The position numbers and the translations under genes were made by a program. 64,000 nt of DNA from Acidimicrobiaceae bacterium. GTDB lineage: Bacteria > Actinomycetota > Acidimicrobiia > Acidimicrobiales > Ilumatobacteraceae. Positions 1-64,000 of this stretch are shown here, piece by piece (position 1 is the first letter of the stretch; every line of letters starts with the position of its first letter). The stretch spans positions 62,001 through 126,000 of the forward strand of contig CANFGT010000001.1 in assembly GCA_947446815.1 (NCBI GenBank), read 5' to 3'. The notes beneath the pieces were generated by a model. It saw only the letters and a list, made by a program, of their open reading frames with translations, did not search any database and was not told the origin of the DNA.

Positions 1-227
1 CAGGAATTCCACCTGCTGCTTCAGCAAGGTCATCCTCATTCACGCTTGCGCACAATGAGCCATCAGAAGCAGAAGTTGATCGTGCTTTTGAAGAGTTTCT
101 TTTAGCTGGAGCAACCGAAGTGAAACGCCCGGCACCCACCGCGTGGGGTGGTTACTCCGGGTACGTCGCTGACCCCGATGGACACCTTTGGGAAGTCGCA
201 TTCAACCCGTTCAGCGATTGGACTTAA
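1..227 (+). CDS. VOC (glyoxalase/bleomycin-resistance) family protein, C-terminal part
   Basis: Only the last 74 codons are in the window; the first complete codon is at position 3 and the stop is TAA at 225-227. The end of the protein has the VOC C-terminal signature: a glycine-rich strand (WGGYSGYVADPDGH) followed by LWEVAFNPF, where the glutamate of WEV is the usual metal ligand of the second beta-alpha-beta-beta-beta module. VOC proteins include lyases, dioxygenases and drug-binding proteins, so the reaction cannot be assigned. The stop overlaps the end of the convergent minus-strand gene by 4 bases. Confidence 0.85.
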   Translation, partial: GIPPAASARSSSFTLAHNEPSEAEVDRAFEEFLLAGATEVKRPAPTAWGGYSGYVADPDGHLWEVAFNPFSDWT

Positions 228-583
228 TCGCCCCACATGGCTGATACGTCCGTCACCCACATCTTGAGTGGATGTGATGAGTAGCCAAGGGTTTTCAAAA
301 AGAGTTCAGCTTCCTTCTGGCCAATGCTCGCAGCAGTTTCAGCACCTTCCGATGTGCGTACTTCATAACGAAGATTGAAGAACAACACCCTCTCGTCGTA
401 GGTGAATGTTCCCTCAGCGGTGTGTGCCGATTTGAAAATGTCGTGCTCCGGCTGAGCTTTCAACAAGTACGAGCGCGATTGTTCGCTGAGATCTTTGAAT
501 CGACCACGCGCAGTGACTCGGTAGACGCGTTCAAAACTCACACAATGAAGTGTATGACTTTTGGCAAATTTAATTCTGTTCAT
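224..583 (-). CDS. DUF6204 family protein
   Basis: A 119-residue protein resembling the small actinobacterial family DUF6204, recognised from memory by the opening YRVTARGRF, the central EHDIFKSAHTAEGTFTYD and a following FFNLRYEVR. No catalytic motif is evident, and no signal peptide or membrane segment is visible. It overlaps the stop of the convergent VOC gene by 4 bases and the upstream minus-strand gene by 14 bases. It is therefore probably translated from the same transcript as that upstream gene. Function unknown. Confidence 0.75.
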   Translation of the reverse strand: MNRIKFAKSHTLHCVSFERVYRVTARGRFKDLSEQSRSYLLKAQPEHDIFKSAHTAEGTFTYDERVLFFNLRYEVRTSEGAETAASIGQKEAELFLKTLGYSSHPLKMWVTDVSAMWGD

Positions 584-1070
584 CTATTTCTGCATCTGAA
601 TCATTGAGAGTGACGGGATAGCTGCCGCCGAGGCAGAAGATGAGGTCTCTCTCAATGTCGCTCGCTTCACCTGTGCGGACGTATGGCTCAGTACCCTGGG
701 GTGCGTGAGGTGTGCAATACAGCTCTTGAGCGATCACGTTCCCCTCATCGTCAAGACGCGTCGCGACGAATCGAGAATCCGCCCGACAAGAAACGCATTG
801 CTTGAAGCCCGCTTTCCAAATGTGCATCCAATGCCGTTCCTCAACAATCCAGCGCTGTCCTTCGCGCCGTCGAGAATTGAGCAGTGCTATGACGTCGTCT
901 CCGTGTGGATCGCAATGAAAGTGCATTTCCTGATTGAGGCCATCATCATCAATCAAACTTGTCATATAGGTGGCATGTGCCGTGCAGTATTCGCACGCAA
1001 TAACTTCGGACGGATTGGCAGCACTCCAATGCCGCATTGCTGTCCTGATTTTCCATTGGTATTTGTCCAT
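570..1070 (-). CDS. hypothetical protein with duplicated C-x2-C / C-x2-H zinc-knuckle-like modules
   Basis: A 166-residue soluble protein that I do not recognise. It contains two copies of the same cysteine/histidine pattern with identical spacing: C26-x2-C29-x23-C53-x2-H56 and C92-x2-C95-x23-C119-x2-H122. Each half carries a similar core (an acidic DDD/DDE-G turn followed by QE and a C-x-PH end), so the gene appears to be an internal duplication of a zinc-ribbon-like unit. Zinc binding is inference from the pattern. It overlaps the start of the DUF6204 gene by 14 bases, which suggests coupled translation, and is transcribed away from the GNAT gene. Confidence 0.7.
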   Translation of the reverse strand: MDKYQWKIRTAMRHWSAANPSEVIACEYCTAHATYMTSLIDDDGLNQEMHFHCDPHGDDVIALLNSRRREGQRWIVEERHWMHIWKAGFKQCVSCRADSRFVATRLDDEGNVIAQELYCTPHAPQGTEPYVRTGEASDIERDLIFCLGGSYPVTLNDSDAEIDEQN

Positions 1071-1285
1071 GACTGATTCCTCTTGGTGAGGACATCAGAG
1101 GCCCGGATGTTTGCGCAATGCGCCTCATCCCCTTGCGGGTAGCACCGTGGCCGGGTGGCTCGGTTGCTGGGTCTCCATGGGGGAGACCTCTCTTGATGTC
1201 GTTGTCACCGTAACGCACGGGTGGGTCACGGTTGGAGAAATATCTAATGTGGTCTGTGTCGTAATGGACGGACGGGAGAAAATTC
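1071..1285. promoter_or_regulatory. divergent intergenic region with a 7-bp GC-rich hairpin
   Basis: This 215-base gap separates the divergent DUF-like gene (570-1070) and GNAT gene. It must hold both promoters. A perfect hairpin is visible, left arm 1170-1176 (GGTCTCC) and right arm 1182-1188 (GGAGACC) with a 5-base loop. No run of T follows on either strand, so it is not a standard terminator. I could not match the region to a riboswitch class I know. Confidence 0.4.
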
Positions 1286-1852
1286 ATGGGCAAGGAATTT
1301 CGGAAAGCAACTGCAGAGGATTTGTCTCTCATTTGCACGACATTTGCTCGATCCTTTTGGGATGACCCCGTGATGCGATGGCTCTTTCCCGACGATGATG
1401 TCTTTCGTGGCGGAACAGCGATGCAAGGTTTCTTCCAGCGAGTGATGGCATACGACTGCACATTGGTCACGCCTGATGTTGCTGCATTCTCGATGTGGAT
1501 TCCACCGACACGACCCGAGTTGGACGTAGACACCGGTCCAAGCGAACCACCATCAGATGAGATGCTCGCGAAGTTCATTGCACTGCGGGAGGCGCTTGTT
1601 GCAAATACTCCGGACGAAGATCACTGGTACCTGCAGATGGTCGGAACGCACCCAGATTGGCAGCGTCGCGGCATCGGGTCCACTTTGATTCGCGAAGGGC
1701 TTACTTGGGCCGCACGAGAAGGTGTGCCTGCATATCTGGAAACAGAAACGTTTGAGAATGTTGCGTACTACAGACACCTTGGTTTTGAAGTGCGCACCGA
1801 ATGGGATGTGGCTGCGGGCGGACCACATATGTGGGGCATGTGGCATCCTTGA
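1286..1852 (+). CDS. GNAT family N-acetyltransferase
   Basis: A 188-residue acetyltransferase of the Gcn5-related superfamily, which transfers an acetyl group from acetyl-CoA to an amine. The acetyl-CoA pyrophosphate-binding motif A is clear: LQMVGTHPDWQRRGIGS at about residues 113-130, containing the Q/R-x-x-G-x-G signature. Motif B follows as LETETFENVAYYRHLGFEV at about 151-169. The N-terminal part (DPVMRWLFPDDD) resembles the subgroup often found next to regulators in actinobacteria. Acceptor substrate unknown. The start at 1286 (ATG) gives a standard GNAT N-terminus. It ends 3 bases before the next gene, so the two are probably co-transcribed. Confidence 0.9.
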   Translation: MGKEFRKATAEDLSLICTTFARSFWDDPVMRWLFPDDDVFRGGTAMQGFFQRVMAYDCTLVTPDVAAFSMWIPPTRPELDVDTGPSEPPSDEMLAKFIALREALVANTPDEDHWYLQMVGTHPDWQRRGIGSTLIREGLTWAAREGVPAYLETETFENVAYYRHLGFEVRTEWDVAAGGPHMWGMWHP

Positions 1853-1855
1853 GTC

Positions 1856-2524
1856 ATGGATAACGAGCGAGACAACGTCACTCCAATGAGTGCACGCACA
1901 ACGGTACGCCGTGGTGCGAATCGTGCGGAATACAGGCTGGAAGAGATGCATGAGATTCTTCGTGCTGGTTCTGTTGCTCACGTCGGAGTCATCACAGAAG
2001 AAGGTCCTCTCGTTCTTCCCATGGTCTATGGAATCGGGGATGGTGTGATGTATCTGCACGGTGCGCTTGCGAACTCGCTGTTAAAGGCTGGAGCCAATGC
2101 AGACATCTGCGCAACGGTGACAATTCTCGATGGGCTCGTCTATGCCAAAACTCCGTTCAACCACTCGATGAACTATCGCTCGGTTGTTGTTCGTGGTGCG
2201 GCACGCATCGTCAGTGATGAACAAGAAACTCTTCAGGCATTGCAGTTGATGACTGATCATGTCGTTCCAACGTGGGATGTTGTGCGCAAGCCATCGGCAA
2301 GTGAGATCAGGGCAACCCGCGTTATTGCACTACCGCTCACTGAAATGTCGGCAAAGGTTCGCACGGGTGGAGCAATCAATGTTCCCGAGGATGAAGGTAC
2401 GGAGTATTGGAGTGGATATGTTCCTGTCTCAACTATCTACGGTGCGCCGATTTCAAATGAAGATGCTGGAGCTGACATGCCAGCAGTGATTCGCAACCTT
2501 AAAGGCCGCGATCTGCATCAGTGA
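1856..2524 (+). CDS. pyridoxamine 5'-phosphate oxidase-related flavin-binding protein (NimA-like)
   Basis: A 222-residue protein of the PNPOx-like split-barrel family. Visible features are the RRGANRAEY opening, a strand pair VAHVGVITEEGPLVLPMVYG at about residues 40-60, the YLHGALANSLLK segment that in NimA-type proteins contacts FMN phosphate, and NYRSVVVRGAARIVSDEQE. Such proteins bind FMN, F420 or heme and include nitroimidazole reductases. The cofactor here is not decided by sequence. It lies 3 bases after the GNAT gene and is convergent with the YciI-like gene. Confidence 0.85.
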   Translation: MDNERDNVTPMSARTTVRRGANRAEYRLEEMHEILRAGSVAHVGVITEEGPLVLPMVYGIGDGVMYLHGALANSLLKAGANADICATVTILDGLVYAKTPFNHSMNYRSVVVRGAARIVSDEQETLQALQLMTDHVVPTWDVVRKPSASEIRATRVIALPLTEMSAKVRTGGAINVPEDEGTEYWSGYVPVSTIYGAPISNEDAGADMPAVIRNLKGRDLHQ

Positions 2525-2526
2525 CT

Positions 2527-2853
2527 TCAGCGAAGGAATGCGCGAAGTTCAATCTTTCGATTGCATGCTTGCGATGCCTCAAGTGCCAATTCACGCGCCG
2601 TGGCGTCGTCAGTTGCTTCAATCACCCAAAAGCCTGACATGTATTCGTCTGAGGTAACAGCTGGTCCGTTGACAACTGACCCGAGTCCATTGCGATTGTC
2701 AATGAGAAGTGCTGACGTTGGTGCGGCGACGCCTGCTGCCATGACTCGCTGACCAGCAGCCTCGATTTTCTCGTTGAAGGCATCGATAGAAACCATCTCT
2801 TCGGGTGTGCCTGAGTTCGACTGTGTATCAATGACTGCAAAGAGATAACGCAT
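2527..2853 (-). CDS. YciI-like (DGPF/YCII) family protein
   Basis: A 108-residue ferredoxin-like-fold protein. The start MRYLFAVIDTQ, the mid-region MSIDAFNEKIEAAGQ with a TPEEM element before it, and GFWVIEATDDATARELALE are typical of the YCII/DGPF family that is common beside extracytoplasmic sigma factors in actinobacteria. The active-site His-Asp pair of true YciI proteins is not obvious, so an enzymatic role is not claimed. Stands alone between a convergent gene (2 bases away) and a divergent DUF4287 gene. Confidence 0.8.
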   Translation of the reverse strand: MRYLFAVIDTQSNSGTPEEMVSIDAFNEKIEAAGQRVMAAGVAAPTSALLIDNRNGLGSVVNGPAVTSDEYMSGFWVIEATDDATARELALEASQACNRKIELRAFLR

Positions 2854-2903
2854 ATCCCAATTCTTTCATGCATCAGGAGATGCGTCGGAACTACGGTGCA
2901 GTC

Positions 2904-3116
2904 ATGGCAGATGAAAAGGTCAAAGGTCCAGCGTCGTACTTTCCTTCAATTGAGAAGAAATACGGGAAGCCCATTTCTCATTGGAAATCCCTGTTGAAGA
3001 AGATGAAGGGCGCCAAGCATTCTGAGATGGTGGCAATGCTAAAAACTGAGCACGAAATGGGCCACGGTCATGCCAATGCCATCGTCGCTCACTATCGGGC
3101 TGAAAACGGCCTCTGA
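2904..3116 (+). CDS. DUF4287 protein, small
   Basis: A 70-residue protein consisting of a single DUF4287 domain (GPASYFPSIEKKYGKPISHW, then K-rich helix and HGHANAIVAHYRAENG). I prefer the ATG at 2904, because it gives the family's usual MA-x-K start; an in-frame ATG at 2868 would add 12 unlike residues. A second DUF4287 copy fused to another domain lies at 5323-5877. Function of the domain is unknown; helix-rich, possibly nucleic-acid or protein binding. No partner is strictly coupled to it. Confidence 0.8.
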   Translation: MADEKVKGPASYFPSIEKKYGKPISHWKSLLKKMKGAKHSEMVAMLKTEHEMGHGHANAIVAHYRAENGL

Positions 3117-3137
3117 GAAGTCATTGGAATTTGCCAG

Positions 3138-3428
3138 ATGATTCTTGAACACGCGCCGCTGAGTGTCATCCCGGGGCGCGAATCGGAATTTGAATCGGCA
3201 TTTGCTCAGGCACGAAAAATCATTGAGTCGATGCCGGGCTTTATCAGTCTTCGGTTGGCACGTGGCTTGGAATCGCCTTCCACGTATCTATTGCTGGTTG
3301 AGTGGGAAAATCTTGAAGATCACACCGAGGGATTCCGAGGATCGGCTGAATATCAACAGTGGCGAGAATTGCTGCACCACTTCTATGCACCGTTTCCAAC
3401 GGTGGAGCACTTCGTAGACATCCTCTGA
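3138..3428 (+). CDS. antibiotic biosynthesis monooxygenase (ABM) domain protein
   Basis: A 96-residue single-domain protein of the dimeric alpha/beta-barrel ABM superfamily. It has the typical order: first strand ILEHAPLSVIPG, helix ESEFESAFAQARKIIESMPGF, strand SLRLARGLESPSTYLLLVEWENLEDHTEGFRGS, then YQQWRELLHHFYAPFPTVEHF. Members include heme-degrading and quinol monooxygenases and many uncharacterised proteins; no substrate can be named. It ends where a possible GTG of the desaturase frame begins, and is probably co-transcribed with it. Confidence 0.85.
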   Translation: MILEHAPLSVIPGRESEFESAFAQARKIIESMPGFISLRLARGLESPSTYLLLVEWENLEDHTEGFRGSAEYQQWRELLHHFYAPFPTVEHFVDIL

Positions 3429-3485
3429 GTGCATCGCATATTCCCTGGTAACAGGGGTTTGATTCTTCGCGATTATCGTTTTGCC

Positions 3486-4478
3486 ATGTCGCTAAACACG
3501 CCAGAACCAGACAAGTTGGATGACTATCTCTTAGATCCCACTCATGAGGCCGAATTAGAACGAGTTGCTGCTCGCCGTGATTCGGTGAAAGCGGAAGGTG
3601 TCATCGCTGCAAAGTACTGGGGTGGAATTCAGTGGCGCATTGTGGTGACCTTCAGCGTCTACGCAGCCCTCTGGACCACCGTGCTTGTGTTGGGTCTCAA
3701 TGGCTCTATCCCATTGTTGGTAGGTGTCATCGTGAACACGGTGTTGGCCGCCACCTTCTATATGCCGATGCATGAAGCAGTGCATAAGAACATCTGGGGC
3801 AAGGTGTCGCGTGGGCGAGTAGTAGAAGAAATCATTGGAACTCTCTGCAGCATTCCTCTGTTGATGCCATTCCGTCTTCATCGCGTATCACATATGCGTC
3901 ACCATGCATTTACAAATGATCCTGATCGAGACCCTGACTATTTCTCACAAGGTTCGCTCCGTGAGCTGCCATTGAAGTTTCTCTCTGTCACTTCTATTAA
4001 CGCCCTGTTGCCACTCTTCGCTTTTGTTCCTCCCATGCGTAAGTTGCTCCACCCTGCGATGGTGCGCGCAAATAAGGCAAGCGCCAATAAAGCCGACGGT
4101 TTGATGCAATTACGGTTTTGGCTTATTAGCCACGGTGTGTTGTTGGCGGCGGTTCTGACCGGATTCGGATGGCCTGCATTCCTTCTGTGGTACTTGCCCG
4201 CACGTTTGCAGTTGTTCTGGTTGGCTTTTGTCTTCGCTTGGTATCCACACCATCCTGGTACTAAGCAAGGGCGCTATGTCGATACTCGCGTCGCGGTTTT
4301 CCCCGGATCAACGTTTCTGATTCGTGGGCATGACCACCATGCTTTGCATCATTTATTTCCTCGCGTGGCTCATTATCGATTGCCTGCAATGTGGCAAGAG
4401 ATGGCGGCAGATCTTGTGCCTAAAGGTGTTCGCGCCGAGGGACGTGCATTAGAAGCAACCGGCCCCGTCGTTTGGTGA
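3486..4478 (+). CDS. membrane fatty-acid-desaturase superfamily protein
   Basis: A 330-residue integral membrane di-iron enzyme of the FA_desaturase superfamily. Three histidine clusters are visible: MHEAVH at about residues 96-101, HRVSHMRHH at about 136-144, and the C-terminal HDHHALHH at about 286-293. At least four hydrophobic segments surround them. The superfamily contains acyl-lipid desaturases, hydroxylases and carotenoid ketolases/hydroxylases; substrate is not decided here. The ATG at 3486 gives a normal cytoplasmic N-terminus; a GTG at 3429 directly after the ABM stop would add 19 residues. The gene faces the heliorhodopsin gene tail to tail with 30 bases between. Confidence 0.85.
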   Translation: MSLNTPEPDKLDDYLLDPTHEAELERVAARRDSVKAEGVIAAKYWGGIQWRIVVTFSVYAALWTTVLVLGLNGSIPLLVGVIVNTVLAATFYMPMHEAVHKNIWGKVSRGRVVEEIIGTLCSIPLLMPFRLHRVSHMRHHAFTNDPDRDPDYFSQGSLRELPLKFLSVTSINALLPLFAFVPPMRKLLHPAMVRANKASANKADGLMQLRFWLISHGVLLAAVLTGFGWPAFLLWYLPARLQLFWLAFVFAWYPHHPGTKQGRYVDTRVAVFPGSTFLIRGHDHHALHHLFPRVAHYRLPAMWQEMAADLVPKGVRAEGRALEATGPVVW

Positions 4479-4508
4479 TTCGCCTCTGAGCGAAATGCGT
4501 TAAGGCGT

Positions 4509-5264
4509 CTAGACCAGAGCGCCAGTAAACACTTGCCATGCAAGAAGTGACTTCGCTACGAAACTGAGGATGATGTAGGCGCGTTCGCCATACAAATAAT
4601 CGGACCATTTCCCCTGCGCGCGATATTGCTTCCATTGCACAATCGCAAAGCAGTTGAAGAAGATGAAGAGTGAAATCACGATCCCGATCACAAACCCGGG
4701 CACAGTTGTTTCTGGCGGGCCGCTAGGCGAGAGCATGTTGATAAAGATGGCAATCCAAGGAATGGAGCCAGCGACGCAGCCGAACCAAAAGGGGAGCATG
4801 TCGCCGCTACCTGGTGTTGTGTAGCGCTCTTGTAACCAGCCAAACAGAATCATGCTGACGTTGACGCCGAACACTGTGATGAGTGCGATGTAGTCCGTCA
4901 CACCATTCAGTTGAAGAATGAGGACAATCATGATGGACGAAGACAATGAGTATTCAATCCATCGATAGATATTGATGTGCCGCTTTAAGCCATCGACATA
5001 CTTTGGAAAAATTGATCCTGAGATTACAAAGAAATGGAAGAACGCCGAGAGCGCCATAAACGCAGCAACGGTGTAACTGATATTCAGACTGAAGAGTTCA
5101 ACAGGTGCTGCAAATTTCCCCGTCCCCGGTGCATCGGACATGTATGTCGCATTGATGGGTAGCGCAACATCGGTGGATAGAACCAATATCGCAATCAATG
5201 AGAACAGGTGGAGAAAACCTGCAATCAGATTGAGTTTTTTTAATTTCGAGAATTGGTCGACCAT
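4509..5264 (-). CDS. heliorhodopsin
   Basis: A 251-residue seven-helix membrane protein closely resembling heliorhodopsin 48C12 as I remember it, which is also about 250 residues. Diagnostic segments: RWIEYSLSSS in helix 3, whose glutamate (E104 from the ATG at 5264) matches the Schiff-base counterion; FGWLQERYTTP and LPFWFGCVAGSIPWI in helices 4-5; KWSDYLYGERAYI; and SFVAKSLLAWQ in helix 7, whose lysine (K238) is the retinal attachment site. Histidines in helices 1 and 2 (GFLHLF, AFFHFF) are also kept. Heliorhodopsins bind all-trans retinal in inverted membrane orientation, photocycle slowly and do not pump; the physiological role is unsettled. A TTG at 5288 is a less likely start. Probably the last gene of a VOC/ASCH/DUF4287-DUF1801 transcript, 58 bases after the preceding stop. 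No retinal-synthesis gene is in the window. Confidence 0.96.
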   Translation of the reverse strand: MVDQFSKLKKLNLIAGFLHLFSLIAILVLSTDVALPINATYMSDAPGTGKFAAPVELFSLNISYTVAAFMALSAFFHFFVISGSIFPKYVDGLKRHINIYRWIEYSLSSSIMIVLILQLNGVTDYIALITVFGVNVSMILFGWLQERYTTPGSGDMLPFWFGCVAGSIPWIAIFINMLSPSGPPETTVPGFVIGIVISLFIFFNCFAIVQWKQYRAQGKWSDYLYGERAYIILSFVAKSLLAWQVFTGALV

Positions 5265-5322
5265 GTCCACAGTCTTGCACTCTTTCAAATGTGATGAATG
5301 CTGCTGAGGTTAGATGTGGAAG

Positions 5323-5877
5323 TTAGGACAATTCGGCGAGACGATCTTTCGCGATTGCGCGCATCAGTGCACCGTCTACCTTCCAGTTAAGAGGGACTTT
5401 GAAGGTTTTCTTGTTGGACTCATACTTCTCAAGTTTCTTCGCAAAAGTCTTGACGAAGTCCTTATTGAAAGGGCCGATGGTGAGGTGATTCTTTGAGACG
5501 GTGATCCCCAAGATGTACTGCCCATCAATCTTGAGCATTGGTTGATTCCAGGCCATAACAAGCTCGAGGTCAGAGTATGTCGAAGTAATGCTTGCAAAGA
5601 TTTCTTTGATCTTTTTCGCTGTAGATGGTTCAAGTGTCTTGAAATACTCGGTCGGTTTGGTGAATTTCTTGGAAGTTGTTGATCCGCGTACGTACATCAC
5701 CAAGGCATTCGCATGTGCCTGACTAAATCCGTGGTTTTCGCGAAGGAATGCAATTTGCTCGGGGTATTTCGCTTCACCCAGATCGCGAAGTCGGTCAATC
5801 CATATAGAGATTGGCCCACCATGTTTCTTCTCGATAGCAGGGAATAACTTTGTACGGTCACCATCGTTGGCGGTCAT
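5323..5877 (-). CDS. two-domain protein: DUF4287 plus DUF1801-like
   Basis: A 184-residue protein. Residues about 10-65 are a DUF4287 domain (FPAIEKKHGGPISIWIDRL, then FSQAHANALVMYVRG), similar to the free-standing copy at 2904-3116. Residues about 72-184 resemble the DUF1801/YdhG-like fold once called iron chaperone (EYFKTLEP, ELVMAWNQPMLKIDGQYILGITVSKNHLTIGPFN, VPLNWKVDGALMRAIAKDRLAEL). The biochemical role is unknown. It overlaps the upstream ASCH gene by 4 bases and precedes heliorhodopsin by 58 bases on the same strand, so the three are probably co-transcribed. Confidence 0.8.
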   Translation of the reverse strand: MTANDGDRTKLFPAIEKKHGGPISIWIDRLRDLGEAKYPEQIAFLRENHGFSQAHANALVMYVRGSTTSKKFTKPTEYFKTLEPSTAKKIKEIFASITSTYSDLELVMAWNQPMLKIDGQYILGITVSKNHLTIGPFNKDFVKTFAKKLEKYESNKKTFKVPLNWKVDGALMRAIAKDRLAELS

Positions 5878-6278
5878 GCTTGCTCCAGTGGAATGAGATT
5901 GAAATACACCGTAACAATTTTGGTTTCATCGTCAACCGCTTCGCCCACTCGGGTCCAATAGGCGAGATGACTGGCACGAAAATCGGTGGCATTGAGGTCG
6001 CCTTCGGCTTCTGCAAGTGCAAATTCATCAGGCACATCTATGAATCGCAGAACTTCCACGCGCGTTACTTCAAGGGTCGCTACGTGATTCCCATTGTTAT
6101 CCAACATTGCGAGATGTTCTCCGATGTGTTCGATCGGTTCACCCTCGTCTTCATACTCACGACGAAGGCCCGCGGTGGCGCGCTTGTTGCCGTGTAATAC
6201 AAAGTTGTTGAGCTTCTCTCGAGATTCTCCTGGAGTGCCGAACTCGATGGAACGCAAACCATTAACTACTGGGAACAT
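5874..6278 (-). CDS. ASCH domain protein
   Basis: A 134-residue ASCH-superfamily protein. The hallmark is FGTPGESREKLNNFVLHGNKRATAGLRREY at about residues 13-42, containing the G-x-K-x-A-T element, and the later HLAYWTRVGEAVDDETKIVTVYFNLI. ASCH proteins have a PUA-like barrel; some are amidohydrolases acting on N4-acetylcytidine (YqfB type), others are presumed RNA-binding. The exact activity here is unproved. Start overlaps nothing upstream (13 bases after the VOC stop), and its stop overlaps the DUF4287-DUF1801 start by 4 bases. Confidence 0.8.
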   Translation of the reverse strand: MFPVVNGLRSIEFGTPGESREKLNNFVLHGNKRATAGLRREYEDEGEPIEHIGEHLAMLDNNGNHVATLEVTRVEVLRFIDVPDEFALAEAEGDLNATDFRASHLAYWTRVGEAVDDETKIVTVYFNLIPLEQA

Positions 6279-6291
6279 CGTGTGACGCAGT

Positions 6292-6762
6292 TCAGGACTT
6301 TGTGAGGTCCGCGATGATGATCTTGCCCATCTTCATCATCGCTTGCATTGCGTATCCAGAGATTTCCGGGTCGCTGGAAGACAAAGCTTGGGGAAGAGCC
6401 TTTGGAATGATCTGCCAACTGACACCAAACTTGTCTTTGCACCAACCGCATTGACTTTCTTCGCCCCCATTAGCGATAAGAGAGTTCCATAAATAGTCAA
6501 TTTCCTCTTGTGTATCGCATGCCACTTGAAACGAAACTGCTTCGCTGTGAGGGAATAATGGGCCGCCATTGAGGCAAGAGAATGGTTGACCAAAAATCTC
6601 AAACTCAACGGTCATCGCTGTGCCGGCAGGCATAAGAGACCCTTCGGGATAGTGCGAGATATTTCCTAAACGGGAATTTGGGAAGAGGGAAACATAAAGA
6701 TTTGCTGCCTCTTCTGCTTCGCGATCAAACCAAAGAAATGTCGTAACACCTGAAATCGTCAT
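6292..6762 (-). CDS. VOC family protein, PhnB / 3-demethylubiquinone methyltransferase-like type
   Basis: A 156-residue VOC protein. The start TISGVTTFLWFDREAEEAANLYVSLFPNSRLG, the middle GQPFSCLNGGPLFPHSEAVSFQVACDTQEEIDYLW, and CGWCKDKFGVSWQIIPKAL are the signature of the PhnB-like group often misnamed 3-demethylubiquinone-9 3-methyltransferase. Substrate is unknown. It is the first gene of the presumed transcript that ends with heliorhodopsin, which makes it a candidate for co-regulation with light-related physiology, although this is inference. Confidence 0.85.
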   Translation of the reverse strand: MTISGVTTFLWFDREAEEAANLYVSLFPNSRLGNISHYPEGSLMPAGTAMTVEFEIFGQPFSCLNGGPLFPHSEAVSFQVACDTQEEIDYLWNSLIANGGEESQCGWCKDKFGVSWQIIPKALPQALSSSDPEISGYAMQAMMKMGKIIIADLTKS

Positions 6763-6797
6763 GCGACGAGTCTAGAGAAGGCAAAATATCTCGGGGG

Positions 6798-7457
6798 TTA
6801 TGAGGCGTGAGCCAGACCTGCGACTATGTCTGCTGCAACGGTGCGCACGGGTCGTTGTTCACGACGTGCTATCGAGCGAATCTCATGAAAAGCAGATGGG
6901 AAATCCGTGCGATTGCGCTCAGCGAGGATTCCCTTTGCCTGCTCAATGACGACACGACTATCTAATGCCCCTTGAAGTTGGGTGACGAGCGAATGTGCTT
7001 GTTGGATGCGATGGGTTTGATCGATTGTTGTTGCAGCAATATCTGCGATGCTTTGCAGAACTGCGATGGAATGTTCTCCCAGTGCAGTCTGGCCAATGCT
7101 TGTGAGGCGAATCACACCGAGCGCAGCTCCGCGCACTCGTAAAGGAAATGCGTATTCGCACACAAGTTCTCGACCATTGCCAATTACGGAAAATTCGGAT
7201 TGCAAAGTACTCAGTGCACGTTGCGCAAGGTATGGCATGGGCTCTGCATCTGGCGCCAGGCTTCTATCGCTACGGACCATCACGGGTGTCTCGTTCCCAG
7301 TAGGCAACATCACTATTTCTCCGGCATCCAAGGATGAAGCCTCAAGGCAATATGTGAGGAGCATGTGAAGTCCATCGGTATCGACGCTCTCGCAGAAAAT
7401 GTCCGTCATGTCGGCAAACATTTCAGCAATCGCACGAGTGTCATTGTTGTGATTCAT
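6798..7457 (-). CDS. GAF-ANTAR regulatory protein
   Basis: A 219-residue putative antitermination regulator. Residues about 15-155 form a GAF-like sensor (LSTLQSEFSVIG, ELVCEYAFPLRVRGAALGVIRL, IAVLQSIADIAATTIDQTHRI). Residues about 160-215 are an ANTAR RNA-binding three-helix bundle (QLQGALDSRVVIEQAKGILAERNRTDFPSAFHEIRSIAR), with the conserved I-E-Q-A-K-G core. ANTAR proteins bind paired hexaloop hairpins in leader RNAs and prevent termination. The signal sensed is unknown. Two short hairpins with six-base loops lie just upstream on the same strand (7486-7524). Confidence 0.9.
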   Translation of the reverse strand: MNHNNDTRAIAEMFADMTDIFCESVDTDGLHMLLTYCLEASSLDAGEIVMLPTGNETPVMVRSDRSLAPDAEPMPYLAQRALSTLQSEFSVIGNGRELVCEYAFPLRVRGAALGVIRLTSIGQTALGEHSIAVLQSIADIAATTIDQTHRIQQAHSLVTQLQGALDSRVVIEQAKGILAERNRTDFPSAFHEIRSIARREQRPVRTVAADIVAGLAHAS

Positions 7458-7485
7458 AGGGGCCTCCCTGGTTGAAATACATCAC

Positions 7486-7524
7486 ACCCGAATTCACTCG
7501 GGTTTATTCACGGCATCTGTACCG
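7486..7524 (-). promoter_or_regulatory. two tandem hexaloop hairpins upstream of the ANTAR gene
   Basis: On the minus strand the presumed leader contains a 4-bp stem with loop ACAGAT (7511-7524) and, after 7 bases, a 6-bp perfect stem with loop GTGAAT (7486-7503). Tandem hairpins with six-base loops are the known target geometry of ANTAR proteins, whose loops normally have A at position 1 and G at position 4. The first loop fits and the second does not. Assignment as an autoregulatory site is therefore tentative. Confidence 0.3.
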
Positions 7525-7571
7525 ATAGGAATGAACGCTCGTACCTTCATCCGTTCAGTTACGTATGAAAA

Positions 7572-8681
7572 TCACTTGCGGTAGTGCTCTGCTTGTGAGA
7601 TGTAGCGCGCGAGATTATCTGCACGGCGTTCGAATTGGCTGAGTGTCATTCCGTATGTGTATCGAAATGACTCCAGGAAATCTCCGGATTCACGCATGTG
7701 TGAATACAAGGCAACAATCCGGGGTAAACCACCGTAATTTGCAATAAGCAATTCCAAAGCAGAAGCGCCACGAAGATATTCGCATCCACCAGGTGCTTTG
7801 CTGTTGTCTCGAAATGATGAAAGGTTCGCACCGCAACTATTGGGCCAGTTGGAAAATTTTCGCATGCGGATCACGTGAAAATGTAAGTAGGTCATACGAC
7901 CTTGTGAGGCCTTGACGCGTGAGAGTCCGCTGACAACTTCTGCGAGTCCCTCTCGAAACCACGCTGGTTCATTGTCGGGAATGAATCCATCAGTGAGTCG
8001 ATTGCGTGCAACGTGAGTCCACTCATGTGCCAATGCCGAAATGTTTCGATCAACAAGGATGTAAGAGGTTGCAGAAATTGGTGGTTCGGGTTTTTGTTCC
8101 ATTGTCATCGTGATGGGCTGTCCGAGATATCGAAGAAACAGATATCCAGTGAGATTGATGACGATCACACTTCGGTTACAAATAGTTGCTCCCATGATGT
8201 ATTCACCCTCATAGAGGGCCAAATTGGGCTGGCATCCAAGGAGATTGACTTGTTGTCGCAAATACGCTTGGGTTCGTCCGATGATGATCACGATCGATTT
8301 TGTTGCATCGTTGACGGGCACTGAGAGGAATGCTCTTGCGGCGTGAAATGCCTCGATGCCCAGCGCTATGGTCGGAGAATTTATGGCTGAAGGTTCAATT
8401 CGCCAGCGAATGAGATTCACGGGTGGTGGAGAAGCAGAGTCCCAATTGATTGCGAGATTCTGTAAGCGTCTAATGATGTCCACTTCTGATTTTGAGAGCC
8501 GAACTCGGATAGGAGCGACATAAAAACCGTAGGGAGGCTTGATCGTGACAACTTTTGTCGGTTCAAGTACCAACGGAGATTGAGCCTTGGAATGAGATGA
8601 GCTACGAAGAGCTAACGAAGATGAAGAGATCATGCTCGTTGCTGCAAGCATCACGAGAGTTGCTCGAAAGAATTTCTTCAT
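7572..8681 (-). CDS. secreted putative metallopeptidase (HEXXH, gluzincin-like)
   Basis: A 369-residue protein with an N-terminal signal peptide (MKKFFRATLVMLAATSMISSSSLA). The mid-region has ALAHEWTHVARNRL at about 217-228, a HEXXH zinc-binding and catalytic motif, followed by EPAWFREGLAEVVSGL at about 238-253, whose glutamate would be the third ligand as in gluzincins and peptidase-MA-like proteins. The N-terminal 130 residues after the signal are unrecognised. Similar proteins are predicted extracellular zinc proteases in actinobacteria. It is transcribed divergently from the LPXTG surface protein, so both may shape the cell surface. Substrate unknown. Confidence 0.75.
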   Translation of the reverse strand: MKKFFRATLVMLAATSMISSSSLALRSSSHSKAQSPLVLEPTKVVTIKPPYGFYVAPIRVRLSKSEVDIIRRLQNLAINWDSASPPPVNLIRWRIEPSAINSPTIALGIEAFHAARAFLSVPVNDATKSIVIIIGRTQAYLRQQVNLLGCQPNLALYEGEYIMGATICNRSVIVINLTGYLFLRYLGQPITMTMEQKPEPPISATSYILVDRNISALAHEWTHVARNRLTDGFIPDNEPAWFREGLAEVVSGLSRVKASQGRMTYLHFHVIRMRKFSNWPNSCGANLSSFRDNSKAPGGCEYLRGASALELLIANYGGLPRIVALYSHMRESGDFLESFRYTYGMTLSQFERRADNLARYISQAEHYRK

Positions 8682-8904
8682 ATTGCGAACCTAAGGAAAG
8701 TGGATGCCTTGCAACATGTGAATTCTTGGTTAGGTACTTGTGTTGGAGTTGTAAGTACTCCTGTTCATTGAGTCGGGAAACTCATCTAGATACTTTGCAC
8801 TCAAACATCAGTTGATGGTGTTTTATGACCAAGGACCACGGTCATTCAAAATTGCGCAACCCCAGACCAATGGTTGAGCTTCCCAAATAGCAAGGAAGAA
8901 CACT
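8682..8904. promoter_or_regulatory. divergent intergenic region between HEXXH protein and LPXTG protein
   Basis: The 223 bases hold two divergent promoters by position. It is more AT-rich than its flanks. One inverted repeat is visible at 8825-8830 / 8840-8845 (ATGACC with GGTCAT, 9-base spacer), about 60 bases before the LPXTG start. It could be a regulator site. A good ribosome-binding site (AAGGAAG) lies before the ATG at 8905. No further gene is seen. Confidence 0.4.
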
Positions 8905-10794
8905 ATGGATCCGGCTAATGGAACTCACATACTGAAGCAGCAATTCTTGAGCCGTCGAGGGCGAATAGTGAAAGCTGCAGTCGCAACGTTTCTTGCCGTA
9001 GCAGTGTTAACTGTCACGAAATGGGATTCCCCCTTGCAGGCGTCAGTGAAGCCCTCTGTGTCCCTGGAACAATGTTCGAATCTCTCCACGACCTGCGATA
9101 CAGCGCACTCCGCAAATTGGCAGACAGGCAACCTCGGCACGAGCAACTCGAATTACGCCGAGGGCGACAATGTTCCGTATCGAACCATCGCCTCGAACCT
9201 GACGGTTGGTAAGACATACAAATTGCAGTTGGAATGGGATGCGACTCAATCGGGAAAACACGCCCTTGATTACCCAACGTCGTTCGACCGCACCGAAGGT
9301 ACGGCAAACCCCTGTGCAGGTGTCACTTGCTCTGGTGGAACCAATACTTTGAGCATCCCTATTGACCCACACGTCACATCAGCGGGAGTGACCCAGGTAT
9401 CCGGACAGAAATTCACTGCATTTGGTGCAACATTCCCAGCAAGTGGAGCTTCGGTCAGTAACTCTGGTGGCAATCTCTGCGGTAGTTCAACATGCACCAT
9501 CGCAGCTAACCCTTCGGCCTACACACTGAGTGGAACGTATGCAGGAACTTCTGCCGCGGGAACTGCTGTGTATTTCACGGCAACCAGCACGACTGCGGTC
9601 ATTGCCTGGGGTGGCCACATTGCCCGTCGCCTCGACTGGGGCTCCGGACATTCAGCAGCTGATGTTTCTGGTTCGCCGTATCACATGCGCGTGATTGACT
9701 TCAACTGCTCAAACGTTGATAACTGTTCCTCAGGAAACATGGATCGCTCATTGAGTGCAGGTGCTGTCACCATTCCAGGTTCCATCACGATCGTGAAGCA
9801 AGCAACGAGTGAAGGTGACACTTCTTTCTCCTTCGTTGGTGCACCAGCGCCACTGACAAGTTTCAACTTGGTGGACAATGGAACAGTTTCCAATACGAAA
9901 TTGTTTTCTGAAATCACAACCTTCGGTAGTTACACAGTGAGTGAAACCTCGTTGGCAGGTTGGGGACTTGATCGAGCATCATGCATCATTGCAAACCATT
10001 CCACTGGTACAGCTTCTGTTGATGGCGCAACCGCTTACATCACATTGGCTGAAGGTGAAGATGTGACATGCACGTTCTACAACTCACCACTGCCAGTTCC
10101 GGCACTGGGTTTGACAAAGACCGCCGATGCAGCGACATACGCTGCGGTGGGCGACCAGATCACATACACCTATGTGCTGACGAATACCGGTAACACCGTT
10201 CTTGGACCAATGCAGTTCAAGGTGGATGACAACAAAATCAATGACGGTACGGCGTTCAATTGTGGAGCTGCTGGAACAACGCTGCAGATCAGTGAGACGG
10301 TGACATGCACCGCGGTGTACACCATCACCGCAAGCGACATCACAAATACGAGTGTCACAAACACTGCTTTCGGTCTTGCTGGTGAGCTGGCCTCATCAAA
10401 CAAGCAAGTAACTGTGAACTATGTGGCTCCGGCGACAACAACCACAACGACAACCTTGCCGATTGCGACAACCACAACGACGTTGCCCATAGCAACGACC
10501 ACCTTGCCCATCGCGACAACAACGTTGCCGGTTGCTACCACGACACTTCCTGTGGCAACAACGGTGCCGGCAGTAACGACGACAACGCCAACGGAAGTAC
10601 AGATTGTGAATCCAGACAATCCGACAGGAACGGAGGACGTCCTCGACGTTCTGATCCCCGAAGAGCTTCCTGTCACTGGTTGGCACGTGGGCGGAATCAC
10701 TTTGATTGCTGCCCTCGTGCTTCTTGCCGGAGTTGGTGTGACGACATTTTCATCCAACCGCCGTACGCGTGGCCGTCGAAATGGTGGCCGATGA
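8905..10794 (+). CDS. LPXTG cell-wall-anchored surface protein
   Basis: A 629-residue exported protein. The N-terminus has a basic stretch and a hydrophobic helix (about 22-45) consistent with a long signal peptide. Residues about 50-290 form an unrecognised Ser/Thr/Gly-rich region; about 293-395 resembles a SpaA/prealbumin-like domain (SITIVKQATSEGDTSFSF, YTVSETSLAGW); about 400-505 is a DUF11/DUF7507-type repeat (LTKTADAATYAAVGDQITYTYVLTNTGN). A Thr-Leu-Pro repeat linker follows (about 510-570). The C-terminus has LPVTG at 588-592, a hydrophobic helix and a basic tail, the sortase sorting signal. No sortase gene is in the window. Its stop overlaps the start of the glycosyltransferase gene, so it may be co-transcribed with the glycan genes downstream. 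Possible adhesin or stalk protein; this is inference. Confidence 0.85.
   Translation: MDPANGTHILKQQFLSRRGRIVKAAVATFLAVAVLTVTKWDSPLQASVKPSVSLEQCSNLSTTCDTAHSANWQTGNLGTSNSNYAEGDNVPYRTIASNLTVGKTYKLQLEWDATQSGKHALDYPTSFDRTEGTANPCAGVTCSGGTNTLSIPIDPHVTSAGVTQVSGQKFTAFGATFPASGASVSNSGGNLCGSSTCTIAANPSAYTLSGTYAGTSAAGTAVYFTATSTTAVIAWGGHIARRLDWGSGHSAADVSGSPYHMRVIDFNCSNVDNCSSGNMDRSLSAGAVTIPGSITIVKQATSEGDTSFSFVGAPAPLTSFNLVDNGTVSNTKLFSEITTFGSYTVSETSLAGWGLDRASCIIANHSTGTASVDGATAYITLAEGEDVTCTFYNSPLPVPALGLTKTADAATYAAVGDQITYTYVLTNTGNTVLGPMQFKVDDNKINDGTAFNCGAAGTTLQISETVTCTAVYTITASDITNTSVTNTAFGLAGELASSNKQVTVNYVAPATTTTTTTLPIATTTTTLPIATTTLPIATTTLPVATTTLPVATTVPAVTTTTPTEVQIVNPDNPTGTEDVLDVLIPEELPVTGWHVGGITLIAALVLLAGVGVTTFSSNRRTRGRRNGGR
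10432..10593 (+). repeat. in-frame Thr-Thr-Thr-Leu-Pro-(Ile/Val)-Ala tandem repeat
   Basis: Within the LPXTG protein the coding DNA carries about five imperfect heptad-like copies of TTTLP(I/V)A, each 18-27 bases long and rich in ACAAC/ACGAC. The synonymous variation between copies suggests the array is old rather than freshly expanded. Such Thr/Pro-rich linkers extend surface domains through the cell wall and are often O-glycosylated. The glycosyltransferase next door is a possible partner, but this is speculation. Confidence 0.7.
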
Positions 10795-11993
10795 TGCGCA
10801 CGATTGTGACACCAGAAATGCCAACACGTCTGATGCCTTGGGCGCCTTTGCACCCCTCTGTAGGAGTCATGCCGAGTGTTGCGGTGATGAGTACATACCC
10901 ACCGACTCACTGCGGATTGGCCACATTTGCTTCCGCTCTCGCCAATGGCTTACGGGCCATTGGCGCAAGAGATGTCGGCGTTATTGATGTCTCGAACACG
11001 GCTGATCCGATTGATGATCCAATTGTTGTGGCCCGATTACAGCCGGGATCGACGCGGTCACGCGTTGAAGTAGCGCGGACAATCAATGGCTATGACTTCT
11101 TGCTCTTACAGCACGAATTTGGAATCTTCGGCGGAGATGATGGTTGTGAAATTCTCGAATTGCTCGAAGATGTACACGTACCAATTGTTGTGACGCTTCA
11201 TACTGTTCCGCTGCGGGCGACAGAAGGGCAAAGAAGAGTGTTAGAAGATCTAGCGCGCTGTGCAGATGTTCTCGTCGCAATGACAAACGTTGCGCGAGAG
11301 CGTTTTCTGCAGCTCTACGATGTCGAGGCTTCGAAGGTAGTCGTCATTCCTCATGGAGCGACTCTGCCGGCCAGTGCGGCTGAACCTTCTCAAGAGGCTT
11401 TTATCTTCCTCACATGGGGGCTACTGGGGCCGGGCAAAGGTATCGAATGGATGATTGATGCGATGGCCATGGTCCCCGAGTTGCGAGGGAAAATTCGATA
11501 CATCGTCGCGGGTCAAACACACCCGAAAATTCTTGCGAACGACGGCGATGGATACCGTGACATGTTGAAGCGACGATCACGATTGTTGGGCGTCGATGAC
11601 ATTGTTGAATTCGATGACAGCTATCGCACTCTTGATTCACTTTTGGAACTGATTGGAAGTGCTTCATGTGTGGTGTTGCCCTATGACTCTGTCGATCAGA
11701 TTACGTCGGGAGTATTAGTTGATGCTCTCGCTGCAAGAAGGCCAGTTATCGCAACAGCTTTTCCTCACGCACAAGAGTTATTAGAGGAAAGAGCCGGAAT
11801 CGTGGTCCCGCATCATGATCCTGTATCTCTTGCTACATCTATTCGAAGTGTTGTGACGGACAAAACCCGTTTGACAGCAATGTATGACGCAACGGAAGGG
11901 ATAGCCCGTGAGCATCGCTGGTCCGCAGTCGCTGCGCGTTATCTCGAATGCGGACGTCATTTGGTTGATGCCGGAAGCGTGGTGACCTCGTGA
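10791..11993 (+). CDS. glycosyltransferase, GT4-like (GT-B fold)
   Basis: A 400-residue cytoplasmic glycosyltransferase. The N-terminal half begins with MSTYPPTHCGLATFASALANGL, the usual acceptor-side glycine loop. The C-terminal half has FLTWGLLGPGKGIEWMIDAMAMVP, IVAGQTHP, and a donor-binding segment VLPYDSVDQITSGVLVDALAARRPVIAT, typical of GT family 4. Donor and acceptor are not determined. Start ATG at 10791 overlaps the LPXTG stop as ATGA; ATG at 10869 is an alternative. It overlaps the next gene by 4 bases (11990-11993), forming a translationally coupled trio with the toroid protein and GH130 protein. Confidence 0.88.
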   Translation: MMRTIVTPEMPTRLMPWAPLHPSVGVMPSVAVMSTYPPTHCGLATFASALANGLRAIGARDVGVIDVSNTADPIDDPIVVARLQPGSTRSRVEVARTINGYDFLLLQHEFGIFGGDDGCEILELLEDVHVPIVVTLHTVPLRATEGQRRVLEDLARCADVLVAMTNVARERFLQLYDVEASKVVVIPHGATLPASAAEPSQEAFIFLTWGLLGPGKGIEWMIDAMAMVPELRGKIRYIVAGQTHPKILANDGDGYRDMLKRRSRLLGVDDIVEFDDSYRTLDSLLELIGSASCVVLPYDSVDQITSGVLVDALAARRPVIATAFPHAQELLEERAGIVVPHHDPVSLATSIRSVVTDKTRLTAMYDATEGIAREHRWSAVAARYLECGRHLVDAGSVVTS

Positions 11994-13015
11994 GCATTCT
12001 CGAACCGCGGCAGAAGGTAGGACTTCGGCATCTCTCTCGAATGACCGATGACCGAGGCATCTTGGAACATGCTGAATATGAGCATCCACGCTTTGAGCAT
12101 GGTTACTGCGTGGATGACAATGCGCGATTACTTGTCGTCGCCGCAAGAGATGACGGAGAGAATGCTGACTCGATTCTTCTTGCGCGAATAGCTGCTCGTT
12201 TTCTTATTGATGCTCAACGGATCGACGGACAGATTCATAATCGGATGAGCTTTGACCGGATGTGGATAGATGCTCCCAATACGGATGACTGTTGGGGGAG
12301 AGCACTCTGGGGATTCGGAACCGCTGTTTCTCGCTCCTCGGATGCAGAATTACAGAAGAGTTGTCTTGCGGCGTTTGAGAACGGGGCATTGGCTCGTTCC
12401 GACACCTTCCGATCCATGTGCTTTGCACTTCTTGGCGCAGCTGAGATAGTCAGTGTCTATCCCGGAAATGAGAGAGCGCTTGCTTTGTTAACTGATGGCG
12501 TTGCGATGTTTGCGTTTCACCCCAATGGGCATGGTGATTGGAAGTGGCCAGAAGCACGTCTCACATATGGAAACGCATTGATTCCCGAAGCGATGATTGC
12601 TGTCGGATACGCATTGCAATATCCACACCTCATCCAACGGGGACTCAATCTGCTTCATTGGCTCGTATCAAAAGAGACTCTGGGTGATCATCTTTCAGTG
12701 ACGCCTGTTGGGGGTCGTGGCCCCGGTGATGTCTCTCCAGGCTTTGACCAACAACCTATTGAAGTGGCCGCTCTGGCCGATGCGGCTGCACGTGCTTCTG
12801 TCGTAACGGGTGATGACTATTGGGAAGAAGTGATTGACCTTGCAGTGACTTGGTTCTTAGGAAATAACGATGTGGGGCTTTCCATGATGAATATTGAAAC
12901 TGGCGGCGGATACGACGGCTTGCATAAGAATGCGGTCAATCTCAATCAAGGAGCTGAGTCAACGCTTGCAATGATTTCAACAATGCAACATCATTCGTCA
13001 ACGTGGCTTGTGTGA
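11990..13015 (+). CDS. conserved protein, probable alpha/alpha-toroid, glycan-related
   Basis: A 341-residue soluble protein. I do not recognise a named family. Repeating helix pairs with aromatic and acidic turns (GYCVDDNARLL at about 39-49, RMWIDAPNTDDCWGRALWGFG at about 88-108, WPEARLTYGNALIPEAMIAVGYAL at about 184-207, FDQQPIEVAALADAAAR at about 248-264) look like an (alpha/alpha)6 barrel as in glycoside hydrolases or epimerases. The conserved acids in those turns could be catalytic. Located between a GT4-like gene and a GH130-like gene, overlapping both by 4 bases, it almost certainly acts on the same polysaccharide or oligosaccharide. Enzymatic role is inference. Confidence 0.7.
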   Translation: MSILEPRQKVGLRHLSRMTDDRGILEHAEYEHPRFEHGYCVDDNARLLVVAARDDGENADSILLARIAARFLIDAQRIDGQIHNRMSFDRMWIDAPNTDDCWGRALWGFGTAVSRSSDAELQKSCLAAFENGALARSDTFRSMCFALLGAAEIVSVYPGNERALALLTDGVAMFAFHPNGHGDWKWPEARLTYGNALIPEAMIAVGYALQYPHLIQRGLNLLHWLVSKETLGDHLSVTPVGGRGPGDVSPGFDQQPIEVAALADAAARASVVTGDDYWEEVIDLAVTWFLGNNDVGLSMMNIETGGGYDGLHKNAVNLNQGAESTLAMISTMQHHSSTWLV

Positions 13016-14496
13016 GTGACACTCAGGAACATGACCCTTTAGTTCGGCGAGTATTGCATCGACTGATGCCAGATCCCTCGCGAGTTGTGTCGCGTCTCTT
13101 TGTTGCGGGTCAAGAGGATTACGGTTCACAGCAGTCACGAGCAAGTTTGGTAATTGACAGAGTGTTGGCTCTTACTGAGGAAGATGTTTGCAAAACACTG
13201 GACGATGTCTACTCCCGTTTTATTGGGCGTCATAAGGACTTGACACAAGATTTGGAACAGCATGCACACCGAGTTGCAAATCGTGTGCAGCCTGGAGTCA
13301 CACTTTCCGAAGAACGATGGCGATTGATTGGGGCATTGTTCTCGCACGAGTTTTCTATTGAATCTGCAGCGCTCACGAACCCGTCGATGGTCCCACACCC
13401 AGACCAAAGCGAACTTGACCCAGGGTCGACACGATTTCTCATGAGTGTGCGATGCATTGGTGAAGGGCATCGTTCTTCAATTGGTTTTCGTACCGGCGTG
13501 GTGAGCGCTGATGGGGAAGTGGAAGTGGATTTGCCAGGAGATCATCCTGCAATTGGAGTGCATTGGGAGCCCTTGCTGCGACAAAGCAACTTCAAAGGCC
13601 TGCTGGAAGAGATGAATGATCTCGGGGAGAACGCTCGTTACGTCATGAGCCAGTTAGGCGACACATTTACTTTGACCGAACTGAATGCAGTGCTCTTCCG
13701 TTTTCTAGATGGCCGAGATTCCTTCCGGAATGCAGACACCACTGTGCACCACTTTCGCATGATTGCTGAGAGGAACTACTCAGTGTCGTTCTCGGCAGAG
13801 CGAGATGTATCTGAACGCGTGTTATGGCCTGTCTCATATGCCGAGTGGCGTGGGATGGAAGATGCGCGATTCGTGAAATTTACTGAGCCCGACGGAAGCG
13901 CTGAGTACTTAGCTACCTACACGGCATTTGACGGTTCTAACGTTTCCCAACAGCTTCTACAAACACAGGATTTCATTGCCTTTGAAACTCATCCCATCTC
14001 AGGAAAATCTGCGAGAGGGAAGGGATTGGCTATCTTCCCTCGCAAGGTTGGTGGAATGTATGCAGCTATGTCGCGCTCCGACAACGAATCGAACTGGGTG
14101 ACATTCTCGGAACATCTTGATTATTGGAGCACAACGCATTCCGTGCAGATTCCGCTTCGGCCATGGGAGTTGATCCAAGTGGGCAACTGCGGCTCACCCA
14201 TTGAGACAGATGCGGGTTGGTTGTTGCTCACACATGCGGTGGGACCAATGCGTACGTATTGCATCGGGGCGTCATTGCTTGATCTGAATGACCCAACGCG
14301 AGTGATTGGTGTATTGAAAGAACCTCTTCTCACACCCATGGAGGATGAACGAAACGGATATGTGCCAAATGTGGTGTATTCGTGTGGCTCTATGAAAGTA
14401 GGGAGCAACATCGTCATTCCGTATGGCATCTCGGACCATGCGATTGGATTGGCAATTGCGAACTTGGATGGACTTCTTGAACGCCTGGTGGAATAG
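13012..14496 (+). CDS. GH130 family beta-mannoside phosphorylase/hydrolase-like protein
   Basis: A 494-residue protein whose C-terminal 330 residues match the five-bladed beta-propeller of glycoside hydrolase family 130: YAEWRGMEDARFVKF, YLATYTAFDGSN, KSARGKGLAIFPRKVGGMYAAMSR, WELIQVGNCGSPIETDAGWLLLTHAVGP, and a closing PNVVYSCGSMKVG. GH130 enzymes phosphorolyse or hydrolyse beta-mannosides. The N-terminal about 140 residues (LMPDPSRVVSRLFV, helices up to ALTNPSMVPHPDQSE) is an extension absent from the short GH130 enzymes but known in some actinobacterial members. The GTG at 13012 overlaps the preceding stop (GTGA); GTG at 13003 is an alternative. A strong terminator follows. Confidence 0.85.
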   Translation: MSDTQEHDPLVRRVLHRLMPDPSRVVSRLFVAGQEDYGSQQSRASLVIDRVLALTEEDVCKTLDDVYSRFIGRHKDLTQDLEQHAHRVANRVQPGVTLSEERWRLIGALFSHEFSIESAALTNPSMVPHPDQSELDPGSTRFLMSVRCIGEGHRSSIGFRTGVVSADGEVEVDLPGDHPAIGVHWEPLLRQSNFKGLLEEMNDLGENARYVMSQLGDTFTLTELNAVLFRFLDGRDSFRNADTTVHHFRMIAERNYSVSFSAERDVSERVLWPVSYAEWRGMEDARFVKFTEPDGSAEYLATYTAFDGSNVSQQLLQTQDFIAFETHPISGKSARGKGLAIFPRKVGGMYAAMSRSDNESNWVTFSEHLDYWSTTHSVQIPLRPWELIQVGNCGSPIETDAGWLLLTHAVGPMRTYCIGASLLDLNDPTRVIGVLKEPLLTPMEDERNGYVPNVVYSCGSMKVGSNIVIPYGISDHAIGLAIANLDGLLERLVE

Positions 14497-14504
14497 AGAA
14501 ATGC

Positions 14505-14541
14505 AAAAGGGGCGGTGACCAAATGGTCACCGCCCCTTTTT
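14505..14541. terminator. bidirectional intrinsic terminator
   Basis: A perfect 17-bp stem: left arm 14505-14521 (AAAAGGGGCGGTGACCA) and right arm 14524-14540, with a 2-base centre. A-run on one side and T-run on the other allow termination in both directions. It sits between the convergent GH130 gene and DoxX gene and closes both transcripts. Confidence 0.95.
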
Positions 14542-14565
14542 GTGTCTCACAAAAGCGAGAAGAGA

Positions 14566-14985
14566 TTACTTCTTGATCGAGAGAAGACTCTTGACAATGA
14601 CAGGTCCGTACTTGGCGTTCTCTTGTGCAGCAATTGCAAAGATAAACAAGGCACCACCGGCCATCGAGATGTTCTTTAAGAAACCAATCATTTCAACTTG
14701 CTTGGATGCTTCATCTGCATTCCAGAAGTCATGCATCTTCACAGCCATTGCTACGAGTAGCACTGCAAGCGCAATTGCCCCGAGGTCAGCCCACACACCA
14801 AGAATGACCGAGAGGCCACCGAGGATGCAGATAAGACCAGAAAGCTGAACGGACAGCTTTGGCAATGGCACTTTCTTGAACTGGGCGTACCCCGTCATTG
14901 CTTCAGTGTGCTTGAAGTGGTTGAGGCCAGAGCCGAGGAACATAAATGCAAACAACACTCGTGCTGCAAGAAGGACGTAGTCCAT
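14566..14985 (-). CDS. DoxX family membrane protein
   Basis: A 139-residue protein with four predicted membrane helices. The start MDYVLLAARVLFAFMFLGSGLNHF, then LGAIALAVLLVAMAVKMHDFWN (the conserved H-x-F/W element) and a C-terminal helix FLKNISMAGGALFIFAIAA fit the DoxX family. DoxX-like proteins are linked to redox stress or membrane quinone chemistry; the exact role is not established here. I choose ATG at 14985 because GAAAGAGAG sits in front of it; ATGs at 15003 and 15054 are longer alternatives. It is divergent from a MarR regulator with a repeat-containing region between, so it is the likely target of that regulator. Confidence 0.88.
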   Translation of the reverse strand: MDYVLLAARVLFAFMFLGSGLNHFKHTEAMTGYAQFKKVPLPKLSVQLSGLICILGGLSVILGVWADLGAIALAVLLVAMAVKMHDFWNADEASKQVEMIGFLKNISMAGGALFIFAIAAQENAKYGPVIVKSLLSIKK

Positions 14986-15021
14986 GGGTTTCTCTCTTTC
15001 CATAAGGAGATAGTTGAGGAC

Positions 15022-15058
15022 GCAATCATAAACACAAAATGGTTGCGATAGCAATCAT
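15022..15058. promoter_or_regulatory. operator-like repeat between doxX and marR-type genes
   Basis: The sequence GCAATCAT occurs at 15022-15029 and 15051-15058, and the second copy forms an inverted repeat with ATGGTTGC at 15039-15046 (one mismatch, 4-base centre). The dyad of 20 bases, with arms about two helical turns wide, is what dimeric MarR proteins usually bind. Its place, 27 bases before the MarR start and beside the DoxX start, points to autoregulation and control of doxX. Binding is inferred. Confidence 0.55.
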
Positions 15059-15084
15059 TCCTGTTTTGGGGTTAGATTGTCCCA

Positions 15085-15537
15085 ATGGCAACGAACTGGC
15101 TCTCTCCTCAAGAGATGGCTGCTTGGCGTTCCTATATTGGAGTTTCAACGGATTTGATGAAAGCCATTGAGAAGGATTTGGCCCAATTTGGTCTAGACCG
15201 AGGCGACTATCAATTACTGGCAATGCTTTCGGAGTCTGAAGACCAGCAGATGCGCATGTGCGACCTGGCCGACAGTTTGCGTCTCACCCGCAGTGGGCTC
15301 ACACGTCGCATGGAAGGTGTGTTGAAAAAGAAACTTGTCACGCGTATTCAGTCCACTGAAGATGGTCGTGTTGCATTTGCGCAGTTAACGGCGAAGGGTT
15401 TTGAACTTCTAAAGACTGCAGCGCCACATCATCTTGAGAGTGTTCGAAGTCTGATGATTGATCAGTTGTCGCCCGCTGAAATCAAAGCATTTGCTTCAGG
15501 CTTCAGCAAGATTGCTAGCAATCTTGCTGCTGAATGA
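15085..15537 (+). CDS. MarR family transcriptional regulator
   Basis: A 150-residue winged-helix regulator. The DNA-binding part reads MRMCDLADSLRLTRSGLTRRMEGVLKKKLVTRIQSTEDGRVAFAQLTAKG at about residues 52-105, with the recognition helix LTRSGLTRR and the wing STEDGRV. The flanking N- and C-terminal helices supply the dimer interface. Ligand unknown. It is divergent from doxX and most likely represses that gene and itself through the repeat at 15022-15058. Followed directly by the convergent SCO6745-like gene. Confidence 0.92.
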   Translation: MATNWLSPQEMAAWRSYIGVSTDLMKAIEKDLAQFGLDRGDYQLLAMLSESEDQQMRMCDLADSLRLTRSGLTRRMEGVLKKKLVTRIQSTEDGRVAFAQLTAKGFELLKTAAPHHLESVRSLMIDQLSPAEIKAFASGFSKIASNLAAE

Positions 15538-16272
15538 TTAGGCAGCGAGAGCGGCCTTCACCTCTTTGAGTCCATCCACCAGCACCGTGCGTTCTGCATC
15601 GGAAAGAACTGCATATGCCGGTTCCACAATGCGGTCGGTGATGTTCTCAGCCTCAGCACGGGCGGCCTTTATTGCATCAGTGATGACCGGTGCTTCTTCT
15701 TCGGTGTAACCAAACTGCTTCCACATGTCTGGGCGCTTCATGTAGTGCGCGGTCTTTGAGTCAAGACCTGCTGCACGGAGTGCTACGAGGTGGGCACTGC
15801 CGCGGTATTCACGAAGAATGGCGATGAGCTGCAATGCACGACCAGCATCATCGTCTGCCAATTTCTCTGCATTGATCGCTGCATACAGCGCAAGACCATC
15901 ACCATCGGCGGCGCTATTGACCTTGTCGAGAACAGCAACGAAGGCATCAAGGTTGGCGAGGCCTGACAACTTTGTGCGGCTAAGAGCGGCACATGCATTC
16001 ATGAATGCTGTGCCTGTCACGCGTGGTTCAGACTTTGCATTGGCAGCATCAAGAACGCTCTTCAACAATGCAGGCTTGAAATAACCAAATGCTGCTGCAA
16101 CGGCTTCAGGCTCTGTATTGCCCATCTGGCCTGCTCGACCCTGCACGTAGAACTCCATGCCGCCAAGTCCCATTGCCTTGCCAGCGGCCAAGGTCTCAGG
16201 GATGAAATAGAAAGCAGCACCGAGGTCTCCGATGAGTGGGCAGGCTGCGTCAAGAAGTTCTTGGTTATTCAT
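15538..16272 (-). CDS. SCO6745 family protein
   Basis: A 244-residue helix-rich protein. The opening CPLIGDLGAAFYFIPETLAAGKAMGLGGMEFYVQGRAGQMG, then VAAAFGYFKPALL, HLVALRAAGLDSKTAHYMKRPDMWKQFGYTEEE are typical of the actinobacterial SCO6745 family, annotated elsewhere as salicylate-hydroxylase-like helix-turn-helix proteins. The biochemical role is not established. No membrane segment or signal. It is divergent from the EamA transporter and convergent with marR; its 3' end abuts the MarR stop. Confidence 0.82.
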   Translation of the reverse strand: MNNQELLDAACPLIGDLGAAFYFIPETLAAGKAMGLGGMEFYVQGRAGQMGNTEPEAVAAAFGYFKPALLKSVLDAANAKSEPRVTGTAFMNACAALSRTKLSGLANLDAFVAVLDKVNSAADGDGLALYAAINAEKLADDDAGRALQLIAILREYRGSAHLVALRAAGLDSKTAHYMKRPDMWKQFGYTEEEAPVITDAIKAARAEAENITDRIVEPAYAVLSDAERTVLVDGLKEVKAALAA

Positions 16273-16347
16273 AATGAGGCACAGTACCCAAACCAGGCAG
16301 ACCTACAGTCATTGGGTGAATTATTTGCTCCGTCAGAGGTCCCGATT

Positions 16348-17229
16348 GTGCTGAAGCGCATCGCTCCTGCTGTGTTTGTGGTCCTTTGGAGCACTGGGTT
16401 CATCGTGGCTCGGTACGGCTCACAGGATGCCGGCCCTCTCACTTTTCTCACAGTGCGCACGGCAATCTCTGCACTCATTTTGTGGGTGGTCGCTCGCTTC
16501 GTGAAAGAGCCTCGCCTCCGTCGACCTCAGATCAATGTTCAGGTTCTCTCGGGTCTGGGGATTCACGCGATGTATCTCGGTGGTGTTTGGGTGGCCATTG
16601 ATCATGGCCTGCCGTCTGGCATTAGTGCATTGATTGCTGCCTTGCATCCAGTCGTGACCACGGTGCTCAGTCGTGTGTTGTTAGGCGAAGTTCTGACTCG
16701 TCGACGAACCATCGGTGTGTTGTTGGGATTCATTGGTGTGATTGCAGTTGTCATTGAGCATGGCGGTGCAGGTGATGGAGTCACGGGTTTTGCAATTGGC
16801 GCGATGGCAATCGCTGTGGCGGGAATGTCGGCTGGAACATTGGTGCAGAGAAAATTTGCAGCTGGCACGCCATTGTTGAGTGGCACGGCAATTCAATATT
16901 TAGCCACCACCATTGCACTGGGAATTTTGGCGTTTTCATGGGAAGGCTGGCAGTTCCAGATCACGGCACGCAGCATGTTTTCGCTTGCGTGGTCCATCAT
17001 CATCTTGTCGGTGGCAGCCATCTTGATCATGCTGTGGTTGTTGCATCAACAAGCTGCAGTACAGGTGAGTAGTTTGTTCTTCTTAACACCTGCGCTCTCC
17101 ACCATCGAAGGGGCGTTGTTGTTTCATGAACAGTTACATGCATTGGCAATCGTTGGATTACTGATTGCTGTTGTTGGTGTGTGGCTTGCAACCACCACAC
17201 CGCAAAGTATTACTTCTCGACAGAAGTAA
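16348..17229 (+). CDS. EamA/DMT family transporter
   Basis: A 293-residue membrane protein with about ten hydrophobic segments arranged as two EamA repeats. It starts MLKRIAPAVFVVLWSTGFIVARYG, a canonical drug/metabolite transporter opening, and carries the first-repeat end GEVLTRRRTIGVLLGFIGVIAVVIEHG. Substrate unknown; the superfamily exports amino acids, metabolites or drugs. I choose GTG at 16348, preceded by AGAGGT, over the longer frame beginning at 16261, because the extra N-terminal 29 residues are unlike the family. Its end overlaps the convergent hydrolase gene by 20 bases. Confidence 0.88.
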   Translation: MLKRIAPAVFVVLWSTGFIVARYGSQDAGPLTFLTVRTAISALILWVVARFVKEPRLRRPQINVQVLSGLGIHAMYLGGVWVAIDHGLPSGISALIAALHPVVTTVLSRVLLGEVLTRRRTIGVLLGFIGVIAVVIEHGGAGDGVTGFAIGAMAIAVAGMSAGTLVQRKFAAGTPLLSGTAIQYLATTIALGILAFSWEGWQFQITARSMFSLAWSIIILSVAAILIMLWLLHQQAAVQVSSLFFLTPALSTIEGALLFHEQLHALAIVGLLIAVVGVWLATTTPQSITSRQK

Positions 17230-18052
17230 GATCTGGTCCAACCACGATCTCGCCCGCAAAATGCTCGGCGGCCATTGCGCGCCATTCGTCTTCTTGGCCA
17301 GGCTGAATGGCAGGTACAAAGTGCGTGAGCAAAAGAGTCTTGACGTTGCACTTCGATGCAGTTTGTCCAGCCTGTTGCACGGTCGAGTGATAATCGAGAA
17401 TGTCCAAGAAGCGATCGCCTGTCGGGACCAATGGAGCAAACGTGCGCACTAAGTCTTCGCGAAGAACTGTTTGTACGTAGATGTCTGCGTCTTTGCACAT
17501 GTCGTACAGGCCGTCACATGGAATCGTGTCACCCGCAAGTGCACCCACGACGCCATCGTGTTCAATGCGGAAACCCACAGTGGGGGCGACAGGGCGATGG
17601 TCAGTTGCATGTACGGAAACTTTCACATCACCAATGCTGAATGATTTGCCCGCTTCTACTTCGTGTACTTCTACTTTCATGCCACCGGCGGCACGAAGAT
17701 CATCGTGGTGATCAAGGCGGTACGTCTCGTCTTGGGACAGCATCGCAAGTAAACCATCAATCATTTTCTGCGTGCCCTTCGGGCCATAGATAGGAAGCGG
17801 AGTTGCAGCTGGCGTAGAGATCCAACGCGTCGTGATGATGTCGTTGAGGTCACAAATGTGATCACTATGTAAATGCGTCAGAATGACCGCTGAAATGAAA
17901 GGTGGTGGGCACATTGCGCCCACTAGGCGCATGATGACACCGCGACCAGCATCGACAACGATGTTTTGTCCACCAGCCTGAACGAGCGTTGATGGTCCAG
18001 CACATGTTGCGCTAGGGAGTGGGCTGCCGGTACCAAGCAAGGTGATTTTCAT
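17210..18052 (-). CDS. metallo-beta-lactamase fold hydrolase, ribonuclease Z/AtsA-like
   Basis: A 280-residue enzyme. It begins MKITLLGTGSPLPS and carries the di-zinc motif LTHLHSDHICDL at about residues 59-70, later DHRPVAPTVGFRIEH, GALAGDTIPCDGL and LLLTHFVPA, in the order of the RNase Z / arylsulfatase-like group of the MBL superfamily. The substrate is not determined: tRNA 3'-end, aryl sulfate or other small ester. No flexible exosite arm of long RNase Z is obvious, so I do not name it rnz. Convergent overlap of 20 bases with the transporter. Confidence 0.85.
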   Translation of the reverse strand: MKITLLGTGSPLPSATCAGPSTLVQAGGQNIVVDAGRGVIMRLVGAMCPPPFISAVILTHLHSDHICDLNDIITTRWISTPAATPLPIYGPKGTQKMIDGLLAMLSQDETYRLDHHDDLRAAGGMKVEVHEVEAGKSFSIGDVKVSVHATDHRPVAPTVGFRIEHDGVVGALAGDTIPCDGLYDMCKDADIYVQTVLREDLVRTFAPLVPTGDRFLDILDYHSTVQQAGQTASKCNVKTLLLTHFVPAIQPGQEDEWRAMAAEHFAGEIVVGPDLTSVEK

Positions 18053-18114
18053 AGGACGAACCTAATCCTGTTTCGGGCTGTATGGATTGAACACGGATTA
18101 TTCCATCCGTGTGA

Positions 18115-18666
18115 TCAACGTCCTTTGGGCTTGAACATCTCGCGAATCATCGGTTCAAAGTGCGATAACGGTGCACTCTTGTAGTCCGTATCGAATGCGG
18201 GGGAGTCGTATTTTGCACAGAACTCCTCGGTGTATTCGAAATACTCGTGACCACGGAATTGTTCTCGTGCATTTTTGTCGAGACCGATGTAGTCCCAGAA
18301 GTAGTACCCCTGGAAGATGCCGTGATGTTTGACCATCCACCAGTTGGCGTCAGAGACAAACGGCTTCAAGATTCCGGCTGCGATGTCGGGGTGATTGAAG
18401 GGAGCAAGGTTGTCGCCGATGTCGTGAATCAGCGCACACATGATGTACTCAGCATCGCGACCATCCGCTTCTGCGCGCGTCGCAGTCTGCAAGCAATGTT
18501 CGAGTCGGTTAACAGGGAATCCGCCTTGATCTAGCTCGAGCATTTGTAGTTGTTGAATGACTCGGTCCGCGACCATGGATTGTGTCTCTTGAAGACACAC
18601 CATGATGTTTTGCCATTCTTCCTTTGTGGATTCCTCGAATGACTTAAATGTTGCCCGCTCGACCAT
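18115..18666 (-). CDS. HD-domain protein, PhnZ/MIOX-like mixed-valent di-iron oxygenase candidate
   Basis: A 183-residue helical protein. Metal-binding residues in order: H57 (RLEHCLQ), H81-D82 (ALIHDIGD), H92 (FNHPDIAAG), H114/H115 (MVKHHGIF) and D159 or D161 (FDTDYKSAP). The H-x23-HD spacing and the later histidine and aspartate resemble the HD-fold oxygenases PhnZ and myo-inositol oxygenase more than classic HD phosphohydrolases. PhnZ oxidises 2-amino-1-hydroxyethylphosphonate, but no phosphonate gene adjoins it, so the substrate is open. It stands alone between hydrolase and transpeptidase genes on the same strand. Confidence 0.7.
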   Translation of the reverse strand: MVERATFKSFEESTKEEWQNIMVCLQETQSMVADRVIQQLQMLELDQGGFPVNRLEHCLQTATRAEADGRDAEYIMCALIHDIGDNLAPFNHPDIAAGILKPFVSDANWWMVKHHGIFQGYYFWDYIGLDKNAREQFRGHEYFEYTEEFCAKYDSPAFDTDYKSAPLSHFEPMIREMFKPKGR

Positions 18667-18717
18667 GGTTCCCCCCGTAGTTGCTGAAAGAAAAACTACT
18701 ACTACGGGCGCGAGATG

Positions 18718-19314
18718 TCAGCGGCGAGAACGAACAACGGCAACAATCGAGCCGAGCTTCATGTTGGTAAAGACCCATTGGGCATCGGCAACACGCATAC
18801 GAATACAGCCATGAGACACCGGCGCTATGCCGAGCGGCGTATAGAACGGGACTTCGCCAGACTTCGTGACCTTGAAGGGGATGCCGTGGAATCCGATGTT
18901 GTCTCCCTGGCGGCCCTTGGTGAATCGGGTCATGTAGCGCATGCGCTCATTGGGGCTAGGCGAATAGATAGCGAGTGCAGACTTGGAAAACACTTTGAAT
19001 GTGCCCGTTGGTGTCTGGTCCTTGATGCCAGTGGAAACAGGAAGTGTGGCGACGAGGCGACGACTTGCGGTGTAGAAGTAGGCACGTTGTTCATCAAGGA
19101 CAATGCGAGCAAATGCAATGTTGATGCGGCCTTTTTGTGGTCCAGACACGGGAGGCAATGTGGAGGTGGTCGTGGTACTTGTCGCCACAGTGGAATCCAC
19201 GGGGACAGTGGTGTCGGGAGTCGAGTCGTTTGAGCCTTCAGCGAATGCAGATGCAGTCGGCAACAAAGTGCATGCAGCAACAACTGCAATAGCGACGCGA
19301 AGGGGGCGAATCAT
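18718..19314 (-). CDS. L,D-transpeptidase (YkuD domain), exported
   Basis: A 198-residue protein with an N-terminal signal peptide (MIRPLRVAIAVVAACTLLPTASAFA). After a Ser/Thr/Pro-rich linker (about 27-60) comes a YkuD catalytic domain: INIAFARIVLDEQRAYFY, STGIKDQTPTGTFKVF, NIGFHGIP, and PVSHGCIRM with the catalytic cysteine at about residue 168. These enzymes form 3-3 cross-links in peptidoglycan or attach proteins to it. This agrees with a Gram-positive-type actinobacterial envelope. Located 48 bases downstream of sufU on the same strand; it may still have its own promoter. Confidence 0.92.
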   Translation of the reverse strand: MIRPLRVAIAVVAACTLLPTASAFAEGSNDSTPDTTVPVDSTVATSTTTTSTLPPVSGPQKGRINIAFARIVLDEQRAYFYTASRRLVATLPVSTGIKDQTPTGTFKVFSKSALAIYSPSPNERMRYMTRFTKGRQGDNIGFHGIPFKVTKSGEVPFYTPLGIAPVSHGCIRMRVADAQWVFTNMKLGSIVAVVRSRR

Positions 19315-19362
19315 GATGGGAAAAGGCTAATAGCGAGAGCGGCTCAGAATGAGCCACTTCAG

Positions 19363-19803
19363 TTACTCCCCGGCGATGTCGAGCGCCTCGGCCAATGTGT
19401 TCCAAGAAAGAATGGCGCACTTAATGCGCACGGGGAACTTCACCACACCTTGCAATGCTTCAAGGTCACCTAATGGGGCCGAAGTGTCTGGCACTTCGCC
19501 TTCTTCGATGGACATCATGTGCTTAAAGCGGCTGATGAGAGCTCGCACATCCGCAATGGGCTTTCCCTTGATCGCGGCGCTCATCATTGATGCAGAGCTC
19601 TGGCTGATGGAACAACCTTGTCCGCTGATCTTGATGTCTGAAACTTTGTCGTCTTCGACAGTGATGAACACTTCGATTTCGTCACCACACAATGGGTTAT
19701 GACCTTCTGCGCGCACTGCAGGTGGTTCAAGGGAGCCGCGGTTACGCGGGCTCTTGTAATGGTCGAGGATGATTTCGCGGTAGAGGTCTTCGAGGCCGGG
19801 CAT
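19363..19803 (-). CDS. sufU: SufU-type iron-sulfur assembly sulfur-transfer protein
   Basis: A 146-residue NifU/IscU-like protein. The start LEDLYREIILDHYKSPRNRG and three cysteines in the family pattern (C39 in NPLCGDE, C64 in GQGCSISQSSASMM, C129 in IKCAILSW) identify SufU, the zinc-dependent sulfur acceptor that works with SufS in Gram-positive bacteria. The extended region between C64 and C129 is as in SufU rather than IscU. It lies 29 bases downstream of sufS, so the two are co-transcribed. Confidence 0.95.
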   Translation of the reverse strand: MPGLEDLYREIILDHYKSPRNRGSLEPPAVRAEGHNPLCGDEIEVFITVEDDKVSDIKISGQGCSISQSSASMMSAAIKGKPIADVRALISRFKHMMSIEEGEVPDTSAPLGDLEALQGVVKFPVRIKCAILSWNTLAEALDIAGE

Positions 19804-19832
19804 GGTGTGTCTCCGTGTCTAGAACTATGAGG

Positions 19833-21065
19833 CTAGAGGGTGAAGAAGTCGCCCGCGGCGGATAGCGCGTCGCAAAGGGCATCAACTTCTTGGTTGGTGT
19901 TGTAGAGATATAAACTGGCGCGCACGGTGGCGTTTGAGCCCAGCAAGCGCATGAGTGGTTTGGCACAGTGATGGCCGGCGCGCACGCACACGTTGGTTTG
20001 GTCAAGTACCTGGCTGACGTCATGAGGATGAACGTCCTTGTACGCAAAACTGAGAGTGGCGCCACGGACTGATACGTCGCGGCTCCCGTGAATCACAATG
20101 TCGTCGCCGAAGCGATGAGTCAACGAGTCAAGCGCATATTGCGTGATCTCGATCTCATGTTGACGAATGTTCTGCATGCCAATACCTGTGAGGTAATCGA
20201 CGGCTGCACCAAGACCGATTGCTTCAATGATGGGCTGGGTTCCTGCTTCATATTTTGCTGGCAGTTCTGCACAGGTAAAGCCTTCGAGTTTCACGTCAGC
20301 GATCATGTTGCCGCCACCAAGAAAGGGTGGCATCGCATCGAGAAGAGCTTCGCGTCCCCACAACATGCCGATACCGGTAGGGCCGACCATCTTGTGGCTG
20401 CTGAATGCGAGGAAGTCTGCATCCCAAGCCTGCACGTCGGTCGGCATGTGCGGAACTGATTGGCAACCATCAACGATTGCGATGGCGCCATGTTTGTGTG
20501 CGGCTGCAACAAGTTCACCAACAGGGTTGATGGTGCCGAGAACATTAGACATTGCAGTGAAGGAGAAAGCCTTAGCGCCAGTCAGCAAAGTGTCGAGGTC
20601 GGAGAGATCGAGAAGGCCATCAGATGTAAGTGGAACCCAACGAATACTGAAGCCGCGCTCGGCTGCCATCATTTGCCACGGAACGATATTTGCGTGATGT
20701 TCCATATGGGTGAGCAGAACGACATCGCCCTTGTTTAGATTTGCCGAACCCCATGCACGAGCAACGAGGTTGAGAGATTCTGTTGCATTCTTTGTGAACA
20801 CCACTTCATGTGCATGTGGCGCATTGATGAACTTGGCCACCTTTGTGCGTGCACCTTCATATAAATCAGTCGCGTGTGCAGCCATGTGATACGCGCTGCG
20901 ATTAGTGGGGCTGTATTCATGCGACATGAAGTCAGCCATCGCATTGATGACTGCTACTGGCTTCTGTGACGAATTAGCAGAGTCGAGATACACCAATGGC
21001 TTGCCATTGATAACTTCAGCCAAGACGGGGAAGTCATCGCGAACTTTTTGAACGTCGTAACTCAC
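19833..21065 (-). CDS. sufS: SufS cysteine desulfurase
   Basis: A 410-residue PLP-dependent desulfurase that frees sulfur from cysteine for Fe-S assembly. Seen are YLDSANSSQKP near the start, THMEHHANIVPWQ, the PLP Schiff-base lysine in AFSSHKMVGPTGIG at about residue 224, and the catalytic cysteine in RAGHHCAKPLM near 368. These fit the type II (SufS/CsdA) group. It lies 5 bases after sufC and 29 before sufU, in a minus-strand transcript. Confidence 0.96.
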   Translation of the reverse strand: MSYDVQKVRDDFPVLAEVINGKPLVYLDSANSSQKPVAVINAMADFMSHEYSPTNRSAYHMAAHATDLYEGARTKVAKFINAPHAHEVVFTKNATESLNLVARAWGSANLNKGDVVLLTHMEHHANIVPWQMMAAERGFSIRWVPLTSDGLLDLSDLDTLLTGAKAFSFTAMSNVLGTINPVGELVAAAHKHGAIAIVDGCQSVPHMPTDVQAWDADFLAFSSHKMVGPTGIGMLWGREALLDAMPPFLGGGNMIADVKLEGFTCAELPAKYEAGTQPIIEAIGLGAAVDYLTGIGMQNIRQHEIEITQYALDSLTHRFGDDIVIHGSRDVSVRGATLSFAYKDVHPHDVSQVLDQTNVCVRAGHHCAKPLMRLLGSNATVRASLYLYNTNQEVDALCDALSAAGDFFTL

Positions 21066-21070
21066 AACGA

Positions 21071-21832
21071 TTACGCCTTGTACGCCTCGTAGCCGTTCTT
21101 TTCAAGTTCTGCAGCAACTTCCATGCCACCAGACTTCACGATGCGACCATCAATCATGATGTGCACATGGTCGGGCTGCAGCTCGTCCAACAAACGCTGA
21201 TAGTGCGTAATGAGAAGAATTCCCAGGTTGGGACGATCAACACGTACTTCGCGAATACCTTTTGCAACGATGCGCAAGGCGTCAATGTCGAGACCGGAGT
21301 CTGTTTCGTCGAGCACTGCAAACTCAGGCTCGAGCAACGCCATCTGCATGATTTCGTTGCGCTTCTTTTCGCCGCCAGAGAAACCTTCGTTGAGGTAGCG
21401 GTCCACGAAGGTTGAGTCCATGCCGAGACGCTTCATCCAGTCCATTGCAGACAAGCGAAGTTCAAGAACAGAAAGATCGATGCCCTTGCGCGCAGACAAT
21501 GCCTGTCGAAGGAACTGAATGACCGAGACGCCAGCAATTTCCTGCGGGTACTGGAAGGCGAGAAACATGCCAGCCTTGGCTCGCACGTCGGTTGTCCAAT
21601 CGGTGATGTTCTCGCCATTCAGGAAGATGTCACCCGAGGTGACTTCGTATTCAGGTGAGGCGAGAAGTGTGCTCGCAAGCGTGGACTTGCCACAGCCATT
21701 GGGGCCCATGATGGCGTGTACTTCGCCGGCCGCCACCTTGAGAGAGAGCCCGCGCAAAATGTCATCGGGCGTCTCACCATCGTCAGTCACGGGGCGGGCG
21801 TGGAGGTTTTCAATACGGAAAAGTTCGCTCAC
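21071..21832 (-). CDS. sufC: SufC ATPase of the SUF iron-sulfur scaffold
   Basis: A 253-residue ABC-type ATPase. Walker A is GPNGCGKST at about residues 42-50, signature FSGGEKKRNEIMQMALLEPEFAVLDETDSGLDIDAL at about 149-185, with the DETDSGLD Walker B/D-loop that is special to SufC. It starts MSELFRIENLHARPV. SufC drives the SufBCD scaffold. Unusually, sufB and sufD are not adjacent: the upstream neighbour is a desaturase. They must be elsewhere in the genome. Confidence 0.97.
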   Translation of the reverse strand: MSELFRIENLHARPVTDDGETPDDILRGLSLKVAAGEVHAIMGPNGCGKSTLASTLLASPEYEVTSGDIFLNGENITDWTTDVRAKAGMFLAFQYPQEIAGVSVIQFLRQALSARKGIDLSVLELRLSAMDWMKRLGMDSTFVDRYLNEGFSGGEKKRNEIMQMALLEPEFAVLDETDSGLDIDALRIVAKGIREVRVDRPNLGILLITHYQRLLDELQPDHVHIMIDGRIVKSGGMEVAAELEKNGYEAYKA

Positions 21833-21883
21833 GGAGCCAGTCTATTAGGGCTCTCGGGATTACCACTATGGGCGTAGTGGAAA

Positions 21884-22819
21884 TTACGACACAGGGGCGA
21901 GGGCGCGCCAGAGGGCGGTGTAGCTGGTGTATTCCAGCGTGTCGTCGAGGTAGTTGGCCTCGTGCAACAGGTTGTTGTACTCGCGCAAGTGTCGGAAAGG
22001 TACGCCCGCATCCACATGATGAGCCATGTGGAATCCGATGTTGTAGGGCACAAGGAAGAATTGCGCAAACCAGTGTTGACGCACAGCGTGTGTGGTGTAA
22101 CGGCGATCATCGTCCTCACGCAGACCACCATGTTCGGCGATGGAACGAAGTCGATTGATGACGCGCCACACAGTGAGATATGGCGCCACCCACATCACGG
22201 GGTACATCCACCAGTAACCAGCAGTAGTGAACACTGCTGCGATGACAACTTGAACGCTGATCATCTTCCAGAGCGTGTGGCGCACGCGAATATCTTCAGA
22301 ACGAAGACCTTTGAATTGATTGCGCAACAACTTGTATCCGGTTTGTCCCGTTGCGTCACGAACAAGTTTGCGTCGCAGGCTTGCGCGAGTAATGGGGTAG
22401 TTCGCATATAACGGAACGTCTGGTTCGTTAGGTCCGAATTCACGTTTGTGATGTGCCATGTGTACGCGTCGATATGCCTGCGTGCTCGTTAGTTCTGTAA
22501 ACCCAAGTAACCAATTGCCGACGAAGTCGTTTGTTGCTTTGTGTGCAAACAACAATCGATGTGCCGCTTCATGCATGAGTGATGCGAACTGTGCATGTGC
22601 ACGACCCATGAGAAGAAATGCGAGAACCCAGGTGATGGGGTTATTGAGTTTTGCGGCGACGACAAGAATGAGAATGTTCTGTCCGTACAGCCACACGGTC
22701 GACCATGCATTCTTGTATGACGGAATCGCGCGCAATCGTGCGCGATCTTCTTGCGAGAGGCGACCATCGACACTGAGATGTGATGTTGCATGTGCTTCCG
22801 GAAGAAGCGTTGGGGCCAT
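21884..22819 (-). CDS. membrane fatty-acid-desaturase family protein
   Basis: A 311-residue membrane protein of the di-iron desaturase superfamily. Histidine boxes: LMHEAAHRLLF at about residues 68-78, VHMAHHKREFG at about 106-116, and FHMAHHVDAGVPF at about 256-268. Four or more hydrophobic helices. ATG at 22819 begins MAPTLLPEAHATSHLSVDG; longer readings run into the preceding gene, whose stop is 19 bases upstream. The substrate is probably an acyl lipid, but a sterol- or carotenoid-type substrate cannot be excluded. It resembles the other desaturase in the window (3486-4478) only in the boxes. Confidence 0.85.
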   Translation of the reverse strand: MAPTLLPEAHATSHLSVDGRLSQEDRARLRAIPSYKNAWSTVWLYGQNILILVVAAKLNNPITWVLAFLLMGRAHAQFASLMHEAAHRLLFAHKATNDFVGNWLLGFTELTSTQAYRRVHMAHHKREFGPNEPDVPLYANYPITRASLRRKLVRDATGQTGYKLLRNQFKGLRSEDIRVRHTLWKMISVQVVIAAVFTTAGYWWMYPVMWVAPYLTVWRVINRLRSIAEHGGLREDDDRRYTTHAVRQHWFAQFFLVPYNIGFHMAHHVDAGVPFRHLREYNNLLHEANYLDDTLEYTSYTALWRALAPVS

Positions 22820-22838
22820 GCCGCCGAGGAACGGAGAT

Positions 22839-23465
22839 TTACCAGCCACGATCCACCCACTCTTGTAAGTGTGGACGTTCAACGGCAATAGTTGTATCGA
22901 CTCCGTGACCAGGGAGAACCACAGTGTTTCCAGGGAAAGTGAAGAGTCTGTTGTCGAGTGACTGAATGATGGCTTCAAAACTACTGCCAGGGAAATGTGT
23001 TGCGCCTGGGCCACCGGGGAACAACGTGTCGCCGGTGAACAACAATGGCGCATCGTGCACTTTGAACGAAACAGAGCCAGGTGTGTGACCGGGGTTATGA
23101 ATTGCTTCAAGACGAAGTTTGCCGACTTCGATGATTTGTGAGTCGGTAATGAAAACGTCGTAGCCAACATCTTTCAACATTTCTGCATCTTCATTCATGA
23201 CGGCAACTTCGTAACCGGCTTCACGCATTGCAGGCACCGCTTGAATGTGATCCCAATGTCCGTGAGTTTCGAGCACGCGCCGAACACCCAGTGCAGTGCA
23301 TAACTCAAGCAATTGTTCATGCTCATTAGCTGCGTCAATAAGGACTGCGTCGCCAGTGTGTTTGCAACGCACGATGAACACATTGTTCGCATACGAGCCA
23401 ACGACCACGCGATGTACTTCGAGGTTGTGATCGAAGTAATGGAGAGTTCCGAGCGGCGAAGCCAT
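22839..23465 (-). CDS. metallo-beta-lactamase fold hydrolase, glyoxalase II-like
   Basis: A 208-residue hydrolase. It carries THGHWDHIQAV at about residues 66-76 (the H-x-H-x-D-H di-metal motif), NPGHTPGSVSF at about 124-134, LFTGDTLFPGGPGATHFPG at about 142-160 and VLPGHGVDTTI near 185. This is the short glyoxalase II / persulfide dioxygenase-like group; exact thioester substrate unknown. ATG at 23465 is the start, four bases before the PIN gene stop, which gives a coupled order PIN then hydrolase then desaturase. Confidence 0.88.
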   Translation of the reverse strand: MASPLGTLHYFDHNLEVHRVVVGSYANNVFIVRCKHTGDAVLIDAANEHEQLLELCTALGVRRVLETHGHWDHIQAVPAMREAGYEVAVMNEDAEMLKDVGYDVFITDSQIIEVGKLRLEAIHNPGHTPGSVSFKVHDAPLLFTGDTLFPGGPGATHFPGSSFEAIIQSLDNRLFTFPGNTVVLPGHGVDTTIAVERPHLQEWVDRGW

Positions 23466-23469
23466 GTGC

Positions 23470-23874
23470 TTAGCCTGACACAACATTGAAACCCATGGAC
23501 AGTGCAACGGGGATCTGTGCAGCGTCAAAGGTGACAAAGCTGATGGGTTGGGGGAGCCGTGCAGCAGATGCAAGGTGCATTCCTGTGGACATGCCAACGG
23601 GTTGCTCCTGGCAGAGACTTGTTGCCTCATCAAGCAGTGCTTGATCGAGAGGAACAACATGGAGAAAGTCCCAGGTGTGGCGCAACATGTCTTCGAGATG
23701 ACGAATCAGTACCGGCTCATCTGTAAGCCGTGATGCGGCCGCAATCGCTTCGCCCAATGCAACGGCACATGCGGCCCACATGGTGTCGCCATTCAGTGCG
23801 TCATTCACGATGATGCGCGATGGACCGTCAATGTGCAAAGACAACAATGCGCTGGCATCGAGAAACACGGTCAT
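23470..23874 (-). CDS. PIN domain protein, VapC-like toxin candidate
   Basis: A 134-residue PIN-fold protein. Conserved acids D6 (FLDAS), E42 (ALGEAIA) and the D of VTFDAAQ near residue 118 line up with VapC nucleases. The usual third acid, in the D-A-x-H-L-A element, is a glycine here (STGMHLAS), so nuclease activity could be weakened. It overlaps the upstream antitoxin gene by 4 bases, a typical toxin-antitoxin arrangement. If active, VapC enzymes cut specific tRNAs or rRNA and halt growth. Confidence 0.85.
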   Translation of the reverse strand: MTVFLDASALLSLHIDGPSRIIVNDALNGDTMWAACAVALGEAIAAASRLTDEPVLIRHLEDMLRHTWDFLHVVPLDQALLDEATSLCQEQPVGMSTGMHLASAARLPQPISFVTFDAAQIPVALSMGFNVVSG

Positions 23875-24146
23875 GTGCGAACCTGGTTCAAGGCCCTGTC
23901 GACGCGTGCACCAGACGAGAGCAACAGGGGGTCGTCGGGAATCCAGTCACCACGTCGGCGCGGCGGAGCAATGGCGCCGCGGGCAATGAGGTCGGCCATC
24001 GTGACGCCAGCCATGTCGGCAGCCATATTGCTGAGTTGGGCAACGGGGGCACCATCAACAGTGATGATGACCCGCTCTCCATGTTGAGCCCGCCGTATAT
24101 ATGTGGCAAGGGCAGATCTGAATTCACGCATTCCGACAAAGGCCAT
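23871..24146 (-). CDS. Phd/YefM-type antitoxin
   Basis: A 91-residue protein. The N-terminal half (VGMREFRSALATYIRRAQHGERVIITVDGAPVAQLSNM) is the Phd/YefM DNA-binding fold, with the RR-x-GERV-x-I element and PVA. The C-terminal tail (DWIPDDPLLLSSG) would wrap the toxin. Together with the overlapping PIN gene it forms a VapBC-like module. Two palindromic sites lie right upstream (24165-24182), consistent with autorepression. Confidence 0.9.
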   Translation of the reverse strand: MAFVGMREFRSALATYIRRAQHGERVIITVDGAPVAQLSNMAADMAGVTMADLIARGAIAPPRRRGDWIPDDPLLLSSGARVDRALNQVRT

Positions 24147-24164
24147 ATCGGCAGGCTACAGGAT

Positions 24165-24182
24165 GTGTACACCCGTGTACAC
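24165..24182. promoter_or_regulatory. paired palindromic operator of the toxin-antitoxin promoter
   Basis: Two identical 8-base palindromes GTGTACAC occur at 24165-24172 and 24175-24182, 10 bases apart centre to centre, so both lie on one DNA face. Phd/YefM antitoxins are known to bind palindromes with a TGTACA core. The pair is 19 bases from the antitoxin start and 45 bases from the divergent acyl-CoA dehydrogenase start, so it may influence both genes. Confidence 0.85.
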
Positions 24183-24226
24183 GCCTCGACTAGCGAAGGG
24201 CGAATTGGGTGGGACAGAATGAAGAC

Positions 24227-25342
24227 ATGAATTTTGCATTTAGTGAAGAACAAGAAGAACTCCGCAAGATGGTGCGCTCGTTCCTTGAGAACAAGTCATC
24301 AGAAGAGGCAGTTCGCGAGAACATGGAAACCGCAAATGGTTTCGACGCAGCAGTGTGGTCACAGATGGCCGGCGAAATGGCCCTCCAGGGTCTCGCTATC
24401 CCCGAAGAATTCGGTGGCCAGGGCTACAGCTTCATCGAGCTTGGTGTTGTGCTCGAAGAAATGGGTCGCGCTCTCTTGTGTGCACCTTTCTTCTCCAGCG
24501 TTGTCCTTGCAGCAAACACATTGCTTCTCTCCGGTGACGATGCAGCAAAGAAGGCATACCTTCCTGGCATCGCAAGTGGCGAAACAATCGCAACACTTGC
24601 CACCACCGAGCCATCAGGCCGTTGGGACGAAGCAGGCATCACGATCGAAGCAAAGGGTGCAGGTTCCGACTTCACAATCAGTGGCACCAAGAGCTTCGTG
24701 CTCGACGGCCACACCGCAAACCTCATCATCGTCGCAGCTCGTACAGCAAAGGGCGTCAGCCTCTTCGCAGTTGAGGGCAATGCAAGTGGCCTCACACGTA
24801 CAGCTCTTTCCACAATGGACCAGACACGTAAGCAAGCCAAGCTTGAATTCAACAACACACCAGCCAAGCTCATCGGTACCGAGGGCAACGGCGGCGCAGT
24901 TCTTTCCCAGGTCATGGATCTCGCAGCAGTTGCACTTGCAGCTGAGCAGGTCGGTGGAGCTCAGAAGGTTCTCGAAATGGCAGTGCAGTACGCAAAGGAT
25001 CGCATCCAGTTCGGTCGCCCCATCGGTTCATTCCAGGCAATCAAGCACAAGTGTGCAGACATGTTGCTTGAGGTTGAGTCCGCAAAGTCCGCTGCCTACT
25101 ACGGCATGTGGTGTGCAGCTGAAATGAATGAAGAACTTCCTTCGGTTGCTTCACTTGCAAAGGCATACTGCTCCGAGGCCTACTTCCACGCAACAGCTGA
25201 GAACATTCAGATTCACGGCGGTATTGGTTTCACCTGGGAACACCCAGCACACCTGTACTTCAAGCGTGCAAAGTCAAGCGAACTCATCTTCGGTGACCCC
25301 ACCTACCACCGCGAGCTTCTTGCTCAGCGCATCGGTATCTGA
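24227..25342 (+). CDS. acyl-CoA dehydrogenase family protein
   Basis: A 371-residue FAD-dependent dehydrogenase. It opens MNFAFSEEQEELRKMVRSFLENK, has the helical N-domain (EEFGGQGYSFIELGVVLEEMGR), the mid-barrel TLATTEPSGRWDEAGI and VLDGHTANLIIVAART, and the C-terminal QFGRPIGSFQAIKHKCADM and IQIHGGIGFTWEHPAHLYFKRAK. The catalytic glutamate position cannot be fixed, and this subfamily (often in pairs in steroid and lipid catabolism) has no obvious partner next door. ATG at 24227. Divergent from the antitoxin gene; a terminator follows at once. Confidence 0.92.
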   Translation: MNFAFSEEQEELRKMVRSFLENKSSEEAVRENMETANGFDAAVWSQMAGEMALQGLAIPEEFGGQGYSFIELGVVLEEMGRALLCAPFFSSVVLAANTLLLSGDDAAKKAYLPGIASGETIATLATTEPSGRWDEAGITIEAKGAGSDFTISGTKSFVLDGHTANLIIVAARTAKGVSLFAVEGNASGLTRTALSTMDQTRKQAKLEFNNTPAKLIGTEGNGGAVLSQVMDLAAVALAAEQVGGAQKVLEMAVQYAKDRIQFGRPIGSFQAIKHKCADMLLEVESAKSAAYYGMWCAAEMNEELPSVASLAKAYCSEAYFHATAENIQIHGGIGFTWEHPAHLYFKRAKSSELIFGDPTYHRELLAQRIGI

Positions 25343-25364
25343 TCACTGTTTGAAACAGATTCGG

Positions 25365-25397
25365 AAAAGAGCCCGGGCCTTGTGCCCGGGCTCTTTT
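25365..25397 (+). terminator. intrinsic terminator after acyl-CoA dehydrogenase
   Basis: Perfect 14-bp stem: 25365-25378 (AAAAGAGCCCGGGC) and 25384-25397 (GCCCGGGCTCTTTT) with a 5-base loop, followed by a T-rich tail. It ends the dehydrogenase transcript. Confidence 0.95.
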
Positions 25398-25422
25398 GTT
25401 TGTCCCGACATAGGCTGAGAAC

Positions 25423-25875
25423 ATGTCCACAATCACCATCGTCTTCGCACTTATTTCAGCGGTTGTCGTATTTGTGATTGCAGCCGTAGTTGTTGGCAGA
25501 GAAGCTCGTCGGCTCGATGCAGTTGCACCTCGCGTTGTATACGAAATTGATGAAGCAGTTCTTTTTGTTTCTGATGCATTGCCGTCGGAGACGCAGGCTC
25601 GCCTGACATCGGAAGAAGTGCGTTCGCTCTTGCTGGGGCATCTCAAATGGCTGGCTGATCGTGATCTCATGCCAAAAGATGTTGTTGACCGACGTCAAGA
25701 TATTGATACGCCGGTGATTGCTGACGAAACATCACTTGCTGCGTACTTGTTGAGTGTGGCTTCAAGTCGTGGTGTCGACGTGCTTGACGATGTAGACGTG
25801 GTGCACGTTCTTGATGCGCACAACGCATACCTTGCAGCAATTGGTGCAGTTGGCCCCAAGGCCGACTCGCTGTAG
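25423..25875 (+). CDS. hypothetical membrane-anchored protein
   Basis: A 150-residue protein with one N-terminal transmembrane helix (ITIVFALISAVVVFVIAAVVVG, about residues 4-25) and a cytoplasmic soluble part. The latter has an acidic helix-rich segment (PRVVYEIDEAVLFVSDALPSE) and LSVASSRGVDVLDDVDVVHVLDAHNAYLAAIGAV. I do not recognise the family; it looks like a conserved actinobacterial hypothetical protein. It starts after the terminator and ends one base from the convergent gene. Confidence 0.65.
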   Translation: MSTITIVFALISAVVVFVIAAVVVGREARRLDAVAPRVVYEIDEAVLFVSDALPSETQARLTSEEVRSLLLGHLKWLADRDLMPKDVVDRRQDIDTPVIADETSLAAYLLSVASSRGVDVLDDVDVVHVLDAHNAYLAAIGAVGPKADSL

Positions 25876-26682
25876 TTAGATCATCATGGTGAACTGAGAT
25901 AACACTCGGTTCGCATGTTCCGCATCGCCGCTTGTAGAGATGTGTTCTGCAAGTTCGTTGTACGTTGCGCGACCAGTTGCCAATTGAAGGAATGTGTCGC
26001 TGTCCATACTGATATCGCAGCGAGATGATGCTGGGGAGTCATTGCTGATGTGGCCACGTCCGTCAACAATTCTGGTGACAACAAGTCGCTGCACGTGGCC
26101 AGTGATGCGGATAACAACGCATTCACCTTCCGCAGTACCGGCACGCTTGCCAATCACCATTGGCACGGTGCGGATAAGTCGGTCAATAGTGTGTTCTGCC
26201 GATGGCCCACTTTGATGACCGTGACGTCCAAGTACTCGCCGCATGTCTTGTTCATGCGTCCAGCAATCAAGAATTCGAATGTGCATAAAGTCAGCAACCG
26301 TTCCGGGTCCAACAGGTGTCGTTACTTCGCGGGCAAAGTAGGCATCATCTGCAGCGCGCATTTCGGAGAGTCGAGCGGCGGAAATCTTGTTCCATTCGGC
26401 AAGTACTTCTGCACCTTTAAATGAGCGCCAGTAATCCACGTCGTCCTCGTTGGAATCTCCGAGTTCATTCTTCACGTGAGACTTGTCGGGTGCCGTGTGG
26501 ACGGGACGTGGGAGTCCGTGGAAATCGGCCTCAAAGGCAATGAGGTGAGAGAGATTGTCCTGCACTGACCAGTTCGGCAATTGCGTGGGAGTCTTCCACT
26601 GATCCTCAGTGAGGGTGGAGCAGAACTCGCTGATGCTGCTCCAGGTCGCCTCGAGTTTGTCGATGGTCTCGGTGGGAATCAT
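25876..26682 (-). CDS. maleylpyruvate isomerase / DinB-like N-terminal domain protein
   Basis: A 268-residue protein. The N-terminal DinB-type four-helix domain is seen in LEATWSSISEFCSTLTEDQWKTPTQLPNWSVQDNLSHLIAFE and RILDCWTHEQDMRRVLGR, with the metal-binding histidines in SHLIAFE and WTHEQDM. The C-terminal 90 residues have an SCP2-like character. Actinobacterial members of this family are mycothiol-dependent enzymes or DinB-like metal proteins; this gives only a family assignment. It is divergent from the TetR regulator with 14 bases between the starts, which suggests common control. Confidence 0.82.
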   Translation of the reverse strand: MIPTETIDKLEATWSSISEFCSTLTEDQWKTPTQLPNWSVQDNLSHLIAFEADFHGLPRPVHTAPDKSHVKNELGDSNEDDVDYWRSFKGAEVLAEWNKISAARLSEMRAADDAYFAREVTTPVGPGTVADFMHIRILDCWTHEQDMRRVLGRHGHQSGPSAEHTIDRLIRTVPMVIGKRAGTAEGECVVIRITGHVQRLVVTRIVDGRGHISNDSPASSRCDISMDSDTFLQLATGRATYNELAEHISTSGDAEHANRVLSQFTMMI

Positions 26683-26696
26683 GAAGGCAATCTAAT

Positions 26697-27305
26697 ATGA
26701 CACGTGTGAGTGTTGGTGCCGATATGCGGTCAAAGATGATTGATGCAGCCATCGAACTGCTGGAGGTCGGCGGTGAGTCGTCGGTGCGAGTTGCCAAGGT
26801 TGCAGAAATAGTTGGTGTGACTGAACCGCTTGTGTATCACCACTTCAAGAACCGTTCGGCACTAGTGACGGCTGCGTACGCAGAGTGGTACAGGCGAAGC
26901 CAAGACTTGGAAGTACCTATTGACCGTCTCATGATGATGGTGTCGAACCAAGAGGAATACGAGCGTGCACTTCGGACTTCGTTGTCGTGGAGCTACCGGC
27001 CTGAGCGCATTCAAGCGCGAAGTGTTCGTCTCGCTGTGATTGGTGCAGTACAAACGAATCCTGAACTGGCTGTCGCAATCAATGAGATCAACCGCTCTTT
27101 CCTACAATCGCTTGCAAAGTCCACGGAATATGCACAAAGTCAGGGCTGGGTGCGTGCAGACCTTGACCCACTTGCTTCGGCGTATTGGCTACATGGGCAA
27201 ATTAATGGTCGCGTCGTGGCTGAAATGGACGAGGGCTGCATTGACCTAGCCACATGGGATGACATCTCATTTGATGCCATTTTCTCGCTCATCCGTCCAC
27301 GCTGA
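26697..27305 (+). CDS. TetR/AcrR family transcriptional regulator
   Basis: A 202-residue regulator. The helix-turn-helix is at about residues 10-60 (MRSKMIDAAIELLEVGGESSVRVAKVAEIVGVTEPLVYHHFKNRSALVTAAYAEW), with the VYHHFKNR recognition helix. The C-terminal ligand-binding domain is divergent. ATG at 26724 is an alternative start, leaving a larger promoter gap. The divergent DinB-like gene, 14 bases away, is the natural target. Ligand unknown. Confidence 0.92.
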   Translation: MTRVSVGADMRSKMIDAAIELLEVGGESSVRVAKVAEIVGVTEPLVYHHFKNRSALVTAAYAEWYRRSQDLEVPIDRLMMMVSNQEEYERALRTSLSWSYRPERIQARSVRLAVIGAVQTNPELAVAINEINRSFLQSLAKSTEYAQSQGWVRADLDPLASAYWLHGQINGRVVAEMDEGCIDLATWDDISFDAIFSLIRPR

Positions 27306-27352
27306 TACTCGCGTTCGTGCATCGCAGGTGTGCGGCGACTACCGTGAGAGTC

Positions 27353-27577
27353 ATGGAACGCCCCGTACGGTTTGAGCACACCCGATTTCTTGGTGACAAG
27401 CGCACCCAGCTTGTGTACGACCTTGACGAATGGACCGAAACAGCCATCATCGACGAGATTGTGAATGAGGGCGTCGGTCTTTGTTTCGGACCAGACACTT
27501 TGGCCGAGGCACGCAATCGTGGTTACTCGTTAGCAACAGTCGGCGCAACGCGTCGTCTTCGCAAGCCTCGCGCGTAA
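27353..27577 (+). CDS. hypothetical protein, 74 residues
   Basis: A small protein without a recognised family: MERPVRFEHTRFLGDKRTQLVYDLDEWT at the start, then a strongly hydrophobic stretch absent and a basic C-terminus (RRLRKPRA). Start ATG at 27353, with GTG at 27344 possible. It lies 47 bases after the TetR gene and 3 bases before the alpha/beta hydrolase, so it is likely in the same transcript as the hydrolase. Confidence 0.6.
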   Translation: MERPVRFEHTRFLGDKRTQLVYDLDEWTETAIIDEIVNEGVGLCFGPDTLAEARNRGYSLATVGATRRLRKPRA

Positions 27578-27580
27578 ACC

Positions 27581-28351
27581 ATGACCGGAGCAATGAACGG
27601 CACATTCCGTTCAGGACCTCTCACGCTTCATCGGTACCTTGCGGTTCCGAGTGGACACAACGCATCGGGTTTACCAGGAGTCATCTTGTGCCATGGATTT
27701 CCCATCGGCCCACTTGATGCACGTCAATCGGGCGTCACTTTTCCTCAACTCATGGATCGCATGGCGAATGAATTGGGCTGGGCGGCACTCACATTTACCT
27801 TCCGCGGTTGTGGTTCCAGTGAAGGTGACTTCTCGATGCAGGGTTGGGTGGATGACCTTCGTGCCGCCATCGATCATTTGGAAGCTGAGACAAACCCCAA
27901 CGGTATTTGGTTGGTAGGTACGAACACAGGTGGTGCATTGGCGCTCAGTGTTGCTGCCGACGATCCACGTGTTCGTGGATGTGCACTTTTGGGTGCACGT
28001 GCTGACTTCGACGATTGGGCAGGCCAACCTCGTCGCTTCCTGGAGCATGCGCGTGAGATCGGCGCAATTCGTAGTCCAGGATTTCCTCGTGCCTTTGATG
28101 AATGGAGCCGTGAATTGCGTCGCTTCCGTCCGGTCGATGCAGCACGTCGTTTTGCGCCGCGCCCGTTGCTGGTGATGCATGGCGAAGAAGATGAGAGTGT
28201 TCCTGTTGCAGACTCACGTGTGCTTGCAGAAGCCCACGGCAGTGCTGAACTGCGCGTCATTGCTGGCGCGGGTCACCGTTTGCGTCACGACCCTCGCGCT
28301 ATTGCAGTGCTGCTCGGTTGGCTTGATCGCCAACGCGCACTCATCATGTAA
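27581..28351 (+). CDS. alpha/beta-fold hydrolase homolog with an Asn in place of the nucleophile
   Basis: A 256-residue alpha/beta-fold protein. It has the oxyanion-side HGFPIGPLDAR at about residues 38-48, the FRGCGSSEGDFSMQGWVDDL segment at about 74-93, and the acid and base of the triad in MHGEEDESVPV (D204) and GAGHRLRHDP (H232). The nucleophile elbow, normally G-x-S-x-G, is GTNTGG at 113-118, with asparagine at 115. DNA at the codon reads AAC. So catalysis by the classic triad seems impossible; it could be a pseudo-hydrolase or use another mechanism. Confidence 0.85.
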   Translation: MTGAMNGTFRSGPLTLHRYLAVPSGHNASGLPGVILCHGFPIGPLDARQSGVTFPQLMDRMANELGWAALTFTFRGCGSSEGDFSMQGWVDDLRAAIDHLEAETNPNGIWLVGTNTGGALALSVAADDPRVRGCALLGARADFDDWAGQPRRFLEHAREIGAIRSPGFPRAFDEWSRELRRFRPVDAARRFAPRPLLVMHGEEDESVPVADSRVLAEAHGSAELRVIAGAGHRLRHDPRAIAVLLGWLDRQRALIM

Positions 28352-29335
28352 CTAGCTGTCGTGCCCTGCAGGGTGCGAGGTATGCCATGCGTATGCCGTG
28401 GCGATGATGTCGTCGAGTGAACGAGTGGGCGACCATCCCAAAGTCTTGTTGATGAGGCTGGGGTCTGCGTAACACTCTGCTGGATCGCCGGCTCGACGAC
28501 CGACAACTTCATATGGAACTTTCTTGCCAGAGATTTGTTCCGTTGTTGAGATGATGTCCATCACGCTTGTACCAAAGCCGGTACCAACATTGCATGTGAT
28601 GCTTGCGCCGTTGTTCTTGAGATGATCAAGTGCGGCAATGTGCGCAGTTGCAAGATCTTCTACATGGATGTAGTCGCGCACACCCGTACCGTCGGGCGTG
28701 GGGAAATCATTTCCAAAAACTTTCAGAGCAGGCGCATGGCCCAGAAGCGCTTTCATTACATGAGGGATGAGGTTCTGGGAGTAGCGCCAGTCTTCGCCAA
28801 GGGTGGAATCAGATGTCGCTCCGGCCGCGTTGAAGTAGCGCAGGCACACGTGGCGCATGTTGGTAGTGCGCGAGTACCAACCAAGAGTCTTTTCAATCAT
28901 CAGTTTTGTCTCGGCGTACACACTCTCGCAACGTGTCTCTGCGTCTTCGCGAACAGGAACTGTGTCGGGCGTGCCGTACACGCCTGCAGTAGAGGAGAAC
29001 ACAATGCGTTCGACTCCTGCGCGGTTGAGTGCATCGAACAACTTTTGGGAACCTGTGACGTTGTTCTGGAAATACTTAGAAGGGTTCTCCATGCTTTCGC
29101 CCACTGCTTTATACGCAGCGAAGTGAACGACTTCATCAACATCATGTTCGCGACAGATGCGCTCGACAAGTTCAGTATCGGCAATATCGCCTTGTACGAA
29201 TGGTGCGTCACCGACTGCCTTGCGATGGCCATTTTCTAATGTGTCGAGAACAACGACACCACGCCCAGTGGAACGAATTAGGCGAGTCGTGATGGAACCG
29301 ATGTAGCCAGCACCACCCGTAATAAGTGTGGTCAT
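28352..29335 (-). CDS. galE: UDP-glucose 4-epimerase
   Basis: A 327-residue extended short-chain dehydrogenase. It starts MTTLITGGAGYIGSITTRLI with the NAD-binding G-x-x-G-x-x-G, then GDIADTELVERICREHDVDEVVHFAAYKAVGES, FSSTAGVYG and the catalytic YAETK at about residues 142-146. It also has LRYFNAAGA and DYIHVEDLATAH. These are the hallmarks of GalE, which interconverts UDP-glucose and UDP-galactose. ATG at 29335; the open frame extends upstream but is not the gene. Overlaps the HhH-GPD gene by 4 bases. Confidence 0.95.
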   Translation of the reverse strand: MTTLITGGAGYIGSITTRLIRSTGRGVVVLDTLENGHRKAVGDAPFVQGDIADTELVERICREHDVDEVVHFAAYKAVGESMENPSKYFQNNVTGSQKLFDALNRAGVERIVFSSTAGVYGTPDTVPVREDAETRCESVYAETKLMIEKTLGWYSRTTNMRHVCLRYFNAAGATSDSTLGEDWRYSQNLIPHVMKALLGHAPALKVFGNDFPTPDGTGVRDYIHVEDLATAHIAALDHLKNNGASITCNVGTGFGTSVMDIISTTEQISGKKVPYEVVGRRAGDPAECYADPSLINKTLGWSPTRSLDDIIATAYAWHTSHPAGHDS

Positions 29336-29994
29336 TTCGCAGGCTTCTTCACTGCGGGTTTCTGGGCTGGTGGCTTGATGATGCCCGCTTTTCTTGGCGT
29401 CGCTGCCTTGGCAGGAAGTGGCCGAGATTGCTTGTCGCGGTTGGCAGCTTTCTCCATCTTTTTCCATTCGCGCACTTTGATGAGCGTTTCTGGATTGGTG
29501 ATATCGGCAACGGTGCGTGGGTTCTTGTCGCTGAATACGCCTGCAGCTTTTTCCCAACCCTTTGGCTGCACTCCGAAACGCTTACCCAATAGCGCCATGA
29601 AAATTTGTGCCTTCTCTTCGCCATAGCCAGGCAATGCGCGAAGTCGTTCGAACACCACCGTTGCATCGCCGGTGTCGTTCCATATGTTTTCGCCCTTGTT
29701 CTTGTATTGGCTGGCGATGATGCCGCACATAGCGTGAACACGTTGTGCCATGGCCTTAGGGAAACGATGAATCGCTGGCTTGTCGAGGCACAGTGCCAAG
29801 AAGTCGTCGGGGCTCATCGCAGCGATTTTTTTAGGGTCGAGGTGGCCAAGGCGATTCTTCAACGTATAGGCACCATTGAATGCCCATTCCATAGGAACTT
29901 GTTGGTCGAGCAACATGCCGATCAGCAATGCAGTTCCGTTGGTGTTGAGAAGCGCATCTGATTCGGGAATGCCGGTGATGTAGAGGGTGCCCAT
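29332..29994 (-). CDS. HhH-GPD family base-excision DNA repair protein
   Basis: A 220-residue protein. The start TLYITGIPESDALLNTNGTALLIGMLLDQQVPMEWAF and the helix-hairpin-helix RLRALPGYGEEKAQIFMALLGKRFG at about residues 120-144 identify an actinobacterial HhH-GPD DNA glycosylase-like family. Catalytic Asp/Lys residues of EndoIII are not obvious, and no Fe-S cysteine loop is present. The C-terminal 50 residues are rich in Lys, Ala and Pro, like a histone H1-type tail that could add nonspecific DNA binding. Overlaps galE by 4 bases. Confidence 0.85.
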   Translation of the reverse strand: MGTLYITGIPESDALLNTNGTALLIGMLLDQQVPMEWAFNGAYTLKNRLGHLDPKKIAAMSPDDFLALCLDKPAIHRFPKAMAQRVHAMCGIIASQYKNKGENIWNDTGDATVVFERLRALPGYGEEKAQIFMALLGKRFGVQPKGWEKAAGVFSDKNPRTVADITNPETLIKVREWKKMEKAANRDKQSRPLPAKAATPRKAGIIKPPAQKPAVKKPAK

Positions 29995-30005
29995 GTGTGT
30001 CCTAG

Positions 30006-32717
30006 TTAATCGCGCGAGAGTCCGTATGTCGCATCTGCGTTGATGCCGAGCTCTGTTATTGCCATGGCAATTGTGTCATTTGTGATGCCGTGGGAACCGT
30101 TTAATGCAGTGAGTACTGCGACAACGATGTGCTCGGCATCAGTTTCAAAGAAGCGACGCAATGCCTCGCGCGTATCGCTGCGGCCCATACCGTCAGTTCC
30201 GAGGGCCGTAAATGATCGGTGAGTGATGTACGGAGAAATCTGTTCTGCAACGATGCGCATAAAGTCTGTGACCGCAACAATGGGAGTGGTTGCATCGCCC
30301 AATGTGTTCTGAAGAATTGATGTCTTGGTTGGTTCTGTTGGGTGTAGTCGATTCCATCGTTCAACTTCCATCGCATCCTCGCGCAATGACTTGTACGAAG
30401 TGGCCGACCACAGATCAACATTGATGTTGTAGGTGGTTCGGAGAATTTCGGCCGCGCGTGTTACCGCAACGTTGGCCGTGCCAGAGAAAAAGAGCGAAGC
30501 ATCAACAGTGCCCGTTTCGCTTGGCGCGAATTGATACAAACCGTTGATGATGTCTTGTGTTTGCACGTGGGCAGGGCGTGCGGGCATGTGCAAGTTCTCG
30601 TTGTAGAGAGTGATGTAATAAAAGATGTCTGCTGGTGATGCGCCATACATCTTGTCGATGCCGTGCTCGATGATTGTGGCAAGTTCGTACGCAAAGGCAG
30701 GGTCATATGCCTGACAAGCCGGAATCGTGCTTGCCAATAGCAAACTGTGGCCATCTTGATGTTGCAAGCCTTCACCCATGAGAGTGGTGCGTCCGGCTGT
30801 TGCTCCCATGAGGAAACCACGAGTACGTGCATCGGTTGCCTGCCAGATGAGATCGCCGACGCGCTGGAATCCAAACATGGAATAGAACGTGAAGAATGGA
30901 ACCATCGGCACACCGCGAGTGGAGTAACTGGTGCCCGCAGCAATGAAACTGGACATCGCGCCTGCCTCAGTGATGCCTTCTTCCAGAATCTGACCTTGTG
31001 CTGATTCGGCATAGGTCAACAACAAGTCATGATCAACGGGCTCATACTTTTGGCCCTGTGACGCGTAAATCTTTTGTTCCCTGAACAACGAGTCCATGCC
31101 AAACGTACGAGCTTCGTCGGGAACGATGGGCACAACGCGCGCGCCAAATTTTTCATCGCGTGCAAGGTTGCGCAAGATGCGAGTGAAAGCCATTGTGGTG
31201 CTGACTGCCTGCTCGCCCGAGCCCGCAAGAAACTCAGTGAATACGGATGCTTCCGGCAGAGTGAGCGGAGATCGTGTCCATTGTTTGCGTTCCGGAATAA
31301 ACCCGTTTAAAGCGCGACGACGTTCTTGCATGTATTGGAACTCCACCGTGTCAATAGCGGGGCGGTAATACGGAGGCTCATCTGCATCTAATGCACTGTC
31401 GGGAATTTCTTCTTGCAGTTTCAAACGATCTCGCAAGGCTCGCAATTGTTCTGTGCTGAGCTTTTTGATTTGGTGCGTGGCGTTTCGTGATTCCACTTGT
31501 GGGCCAAGCGTCCAGCCCTTAATTGTTTTGCAGAGAATTGCTGTTGGCTTGCCTGAGCCGAGGTTGTCTGTTGCGGCCTTATACGCGGCAAAGATCTTGC
31601 GGTAATCGTGCCCGCCGCGTGGCAAGTTGACGAGATCTTCGTCGCTGAGATGTGCAACTAATTGCAAGAGTCGGGGATCGGAGCCGAAGAAGTTTTTACG
31701 AATGTAGGCGCCGTCTTCGATGGCGAGTCGTTGGAACTCTCCGTCAACAGTGGAGTTCAATTTGTTGAGCAACACGCCATCAACGTCAGCTGCCAGAAGT
31801 TCATCCCACTTGGAACCAAGGATGACTTTGATGACATTCCAGCCGGCTCCGCGAAACGTTGCTTCAAGCTCTTGAATGATTTTGCCGTTGCCGCGAACGG
31901 GGCCATCAAGACGTTGCAGGTTGCAGTTCACAACAAACACAAGATTGTCGAGCTGTTCGCGCGCAGCCAGCGAGATGGATCCAAGCGTTTCTGGTTCATC
32001 GGTTTCGCCATCACCTAAGAAGGCCCAGACACGGCTCGTTGATGTGTCGTCGATACCGCGATTATGGAGATAACGGTTGAATCGTGCGTGATACAAAGCA
32101 GTGAGTGGTCCGAGCCCCATGGACACCGTTGGGTGTTCCCAGAATTCGGGCATGAGGCGTGGATGCGGATAACTGGAAAGACCTTTTCCATCACGACCGA
32201 TCTCGCGACGGAAGTGATCCATGTCGTCTTCGCTGAAACGACCTTCTAAGAACGCACGCGCGTACACGCCGGGTGCAGCGTGGCCCTGGAAATACACGTG
32301 GTCGCCAGGGGTGCCATCAGACTTGCCGCGAAAGAAATGGTTGAATCCCACTTCGTACAAACTGGCGGAACTTGCGAACGTGGAGAGATGGCCACCGATG
32401 CCTTCGGTGTGATGATTTGCGCGCGTAACCATGACGGCTGCGTTCCAGCGGATGTATGCACGAATGCGACGCTCAATGTGTTCATCGCCGGGGAACCACG
32501 GCTCGTCGTCAACCGGAATGGTGTTGACATATGGCGTAGACACTGTGGCGGGGAAGCTGACATTTGATTGCTGTGCGCGTTCAAGCAGCCGAGCCAACAA
32601 ATAGCGAGCGCGATTTGGACCGTGGCCAACGACAACGGAGTCAAGCGAGTCGAGCCACTCTTGTGTCTCGCCGGGATCAGTGTCTGGCAACTGATGGACG
32701 GAGTCGTCGTAGATCAC
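30006..32717 (-). CDS. aceE: pyruvate dehydrogenase E1 component, homodimeric (AceE)
   Basis: A 903-residue thiamine-diphosphate enzyme of the single-chain E1 type found in proteobacteria and actinobacteria; it decarboxylates pyruvate and acetylates the lipoyl group of E2. Seen are GHIERRIRAY-type N-terminal region with WNAAVMVTRAN, the ThDP motif FLGDGETDEPETLGSISLAAREQLDNLVFVVNCN at about residues 229-262, and LFREQKIYASQGQKYEPVD. The length equals E. coli AceE (about 890). It is transcribed divergently from rnhA and stands about 9 kb from lpd and the E2 gene. Confidence 0.97.
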   Translation of the reverse strand: MIYDDSVHQLPDTDPGETQEWLDSLDSVVVGHGPNRARYLLARLLERAQQSNVSFPATVSTPYVNTIPVDDEPWFPGDEHIERRIRAYIRWNAAVMVTRANHHTEGIGGHLSTFASSASLYEVGFNHFFRGKSDGTPGDHVYFQGHAAPGVYARAFLEGRFSEDDMDHFRREIGRDGKGLSSYPHPRLMPEFWEHPTVSMGLGPLTALYHARFNRYLHNRGIDDTSTSRVWAFLGDGETDEPETLGSISLAAREQLDNLVFVVNCNLQRLDGPVRGNGKIIQELEATFRGAGWNVIKVILGSKWDELLAADVDGVLLNKLNSTVDGEFQRLAIEDGAYIRKNFFGSDPRLLQLVAHLSDEDLVNLPRGGHDYRKIFAAYKAATDNLGSGKPTAILCKTIKGWTLGPQVESRNATHQIKKLSTEQLRALRDRLKLQEEIPDSALDADEPPYYRPAIDTVEFQYMQERRRALNGFIPERKQWTRSPLTLPEASVFTEFLAGSGEQAVSTTMAFTRILRNLARDEKFGARVVPIVPDEARTFGMDSLFREQKIYASQGQKYEPVDHDLLLTYAESAQGQILEEGITEAGAMSSFIAAGTSYSTRGVPMVPFFTFYSMFGFQRVGDLIWQATDARTRGFLMGATAGRTTLMGEGLQHQDGHSLLLASTIPACQAYDPAFAYELATIIEHGIDKMYGASPADIFYYITLYNENLHMPARPAHVQTQDIINGLYQFAPSETGTVDASLFFSGTANVAVTRAAEILRTTYNINVDLWSATSYKSLREDAMEVERWNRLHPTEPTKTSILQNTLGDATTPIVAVTDFMRIVAEQISPYITHRSFTALGTDGMGRSDTREALRRFFETDAEHIVVAVLTALNGSHGITNDTIAMAITELGINADATYGLSRD

Positions 32718-32784
32718 GTGCTCATTCTCCCACTATTGAGCGGGGATGCACATTGCGCCGTCTCCGATAAGGGACAATCGAGGA

Positions 32785-33231
32785 ATGGAACATTCCGACG
32801 ACACCGTGGTCATCTACACAGACGGGGCATGTTCAGGAAACCCTGGCCCTGGCGGATGGGCATGGGCGGTGTCGCCCAGTGGGCAGCCACAGGCCAGTGG
32901 TGCAGAGGGACGAAGCACGAACCAGCGCATGGAAATCATGGCGGCATATGACGCCGTGAAGACCTACGCCGACGACCCACGCAAGATCGTCATCGTGGCG
33001 GACTCCACCTACGTCGTGAAGTGCTTCAACGACAAGTGGTGGAAGGGATGGCACGCTCGTGGTTGGAAGAACTCACAGCGTCAACCCGTTGCGAACCGCG
33101 ACTTATGGGAACCGTTTATTGAATTGGTTCTGAGTCGCGGCAACATTGAATTCGCTTGGGTGAAGGGGCATAGCGGTGACCCCATGAATGACCTTGTGGA
33201 TGCCCTTGCCGTTGCTCAGACCCAGCACTGA
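32785..33231 (+). CDS. rnhA: ribonuclease HI
   Basis: A 148-residue enzyme that cleaves the RNA of RNA-DNA hybrids. All catalytic acids are visible: D of YTDGACSGNPGPGGW near residue 10, E of MEIMAAYDAV near 48, D of VADSTYVVK near 69 and D of GHSGDPMNDLVDALA near 134. The basic-loop segment NDKWWKGWHARGWKNSQRQPVANRDLW is the substrate-handling part of the type I enzyme. ATG at 32785 starts the family core; an in-frame ATG at 32746 is upstream. Divergent from aceE. Confidence 0.95.
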   Translation: MEHSDDTVVIYTDGACSGNPGPGGWAWAVSPSGQPQASGAEGRSTNQRMEIMAAYDAVKTYADDPRKIVIVADSTYVVKCFNDKWWKGWHARGWKNSQRQPVANRDLWEPFIELVLSRGNIEFAWVKGHSGDPMNDLVDALAVAQTQH

Positions 33232-33288
33232 CGGGGTCTCGGGCGGTTCGGCTAGGAGCCGACACCCTTCGTTGCGTAGCCTGACTGC

Positions 33289-34074
33289 ATGGAAATCAAA
33301 GGCGTAAGCGCAATTGTCACTGGCGGAGCATCGGGAATCGGTGCCGCCTCCGTTCGTCTCCTGGCTCAGGGTGGGGCAAAGGTCGTCATCGCCGACCTTG
33401 AGCGTCAGCGTGAAGTTGGAGAGGCACTCGCAAAGGAAGTCGGCAATGCCGCTTTCTGCCCAGTGGACGTGACAAAGACAGAAGACATCATCAATGCAGT
33501 GGAAATGGCTAAGTCCATGGGACCACTTCGCGTGCTCGTGAACTCCGCCGGTATCGGTGCAGCACAGCGCACCATCGGTAAGGACGGCCAGTACTCATCT
33601 GCTGCTGACATCGACCGCTTCAAGCTCGTCATCGCCATCAACTTGGTGGGTACCTTCGACGCGATTCGTATCGCAGCGACCGCAATGAGCCAGACCGAGC
33701 CTCTTGAAGACGGCGAGCGAGGCGCAATCGTGAACATCGCATCGGTTGCAGCATTCGACGGCCAGATTGGTCAGAACGCATACTCCGCATCGAAGGGTGG
33801 CGTTGTCGGTATGACATTGCCAGTCGCTCGTGACCTTGCTCCTGTTGGTATTCGTATCAACACTGTTGCTCCTGGTCTCATTGACACTCCTATCTACGGC
33901 AGCGGTGATGCAAGCGAAGCTTTCAAGGCACAGTTGCAGAAGGGCGTTCTCTTCCCACAGAAGTTGGGCAAGCCAGAGCAGCTCGCTTCGATGGTTCTTG
34001 AGTGCATCACGAACAGCTACATGAATGCTGAAACCATCCGCGTGGACGGTGGCATTCGTATGCCGCCTAAGTGA
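33289..34074 (+). CDS. short-chain dehydrogenase, 3-hydroxyacyl-CoA dehydrogenase type 2-like
   Basis: A 261-residue SDR. It has the dinucleotide motif TGGASGIG at about residues 11-18, NSAGIG near 89, the catalytic S of NIASVAAFDG near 148 and YSASK near 162-166. The remainder (DLERQREVGEALAKEVG, VDVTKTEDIINAVEMAK) and the closing IRVDGGIRMPPK match the 3-hydroxyacyl-CoA / 2-methyl-3-hydroxybutyryl-CoA dehydrogenase type of branched-chain and fatty acid catabolism. Its stop overlaps the DUF3445 start by 4 bases. Confidence 0.9.
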   Translation: MEIKGVSAIVTGGASGIGAASVRLLAQGGAKVVIADLERQREVGEALAKEVGNAAFCPVDVTKTEDIINAVEMAKSMGPLRVLVNSAGIGAAQRTIGKDGQYSSAADIDRFKLVIAINLVGTFDAIRIAATAMSQTEPLEDGERGAIVNIASVAAFDGQIGQNAYSASKGGVVGMTLPVARDLAPVGIRINTVAPGLIDTPIYGSGDASEAFKAQLQKGVLFPQKLGKPEQLASMVLECITNSYMNAETIRVDGGIRMPPK

Positions 34075-34982
34075 GCATCGTTTTTCATAACGATCCGTTC
34101 ACGCCGTTTGATCGGCAAGAAACACCTCATAACGATTCCCCGGGCTTTGTCCCGGGGTTTCGTCGTTCTATCGCTATCCCTGACGGGTTGTTGCCGACTG
34201 CTGTTGATGCTGCGCGATTGCGAGTTGGTGCTCGTCCTTTAGATGTTGCGCAATGGGTGTCTGCTGAAGATGCGGACTGGGTGCCAACAATTGCAATGAA
34301 GCGCGCACTCATTGCAGAGCGCCCACAAGAAGTCATTGCGTGCGTTGAAGGTGCAGAAGAAGCGTGCGAAGAAGTCGCAGCAGGAGTGCTCGCTTCACTA
34401 GGTGTGAATCCATCGATGGAATCTGGCATTGATGCTTTAGTGGATGCTGCGTTGCAGGTTGCTGATGACCTCTGCATCTTGTTGCCCGATGAGAAAGGCG
34501 TGCCGCGGCTTGCCGCTGCTGTGTTGTGTTCGCCGAATCGTTGGCGCTTGGCCGAGAAAATAGGCGGCACGATGAGCAGCATCCATTCACCCGTGGCGCG
34601 TTATGAGGAAGATCTCACTTCACCCGTCAATTCAGTGATGATGCGATTGAATCCTGAGCGTCCGATGTGGCGTATCAACTGGGGAATCTCCAATCATCCT
34701 GCGTTGTTTCAGCCCGACACTCCGCCTGTAACACCCGAGATAGATGCGGCCGATATGTGGTTCCGGGTGGAGTGGCAGACATTGCGTCGCTTGCCATTAA
34801 CCGGCGGCATCTTGTTCACGATTCGCACGTATGTAGAGAAGTTGTCGGACTTTATGGAACGTGATCAACCATTAGTGCAAGACATTGCGGAACTAGTGAA
34901 CAAGATTCATGAAGATGTGGCGCAGTACAAGAGCATCGCGCCGTACCGCGAAAAACTCTTCGCGTATTTCGAAACCCGCTAG
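34071..34982 (+). CDS. DUF3445 / heme-dependent oxidative N-demethylase-like protein
   Basis: A 303-residue protein. The region LAAAVLCSPNRWRLAEKIGGTMSSIHSPVARYEEDLTSPVNSVMMRL at about residues 142-188, then WRINWGISNHPALFQ, and FTIRTYVEKLSDF are the signature of DUF3445, whose characterised fungal and bacterial members are heme-dependent oxidative N-demethylases of dimethylamine/choline-like substrates. Substrate here unknown. The GTG at 34071 overlaps the SDR stop (GTGA), so it is translationally coupled to that gene. Convergent with the MOSC gene. Confidence 0.82.
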   Translation: MSIVFHNDPFTPFDRQETPHNDSPGFVPGFRRSIAIPDGLLPTAVDAARLRVGARPLDVAQWVSAEDADWVPTIAMKRALIAERPQEVIACVEGAEEACEEVAAGVLASLGVNPSMESGIDALVDAALQVADDLCILLPDEKGVPRLAAAVLCSPNRWRLAEKIGGTMSSIHSPVARYEEDLTSPVNSVMMRLNPERPMWRINWGISNHPALFQPDTPPVTPEIDAADMWFRVEWQTLRRLPLTGGILFTIRTYVEKLSDFMERDQPLVQDIAELVNKIHEDVAQYKSIAPYREKLFAYFETR

Positions 34983-35518
34983 ACGCGTTGTAGGGGTGAA
35001 TGAGGCAGCGGTGGTAGAGCGACTTCAATAGTGTCGCTGATGTTCACTGTTCCGCCGACAATGACAATGGCCATCACGCCGGCCCGTCGCTGAACTTCGC
35101 CCTGTTCATCTTTGGGCAGGCATTGCTTGAGGAGGCCACTTCGGAAATCGTCGATTTGGTGACATGGATTGCGTAAACCCGTCAATGCAAGAAGTGCCTC
35201 TTTGCCAATACGCAAGAGAGTGCCGACAGGGAGGTCGTGTAAGTCAATGCCTGATGTGGTGATGTTCTCTCCAAGATCTCCTGGCTTTACATCAAAGCCA
35301 TTGTTCACGAGTTCAGACAAAATTTCTGAAGGGATGAGATGAACTTGTCGAAGATTAGGTGTTGATGGGTTGATTGCGACTCGGGACCGGTGCTTGACCG
35401 TAGGGCCTGCGTGCGCATCGCCTTCCACTCCATGGCCGGCGATGAGTGTGATGCGATCCTGTGAAAATTTTGAGAATGAATGCTCGGGTGAGACATGAAG
35501 ATGCGCAACGAACGACAT
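34979..35518 (-). CDS. MOSC domain protein
   Basis: A 179-residue protein of the MOSC family. Seen are the opening beta strand ITLIAGHGVEGDAHAG at about residues 23-38, RQVHLIPSEILSEL, and the signature LGENITTSGIDLHDLPVGTLLRIGKEALLALTGLRNPCHQIDDF at about 82-125 with the conserved cysteine of NPCHQ. MOSC proteins (YiiM/MOCO sulfurase C-terminal type) bind molybdenum cofactor or act as N-hydroxylated-base reductase partners. Solitary domain; partner unknown. Five bases downstream of argJ on the same strand. Confidence 0.88.
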   Translation of the reverse strand: MSFVAHLHVSPEHSFSKFSQDRITLIAGHGVEGDAHAGPTVKHRSRVAINPSTPNLRQVHLIPSEILSELVNNGFDVKPGDLGENITTSGIDLHDLPVGTLLRIGKEALLALTGLRNPCHQIDDFRSGLLKQCLPKDEQGEVQRRAGVMAIVIVGGTVNISDTIEVALPPLPHSPLQRV

Positions 35519-35523
35519 AAAAA

Positions 35524-36681
35524 TCAGGTGGTGTAGTCGGCGTTGATGCGTACGTAGCCATCGGTGAGGTCACATCCCCACACGGTGGCCGATGTGTTGC
35601 CCGTGTTGAGCGACACATGGATCAACACGTCATCGCCCTTCATGTATTCGCTCAGCTTTGCAAGACCACCTTCATCGACTTGTGATGGGTACACCTCTTG
35701 TGTGCCGAAGCGAATGACGACCATTTCCTGATCGATGTCGGTGTAATCACTGCACTTACCAATAGCCATTGCCACGCGGCCCCAATTGGGGTCTGCACCG
35801 TGCACTGCGGTCTTGACGAGTGGTGAGTTCACGATTGCTTTCGCCACTGTCTTGGCTTGCATTTCATCACGTGCATTATCAACGCGCACTTCAATGAGTG
35901 TCTCGGCGCCTTCGCCATCGCGCGCAATCTTCTTCGTGAGTTCCAACATCACCGATTCAAGTGCAACTTCGAATGCCTGTGCATCAACTGCACCTGCAGC
36001 ACCACTGGCCAACACAATCGCGGTGTCGCTGGTGGATGTGTCGGTGTCGATGGAGACGCAGTTGAAGGTGCGGTTGACAACACGACGGAATGTTGCATCA
36101 AGGTCTTCGGAAGACACAGATGCATCAGAGAAGATCATCGCAATCATCGTTGCCATGTCTGGCTCGATCATTCCCACGCCCTTGGCAACGCCAACAACGC
36201 GTGCTGAAGAACCTGCAACAGTTGCTTCAGCAACCTTGTGCACCGTGTCGGTGGTCATGATGCCGCGTGCAACTTCTTCAGCATCCTTCGCCGGCAATGG
36301 GAAGGGCAGCGCTGCGATTCCAGTGCGAATTCGGTCGATGGGATAAAGCCGACCAATGACACCTGTCGATGCGATGAGAACTTCAGAAGCGCTGATGCCC
36401 AACTTGGTGGCGACAGACGCCGTGACTTCTTCTGCATGAGCCAGACCCTCGGGGCCATTGGCAACGTTTGCATTTTTAGAAATCACGACCATTGCGCGTG
36501 CGTGGCCTGTGTTGTGGCGCCGTGAGACTTCGACAGATGGTCCTGCGAAACGGCTCTTGGTGAACACGCCGGCGGATGTGGAGCCAGCGTCGGCGAGCAC
36601 CACGGTGAAATCTTTGCTGTCGTCTTTGACGCCCACATTGGCGACGTATGACGAGAAACCTTGGGGGAGAGAAATTGCCAC
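35524..36681 (-). CDS. argJ: bifunctional ornithine acetyltransferase / N-acetylglutamate synthase
   Basis: A 385-residue enzyme of the arginine acetyl cycle. It starts LPQGFSSYVANVGVKDDSKDFTVVLADAGSTSAGVFTKS; the autocleavage site is MIEPDMATMIAM with the new N-terminal threonine at residue 178, and the chain ends GCDLTDGYVRINADYTT, as in ArgJ. Homologs have KGSGMI-x-P-N-MATML; here the lysine-valine-glycine and E-P-D variants are conservative. No other arginine gene lies nearby. It is divergent from the hydantoinase with a 50-base gap. Confidence 0.93.
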   Translation of the reverse strand: MAISLPQGFSSYVANVGVKDDSKDFTVVLADAGSTSAGVFTKSRFAGPSVEVSRRHNTGHARAMVVISKNANVANGPEGLAHAEEVTASVATKLGISASEVLIASTGVIGRLYPIDRIRTGIAALPFPLPAKDAEEVARGIMTTDTVHKVAEATVAGSSARVVGVAKGVGMIEPDMATMIAMIFSDASVSSEDLDATFRRVVNRTFNCVSIDTDTSTSDTAIVLASGAAGAVDAQAFEVALESVMLELTKKIARDGEGAETLIEVRVDNARDEMQAKTVAKAIVNSPLVKTAVHGADPNWGRVAMAIGKCSDYTDIDQEMVVIRFGTQEVYPSQVDEGGLAKLSEYMKGDDVLIHVSLNTGNTSATVWGCDLTDGYVRINADYTT

Positions 36682-36685
36682 GTAA

Positions 36686-36722
36686 GAGGTTTAGCACCGA
36701 CAACATGGTGTTGGAGGTTTAG
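36686..36722. promoter_or_regulatory. short intergenic region with direct repeat between argJ and hydantoinase
   Basis: GAGGTTTAG occurs twice, at 36686-36694 and 36714-36722, 28 bases apart, in the 50-base gap that separates the divergent genes. An inverted CACC/GGTG element lies between them. Either could serve a regulator such as a dimeric arginine or pyrimidine repressor; none is claimed. The GGAGG at 36713-36717 may be the ribosome-binding site of the hydantoinase. Confidence 0.35.
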
Positions 36723-36731
36723 ATTTGTGGT

Positions 36732-38141
36732 GTGCGCACCCTGATTCTCAATGGAACCGTCATTAATGCTGATGGCAGGGTCGATGCAGACGTCTCGATT
36801 GAGAATGGTCGCTTCCAATCCATCGTGCCGAAGTCTGCAGGTGGCATCGCACCTGGCCCTGATGATCGTGTGATTGATGCGGCGGGATGTCTCGTTGTCC
36901 CTGGTGGCGTTGATGCTCACGTGCACATGCAGCTCGACACGGGAACCATGTCGTCATCGGACACTTTTTTGTCCGGCACCACAGCTGCAGCGCACGGTGG
37001 CACCACCACGATTATCGATTTCTCTGAACAGCGTCTCGGCGGCAACGTGCTGCAGTCTTTTGAGAAGCGTTTGTCTGAAGCGGAAGGCCAATGCGTTATT
37101 GACTGGGGCTTGCATCAAGTTCTTGGCGGGGTCGATGAACAAGCTCTCATCGACACTCGTTCACTCATTGAACGCGAAGGCGTTGCATCGATCAAGTTGT
37201 TCATGGCGTATCCGGGCCGCTTGTACTCCGACGATGGTCAAATTCTGCGAGCACTACAGATGTGTGCTGATACCGGAATGATGGCCATGGTGCACGCAGA
37301 GAATGGTCTTGCCATTGATGTGCTGATTGAACAAGCAGTTGCCGCTGGAAATCTCACTCCGGATTTCCATTCGCGTACTCGTCCGCCAGAGTTGGAAGCA
37401 GAAGCTGTGCATCGCGCTGGTGTGCTCGCACGAGTCGCAGGAAATGCACCGCTATACATCGTGCATCTCTCTAGCTCTCATGCATTGCGCGAAGTAGTGG
37501 AAGCACGTTCACGCGGCACGAACATCTTTGCTGAGACATGCCCGCAGTATCTGCACCTCTCGCTAGAGGATCATCTCGGCAAGGGTTGGCCTGATGGTGC
37601 CGCATACATTTGCTCGACGCCATTGCGTTCAAAGCATGAACATCACCAAGCAGACCTCTGGGAAGGCTTGCGTGTTGATCAACTAGCAGTTGTGAGTACG
37701 GACCATTGCCCGTTCTGTTTGCGTGAGCAGAAGTTGGCCAACGGCGAAGCATTCAATGTTGTGCCGAACGGTATTGGTGGCGTTGAACACCGAATGGACC
37801 TCGTATTCCAAGGTGTAGTTGCTGGTCACATCACGGCGGAACGTTGGGTGGAAGTGTGCTCCACGGCTCCTGCGCGTCTCTTTGGTCTTCCGCAAAAAGG
37901 TGCGATTCGCGAAGGTCTTGATGCCGACGTGGTGGTGTACGACCCCAACGCGCCGCAGGTGCTGGGGCAAGCGATGCATCACATGAATCTTGATCACTCT
38001 GCATATGAAGGCATGAACATCACGGGCAAAGTGCGAACAGTTGTGTCGCGTGGTGATGTCATTGTTGACAACGGCGAGTTTTTGGGGACTGCCGGACGTG
38101 GCCAGTATCTGCGTCGTGCTGTCTCGCAGCACATTCGCTAA
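36732..38141 (+). CDS. dihydropyrimidinase / hydantoinase family amidohydrolase
   Basis: A 469-residue cyclic-imide hydrolase. Metal ligands of the TIM-barrel family are present: HVHMQL at about residues 60-65, the carboxylated lysine in ASIKLFMAYPG near 156, HAENG near 189, HLSSSHALREVV near 245 and the aspartate in VVSTDHCPF near 320. The start is GTG at 36732. Such enzymes open dihydrouracil, hydantoins or allantoin-like rings; specificity is not clear. Abuts the convergent SRPBCC gene at the stop codons. Confidence 0.92.
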   Translation: MRTLILNGTVINADGRVDADVSIENGRFQSIVPKSAGGIAPGPDDRVIDAAGCLVVPGGVDAHVHMQLDTGTMSSSDTFLSGTTAAAHGGTTTIIDFSEQRLGGNVLQSFEKRLSEAEGQCVIDWGLHQVLGGVDEQALIDTRSLIEREGVASIKLFMAYPGRLYSDDGQILRALQMCADTGMMAMVHAENGLAIDVLIEQAVAAGNLTPDFHSRTRPPELEAEAVHRAGVLARVAGNAPLYIVHLSSSHALREVVEARSRGTNIFAETCPQYLHLSLEDHLGKGWPDGAAYICSTPLRSKHEHHQADLWEGLRVDQLAVVSTDHCPFCLREQKLANGEAFNVVPNGIGGVEHRMDLVFQGVVAGHITAERWVEVCSTAPARLFGLPQKGAIREGLDADVVVYDPNAPQVLGQAMHHMNLDHSAYEGMNITGKVRTVVSRGDVIVDNGEFLGTAGRGQYLRRAVSQHIR

Positions 38142-38588
38142 TTACTTTGTAAAGACTCGTACCAAATTCGCAAGAGTCTTCTCAATGGACTTTGCATTAT
38201 TGCTCGGTGCATTCATGATCTTGAGGCCCAAGTAACTCTTAGCGGTGTTCATATCGAACTCTTCAGTCACTTTTGTTCCGCCGTCCACTGGCTCCAGGAT
38301 GTATCGCCACACATGTCCACCGATATGACGCCAACCGATGCGCGAGCCTTCTTCAAACTCGACCACTGTGTTCATCATGGTGTACGGCACAACAATTCGC
38401 ATTTTCATGCCGAACTTTGCATTCAACGACAGGCGTTCTGGCGCATCGAGGTTTGCATCCTTGACAGAACCGGATCCATCAATCTCGTGATGGCGGCGTG
38501 GGTCTGCCAACAAATTGAAAATGTCTGCAGCGGGTGCAGGAACAACGACAGAACGAGAGACGATCTTGGAAGGGTCAGAAGTGGTCAT
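38142..38588 (-). CDS. SRPBCC (START/Bet v 1-like) family protein
   Basis: A 148-residue helix-grip protein. It starts SRSVVVPAPAADIFNLLADPRRHHEIDGSGSV, has GWRHIGGHVWRYILEPVDGGTKVTEEFD in the middle and a long C-terminal helix, like polyketide-cyclase/lipid-binding SRPBCC proteins. ATG at 38588 is the start, overlapping the stop of the FAD enzyme by 4 bases. With the FAD oxidoreductase and TIGR01777 gene it forms a three-gene transcript; it may bind a lipid-like product made by that pair. Confidence 0.85.
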   Translation of the reverse strand: MTTSDPSKIVSRSVVVPAPAADIFNLLADPRRHHEIDGSGSVKDANLDAPERLSLNAKFGMKMRIVVPYTMMNTVVEFEEGSRIGWRHIGGHVWRYILEPVDGGTKVTEEFDMNTAKSYLGLKIMNAPSNNAKSIEKTLANLVRVFTK

Positions 38589-39841
38589 ACAGACAGTCTG
38601 ACTTGTTGAGCAACCAATTCCGCACAACGACGACCGGAGTACATTGCTCCCTGGGCTGACCCTGTGTCTCGGTGATCACCACACACGTATAGGCCATCGC
38701 CAAGCGAAACTTTTTTCTTTGGAGAAAAGGGTGCATCTTGCCCTGGCTGCCCATGGGGAATTTTGTAGGTACGCAGGTGTGTCCAGGAGTCCACTTGGGC
38801 GCCCCACCAACTACGAAGTTGTGTACGGGCGATGGCTTCAAGATCTCCATCAATCACGCCAGGTAATGCAGCAGCAATGAGGTGTTTGCCCGCTGGTGCG
38901 TAATGCGGCGACACAAGCGACATCACCGCAACGTTGAGGACCGGACCTTGTCCATGCCCGTCGAGAACAACGTACGCGCCATCAACAGGAGGTGTGGCGG
39001 CAGAGAAATACACGCATCCGGCGGCACGTGATGCAACAGGTGGGAGTCCGAGCAGTTGTGCGGCAACGGGGCCTTCGGTTGCCACGATGATGGCTTGTGC
39101 GGAGATGGTGTGACCGTTTGCAAGAGTGACGGATCCAGAAGCAACCGAATGAACCGCGGTGTTGAGATGAAGAGATGTTGTAGTCAATGATGCAGCAAGT
39201 TGCTCGGAAATCTGTCCCATTCCGTGAGCAGGAACAACGGAGTCTCCATTTGCGAGTGTGCGAAAAATGACATCAAACATGCGCCGCGATGTGGAGAGCG
39301 ATGGATCAAGCTGAATTCCACCAACGAGTGGACGAAAGAATCTCTCGATCATCTTGGAAGAGAAGCCCATTGCACGAAGCGCAGTTGCGGTGGGCATGTC
39401 CTGCCCGCGCAATAGTTGCTTCGGATCTGCTCGCTTCAACTTCGTGCGCATGAGTGCGATGCGTGCTTTGTCCCAGACTGTGCCAATGGGTGCAAATGTC
39501 GTGCTCACCAAAGTTTTTGGCCGACGGAAAGGGTCGCCAACAATGTGCGACTTGCCTTCGCGCCAGACATTTGCGCCAGGTTCGAAGGCGCGTAGGTCTA
39601 GTGCAGGAATGTCGAGGTGGCGATGAATCTCTGGATAACCAGTTAAGAGAACTTGGAAACCGCGATCAAGGATGTAGCCGTCGACGATGTCGCTGCGAAC
39701 TCGTCCACCAACGCCATCCGATGCCTCAAGAAGTACCGGCGAGAAGCCGTTCTGCTCTAGGACTCGTGCAGCAACAAGACCTGCAAGCCCTGCGCCAACA
39801 ATGACGATGTCGGCCTGTGTGGGGAGAGAAGTATTCGTCAC
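38585..39841 (-). CDS. NAD(P)/FAD-dependent oxidoreductase, phytoene-desaturase-like superfamily
   Basis: A 418-residue flavoenzyme. The N-terminal Rossmann motif is ADIVIVGAGLAGLVAARVLEQNGFSPVLLEASDGVGGRVRSD at about residues 9-50, and the C-terminal FAD-binding segment is GLYVCGDHRDTGSAQGAMYSGRRCAELV at about 385-412. The type resembles amine-oxidase/carotene-desaturase-like proteins with PF01593. Substrate is unresolved; it should not be named a carotenoid enzyme without further evidence. Coupled by 4-base overlaps with genes on both sides. Confidence 0.87.
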   Translation of the reverse strand: MTNTSLPTQADIVIVGAGLAGLVAARVLEQNGFSPVLLEASDGVGGRVRSDIVDGYILDRGFQVLLTGYPEIHRHLDIPALDLRAFEPGANVWREGKSHIVGDPFRRPKTLVSTTFAPIGTVWDKARIALMRTKLKRADPKQLLRGQDMPTATALRAMGFSSKMIERFFRPLVGGIQLDPSLSTSRRMFDVIFRTLANGDSVVPAHGMGQISEQLAASLTTTSLHLNTAVHSVASGSVTLANGHTISAQAIIVATEGPVAAQLLGLPPVASRAAGCVYFSAATPPVDGAYVVLDGHGQGPVLNVAVMSLVSPHYAPAGKHLIAAALPGVIDGDLEAIARTQLRSWWGAQVDSWTHLRTYKIPHGQPGQDAPFSPKKKVSLGDGLYVCGDHRDTGSAQGAMYSGRRCAELVAQQVRLSV

Positions 39842-40734
39842 TTCTTCAGTAGAGCACGAAGCGCGACATCAAGTGTTTGATGCGAGAAGACAAAACCATC
39901 TTTGGTGAGCGCATCGGGGATGACGCGTTGGCCGGTGAAGAGCAATGCATCTGCGAGTTCGCTACCCAACAACAACTTCGGACCAAACGGCGGGATGGGG
40001 AAGAGTGCAGGTCGTGACAAGGTGGATGCAAGAACTTTGGTGAACTCTGCATTCGTCACGGGCTCTGGTGCGGTGAGATTCACGGGGCCTGACAACTGTG
40101 AATTGAGGAGGTGAATGATGGCGCGCACTTCGTCGGTGATGCTGATCCAGCTCTGCCACTGCTTGCCGTTTCCAAACTTTCCGCCAAGACCCAATTTGAA
40201 CAAGGGCAATTGCTTCTTTAGTGCGCCACCCTTAGGTGACAACACGATGCCCGTACGAAGGAACACGGTGCGAATACCTGCTGCAGCTGCGGGTGCAGCT
40301 GCGTCTTCCCATGCGCAACACACATCGGCGAGAAAGCCATCGCCGTCGGCGGCGGATTCATCAAGGATGTCGTCGTTGCTTGCACCGTAGATGCCGATTG
40401 CCGAACCAGACAGAAATACTTTTGGCTTGACCTCAAGTGTCGCCATGGTGTTGGCAAGAAGTGAAGTTCCTAATGTGCGGCTCTCGAGTATTTCCATTTT
40501 GTAAGCATCAGTCCATCGCTTGTCGCCGATGCCGGCGCCTGCAAGATGCACCACAGCGTCAACTCCATCGAAGGCCGACTGATTCATAATCGAATTCTTT
40601 GGGTCCCACTGCACTTCATCGTTTCGGCGAGGTTCGCGCCGAACGGCTGCCACGACGGTGTGACCTTGGGCTTTGAGTTCGGTGGAGAGGGCACGGCCAA
40701 TGAGTCCAGAGGCGCCAGTAACAAGAATCTTCAT
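39838..40734 (-). CDS. TIGR01777 family oxidoreductase (YfcH-like extended SDR)
   Basis: A 298-residue SDR-like protein. It starts MKILVTGASGLIGRALSTELKAQGHTVVAAVRRE, has VDAVVHLAGAGIGDKRWTDAYK and VFLSGSAIGIYG, and closes with a DUF1731-like C-terminal piece (PPFGPKLLLGSELADALLFTGQRVIPDALTKDGFVFSH) that defines TIGR01777. In the family the usual catalytic tyrosine is sometimes absent. ATG at 40734. First gene of the transcript TIGR01777 / FAD enzyme / SRPBCC. Role likely in redox metabolism of a lipid; unproved. Confidence 0.9.
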   Translation of the reverse strand: MKILVTGASGLIGRALSTELKAQGHTVVAAVRREPRRNDEVQWDPKNSIMNQSAFDGVDAVVHLAGAGIGDKRWTDAYKMEILESRTLGTSLLANTMATLEVKPKVFLSGSAIGIYGASNDDILDESAADGDGFLADVCCAWEDAAAPAAAAGIRTVFLRTGIVLSPKGGALKKQLPLFKLGLGGKFGNGKQWQSWISITDEVRAIIHLLNSQLSGPVNLTAPEPVTNAEFTKVLASTLSRPALFPIPPFGPKLLLGSELADALLFTGQRVIPDALTKDGFVFSHQTLDVALRALLKK

Positions 40735-40837
40735 GCCACAGTCAACCCCGCAAGACGAAGGGTTGTTCCCTTGGTCTGTGGTGACCAAAGTCCTGTTCTA
40801 GGTCAGCGATGGGGTGGGGGCGTAGCCTGAGAGCCGT

Positions 40838-41248
40838 ATGAGCACCCGCAAACTCATCCTCACCGCCCTGATCTGTGGCCTGGCCATCATGGTGGCGGGC
40901 GGTACCAAGTTGTTCCAGATGGCAACCGACCACTCCAAACCGGTGCTCTTTAGCCTTGGTCACCGCCAGACATTGTCGGATATGACGGTCTCGGTGAGAA
41001 AAGTGGAGCAAGCAGTGGATGCCACCTTGGTCACGGTGACGATGGTGGGTGTGGACGGAGCAGTAGCCACCGAAGGCTGGCGGCTCCTGTCGGGAGGCGA
41101 AGTGACGTCTCCGTTGTTGTCGAAGTCAACGTGCGAGGCAACCACCAAGAACACGGTGGAGACCTGCATCGTGGGGTTTGCGAAAAGCACGGGAAGTGTG
41201 ACGATTGCCTATCTGAGGGCAGGACAGCAATCTCAGTGGGCTCCCTAG
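40838..41248 (+). CDS. hypothetical membrane-anchored extracytoplasmic protein
   Basis: A 136-residue protein: N-terminal hydrophobic helix (LILTALICGLAIMVAGGTKLF, about residues 5-25) and a beta-rich rest with two cysteines (STCEATTKNTVETCIVGF) that could form a disulfide outside the cytoplasm. It is a candidate signal-anchored protein of unknown function, conserved in appearance but not recognised. It lies 62 bases upstream of lpd on the same strand; co-transcription is possible but a separate promoter region (41249-41310) is available to lpd. Confidence 0.7.
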   Translation: MSTRKLILTALICGLAIMVAGGTKLFQMATDHSKPVLFSLGHRQTLSDMTVSVRKVEQAVDATLVTVTMVGVDGAVATEGWRLLSGGEVTSPLLSKSTCEATTKNTVETCIVGFAKSTGSVTIAYLRAGQQSQWAP

Positions 41249-41310
41249 GGCAAACGGCTACCGTATAAGTAGTCGGTACAGCGTCGTATCGATGATTGGA
41301 GAAGACCCCC

Positions 41311-42711
41311 ATGGCTGACCAGTTCGACCTCGTTGTTGTTGGTGGCGGTCCCGGCGGATACGCCGCGGCCTTTTACGGTGCATCAGCCGGCCTGAACGTG
41401 GCACTGATCGAGAAGGACACCATCGGAGGCACTTGTCTCAACCGGGGTTGCATTCCTGCAAAGGCATTTCTTGAAACTGCAGCGGCACGTCGTCATGCAG
41501 AACATGCGACCGACTTCGGCATCGACGTCACGGTTGGTGCAACTGACTTCGCCGTTGCTCAAGCGCGCAAGCAGAAGATCGTTGATGGCTTGGTGAAGGG
41601 TCTCACCGGTCTTGTCAAAGTCAAGAAGGTGACATACCTCCTGGGAGTTGGTGCGTTGAACGCAGACAACTCCGTGACCGTCACTTCTGAAGACGGAACA
41701 ACCACTCAGTTGAAGGGTGACGCTGTCATCCTCGCTGCCGGAAGTGTTCCTCGCGTCATTCCTGGCTTCGAGCCCGGTGGTCCGATCATGACGTCTGATG
41801 AAGTTCTCATGCTTGACCGTATTCCTGCACGAATTGCAGTGATTGGCGGCGGTGCTATTGGCTGTGAGTTCGCATCCACATTCGCTGACCTTGGTTCGCA
41901 AGTAACAATTCTTGAAGGTCTGCCAAAGATTCTTCCTGGTCTCGATGCTGACCTTGCCAACGTTGTTGTTCGTTCCTTCCAGAAGAAAAAGATTGACATC
42001 AAAACAGGTGTTGCAGTGAAGGGGCATACGCCAACAGGCAGTGGTTCCACTGTGATTTCGTTCGGTGAAGGTGAAACTCTTGAAGTAGATGCTGTCATCG
42101 TCTCGGTGGGCCGTCGCCCATTCTCCGATCAACTGGGTCTTGGCAACACCAAAGTTGCAGTCAGTGATCGTGGCTTCGTTGAAGTCGATGAGTACTGCCA
42201 GACATCTGTTGATGGTGTGTATGCAATTGGTGACCTCATCAACACGCCACAGCTCGCACACGTTGCGTATGCAGAAGCAATTCTTGTTGTGCAGCAGTTA
42301 CTGGGCGAGAACGCAATCCCTGTTGATTACGACCGTGTGCCGTGGGCTATCTATTGCAGCCCTGAAGTTGCATGGGCAGGTCCTGGCGAAGAAGCAGCGA
42401 AGGCAGCTGGATACGACGTTGTTGTTGCCAAACATCAGTTCCGCGCGAACAGCCGCGCAATGATTCTCGGTGAAATCGATGGTCTCGTGAAGATCATCGC
42501 CAAGAAGAACGCTGATGGTTCTGCTGGTCAAGTTCTCGGCGTGCACATGGTGGGTCCATGGGTGACAGAACAGTTGTCAGGTGGATACCTCGCAGTGAAC
42601 TGGGAAGCCACTGTTGACGAAATTGCGCACTTCATCCAGCCGCACCCAAGCTTGTCCGAATTGTTTGGCGAGACAGTGATGTCTCTCACCGGCCGCAGCA
42701 TCAACGCATAA
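41311..42711 (+). CDS. lpdA: dihydrolipoyl dehydrogenase (E3)
   Basis: A 466-residue FAD disulfide reductase. It begins MADQFDLVVVGGGPGGYAAA, has the redox-active pair in GGTCLNRGCIPAK near residues 37-49, the NAD-binding GGGAIGCEFASTF near 180 and the C-terminal interface His-Glu in HPHPSLSELFGE-like FIQPHPSLSE near 445-454. It reoxidises the dihydrolipoyl arms of pyruvate and 2-oxoglutarate dehydrogenase complexes. ATG at 41311, preceded by GGAGAAG, follows a short inverted repeat (41259-41278). It leads the lpd / E2 / lipBA run. Confidence 0.97.
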   Translation: MADQFDLVVVGGGPGGYAAAFYGASAGLNVALIEKDTIGGTCLNRGCIPAKAFLETAAARRHAEHATDFGIDVTVGATDFAVAQARKQKIVDGLVKGLTGLVKVKKVTYLLGVGALNADNSVTVTSEDGTTTQLKGDAVILAAGSVPRVIPGFEPGGPIMTSDEVLMLDRIPARIAVIGGGAIGCEFASTFADLGSQVTILEGLPKILPGLDADLANVVVRSFQKKKIDIKTGVAVKGHTPTGSGSTVISFGEGETLEVDAVIVSVGRRPFSDQLGLGNTKVAVSDRGFVEVDEYCQTSVDGVYAIGDLINTPQLAHVAYAEAILVVQQLLGENAIPVDYDRVPWAIYCSPEVAWAGPGEEAAKAAGYDVVVAKHQFRANSRAMILGEIDGLVKIIAKKNADGSAGQVLGVHMVGPWVTEQLSGGYLAVNWEATVDEIAHFIQPHPSLSELFGETVMSLTGRSINA

Positions 42712-42735
42712 ATCGCAACGCAAGGAACTACGAAC

Positions 42736-44142
42736 ATGGCAGAGATCACACTCCCGCAACTCGGCGAAACAGTCACCGAAGGAACCATCACACGTTGGTT
42801 CAAGAAGATCGGCGACACGGTTGCAGCCGACGAGCCATTGTTCGAAGTGTCGACCGACAAAGTTGACACTGAAGTTCCATCGCCGATTGCTGGTGTGTTG
42901 ACCGAGATTCGCGTTGCCGAAGGTGACACCGTCGCAGTCGGCACCGTCATCGCCGTCGTTGGCGATGCCTCCTCCTCTGCTGGTGCAGGCGCTTCGTCGC
43001 CGGCTTCTGCTGCCAGTGCGGCTCCTTCGGCACCGGCCTCAGAACCCGAAACCCGCACAAGTGCGAAGGTTTCGGAACCTGTAGTTCCCGTAGCAGCAGC
43101 GCCTGTAGCGCCGGCTCCAGAACCCGAAACCCGCACAAGTGCGAAGGTTTCGGAACCTGTCCCATCGCACGGCGCCGCGAGTGCTTCAACTCCATCCTCC
43201 TCAGGTGCTTCGGTGGTGTTGTCGCCGGTGGTGCGCAAGTTGATTGCAGAGAATGGTCTCGACGCGTCACGCATTCAGGGCACAGGCCCTGGTGGACGCA
43301 TTACGCGTGACGATGTCGTCGCTGCAATCGCAAGCAAGGGTTCTGCGCCCGCATCGGCTCCGGTTGTTGCAGCAAGTTCCGCACCCGTGACAGCTCCACG
43401 TGGAGTTGCCCCGCGCGTCGTCGCCGGCAATCGCGACGAAGTTGTCGCACTTTCGAAGATTCGTCAGGCAACAGGTATTCACGCTCTGATGAGCAAAGAT
43501 GCGATTCCTGCTGCATTCAGCGTTGTTGAAGTCGATTTCGCAAATGTTGTTGCAACACGTGGTCGTTTGAAGGAAGAGTTCAAAGCCACAGAAGGTTTCA
43601 GCCTCACGTATCTTCCATTCATCGCGCGTGCAGTTGTCGATGCATTGAAAGAATTCCCTCACATGAACTCATCAGTGGGCGAGAGTGAACTCATCGTTCA
43701 TAAGTTTGTTGATCTGGGTATCGCAATCGATCTTGATTATCAAGGACTATTGGCTCCGGTTATTCGCGATGCAGATGAGAAGCGTCTTCGTGCCATCGCT
43801 CGTGAAGTGAATGACCTTGCGATCCGTGCGCGTTCACGTCAACTTTCTCCAATGGAGATCTCTGGCGGAACATTCACCATTACCAACAATGGTTCTTCCG
43901 GTTCCGTCCTCACCATGCCCATCATCAATCAACCACAGGTGGCAATACTTTCCACTGATGCGGTAAAGAAAAAGCCAGTGGTCATTGAGATTCCTGGTGG
44001 TGGAGAGAGCATCGCGATTCACCCTGTGGGCAATCTTGCAATGGCGTGGGATCATCGCGCTTTTGACGGAGCCTATGCAGCCAACTTCTTGGTGAAGGTG
44101 AAGTTCATCCTCGAAACACGCGATTGGTCGTCTGAGCTCTAA
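42736..44142 (+). CDS. dihydrolipoyl acyltransferase E2 of pyruvate / 2-oxoglutarate dehydrogenase
   Basis: A 468-residue E2. One lipoyl domain (about 1-75) has the lipoylated lysine K42 in STDKVDTE. A Ala/Ser/Pro linker follows, then a peripheral-subunit-binding domain (LSPVVRKLIAENGLDASRIQGTGPGGRITRDDVVAAI, about 158-195), and a catalytic domain (about 230-468) ending in DHRAFDGA, the H-x3-DG acyltransferase motif. The linker contains two identical 43-base copies (see repeats). With aceE, lpdA and lipBA it can complete a pyruvate dehydrogenase complex; a 2-oxoglutarate role is possible. 24 bases after lpdA. Confidence 0.94.
   Translation: MAEITLPQLGETVTEGTITRWFKKIGDTVAADEPLFEVSTDKVDTEVPSPIAGVLTEIRVAEGDTVAVGTVIAVVGDASSSAGAGASSPASAASAAPSAPASEPETRTSAKVSEPVVPVAAAPVAPAPEPETRTSAKVSEPVPSHGAASASTPSSSGASVVLSPVVRKLIAENGLDASRIQGTGPGGRITRDDVVAAIASKGSAPASAPVVAASSAPVTAPRGVAPRVVAGNRDEVVALSKIRQATGIHALMSKDAIPAAFSVVEVDFANVVATRGRLKEEFKATEGFSLTYLPFIARAVVDALKEFPHMNSSVGESELIVHKFVDLGIAIDLDYQGLLAPVIRDADEKRLRAIAREVNDLAIRARSRQLSPMEISGGTFTITNNGSSGSVLTMPIINQPQVAILSTDAVKKKPVVIEIPGGGESIAIHPVGNLAMAWDHRAFDGAYAANFLVKVKFILETRDWSSEL
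43040..43160 (+). repeat. perfect 43-base direct repeat inside the E2 linker
   Basis: The same 43 bases stand at 43040-43082 and 43118-43160, 78 bases apart from start to start. They encode the segment EPETRTSAKVSEPV in each copy. The identity, down to synonymous sites, points to a recent duplication or recombination hot spot, and to variable linker length between strains. Its position in the flexible swinging-arm linker makes length change tolerable. Confidence 0.9.
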
Positions 44143-44172
44143 GGAGCCCTCACGACGGAAGTGTTCGACACC

Positions 44173-45837
44173 ATGGCCGACACATCCACTCAACTACATG
44201 TGCGATGGCTGGGACGTGTGCCCTATGCCGAGGCGCTGGTTGTGCAAGACGCGATGTTCCGCAACGGAAGCGGCAATCGTTTGTTGCTGATGGAACATCC
44301 ACATGTCTTCACCTACGGACCTTCGGCGGACCTCAAGAAGAATCTTCGATGTGATCCAGCAGCAGTGGGTGCAGACTTTGTTCGAGTGAAGCGTGGTGGA
44401 GACATCACGTATCACGGGCCAGGACAACTTGTCGGGTACCCGCTCGTCAACCTTGCGCCAAAGCACGGCAATGATGGACCAGCGGATTCAGTTGCCTATG
44501 TGTGCTCGGTGGAGCAAGTCATCATCAACTCTTTGCATGAGATTGGTCTCACCAATGCTGGACGACTCGCCGGCTATCCCGGTGTGTGGCTAGACGTTGA
44601 TAGCAATCCTCGCAAAATTTGTGCAATTGGTGTTCGAGTGAGTCGCCGGCGCACTATGCACGGCTTTGCCGTGAACGTACACACAGATCTTGATTACATG
44701 AGCACAAACATTGTTCCCTGTGGCATCTCGGAATATCCCGTGACATCGATTGCTGCAGAAGGAATTGATATCTCCATGCATGACTTCACAGATGTTGTTG
44801 CACGACATGCCGCCAACATGTGGGGTAACGGCGAGATGGAACGTCAAGACGTGGCTTGGAAGCAAACTCCTGACGACTTATCTGCGTTTTCCCGCGGCGA
44901 AGGTCCTGGACAGCCTGTGCGCATGTTGGGTCGGCTTGCACGTGCAGGTGTTGAAGATTCCATCCCATTGTCTGAACGCAAGCCGGATTGGATTCGTCCG
45001 CATGTAAAGCACGGCGAAGAAGTGCTGACCTTGAAAAAGACTTTGCGTGAATTGTCATTGGTGACTGTGTGCGAAGAAGCAGGTTGTCCGAACTTGTCGG
45101 AATGTTGGAACGACGGCACTGCAACATTCATGGTGTTGGGTGAGCGTTGTACACGAGCATGTGGGTTCTGCCTTATTGATACACAAAAGCCCGAAGCACC
45201 CGATGGGCAAGAACCTATGCGAATCGCCGAAGCTGTAGCGAAAATGGATTTGAAGTTTGCGGTGCTCACGATGGTGGCGCGAGATGACTTGGCCGATGAA
45301 GGGATGGGTCATGTTGCTGAGTGCATTCACGCCATTCGAAGCGTTGATTCAAACATCCAGGTGGAGACATTGATCTCTGATGGGCGTGGGACAGATTCAT
45401 TGAACATCCTGATTGATGCACGTCCTGATGTGTTCAACCACAACATGGAAACCGTGCCACGTTTACAGCGTGCTGTTCGGCCAAGCGCCGGGTATGCCCG
45501 CAGCTTGTCTGTTCTTGCTCGAGGCAAGGCAGCTGGGCTCACTGTGAAGTCCGGTCTCATTGTGGGAATGGGAGAAACTGACGACGAAGTGCTGGGTGTG
45601 CTTGCCGATCTCGCAGAAGTGGGCGTCGATATCGTGACAATTGGTCAATATCTCCGTCCTACGACGAATCATCTGCCGGTCGCACGTTGGGTAGAGCCAG
45701 CGATTTTCAACATGTACAAGCGTGTCGGAGAAGAACTGGGAATCGGACATGTGGAGTCCAGCCCGTTGACTCGTTCCAGCTATCACGCCCGAGAATCGGC
45801 AGAACACGCCGTACCTGTCACAATTGGAATGCGATGA
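44173..45837 (+). CDS. fused octanoyltransferase (LipB) and lipoyl synthase (LipA)
   Basis: A 554-residue two-domain enzyme. Residues about 1-235 are LipB: RGGDITYHGPGQLVGYPLVNL, the catalytic lysine in RKICAIGVRVSRR (K148) and the acyl-transfer cysteine in NIVPCGISEYPV (C183). Residues about 255-554 are LipA, a radical-SAM lipoyl synthase: the auxiliary cluster cysteines C300-x4-C305-x5-C311, the radical-SAM cluster C326-x3-C330-x2-C333, GETDDEV and the closing RSSYHARESAE. LipB moves octanoyl from acyl-carrier protein to the E2 lysine, and LipA inserts the two sulfurs. Fusion would channel the octanoylated protein. ATG at 44173 is preferred; GTG at 44161 is also possible. 18 bases from E2 gene to the earlier GTG. 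Confidence 0.95.
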   Translation: MADTSTQLHVRWLGRVPYAEALVVQDAMFRNGSGNRLLLMEHPHVFTYGPSADLKKNLRCDPAAVGADFVRVKRGGDITYHGPGQLVGYPLVNLAPKHGNDGPADSVAYVCSVEQVIINSLHEIGLTNAGRLAGYPGVWLDVDSNPRKICAIGVRVSRRRTMHGFAVNVHTDLDYMSTNIVPCGISEYPVTSIAAEGIDISMHDFTDVVARHAANMWGNGEMERQDVAWKQTPDDLSAFSRGEGPGQPVRMLGRLARAGVEDSIPLSERKPDWIRPHVKHGEEVLTLKKTLRELSLVTVCEEAGCPNLSECWNDGTATFMVLGERCTRACGFCLIDTQKPEAPDGQEPMRIAEAVAKMDLKFAVLTMVARDDLADEGMGHVAECIHAIRSVDSNIQVETLISDGRGTDSLNILIDARPDVFNHNMETVPRLQRAVRPSAGYARSLSVLARGKAAGLTVKSGLIVGMGETDDEVLGVLADLAEVGVDIVTIGQYLRPTTNHLPVARWVEPAIFNMYKRVGEELGIGHVESSPLTRSSYHARESAEHAVPVTIGMR

Positions 45838-46949
45838 ACATCACTACTGACGCCTCCGTCTTCTCTGCACGACTTGATCGAGCTCGTGCGGAAATGGTGC
45901 GCTCCGGCGTTGATGCGCTCATTTTGTCCTTGGGCCACGACATGCCGTACCTCATGGGCTACTTGGCAATGCCGCTTGAACGTCTCACGATGTTGGTGGT
46001 GCCCCGCGATGGTGAAGCATCTCTCATTATTCCGCGCCTCGAAGCTCCACGTGTGCATGAACTTCCTGGTGTGTTCGCCATGGTTCCGTGGAATGAGACT
46101 GAAGATCCCGTTGCCATTGCGCACACGTTGTTGGGTGCTGCTCAGACCATCGCAGTCGGTGATCAGATGTGGTCTCGCTTCCTTGTTGATCTTCTTCTTC
46201 ATCGCCCCACCGCGAAGTACGTGCGCAGTGTCACTGTGATGGAAGCATTGCGATCACGCAAGGATGCAGCAGAGATTGCGGCCCTTGTTGCCGCAGGTGC
46301 TGCAGCTGACCGAGTCGCAGCGCAACTACATGCAGGGGATATTCCTCTTGTGGGTCGCACTGAAGCGCAAGTGTCTGCAGATATCTCTGCGCGGCTGATT
46401 GCTGAAGGTCACCAGAAGGTGAACTTTGCGATTGTTGCAGCAGGAGAGAATGCAGCAAGTCCTCATCACCACGCCGGTGACCGAGTGATTAATCATGGTG
46501 AGATCGTGTTATGCGACTTTGGTGGAACCATGAACGGGTATTGCAGTGACATCACTCGATGTGTGCACCTCGGTGAACCACCGAAAGAGATTTCTGATGC
46601 ATATGACGTGCTCTTTGAGGCACAATCTGCTGGTGTTGCTGCAGGCAAAGTGGGTGTCACCTGTGAACACGTTGATTTCGCAACGCGTCGAGTGATTGAA
46701 GCCGCGGGATATGGCGAATACTTCGTACACCGCACAGGTCACGGCATCGGCATGGAAGAACACGAAGACCCCTACATGGTGTCGGGCAACACCACGCTGT
46801 TAGCCGCGGGTCATGCCTACAGCGTGGAGCCAGGCATCTATGTGCCGAACAAGTGGGGCATGCGCTTGGAAGACATAGTGGTCGCTACAGAGAACGGTCC
46901 AATGTCTGTCAATCACGCCAATCATCACCTCGTCATTCTCGACAAATAG
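45834..46949 (+). CDS. M24 metallopeptidase, Xaa-Pro dipeptidase-like
   Basis: A 371-residue pita-bread-fold peptidase. Metal ligands: the D of LCDFGGTMNGYCSD (two aspartates near 219 and 230), H of HRTGHGIGMEEHEDPY near 298, E in SVEPGIYVPNKWG near 331 and E in RLEDIVV near 345. The N-terminal creatinase-like domain precedes it. Start ATG at 45834 overlaps the LipBA stop (ATGA), so translation is coupled. Xaa-Pro or aminopeptidase specificity is not certain. Confidence 0.92.
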   Translation: MNITTDASVFSARLDRARAEMVRSGVDALILSLGHDMPYLMGYLAMPLERLTMLVVPRDGEASLIIPRLEAPRVHELPGVFAMVPWNETEDPVAIAHTLLGAAQTIAVGDQMWSRFLVDLLLHRPTAKYVRSVTVMEALRSRKDAAEIAALVAAGAAADRVAAQLHAGDIPLVGRTEAQVSADISARLIAEGHQKVNFAIVAAGENAASPHHHAGDRVINHGEIVLCDFGGTMNGYCSDITRCVHLGEPPKEISDAYDVLFEAQSAGVAAGKVGVTCEHVDFATRRVIEAAGYGEYFVHRTGHGIGMEEHEDPYMVSGNTTLLAAGHAYSVEPGIYVPNKWGMRLEDIVVATENGPMSVNHANHHLVILDK

Positions 46950-46956
46950 GCGCCCC

Positions 46957-47691
46957 ATGATCAGACTTGACGCAGCAACAGTTCTTCTCCAATGGGCCAC
47001 CGGAGGTTTGTTCTTTCTTTGGTTCACCACTCGCAAGCATGAAATGGGCGCTGGCTACGGATGGTTGATGCGCGGCACGTTCATTGTGTTGGCAGGCGGC
47101 GGAGCGGCGGCAGGTTTCTATACAGAGTTCATTCCCGTACGAGACGTTGCTGCAATCGCATGTGCCGTCGCAGCACTGCTGACACTCAAGCGCAAGAACG
47201 CACAGTGGGATCTCTTGGCACCTGCCATCGGACTCATCGGAGTCATCGCTGGTGCAGTAGATGCAGCCCATGGCGCCGGTGGCATCACAGTCAACTTGGT
47301 GCGAGTACTCGTCGGCACTGCCTTCCTCGGCGCGGTCAGCGATGCAATGTTGTTGGGTCACTGGTATTTGGTGCAGCCAGGTTTGCCCCGTTCCATTCTC
47401 GGTGAATTGGTGACTGCACTTCGCTGGATTACACCATTCGAAATTGCTGTGATGTTGTTGCCCACCGGAATGATCAGTGTGCTGAACGGCTCAATTGATG
47501 ATGGCTGGGGCGGCATGCTGAGTTGGTTCTGGGTGGCGTGTGCGATTACTACGGTGGTGCTTACGGAAGTCACCCGCGCTGCATTACGTGAGAAGTTCTA
47601 TTCCGCAGTGATGGCAGCAACTGGCTTGCTCTATCTGGCGATTTTGACCGCATTTGGTACAGATCTCGTCGCTCGCGCAGTTCTCGCCTAA
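46957..47691 (+). CDS. hypothetical multi-spanning membrane protein
   Basis: A 244-residue protein with about seven predicted membrane helices, several containing GAG/AAG small-residue patches (AGGGAAAGFYTEF, GLIGVIAGAVDAAHGAGG). A HWY at about 134-136 and DAMLLGHWYLVQPG look conserved-like and could bind heme or a quinone. I do not recognise the family. It lies 7 bases after the M24 gene and 27 bases before the acyl-CoA dehydrogenase, so it is likely in the same transcript. Confidence 0.7.
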   Translation: MIRLDAATVLLQWATGGLFFLWFTTRKHEMGAGYGWLMRGTFIVLAGGGAAAGFYTEFIPVRDVAAIACAVAALLTLKRKNAQWDLLAPAIGLIGVIAGAVDAAHGAGGITVNLVRVLVGTAFLGAVSDAMLLGHWYLVQPGLPRSILGELVTALRWITPFEIAVMLLPTGMISVLNGSIDDGWGGMLSWFWVACAITTVVLTEVTRAALREKFYSAVMAATGLLYLAILTAFGTDLVARAVLA

Positions 47692-47718
47692 GAGCCAGAA
47701 GCGCCTAGCGTATGAAGT

Positions 47719-48876
47719 ATGGATTTCTTCGAGCGCACCGTTTACAACGCTGATCATGAGCAGTTTCGCTCCGTCTTTCGTCAGTGGCTGGACAACGAAG
47801 TCGTGCCCCACCACGAACAATGGGAAGCCAACGGAATTGCACCACGCGAAATTTGGTTAGAAGCCGGCAAGCATGGCTTCCTCGGCTATCACGTACCAGA
47901 GCAATATGGCGGTGGTGGTACGGATGATTATCACTTTGGTGCAGTCATGCAAGAAGAAGTGTCAGATGCGGGTGTCATCGGTAGTGCGAATGGAATGACA
48001 TTGCATAACGACATTGTTTTGCCGTATTACCTATCGCTCGCAACAGATGAACAAAAAGCGCGTTGGTTGCCCAAGATGGTGACAGGTGAGTACATCACCG
48101 CAATTGGAATTACTGAGCCGAACGCCGGCAGCGATATGGCAGGCGTGAAGACCTCGGCTGTGAAGCATGGAGACACATATGTGGTGAACGGTGCAAAGAC
48201 ATTCATTACCAATGGCATCAATGCAGATCTTGTTTTGACTGTTTGCCGTACAGATCCTGATGCTGGGCATCGTGGTATCTCGCTCGTTGTTCTTGAACGA
48301 GGTATGAAAGGTTTTGAACGCGGACGCAACCTCAACAAGCTCGGTATGCACGCACAAGACACCGCTGAGTTGTTCTTTGACAATGTGGAAGTTCCTGCGG
48401 AGAACATCTTGGGCGAACCGGGCATGGGCTTTACATATCTCATGACCAATCTTGCGCAAGAGCGTTTTGGAATGGCACTGGGTGCAGTTGCTGTTGCGAG
48501 GGCCGCTATACGTTGGACGCTTGAGTACACCAAAGAACGCAAAGCATTTGGGCAGTCAATTGCCAGCTTCCAAAACTCAAAGTTCTTACTTGCAGAACTG
48601 CACACCGAAACACAAATGGCGCAGGCCTATGTGGATCGTTGTTTAGAACTGCACTGCGAAGGCAAGTTAACTGCGGAACAAGCAGCTGCTGCCAAGTACA
48701 TCACCACTGAATTGCAGAACAAGGTTGTTGACCGTTGTCTGCAGTTGCACGGCGGCTACGGCTACATGTTGGAATACCCAATTGCTCGCGCATGGGCTGA
48801 CAGTCGAATCCAAACTATTTACGGTGGCACGACCGAGATCATGAAAGAGATCGTCGGTCGCGCACTGTCGAAGTAG
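47719..48876 (+). CDS. acyl-CoA dehydrogenase
   Basis: A 385-residue FAD enzyme that introduces a trans double bond at C2-C3 of acyl-CoA. Visible are GVIGSANGMTLHNDIVLPY, the flavin-binding AIGITEPNAGSDMAGVKT near 130, FITNGINADLVLTVCRT, and C-terminal RKAFGQSIASFQNSKFLLAELHTETQMAQ, LHGGYGYMLEYPIARAWADSRIQTIYGGTTEIMKEI. The catalytic glutamate aligns with the E of GGTTEI in this subgroup. ATG at 47719. Convergent with the amidase gene. Confidence 0.95.
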   Translation: MDFFERTVYNADHEQFRSVFRQWLDNEVVPHHEQWEANGIAPREIWLEAGKHGFLGYHVPEQYGGGGTDDYHFGAVMQEEVSDAGVIGSANGMTLHNDIVLPYYLSLATDEQKARWLPKMVTGEYITAIGITEPNAGSDMAGVKTSAVKHGDTYVVNGAKTFITNGINADLVLTVCRTDPDAGHRGISLVVLERGMKGFERGRNLNKLGMHAQDTAELFFDNVEVPAENILGEPGMGFTYLMTNLAQERFGMALGAVAVARAAIRWTLEYTKERKAFGQSIASFQNSKFLLAELHTETQMAQAYVDRCLELHCEGKLTAEQAAAAKYITTELQNKVVDRCLQLHGGYGYMLEYPIARAWADSRIQTIYGGTTEIMKEIVGRALSK

Positions 48877-50271
48877 TTACTTCACAATTCCTTCTGCGGT
48901 GAGTGGCCACGGGCGCTCGCGCTCAAGGCGATGTGCGAGTTCCAACAAGATGGGCTCGGAGAAGTGCGGACCGATGATCTGCAAACCAACGGGCAATCCA
49001 TCAACAAAACCAGCAGGAACTGAGATGCCTGGGTTTCCGTGAAGGTTGCACGGGAAGGTCAGCTGGCCGTTGTTTCCAGCGCCAGCCTTGATGCCGCCAA
49101 ATGTGTTGGGCAATGGGCCTTCTGCATCAAACGCAACGTCAGGGTTCGTTGCGGTGATGACGAGGTCGATCTCGTCAAAGATTTGCGCCATACGAGTGTT
49201 GAGAGCAGCTCGCCGTTCTTCAATACGTGCACGTGCATCGGCGTTGTAAAGCCCCGCCGTGTACTCAAGGCCCATGCGCATCTCAGGTGTGAGTTGGTCT
49301 GCGCATGCAGGCCAATGCTCTTTCAACGCGTGAGCAATCTCAATCATTCCGCTGATGGACCATGCTGCGCCCATACGAGGAAGTGTGGTGTTGAGATTGT
49401 CGACGCGCTTCAAGCCCGCATTCGCTACGAGGAAGTCAGCAGTCTCCAACAGCACATTCCACATGGCGGGGGAGACAATAGCGCCACCCCAATCGCTCAC
49501 GATGGCGACGCGCAGACCTTTCACATCAATGGTGCCAAGTCCTGCTTCCCATCCGTCAACACGAGGAAGGCTGAGGGGGTCATGTGCGTCGTGACCATTG
49601 CACACATCGAACCAACGCGCGGTGTCGCGCACGCTGCGTGAGACGCAGCCCACTGTGACGGTGAGGTTGCTGAACTCTGCACCGGGGCCTCGAGGAATAC
49701 GTCCGTATGTTGCCTTCAAACCAACAAGGCCGGTGAAGCCAGCAGGAATACGAATAGAGCCGCCGCCGTCACCAGCTGTTGCAAGTGTGAACAAACCGCC
49801 AGCGACACCAGCAGCACTGCCGCCTGATGAGCCACCCGGTGTGCGCGATTCATCCCACGGGTTTTTTGTTGCGCCATTGAGGACCGTGCGAGTGAGGTTG
49901 ACTCCACCAAACTCGCTGGCGGTGGTGAGACCGAATGCAACAGCGCCGCCGCGTTCTGTAATACGCGCAACAGGGATACTTGTTTTTGTTGCGATGCGAT
50001 CAATGAATGGCATTGACGCTTCTGTGTCGGGCCAACCCAAAACAGAGTCGAGTTCTTTGACACCGATGGGAATGCCGCCAAAGGGGAGCGAGATATTTGC
50101 AGTTTCTGCACGCTGTAATGCGCCGTCGGTATCAATGAAGGACACTGCATTCAGGGAACTGGCCTTGATGGCATTGAGAGTCGCTTGCATCTCCTCTTTG
50201 GGGGAACGGCGACCTGCGCGGTACTCATCTACAAGCGAACAAGCGTCACCTTGCCATGGGGAATCTGTCAT
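48877..50271 (-). CDS. amidase signature family enzyme
   Basis: A 464-residue amidase. The catalytic Ser-cisSer-Lys triad is present: K in GIPIGVKELDSV near 72, serines in PGGSSGGSAAGVAGGLFTLATAGDGGGSIRIPA near 148 and 172. The substrate channel region is variable, so the substrate (amide of indoleacetate, aliphatic amide, or other) is unknown, and it should not be called GatA as the usual gatB/gatC partners are absent. It is bounded by convergent acyl-CoA dehydrogenase on one side and divergent thioesterase on the other. Confidence 0.9.
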   Translation of the reverse strand: MTDSPWQGDACSLVDEYRAGRRSPKEEMQATLNAIKASSLNAVSFIDTDGALQRAETANISLPFGGIPIGVKELDSVLGWPDTEASMPFIDRIATKTSIPVARITERGGAVAFGLTTASEFGGVNLTRTVLNGATKNPWDESRTPGGSSGGSAAGVAGGLFTLATAGDGGGSIRIPAGFTGLVGLKATYGRIPRGPGAEFSNLTVTVGCVSRSVRDTARWFDVCNGHDAHDPLSLPRVDGWEAGLGTIDVKGLRVAIVSDWGGAIVSPAMWNVLLETADFLVANAGLKRVDNLNTTLPRMGAAWSISGMIEIAHALKEHWPACADQLTPEMRMGLEYTAGLYNADARARIEERRAALNTRMAQIFDEIDLVITATNPDVAFDAEGPLPNTFGGIKAGAGNNGQLTFPCNLHGNPGISVPAGFVDGLPVGLQIIGPHFSEPILLELAHRLERERPWPLTAEGIVK

Positions 50272-50344
50272 GGAGGCAAGTTAGCCGACCGACGGTCATC
50301 TCAATCCGTTGGGAAAACCCTTATGGGACTAGGGTTGCAGGGGC

Positions 50345-51145
50345 ATGGATAGTCGTACCTTCCTGGGTCTCCAACAGACCCACAACCCCTTCCGTTGGTA
50401 CCTTCCGGTCGAGAAGAAACTCTGCACGGGCGGCAACTTCCTTTATGGAGGAAGCGCACTGGGAGCAGCTATCTCTGCTCTCGAAGGTGCGACAGGTCGC
50501 AATGTCATCTGGGTCACGGCTCAGTACCTCAGTTACGCCCGTCCTGGTGAAGTCATGGACATCGATGTCATAGTGCCTGTTGCAGGAAATGCCATCACTC
50601 AGGCACGCGTCATCGCCCGTGTTGGTGAGCGCGAAATCATCACGGTGAATGCTGCTCTCGGCGATCGCGATTTCGATCATGCAGGTCAATTCGAAAAAAT
50701 GCCTGATGTTGGTGGCCCCGATGATTATCCGGATTGGAAGCATCGCCACCTCATGAAGGGCACTATCCACGACTTCATGGATGAGCGCGTCGTCAAAGTG
50801 CGAACCGATGAAGAGCTTGACGGAACATTGGGCGATGGTCAGACAATCATGTGGGCACGTTTGCCTGAAGTGATTGATGGCGTGGATGCCGCAACACTTG
50901 GCGTGTTGGGTGACTTTGTTCCTCGCGGTGTGGGACAGGCTCTCGGTATTCATGGCGGCGGTAATTCGCTTGATAACACTTTGCGGGTGATGAATCTCGT
51001 GCCCACCACCTGGGTATTGCTCGACATCCGCATCCACGGTGTCGCTCGTGGCTTTGGCCATGGACTCGTCAACATGTTCGCTGAAGACGGAACACTGATG
51101 GCAACAGCCAGCCAGAGTTGCATCGTCAGAATTCATAAGGGCTAA
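50345..51145 (+). CDS. acyl-CoA thioesterase, TesB-like double hotdog
   Basis: A 266-residue protein. It opens FRWYLPVEKKLCTGGNFLYGGSALGAAISALEGATGRNVIWVTAQYLSYARPGEVMDIDVIV, the first hotdog domain, and closes LRVMNLVPTTWVLLDIRIHGVARGFGHGLVNMFAEDGTLMATASQSCIVR, the second hotdog with the aspartate of LLDIRIHG, as in TesB/type II thioesterases that hydrolyse fatty acyl-CoA. Acyl-chain preference unknown. It heads a plus-strand run with an LLM oxidoreductase and ABC exporter. Confidence 0.85.
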   Translation: MDSRTFLGLQQTHNPFRWYLPVEKKLCTGGNFLYGGSALGAAISALEGATGRNVIWVTAQYLSYARPGEVMDIDVIVPVAGNAITQARVIARVGEREIITVNAALGDRDFDHAGQFEKMPDVGGPDDYPDWKHRHLMKGTIHDFMDERVVKVRTDEELDGTLGDGQTIMWARLPEVIDGVDAATLGVLGDFVPRGVGQALGIHGGGNSLDNTLRVMNLVPTTWVLLDIRIHGVARGFGHGLVNMFAEDGTLMATASQSCIVRIHKG

Positions 51146-51178
51146 CGCTCACTTACTTACATAATTTCAGGGGGAATC

Positions 51179-52192
51179 ATGAACGCATACGGCGCAAAGG
51201 CTCAACACGGGATGCCTGTTCGTCCAGGTATGACTGTGCCGCTTCCTGGTCATCTCAATACCCATCGAGATCGCCTCATTGAATTGGCCGACATGGGTTA
51301 TACCGATATCTGGTCTGCAGAAGCAGATGGTGCCGATGCATTCACTCCACTGGCACTTGCATCAGCATGGGAGCCCCGTTTGCGGCTCGGCACTGCAATC
51401 GTTCCTGCATACACGCGTAGTCCGGCCTGTTTCGCACAATCGGTCGCAACGCTTGCCGATGCGGCCCCTGGCCGTTTCGCCATCGGTATTGGGTCTTCCA
51501 GCAATGTCATCGTGCAGAAGTGGAACGGCATTCCCTTCGATGAGCCATACAAGAAAGTGCGCGATGTTGTGCGTTTCCTGAATGATGCACTTTCTGGCGA
51601 AAAGGTCACCAAGGAGTACGACACATTCAAGGTGGACGGTTTCCGTTTGGGTATTCGCCCTGAAGTGAAGCCACAGATTCTCGTTGCTGCATTGCGTGAA
51701 GGCATGTTGCGTTTGGCTGCACGTGAAGCAGACGGTGCCATTATCAACTGGTTGAGTGCAGAAGACGTCACGCGCGTTGCGGAAGTGGTGCATGGCGCAG
51801 CAGATGGTGTTCCGAAAGAAATCGTTGCCCGTATTTTCATCTGTCCATCAGAGAACACCGAAGTGGTGCGTGCGGCAGCTCGTTTTGCAATTGCTGCGTA
51901 TCTGAATGTGCCGGTCTACGCGCAGTTCCATGCGTGGTTGGGACGTGGTGACGAATTGAAGGGCATGTGGGATATGTGGAAGGCAGGCGACCGCAAGGCC
52001 GCGCTTGCTGCAATTCCTGATGAAGTTGTTGACCAACTCATCGTGCATGGCTCACCTGAATATTGCCGTGATCGCATTCGCCAGTACTTCGACAATGGTG
52101 TTACGACTTCATCACTTGCGATCATGCCGTTTGACCCAGAGTTGAACTATTGGGAAGCTGTGAAGTCGCTATCGCCTGCAGCACACAAATAG
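51179..52192 (+). CDS. LLM class flavin- or F420-dependent oxidoreductase
   Basis: A 337-residue luciferase-like TIM-barrel enzyme. MGYTDIWSAEADGADAFTPLALASAWEPRLRLGTAIVPAYTRSPACFAQSVATLADAAPGRFAIGIGSSSNV is typical of the actinobacterial F420-binding LLM proteins of the TIGR03857 type. The cofactor (F420 or FMN) cannot be told from sequence alone. ATG at 51179 has a good site (AGGGGGA) in front. Ends 3 bases before the first ABC gene. Confidence 0.88.
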   Translation: MNAYGAKAQHGMPVRPGMTVPLPGHLNTHRDRLIELADMGYTDIWSAEADGADAFTPLALASAWEPRLRLGTAIVPAYTRSPACFAQSVATLADAAPGRFAIGIGSSSNVIVQKWNGIPFDEPYKKVRDVVRFLNDALSGEKVTKEYDTFKVDGFRLGIRPEVKPQILVAALREGMLRLAAREADGAIINWLSAEDVTRVAEVVHGAADGVPKEIVARIFICPSENTEVVRAAARFAIAAYLNVPVYAQFHAWLGRGDELKGMWDMWKAGDRKAALAAIPDEVVDQLIVHGSPEYCRDRIRQYFDNGVTTSSLAIMPFDPELNYWEAVKSLSPAAHK

Positions 52193-52195
52193 ATC

Positions 52196-53971
52196 ATGGC
52201 GAACGAAACCAAAGGTGTCACGCGCGAAGGGTGGCGTCTCCTCCTCGGCACGCTGAAGCTGCAACGTAGGGCTCTCATCATGGGTGCATGCGTGGGGCTT
52301 GCGTGGACGCTTGGAAAAGTCTCTGTTCCCCAACTCACCAAACTGGCCATTGACCGCGGTATTGATAAGAACGGTTCGCTTCTTTTCTGGACGATGCTGA
52401 TTTTGGCTGCTGCAATCATTGCCGGATTCTTTGCAGCATGGCGTCGCTACATCGCGTTTCGCGAGAGCCGACTCACAGAGATGATGTTGCGCGAGCGCAT
52501 CTTTGCTCAGATTCAAGGTCTGCATGTCGGGTATCACGACAAAGCACAAACGGGTCAGTTGATGAGTCGTTCATCGAGTGACTTGCAGCAAGTACAGGGT
52601 TTCGTTGTCAACATTCCGATCTTCGTCTCTCAGATCACCATGGTGTTGGGTGTCGTGGTGATTTTGTTCCTGTCCGATCCTTTGCTGGCCGCTGTCTCTC
52701 TCTTCCCGCTGCCATTTATCAACATCTCTGCTCGATCCTTCTCGCACAAGATTCACCCTGCCGTGTTAGCAGTACAGCAAGAACAAGCTCAGTTAGCAAA
52801 CATCGTGGAGGAGTCCGTCTCTGGCATCCGCGTCATCAAGGGTTTCGGTGCAGAAGCTGTTCAACAGGGCAAGCTCAACATTGAAGCTGATGACATTCGC
52901 CGTGAATCTATGCGTGCGGCGCTCATTCGCAGTCGTTTCCTTCCTGCAATCGACTTGTTGCCCTCTCTTGGACTTGTTGCAGTGCTGAGCCTTGGTGGTC
53001 ATCGAGTGATTAATGGCGATATGACTCTCGGAGGGCTGGTCGCATTTAATACGTATCTCACCATGCTCATCTGGCCAATGCGCAACATCGGAATGACAGT
53101 TGCATTCGGTCAACGCGCGGCATCTGCGCTTCTGCGGGTCAATGAGATTCTTTCCGAAGTACCTGCCATTGCTGATGCAATCGATCCACAGAAACTTCCG
53201 CAGGCTGGGTTGGCGAGCCCTGTTGGCGCAGTGAAGTTTGAGAACGTGCATTTTGGATACGACATCGGTCATGTCGACATCCGGGTGTTGAATGGGCTGA
53301 CACTTGAAGTGCAACCAGGCGAATCAGTTGCAATTGTCGGCGCTACTGGTTCTGGCAAGTCAACAATTACCCGGTTGTTGTTGCGTTTCTACGACCCTCA
53401 AACGGGTGGCATTAAATTGGACGGCGTTGATCTTCGTGAATTGACGCTGTCTGATCTGCGCCGCGCTGTTGGCGTGGTCTTTGAGGACACTTTGCTCTTT
53501 AACGACACAGTGTCGGCAAATATTGCATTTGCAAAGCCCGGCATCGACCAAGAAACAGTCATTCGTGCAGCCAAGTTGGCAGGGGCGCATGACTTCATCT
53601 TGGAATTGCCAGAGCAGTACGACACCATTCTCGGAGAACGTGGTTTCTCGCTTTCAGGTGGACAGCGTCAGCGCATTGCTATCGCGCGCGCCATCGTTGC
53701 CGACCCGCGGGTCTTGGTGCTCGATGATGCGACATCAGCCGTGGATCCGACAAAAGAACATGAGATTCGTGATGCATTGGCAACTGTGATGAGAGGACGT
53801 ACCACTCTCGTTATTGCACATCGTCCAGCAACCATTGAACTTGCAGACCGTGCGGTATTGCTCGATCAAGGCGTTATTGCAGCGGTCGGTACTCACCAGG
53901 AACTATTGGCGACAAACGAGAAGTATCGCGAAGTACTCGCAGCGTGGTCTTCGCCTCAGGTGGTGGAGTAA
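52196..53971 (+). CDS. heterodimeric ABC exporter subunit 1 (degenerate Walker B)
   Basis: A 591-residue half-transporter: six-helix transmembrane domain (about 1-315) and nucleotide-binding domain. Walker A GATGSGKST near residue 380, Q-loop FEDTLLFNDTV, signature LSGGQRQR near 486, Walker B VLVLDDATSAVD near 505. The catalytic glutamate after the Walker B aspartate is aspartate here, the usual mark of the degenerate site in heterodimeric exporters such as TM287/288. It ends 2 bases before the next gene, its evident partner. Substrate (drug, lipid or peptide) unknown. Confidence 0.93.
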   Translation: MANETKGVTREGWRLLLGTLKLQRRALIMGACVGLAWTLGKVSVPQLTKLAIDRGIDKNGSLLFWTMLILAAAIIAGFFAAWRRYIAFRESRLTEMMLRERIFAQIQGLHVGYHDKAQTGQLMSRSSSDLQQVQGFVVNIPIFVSQITMVLGVVVILFLSDPLLAAVSLFPLPFINISARSFSHKIHPAVLAVQQEQAQLANIVEESVSGIRVIKGFGAEAVQQGKLNIEADDIRRESMRAALIRSRFLPAIDLLPSLGLVAVLSLGGHRVINGDMTLGGLVAFNTYLTMLIWPMRNIGMTVAFGQRAASALLRVNEILSEVPAIADAIDPQKLPQAGLASPVGAVKFENVHFGYDIGHVDIRVLNGLTLEVQPGESVAIVGATGSGKSTITRLLLRFYDPQTGGIKLDGVDLRELTLSDLRRAVGVVFEDTLLFNDTVSANIAFAKPGIDQETVIRAAKLAGAHDFILELPEQYDTILGERGFSLSGGQRQRIAIARAIVADPRVLVLDDATSAVDPTKEHEIRDALATVMRGRTTLVIAHRPATIELADRAVLLDQGVIAAVGTHQELLATNEKYREVLAAWSSPQVVE

Positions 53972-53973
53972 TT

Positions 53974-55782
53974 ATGTGGTCAGGTGGAGGACGTGGCGGC
54001 GCAGGTCGTAGCGGAATTGAAGACGATCAAAAGCTTGATCGTTCACAAACGAGAGTTGTTCTCGTTCGCAGTATCAAGATGGCGGGAGAGTTCCGCCGAA
54101 CCGCTGCATTAGCAATGGTGTACGTCGTGATTACGGTGCTGTGCACGCTTGCTGGGCCTGTATTGGTCCGTCATGGTATCGATGCGGGAATTAAGGGCAA
54201 AGATGGTCACGCTCTCAATATGACGGTCGTGGCGTACTTGGTTGTGGTTGCGATTGCATACATCATCGGCCGTCTTCAATATGTTGCGCTGAACTCGGCA
54301 GGTGAAGGGTTCCTTCGTTTGTTGCGCATCAGGGTGTTCACCCAGATGCAACGTCAGTCAATGGCTTTCTTTGATCGAGAAAAAGCCGGGGTGCTTGTTG
54401 CTCGCATGACAGCCGATGTTGAATCAATGTCGGAACTTGTGCAGTTTGGCCTCATGCAATTTATGTCGGCATTTTTACTGTTGTTCTTTGCGTTTTTCTT
54501 GTTGATGAGCTTGTCGTGGGAACTGACATTGATCAGTCTCGTTGTCTTCCCATTCCTCATTGCTGCTTCAGTGAAGTTTCAGCGAGATTCCAATCGTGCG
54601 TACCTCGAAGTGCGTGAGAAGGTGGGCGCAAACCTGTCGGCATTGCAAGAAGGCATTACCGGAGTACGCGTCATTCAGGCGTATGCGCGTGAGGACGAGC
54701 AGATTCGTCGTTTCAAGGAATCAAATCGCGAACTCTTCCGCAGCCATCTCTACAGTGTGAAGGTCAGCACCTGGTACTTCGGTCTGATCGAGTTTGCTGG
54801 CATCGCATCGTCCGCACTCATTGTCGGTCTTGGTGGGTATTTGGTCCATAAGGGCTCGGTCTCGCTTGGCACTGTTGTTGCTTTCGTGTTGTTATTGGCA
54901 ACTTTGTTTGACCCAGTGCAGCAGTTGTCTCAGTTGTATAACACTTTGCAGTCTGCTGCGGCTGCTCTGCACAAACTCTTTGGCATTCTGGATGCAAAGC
55001 CAGACGTTGATGAATCTCCCACGCCGACGGCTTTGCCCGCAACGGGCGATGTGGTGGTGGACAACATCACTTTCTCCTATGCAGGCTCTGTAAAACCAGC
55101 GTTAGAAAATGTGAGCGTCACACTGTCGGCAGGCACTCGTTTGGCTTTGGTAGGTCCTACTGGCGCAGGAAAATCATCGCTGGCCAAACTGATGGCACGT
55201 TTATATGACCCACAATCGGGTTCGGTGTCGTTTGGTGGCGTGAACTTACGAGATGCGTCAATGGATGATTTGCGACGACGAATTGTTGTCATCCCGCAAG
55301 AAGGGTTTTTGTTTGATGGCACAGTGAGGGACAACTTGTTGATTGCCAAGCCCGATGCCACAGAAGTTGAACTGTTGACTGCTCTTGACCGTCTTGGCCT
55401 ACGTGAACGCTTTGAAGCATTGCCCGAAGGTCTCGATACGGAAGTGCGCGAGCGAGGCTCTCGGTTGTCCGCTGGTGAGCGTCAATTAGTTGCACTCTCG
55501 CGAGCCGCCCTCGTTGACCCTGCAGTGTTGGTGTTAGATGAGGCAACATCAAACCTGGATCCGGGTACTGAGATGTTGATTGAAGCTGCTCTTGAGCGTC
55601 TGATGGTGGGCAGGGCAGTGATTGTGGTTGCGCACCGACTATCGACAGTGCAACGCGCGGACAAGATCGCAGTTGTTGCCGACGCGAAGATTTCTGAGAT
55701 CGGAACGCATGCTGAACTTGTTGCACTAAATGGTCACTATGCGTTGCTTGCGGCAACTTGGAATAAGTCGCAACCTCACTAG
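53974..55782 (+). CDS. heterodimeric ABC exporter subunit 2 (intact catalytic site)
   Basis: A 602-residue half-transporter with a Gly-rich N-terminus (MWSGGGRGGAGRSG), six membrane helices (about 40-330) and NBD: Walker A GPTGAGKSS near 395, signature LSAGERQ near 500, Walker B VLVLDEATSNLD with intact glutamate, H-loop VAHRLSTV. Mixed intact and degenerate ATP sites indicate that the two genes form one asymmetric exporter. ATG at 53974 is preferred; the frame extends upstream to 53944. A perfect dyad lies 10 bases after its stop. Confidence 0.93.
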   Translation: MWSGGGRGGAGRSGIEDDQKLDRSQTRVVLVRSIKMAGEFRRTAALAMVYVVITVLCTLAGPVLVRHGIDAGIKGKDGHALNMTVVAYLVVVAIAYIIGRLQYVALNSAGEGFLRLLRIRVFTQMQRQSMAFFDREKAGVLVARMTADVESMSELVQFGLMQFMSAFLLLFFAFFLLMSLSWELTLISLVVFPFLIAASVKFQRDSNRAYLEVREKVGANLSALQEGITGVRVIQAYAREDEQIRRFKESNRELFRSHLYSVKVSTWYFGLIEFAGIASSALIVGLGGYLVHKGSVSLGTVVAFVLLLATLFDPVQQLSQLYNTLQSAAAALHKLFGILDAKPDVDESPTPTALPATGDVVVDNITFSYAGSVKPALENVSVTLSAGTRLALVGPTGAGKSSLAKLMARLYDPQSGSVSFGGVNLRDASMDDLRRRIVVIPQEGFLFDGTVRDNLLIAKPDATEVELLTALDRLGLRERFEALPEGLDTEVRERGSRLSAGERQLVALSRAALVDPAVLVLDEATSNLDPGTEMLIEAALERLMVGRAVIVVAHRLSTVQRADKIAVVADAKISEIGTHAELVALNGHYALLAATWNKSQPH

Positions 55783-55792
55783 TGCAGATAGG

Positions 55793-55817
55793 TAAATCAG
55801 TACTTTCGTCTGATTTA
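55793..55817. promoter_or_regulatory. perfect dyad upstream of the split LuxR regulator
   Basis: TAAATCAG (55793-55800) and CTGATTTA (55810-55817) form an 8-bp perfect inverted repeat with a 9-base spacer, AT-rich and without a T-run of terminator type. It ends 33 bases before the LuxR-like start, with TATAAA-like bases following. The geometry fits a dimeric DNA-binding protein rather than a terminator. It could be the autoregulatory site of the neighbouring HTH protein. Confidence 0.55.
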
Positions 55818-55850
55818 TAAAATGAACAGAAGAGTTAGTGTCTGCTCCCT

Positions 55851-56090
55851 ATGGCTCAATCGCAAGAATCACAGGGTTCTGTCCTCGTGTGCCATACCTC
55901 TGAAATTTTTGCATTCGGCCTCGCCTCTTTACTGAGAGAGAGTGCATTATTCGCATCGGTAACCGCCGCAATCAACATTGCTGGAATTGTTGAAGCTCTT
56001 GAGGCGGGAGTCGACCTTGTCGTGCTTGGAGCACCATGTCTGGGCTATTTGAATCCGCAAGTAACGAAGCGTATCAGCATTGGAAGTTGA
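55851..56090 (+). CDS. truncated receiver-like N-terminal part of a LuxR-type regulator
   Basis: A 79-codon frame encoding SVLVCHTSEIFAFGLASLLRESALFASVTAAINIAGIVEALEAGVDLVVLG, which resembles the first half (strands 1-3, helices 1-2) of a response-regulator receiver. The phosphoacceptor region is not clear: the usual D at the end of strand 3 is a glycine (LVVLGAP). It then stops. The rest of the receiver is missing, and the HTH domain follows in another reading frame. So it is either an isolated small protein, the 5' part of a frameshifted gene, or a component of an overlapping pair. Confidence 0.55.
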   Translation: MAQSQESQGSVLVCHTSEIFAFGLASLLRESALFASVTAAINIAGIVEALEAGVDLVVLGAPCLGYLNPQVTKRISIGS

Positions 56091-56329
56091 GCAGCATAAG
56101 CACTGACCTTCGCAATGTATGTCGTGATGACATAGATCTGAGAATTGTCACGCTGATCATTCAGGGTTTAAGCAACGAAGAAATCGGCGAACAGACTTTT
56201 ATTGCTGTTCAGACTGTACGAAATCGCATCAGCCGGCTGTTATCCGCCGCTGGCGCAAAGAACCGTACGCAACTCGCAATTATGTTCTCACGAGAAATTG
56301 ATTCTCAACAGGAATTCAGCGGCTCGTAA
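56036..56329 (+). CDS. LuxR-type helix-turn-helix protein
   Basis: A 97-residue protein whose residues about 30-85 are a LuxR/GerE helix-turn-helix: DLRIVTLIIQGLSNEEIGEQTFIAVQTVRNRISRLLSAAGAKNRTQL. It overlaps the preceding frame by 55 bases in the -1 relative phase. The frame is open upstream of ATG 56036 for about 13 codons only, to a TGA near 55997. No clear slippery heptamer was found in the overlap, so independent starts at ATG 56036, or a recently frameshifted response regulator, are both possible. Ends 5 bases before the metH stop (convergent). Confidence 0.65.
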   Translation: MSGLFESASNEAYQHWKLSSISTDLRNVCRDDIDLRIVTLIIQGLSNEEIGEQTFIAVQTVRNRISRLLSAAGAKNRTQLAIMFSREIDSQQEFSGS

Positions 56330-56334
56330 TTGTT

Positions 56335-59300
56335 TTAGTCACGTGCCACGAAGTATTTCGACTTCGGGTGGTGGCAAATAATCGCAGAAGTCGTCTGCTC
56401 TGGCTGATATTGCCAACCCGTCTCTTCATTGACTTCGATGCCAATGCGACTTGCTTCGAGAAGTTCGGCCACGGTCGCGTTGTCTTCGAGGTCTGGACAT
56501 GCCGGGTAACCCCAGCTGTATCGACCGCCACGATATTGCTGACGGAAAAGACCTGAAAGCGATGGGCCATCCTCGTCAACAAAGCCCCACTCGGTGCGGA
56601 TGCGGTGGTGCCAGTACTCGGCCAATGCTTCAGCCATTTCAACGCCGATGCCGTGCAACACCATGTAGTCGTTGTACTTATTCTCAGCGAACAGAACGGC
56701 TGCTTTTTCGCTCACAGGTTGACCCATCGTCACGATGTGGAATGCGGCGTAATCCTTCTCGCCACTTTCCACACTGCGGTAGAAGTCGGCGATGCACTTA
56801 TACGGCTCAACCTTTTGGCGTGGGTAATGGAAGCGGGCCTTCTCTGTGGTGCGAGTGTCGTCGGTCCACACGATGAGGTCATCGCCATCGGCGTTGACAG
56901 GGAAGTATCCATACACCACTTGCGGCACGAGATAACCGCCGGACTTTGCTGCCGCTAGTTGCTCACGAAGAAGGGGGCGAATGCGATCCTTGAAGTCAAT
57001 ATCGGTCTCGCCCTCATTCGGGCGGTACTGCCACTGGTTGCGGAAGAGCGCCGTCTCGTTGATGTATTCAGCGATTTCATCAAGTCCGATGCCCTTCACG
57101 ACCTTGCTGCCAAGGAACGGAGGAATGAACACATGGTTGTCTGTCTCGACCTCGGGGGAGCGTGCTGGAATCGTCGAAGGATCGACTTCAACTTTCTCTG
57201 CACGTTCAATGAGGCGTGTGCCCAACTTGCGACCGAAGTCAGGGTCGTCAATACCGGTCTTTTTGATATTCATCAGAGTGTCGAGAACAGACAAACCTTC
57301 AAATGCATCTTTGCCGTAGAACACACGACCGTCATAGATCTTTCGCAGATCTTGTTCGACGTAGCTGCGTGTGAGAGCTGCGCCACCAAGTAGCACTGGA
57401 ATCTCACTGAGATCTTGGGTGTTCAATTCCTGAAGGTTGTCACGCATGATGATGGTGGATTTCACGAGAAGGCCACTCATGCCGAGAGCGTCTGCCTTCA
57501 CTTCTTTCACTTTGTCGATCATCTCTTGGATGCCGATCTTGATGCCAATGTTGTGGACTTCGTAGCCATTGTTTGTACAGATGATGTCGACAAGGTTTTT
57601 ACCGATGTCGTGCACGTCACCCTTCACAGTGGCAAGTACAAGCTTGCCTTTAGCACTGCTTTCACCGGTCTTTTCCATGTATTGCTCAAGGTGTGCAACA
57701 GCATTTTTCATGGTTTCGGCGCTTTGCAATACGAATGGCAACTGCATACGACCAGAACCAAAGAGTTCTCCCACTTCACGCATGCCGTCCAACAAAATTT
57801 CATTGATGATGTCCAGTGGCGCGATGCCGTTCGTACGTGCCTTCTCAAGATCGTCAACTAAGCCTTCGCGGTCACCATCGATGATGCGCTGACGAAGAAT
57901 CTGTTCAATCGTCCAGTCAGTGCGGTCCACTTTGACTGTTTCAACAGCAGAAACACCAGCGAAGATTTCGAGAAGTGCAGTGAGCGGGTCGTAGCCCTCT
58001 TTGCGACGGTCATAAATGAGGTCTTGGCAGACAGTGATTTGTTCTTCGGGAATGCGAGCCAACGGAAGAATCTTTGATGCATGAACAATTGCCGAGTCGA
58101 GGCCGTATTGACGTGCCTCGTGAAGGAACACGCTGTTCAATACCTGACGAGTTGCCGGGCTGAGTCCGAAGCTCACGTTTGAAAGGCCAAGAGTGGTGAA
58201 AGCACCTGGAATCTCAGTCTTAATGCGCTTGATGGCTTCAAGAGTTGCGATGCCGTCCTTACGCAGGTCTTCGTCACCTGTACCAATCGGGAATGTGAGT
58301 GCATCAAAGATCAGGTCGCTATTGGAAAGGCCGTAACGCTCTGTTGCGATTTTTGCGATTCGATGCGCGACTTCCATCTTCCATTCAACATCACGCGCTT
58401 GGCCGCGTTCGTCAATGAGCAGACAAATAACAGCAGCGCCGAAATCACGTGCAAGCGTGAAAACGCGGTCAAGACGACTGCCGGGTTCTTCTCCATCTTC
58501 CAAGTTGGCGGAGTTCAAGATGCTGCGACCACCGGTGTGCAAAAGGCCCGCTTCCATCACCTCTGGTTCGGTGGAGTCGAGAACTAAGGGCACGCTGGCT
58601 TGGCTTGCGAAGCGTGATGCGATTTGGTTCATGTCCACGGTGCCGTCATGGCCGACATAGTCAACACACACGTCGAGAACATGGGAGCCTTCGCGAATTT
58701 GCTCGGTGGCCATCTTGAGACAGGTATCCCAGTCTTCGCGCAACATTGCATCGCGGAATGCCTTTGAACCGTTTGCGTTCGTACGCTCCCCGATGATGAG
58801 GAAACTCTGGTCTTGTTCAAGAGTGACAGGGGAGTACAGCGAAGAAACGCTTGGCTCAAATTCTGGAGTGCGAGTCTTAGGAGTGACGCCACGGACTGCT
58901 TCACAGACCTGACGTAAATGCTCTGGCGTCGTGCCGCAACAACCGCCGACAATGCCAATGCCTAAATCGCTCACGTGACGAAGATGGAACTCGGCGAGTT
59001 GCTCGGGGGTGAGGTCGTAGTGCGTCTTGCCGTCGACAACGCTCGGCAAACCAGCGTTTGGCAACACACTGATGGGGATGAGTGAATGTTCGCTGAGATA
59101 GCGAAGGTGCTCTTGCATTTCTGAAGGGCCAGTAGCGCAGTTGATGCCGATGACATCAGGCTTCATCGCTGCAAGTGATGCATAGGCGGCGCCAATCTCG
59201 GTACCCACCAACATGCGTCCTGTTGTTTCCATGGTGACCTGCACCTGAATAGGAAGTTCGCGACCGCATGCCTTCATTGCATTGCGACAACCCTGCATTG

Positions 59301-59814
59301 CAGCCTTGACCTGCAAGAGGTCCATGCATGTTTCGATGAGGAAAAGGTCAGCGCCGCCATCGATAAGGCCTCGAGCTTGCTCTTCATAGGCATCACGCAG
59401 TTCGATAAAGCCAATGTGGCCAAGGCTGGGCAACTTGGTGCCTGGTCCGATGCTGCCGGCCACGTAACGAGGGCGACCATCAGTTTCGAATCGGTCCGCA
59501 ACGCGACGAGCGATGGTTGCGGATGCAACATTCAGTTCATATGCCTTTTCGGGAATGTCGTACTCGGTGAGAACAGTGGAGAAACTGCCAAAACTGGCTG
59601 TCTCGATCGCATCAACACCCGCTTCGAGGAATGCTGTGTGCATAGCTTCGATGACATCAGGACGAGTGAGGCACAACATCTCGTTGCAGCCTTCAAGTGA
59701 TGCACCGCCGAAGTCGTCGGGACCGAGATTGAGGTCCTGGACGAAGGTTCCGAAGGCACCGTCAAACACGATGACTCGGTCGCGGACGGCGTCGAGATAA
59801 GGCTGGCGATTCAT
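56335..59814 (-). CDS. metH: cobalamin-dependent methionine synthase
   Basis: A 1159-residue modular enzyme. Homocysteine domain (1-330) with zinc cysteines in INCATGPSEM and VGGCCGTTPEH; pterin domain (about 345-620) with SFLIIGERTNANGSKAFRDAM; B12 domain (about 650-900) with the His-on cobalt ligand motif KGDVHDIGKN; and activation domain (about 900-1159) ending RIGIEVNEETGWQYQPEQTTSAIICHHPKSKYF. It moves the methyl from methyltetrahydrofolate to homocysteine. ATG at 59814; shorter than E. coli MetH by about 70. It is divergent from the cobalamin adenosyltransferase gene, with a tandem octamer between. Confidence 0.97.
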   Translation of the reverse strand: MNRQPYLDAVRDRVIVFDGAFGTFVQDLNLGPDDFGGASLEGCNEMLCLTRPDVIEAMHTAFLEAGVDAIETASFGSFSTVLTEYDIPEKAYELNVASATIARRVADRFETDGRPRYVAGSIGPGTKLPSLGHIGFIELRDAYEEQARGLIDGGADLFLIETCMDLLQVKAAMQGCRNAMKACGRELPIQVQVTMETTGRMLVGTEIGAAYASLAAMKPDVIGINCATGPSEMQEHLRYLSEHSLIPISVLPNAGLPSVVDGKTHYDLTPEQLAEFHLRHVSDLGIGIVGGCCGTTPEHLRQVCEAVRGVTPKTRTPEFEPSVSSLYSPVTLEQDQSFLIIGERTNANGSKAFRDAMLREDWDTCLKMATEQIREGSHVLDVCVDYVGHDGTVDMNQIASRFASQASVPLVLDSTEPEVMEAGLLHTGGRSILNSANLEDGEEPGSRLDRVFTLARDFGAAVICLLIDERGQARDVEWKMEVAHRIAKIATERYGLSNSDLIFDALTFPIGTGDEDLRKDGIATLEAIKRIKTEIPGAFTTLGLSNVSFGLSPATRQVLNSVFLHEARQYGLDSAIVHASKILPLARIPEEQITVCQDLIYDRRKEGYDPLTALLEIFAGVSAVETVKVDRTDWTIEQILRQRIIDGDREGLVDDLEKARTNGIAPLDIINEILLDGMREVGELFGSGRMQLPFVLQSAETMKNAVAHLEQYMEKTGESSAKGKLVLATVKGDVHDIGKNLVDIICTNNGYEVHNIGIKIGIQEMIDKVKEVKADALGMSGLLVKSTIIMRDNLQELNTQDLSEIPVLLGGAALTRSYVEQDLRKIYDGRVFYGKDAFEGLSVLDTLMNIKKTGIDDPDFGRKLGTRLIERAEKVEVDPSTIPARSPEVETDNHVFIPPFLGSKVVKGIGLDEIAEYINETALFRNQWQYRPNEGETDIDFKDRIRPLLREQLAAAKSGGYLVPQVVYGYFPVNADGDDLIVWTDDTRTTEKARFHYPRQKVEPYKCIADFYRSVESGEKDYAAFHIVTMGQPVSEKAAVLFAENKYNDYMVLHGIGVEMAEALAEYWHHRIRTEWGFVDEDGPSLSGLFRQQYRGGRYSWGYPACPDLEDNATVAELLEASRIGIEVNEETGWQYQPEQTTSAIICHHPKSKYFVARD

Positions 59815-59883
59815 GACTGCTCCACGATACTTGCCGACCCCAGTATCTCTGCCTCTTTTCGCCATATGCCACAAGGGAAATGG

Positions 59884-59899
59884 GGCATCAAGGCATCAA
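59884..59899. promoter_or_regulatory. tandem octamer in the metH / adenosyltransferase divergent promoter
   Basis: GGCATCAA occurs twice head-to-tail (59884-59891 and 59892-59899), and an inverted ATGCC (about 59867-59871, with GGCAT downstream) lies nearby. The 104 bases between metH and the adenosyltransferase gene must hold both promoters. No cobalamin or SAM riboswitch could be recognised. The octamers could bind a common regulator. Confidence 0.35.
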
Positions 59900-59918
59900 C
59901 TCACTTAGAGTCAATACC

Positions 59919-60464
59919 ATGGCTCGCGAGAAGATCTACACCCGTGAAGGTGACGACGGCACAACTGGACTCTTTTATGGTGGTCGAGTACCCAAAGACT
60001 CGGAATTGCCCCGCGCATACGGCGCAGTCGACGAAGCGCAAGCGGTGATTGGTCTGGTTCGCACTGCTGCTGGTCACGGCTCCGATGTTGATGCCATCGT
60101 GGTGCCATTGATGAAAGACCTCTATGTATTGATGGCTGAATTGGCCACGCTTCCTGAGAACCGTCACAAGCTGACTCCAGGTTCTAGTTGTGTGACATCA
60201 GAGATGGTGGATCGCCTCGAAGCAATCATCGACGACCTCGACACAAAGTTTGATCCTCCAACTGAGTTTGTTGTGCCTGGCGAACATCCCGTCTCGGCTT
60301 GGCTTGACTTTGCTCGTACCACCGTGCGTCGGGCAGAGCGCCAAGCATTTAGAGCTGCAGCACCACCGTCCTACGTCGTGCCGTACCTCAATCGTTTGTC
60401 GGACTTGCTTTGGACGATGGCTCGTTGGCAAGAGGGCGTGTCGCGCCCTGTGAAGAGCCTTTAG
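59919..60464 (+). CDS. cob(I)alamin adenosyltransferase, PduO/CobO-like type
   Basis: A 181-residue enzyme that makes adenosylcobalamin from ATP and cob(I)alamin. The start IYTREGDDGTTGLFYGGRVPKDSELPRAYGAVDEAQAVIGLVR has the P-loop-like YTR-x-GD-x-G-TT signature of the PduO family, and the later EFVVPGEHPVSAWLDFARTTVRRAERQA with the R-x-x-x-R-R-A-E-R conserved core. ATG at 59919. It is divergent from metH, so the two B12-linked genes likely share control. Adenosylcobalamin users are not seen in the window. Confidence 0.93.
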   Translation: MAREKIYTREGDDGTTGLFYGGRVPKDSELPRAYGAVDEAQAVIGLVRTAAGHGSDVDAIVVPLMKDLYVLMAELATLPENRHKLTPGSSCVTSEMVDRLEAIIDDLDTKFDPPTEFVVPGEHPVSAWLDFARTTVRRAERQAFRAAAPPSYVVPYLNRLSDLLWTMARWQEGVSRPVKSL

Positions 60465-60509
60465 TTCTCGTATCGCCAGACGCCTGTGGGCGCAACATAG
60501 AGTGGGCGT

Positions 60510-61973
60510 ATGCGCACAACGTTTACAACGTCAAAGTCAGTTCCTTCGAAGGTTGATGCCGTCATCATTCCTGTTGCCAGCTCTGGCGCAGTGGGTAGCG
60601 GAATCGGCCTCAACCGTGATCAACTCTCGGCACTCGGCTTTGATGGTCGCGCCTGCCAGACGGTGACACTTCCTGGGGACAAAGGCAAAGTTCGCATTCT
60701 TGTTGGACTCGGTGATGTCAAAGATCTTGACGCAAACGGAATGCGCAATGTCGCAGCTGCCGCAGCTCGTGCCGCAAGCCGTTATGCATCAGTTGCCACC
60801 ACACTTGCAACCGCTGGTCGTGGCGCAACCAAAGCAACTGCACAAGCAGTCGTAGAAGGCATGGCGCTTGCACTGCACCGCTGGGCGGATCTCAAGAATG
60901 ACAAAAGCAGTTTGCCGAAGTTGACATCGGTGACTCTCGTTGCTTCAACGGAAACAACTGCCGTGACTGCCGGAATGAATGCTGGCATCGCAACTGCTGG
61001 TGCTGTCTGTCGTGCGCGCGACTTCGCAAACACGCCACCATCACATCTCACTGCACGTGCCTTCGCAGAACGCGCCGTTGCTATCGCTGCAGACTCTGGC
61101 TTGACCTCCACGGTGTACGACAAAGATCAGTTGATGGCCATGGGCTGCGGTGGACTTGTCGGCGTGAATGCCGGCAGCGTGGAACCGCCTCGCATGGTGA
61201 AGTTGGAATACAAGCCCGCAAATGCAAAATCACATGTTGTGCTTGTTGGCAAGGGCGTGATGTACGACTCCGGCGGAATCTCCTTGAAGCCAAGCGACGC
61301 GAGCCATGCTTCGATGAAGATGGATATGAGTGGTGCGGCTGCAGTTCTCGCAACAATGGGTGCGCTGAGTGCATTGAAAGTCAAGACACGCGTCACCGCG
61401 TTCCTTATGTGCACCGACAACATGCCAAGCGGTAGTGCGCTCAAGTTGGGTGACGTTCTCACGATGCGTAATGGCAAGACCGTAGAGATTCACAACACCG
61501 ATGCTGAAGGTCGCCTCATCCTCGCCGATGGCCTTTCTCTTGGTAACGAACTGAAGCCAGATGCAATGCTCGACATTGCAACTTTGACGGGTGCATGCAT
61601 GGGCGCACTGGGTAAGCACATGGCTGGTGTGCTCGGCAACAACGATGGCGTGCTTGATCAGATACGCGCATCCAGTGCTCGCACAGATGAGTTGGTATGG
61701 GAACTTCCGATGCATCGTCCGTATCGCAGCCTTCTCGACTCCAACGTTGCAGACATGCGCAATATTGGTGGCCCACTTGCTGGTGCAACCACTGCATCGT
61801 TGTTCCTTAGCGAATTCGCTGGCGCAACACCATGGGTACACATCGACATGGCGGGCCCAATGGAATCAGATGGCGATAATGGATGGCTCAACCGTGGCGC
61901 AACTGCCTATGGCACACGCCTCATGATTGACTTCTGCGCCAACTTCACAAAGCCTGGTCGCAAGAACAAGTAG
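60510..61973 (+). CDS. pepA: leucyl aminopeptidase (M17)
   Basis: A 487-residue peptidase of the M17 family that removes N-terminal residues. The C-terminal catalytic half has GKGVMYDSGGISLKPSD near 250, MKMDMSGAAAVLATM near 270, the NTDAEGRLILADGL signature near 330 and GALGKHMAGVLGNN; all metal ligands (K, D, D, D, E) are present. N-terminal domain is the regular macro-type fold. It may also be a DNA-binding XerA-type protein in some bacteria; not claimed here. Convergent with the LLM gene, 2 bases apart. Confidence 0.95.
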   Translation: MRTTFTTSKSVPSKVDAVIIPVASSGAVGSGIGLNRDQLSALGFDGRACQTVTLPGDKGKVRILVGLGDVKDLDANGMRNVAAAAARAASRYASVATTLATAGRGATKATAQAVVEGMALALHRWADLKNDKSSLPKLTSVTLVASTETTAVTAGMNAGIATAGAVCRARDFANTPPSHLTARAFAERAVAIAADSGLTSTVYDKDQLMAMGCGGLVGVNAGSVEPPRMVKLEYKPANAKSHVVLVGKGVMYDSGGISLKPSDASHASMKMDMSGAAAVLATMGALSALKVKTRVTAFLMCTDNMPSGSALKLGDVLTMRNGKTVEIHNTDAEGRLILADGLSLGNELKPDAMLDIATLTGACMGALGKHMAGVLGNNDGVLDQIRASSARTDELVWELPMHRPYRSLLDSNVADMRNIGGPLAGATTASLFLSEFAGATPWVHIDMAGPMESDGDNGWLNRGATAYGTRLMIDFCANFTKPGRKNK

Positions 61974-61975
61974 TT

Positions 61976-62881
61976 CTAGTTCTGTAGAGGAATCAGTTTC
62001 TCTGCAGCTTTCGCAAGGTGATCATTCCATTCGTTGACCGACTTCGGTTCAACAGAAGGAATCACTACAAACTTTGAAGCGCCCACGGCGACAAACTTCT
62101 CGATGCTGGTCACAAGTGAATCCCAACTGTTAGGCACAATTGTTGCAATGTCGTCGATGTCGGGGCGACGTTGCTTCAAGCCTGCAAGTAGAGCTGCCGG
62201 TGGATCACCGATGGTGTAGGGAATGAGAACGCCGAAATGTTCAGGATCAATCTCGCGATTGTGTTCTGCGGCTACCTCATTCACTGTCTTCCAACGAGGC
62301 GCAACATCTTCTGGTGTCACGAAGGAAGGTAGCCAACCATCAGCCAGTCGGCCGACGCGCTTGAGTTCACTATCGGCGAGTCCACCTAGCCACACTTCTG
62401 GTGGGCTTTGCTGCGGCTTTGGTTCTACACGCAAATTGTCGTAGTTGTAGAAGTCGCCGTGAAAGGTGACGGACTCGTCTGTCCAACATGAACGTACGAC
62501 GGAGAGTGCTTCGTTAAACATTTTGGCGCGTTGCGTGCGCTCAACGCCAAAGGCCTGCTGTTCGTGTGGGTCTGCAACGCCGAGTCCGAAGGCGGGGAGA
62601 AGACGACCGTCTGACATCCGATCAAGCGTGGCGAGTTCCTTCGCCAACACAATTGGGTTGCGCCCTGGTAACACCATGACACTCATGCCGATCTTCAACT
62701 TCTTTGTGCGTGCGGCAGCCATCGACATCGCGACGAGCGGGTCTGGAGCCTCGCCGCCAATGCGTTCGCTCAGCCACAAGCTGTCGAATCGCAACTGTTC
62801 AAGAGTGTCAACAACATCCAGAAAACTGGTGTCATTGAGTTTTGTTCGCACCCCAAGGCCGTATCCCACGCGTACTTTCAC
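61976..62881 (-). CDS. LLM class flavin-dependent oxidoreductase
   Basis: A 301-residue luciferase-like protein. It starts MKVRVGYGLGVRTKLNDTSFLDVVDTLEQLRFDSLWLSERIG and has KLKIGMSVMVLPGRNPIVLAKELATLDRMSDGRLLPAFGLG, the FMN/F420-binding TIM barrel, then PEVWLGGLADSELKRVGRLADGWLPSF. A GTG at 62881 is the proper start; the much longer frame upstream is not coding. Cofactor and substrate not fixed. Divergent from the SDR gene with 44 bases between. Confidence 0.88.
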   Translation of the reverse strand: MKVRVGYGLGVRTKLNDTSFLDVVDTLEQLRFDSLWLSERIGGEAPDPLVAMSMAAARTKKLKIGMSVMVLPGRNPIVLAKELATLDRMSDGRLLPAFGLGVADPHEQQAFGVERTQRAKMFNEALSVVRSCWTDESVTFHGDFYNYDNLRVEPKPQQSPPEVWLGGLADSELKRVGRLADGWLPSFVTPEDVAPRWKTVNEVAAEHNREIDPEHFGVLIPYTIGDPPAALLAGLKQRRPDIDDIATIVPNSWDSLVTSIEKFVAVGASKFVVIPSVEPKSVNEWNDHLAKAAEKLIPLQN

Positions 62882-62925
62882 TTTTCCATGCTTGCACACA
62901 CCCCTGCGCGCAATAGCCTCGGTGC

Positions 62926-63705
62926 ATGGCTGAAACCCAGGTATTTGACCCAATCGCACAGTTCCGACTTGATGGAAAGGTCGCCATCGTGACCGGCGCT
63001 TCCTCAGGGCTCGGTGCAAGATTCGCCAAGGTGCTTCATGCAGCAGGGGCCACAGTTGTGGTGACGGCTCGACGTATCGATCGTCTTGACTCGTTGTGCG
63101 CGTCATTGCCGGGCTCGCTTGCTGTGCAATGTGACGTGGCAGTGGCCGAACAGCGCGAGGCAATGGTGCAAAAAGTTGTTGACACGTTTGGCACGGTGGA
63201 CATTCTCGTGAACAACGCGGGCATTGGCATCGTGAAGGGCATCGAGCACGAGACGCTTGAAGACTTTGAAGATGTGTTGCAGGTGAACACCACGGCAGTG
63301 TGGCATCTCGCAAAGTTGTGCGGCCAGTACATGGTGAAACAGAAGTCTGGTGTCGTCGTCAACGTGGCCAGCATTCTTGGTCTCATTGGTTCCACGCCCA
63401 TTAAGCAGGTCAACTATGTAGCCAGTAAGCACGCAGTCATTGGCATCACCAAAGAACTTGCATTGCAGTGGGCACGCAAGGGTGTTCGTGTGAACAGCTT
63501 GTGCCCTGGTTGGTTCCTCACCGAGATGACCGCAGGAATGGAATCTGATGCAGGTGCTCAGGCAATGATCCAGGCGAACTCACCCATCCCTCGCATGGGT
63601 GAAGAGCATGAACTTGATGGAGCGCTTTTGTTTTTATGCAGTAGCGCATCGTCGTTTATGACAGGTCAGTCACTCGCAATTGACGGTGGCTGGACCACTC
63701 GATGA
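62926..63705 (+). CDS. short-chain dehydrogenase/reductase (glucose 1-dehydrogenase / FabG-like)
   Basis: A 259-residue SDR. The coenzyme motif is VTGASSGLGARFAKVL near residue 19, NNAGIG near 94, and the catalytic pair S of NVASILGLIG near 145 and YVASK near 165-169. The C-terminus NSLCPGWFLTEMTAGM, SSFMTGQSLAIDGGWTTR is classical-SDR. Substrate undetermined. Stop overlaps the start of the MFS transporter by 4 bases, so they are probably co-transcribed. Confidence 0.9.
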   Translation: MAETQVFDPIAQFRLDGKVAIVTGASSGLGARFAKVLHAAGATVVVTARRIDRLDSLCASLPGSLAVQCDVAVAEQREAMVQKVVDTFGTVDILVNNAGIGIVKGIEHETLEDFEDVLQVNTTAVWHLAKLCGQYMVKQKSGVVVNVASILGLIGSTPIKQVNYVASKHAVIGITKELALQWARKGVRVNSLCPGWFLTEMTAGMESDAGAQAMIQANSPIPRMGEEHELDGALLFLCSSASSFMTGQSLAIDGGWTTR

Positions 63706-64000
63706 CCGACCAACCTGGCGCGATGAGCGCACGCGAGGCAATCACAGCGCCTGGCGTGCGGCCTCTCTTAATTTCAAGCATGGTGCTCACCATTGGTGTG
63801 ATGCTGCAAGCAGCTGCACTCGGAAAGCACGTGTATGACATCACTGGCTCGGAGATGTCAATTGGTTTGCTCGGGCTCGCGGAGTTTCTTCCAGCGGCAG
63901 CCCTGGTGCTCATCACTGGCACAGTTGCAGACCGTCTGAATCGCAAGAAGATTTCGCTTGTTGCAACTTTTGGAGAGTTCATTTGCTCGATCCTGTTGAT
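63702..64000 (+). CDS. MFS transporter, N-terminal part
   Basis: The first 99 codons of a transporter that runs off the window. It begins MTDQPGAMSAREAITAPGVRPLLISSMVLTIGVMLQAAALGKHVYDITGSEMSIGLLGLAEFLPAAALVLITGTVADRLNRKKI, with the loop G-x-x-x-D-R-x-N-R-K that follows helix 2 in the major facilitator superfamily, and the next helix starts FICSI. Start ATG at 63702 overlaps the SDR stop by 4 bases. Substrate unknown. Confidence 0.9.
   Translation, partial: MTDQPGAMSAREAITAPGVRPLLISSMVLTIGVMLQAAALGKHVYDITGSEMSIGLLGLAEFLPAAALVLITGTVADRLNRKKISLVATFGEFICSILL

Follow-up and report, generated by a model that had tools for sequence, protein, structure and literature searches.

According to two published accounts, LipB (octanoyltransferase) takes an octanoyl group from ACP and passes it through a cysteine to the lipoyl-domain lysine, after which LipA (lipoyl synthase) inserts two sulfurs (PMC9307952, PMC12246082), and a CX3CX2C motif is described for LipA (PMC12246082). 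Both enzymes are normally stand-alone proteins. A fused arrangement is represented by the curated NCBIfam model NF053790 (bifunctional lipoate--protein ligase/lipoyl synthase), in which, by its name, an attaching enzyme precedes LipA, as it does in the protein described here. The successive meetings of a lipoyl domain with LipB and then with LipA have usually been studied with free enzymes.

The window that we analyzed, a stretch of 64,000 nucleotides from a draft genome of an Acidimicrobiaceae bacterium, contains a lipB-lipA fusion gene on the forward strand (44173..45837), recognized by its open frame and family matches, in which LipA follows LipB in frame and is thus preceded by LipB and a conserved linker. 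The ATG at 44173 gives a protein of 554 amino acids with an estimated mass of ~61 kDa, a possible GTG at 44161 would give one of 558 (four more residues), and a TGA at 45835-45837 closes the frame. The LipB half (44173..44823, residues 1-217) and the LipA half (44917..45834, residues 249-554, its own N-terminal extension included) were both assigned from family and structure matches. The Pfam domains LplA-B_cat (residues 18-212), LIAS_N (268-305), and Radical_SAM (321-478) all score above cut-off, and the Pfam and NCBIfam models together span residues ~5-217 for LipB and ~268-546 for LipA. Two of five curated NCBIfam models for LipB pass, NF010925 with 166.6 bits (cut-off, 155) and TIGR00214 with 135.7 bits (cut-off, 83.55), and the other three (NF010921, NF010922, and NF010923) match below cut-off. 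For LipA, TIGR00510 passes with 343.7 bits (cut-off, 310.25), as do NF004019 and NF009544.

An earlier note on this DNA had placed the LipB residues K148 and C183 and both LipA iron-sulfur cysteine sets in one frame. We found K148 and C183 at these positions in an uninterrupted frame, along with an RGG..TYHGPGQ stretch at residues 74-85, and the LipA half contains auxiliary cysteines at 300, 305, and 311 (CX4CX5C), radical-SAM cysteines at 326, 330, and 333 (CX3CX2C), and the sequence RSSYHA at 534-539 (RSSY, 534-537) at its C-terminal end. These three motifs are expected of a lipoyl synthase. We aligned 143 fused rows, among them the window protein, a Desulfobacteraceae fusion (L080), and some nearly identical copies. 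No row lacks K148, C183, or the auxiliary cysteines; the radical-SAM cysteines are conserved in 142 (the remaining row is a gap in a cut sequence), and the RSSY arginine in 138 (the rest being four gaps and one unknown letter). Foldseek searches with the predicted model matched the LipB half to 1w66 (M. tuberculosis LipB) and 2qhs and the LipA half to 5exk (M. tuberculosis), 4u0p, and human LIAS entries. The AlphaFold model of the whole protein has a mean pLDDT of 84.8, with a stretch of low confidence at residues 325-329, beside the radical-SAM cysteines; its pTM of 0.88 suggests that the LipB and LipA halves are predicted in a defined arrangement. Judged from sequence, both enzyme halves are apparently intact and individually ordinary, so the fusion most likely performs octanoylation and then sulfur insertion.

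The gene order in the window is lpd, E2, lipBA, M24 peptidase, all on the forward strand. As the earlier note had described, the fusion lies right after genes for a dihydrolipoamide dehydrogenase (lpd, 41296..42711, assigned from family matches and position) and a lipoyl-bearing E2 acyltransferase (42736..44142), which has an E3-binding domain besides its one lipoyl domain and, being encoded immediately upstream, is the likely substrate. When an E2 gene within 400 nt was counted as immediately upstream, one was found in 132 of 140 testable loci of the class Acidimicrobiia, drawn from overlapping sets (58/59, 25/28, 27/30, and 22/23). By the same criterion, one was found at 6 of 21 loci from outside the class and at none (0/19) of the proteobacterial loci whose lipB and lipA genes are separate. 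Directly downstream of the fusion is a gene for an M24 family peptidase (45834..46949), whose ATG overlaps the lipBA stop codon at 45834-45837 (ATGA); the two genes are possibly translationally coupled. A peptidase gene of this family occupies the same position in about half of the class loci (29/57, 16/30, 9/24, and 12/25).

The GcvH gene of the source genome is on another contig than the fusion, and the fused enzyme would probably have to serve GcvH too. This genome also encodes, on contig C6 (L201:354-1010), a small LplA-like protein of 218 amino acids with an LplA-B_cat match above cut-off, for which lipoate salvage or another acyl transfer is a possible role, so the fusion need not be the only route to lipoylation. 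A third Biotin_lipoyl match was observed on contig C1 (228199-228399), in a frame absent from the ORF listing; it may mark either a biotin or a lipoyl carrier.

We scanned one-per-species genome contigs and, among the matches listed, kept the best 80 loci. In all of the top 59 (L001-L059), a single unbroken frame encodes both LipB and LipA; the titles of these entries are Acidimicrobiia, Acidimicrobiales, Ilumatobacteraceae, Actinomycetota, and similar, with one Acidobacteria. The next 20 (L060-L079), all proteobacterial, have LipB and LipA as separate proteins, and the last of the 80 is the Desulfobacteraceae fusion. The nearest named matches among those listed are an Actinomycetota MAG with 93% identity and a MAG with 84% from the Ilumatobacteraceae, a family of the Acidimicrobiia, from which the class was deduced, and the source genome has one single match to the fused protein. 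Because every place listed covers LipB and LipA on the same strand and in the same frame, this contig list favors fusions, and for this reason whole genomes were examined at the ORF level.

Among the matches listed, 365 of 395 Acidimicrobiia genomes match the fused protein and 30 are without a match. We examined 90 different genomes of the class in three sets of 30, consisting of the best matches (L081-L110), genomes chosen mostly across families (L111-L140, in some of which LipA is cut by a contig end with the join present), and genomes picked for a weak or broken match in a hunt for separate genes (L171-L200). The fused frame is present in 85 of the 90 (30/30, 30/30, and 25/30, respectively), and these counts are not additive with the 59 contigs, which come partly from the same organisms. 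As for the other five, the locus is cut by a contig edge in L189 and L196, L198 has a frameshift inside LipA with LipB and the front of LipA sharing one frame, L199 has a weak radical-SAM match only and no LipA, and the LipA search gave no match in L200. Separate complete lipB and lipA genes were not found in any of the 88 class genomes with LipA. One genome (G052, contig C83:2400-3227) encodes, in addition to the fusion, a second LipA on its own, with 326 amino acids and 50% identity.

Outside the class, in a sample of 30 genomes of the same phylum picked partly for long frames, no fusion was found (0/30); in 23 of these genomes the two proteins are encoded near each other by separate frames, and in the other 7 the stretch examined has no LipB. 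In two Actinomycetota loci of this kind (L141 and L142) the order is reversed, with LipB directly after LipA on the same strand. This distribution strongly supports the natural fusion claimed in the earlier note, which had also proposed a search for the same architecture in related genomes (here, it is present in the 59 best of the 80 contigs and in 85 of the 90 class genomes).

The earlier note had put the linker near residues 235-255. We place the fusion-specific part at ~218-248 instead, since matches to the LipB models stop at ~217 and similarity to M. tuberculosis LipA is seen already from residue 254, ahead of the start of the LipA model matches at 268. Within this part, residues 221-248 (44833..44916, forward strand) form a conserved linker element, identified by codon comparison, a profile, and the AlphaFold model. 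In a comparison of codons 213-256 between the window and eight relatives, the differences at codon positions 1, 2, and 3 numbered 61, 30, and 196, and the share of changed codons that were non-synonymous was 65/224 for the linker, 389/1097 for LipB, and 405/1442 for LipA. The codon-position pattern and the non-synonymous share indicate that the junction is translated and constrained about as much as the enzymes; by this measure, the linker in the window's closer relatives is a constrained element and no loose spacer. A pattern of R-x-D-V-A-W ... D-L-[SA]-x-F-[ST]-R-G-E-G recurs at residues ~224-246.

A profile of residues 221-248, for which 111 of the 143 aligned rows were used, matches 95 of 145 fused frames with E below 1e-3, a count that is partly circular because the profile comes from such rows. 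Among loci not classed as fused, the profile found only L198, the frameshifted fusion, with no other hit below an E value of 1, and this absence of the element from separate genes is free of the circularity. The element is missing from 50 of the 145 fused frames, many of them from other orders of the class, in which the linker is shorter or different, and thus it is not class-wide. Between matched domains, the length of the linker ranges from ~4 to 127 residues across fused frames. In the AlphaFold model of the window protein, this region has a strand at 222-226 and a helix at 249-257, with low confidence at 231-249.

We built FastTree phylogenies separately for LipB and LipA. With one proteobacterial sequence as the root, the class sequences form one clade in both trees (node support of 0.86 for LipA and 0.89 for LipB), with outsiders nested at weakly supported deep nodes (L147, L150, and L152 in the LipA tree; L141 and L142 in the LipB tree). 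The simplest reading of these trees is a single fusion of neighboring genes early in the class, although the deepest branches are poorly resolved and the genes may have split again or fused more than once. Since lipB and lipA are separate and close together in most of the loci sampled outside the class, loss of a stop codon could have made the fusion.

The Desulfobacteraceae fusion (L080:3287-4825, 512 amino acids), found on one metagenome contig, is like that of the window in its domain order and in lying behind E2 and lpd, and differs in having a linker of ~4 residues, compared to 30 in the window by the same measure. Its operon (L080:545-7466) consists of E2, lpd, and the fusion, followed by two frames that we interpret as E1 alpha and E1 beta, and the cluster reads as one of the 2-oxoacid or acetoin dehydrogenase type. 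In neither tree does this protein belong to the class clade; given also its short linker, it is probably the product of an independent fusion, a conclusion that rests on the one contig.

We conclude that the window gene very probably encodes a true bifunctional enzyme that arose when neighboring lipB and lipA genes fused, an event that probably dates to an early ancestor of the Acidimicrobiia, and that has been kept since. Both activities, and the full-length protein as the working form, are what we infer from the sequence. The LipB half would move octanoate from octanoyl-ACP onto C183 and then pass it to a lipoyl-domain lysine, chiefly that of the E2 encoded upstream and probably that of GcvH too, and the LipA half would then insert two sulfurs via its two iron-sulfur clusters. 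Joining the halves would keep the two activities at a fixed ratio and may hold both active sites close to one and the same lipoyl domain. A direct hand-over of octanoylated E2 between the sites, as the synteny with E2 and the two-domain model would allow, is plausible and speculative.

The earlier note had raised the concern that an assembly or base-calling error joined two genes, and the source genome is indeed an incomplete draft of 19 contigs, 90.85% complete. However, many assemblies agree on the join, which recurs in all of the best contigs and most class genomes described above, the single-contig G002, G027, and G157 included, and the third-position codon bias spans the junction; an artefact is thus extremely improbable, and we rejected an assembly error on the comparison with the assemblies of relatives. 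It could also be that LipA is additionally or mainly made as a separate protein, from an internal start or by cleavage of the linker, with the fusion coupling expression rather than action. The low-confidence prediction for residues 231-249 would fit such an arrangement, as would the in-frame GTG and ATG codons that the window gene has at residues 249 and 251, where the N terminus of LipA would begin. Against it, no Shine-Dalgarno-like site scored before these two codons, although the gene's own 5' starts also scored 0; across the 145 fused frames, such sites numbered 36 before LipA compared to 25 inside LipB and 61 inside LipA as controls, a weak test in which we saw no enrichment and on which the internal start was set aside. 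In addition, 103 of the 145 fused frames have no ATG at the front of LipA, and the linker is constrained as much as the domains. We regard separate production of LipA as quite unlikely.

The third alternative accepts the fused protein and denies it any advantage: one chance loss of a stop codon between co-operating neighbors would have been passively inherited, with the two steps remaining uncoupled. This is a possible reading that we hold to be somewhat doubtful. It fits the separate and yet adjacent genes outside the class, the near-single clades in both trees, which are compatible with one event, and the wide range of linker lengths, but it sits less easily with the lack of any reversal to separate complete genes in class genomes with LipA, with the linker being constrained like the domains in close relatives, and with the fusion in the E2-lpd operon of a Desulfobacteraceae contig, which probably arose independently. 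A more ambitious form of the bifunctional enzyme that we favor would make the linker a docking element that seats LipB-LipA on the E2 complex, giving a lipoylation machine that is dedicated to this complex and works in place, with one lipoyl domain undergoing both steps without release, a solution that would have arisen again in the Desulfobacteraceae operon; we think it unlikely that all of this applies. The class-wide fusion, the constrained linker, and the adjoining E2 offer a direct route to asking whether the two steps couple on one lipoyl domain, and the gene could be tried in laboratory strains as a lipoylation cassette of one gene.

Compared to LipB as represented by TIGR00214, NF010925, and 1w66, the window protein has the whole domain with the catalytic lysine and cysteine and passes the cut-offs; compared to LipA (TIGR00510, M. 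tuberculosis 5exi/5exk, and human LIAS), it has the whole domain, the N-terminal extension, both cysteine triplets, and RSSY. The fusion represented by NF053790 differs in its attaching half, which is LplA where the window protein has LipB, and membership in this family was rejected, since the window protein scores 325.9 bits against a cut-off of 800 and matches through its LipA half only (profile positions 331-605 of 606). The NCBIfam matches of the window protein include no model for a LipB-LipA fusion, and we found no description of one in the literature searched, a set of incomplete coverage that includes the available parts of PMC10332631, PMC3917532, PMC12246082, PMC3543383, and PMC9307952. 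The chemistry is ordinary and the architecture is unusual and long kept, with the LplA-LipA fusion as a known precedent of its kind; what sets this protein apart from the known systems is the long-kept fusion together with the conserved stretch that connects its halves.
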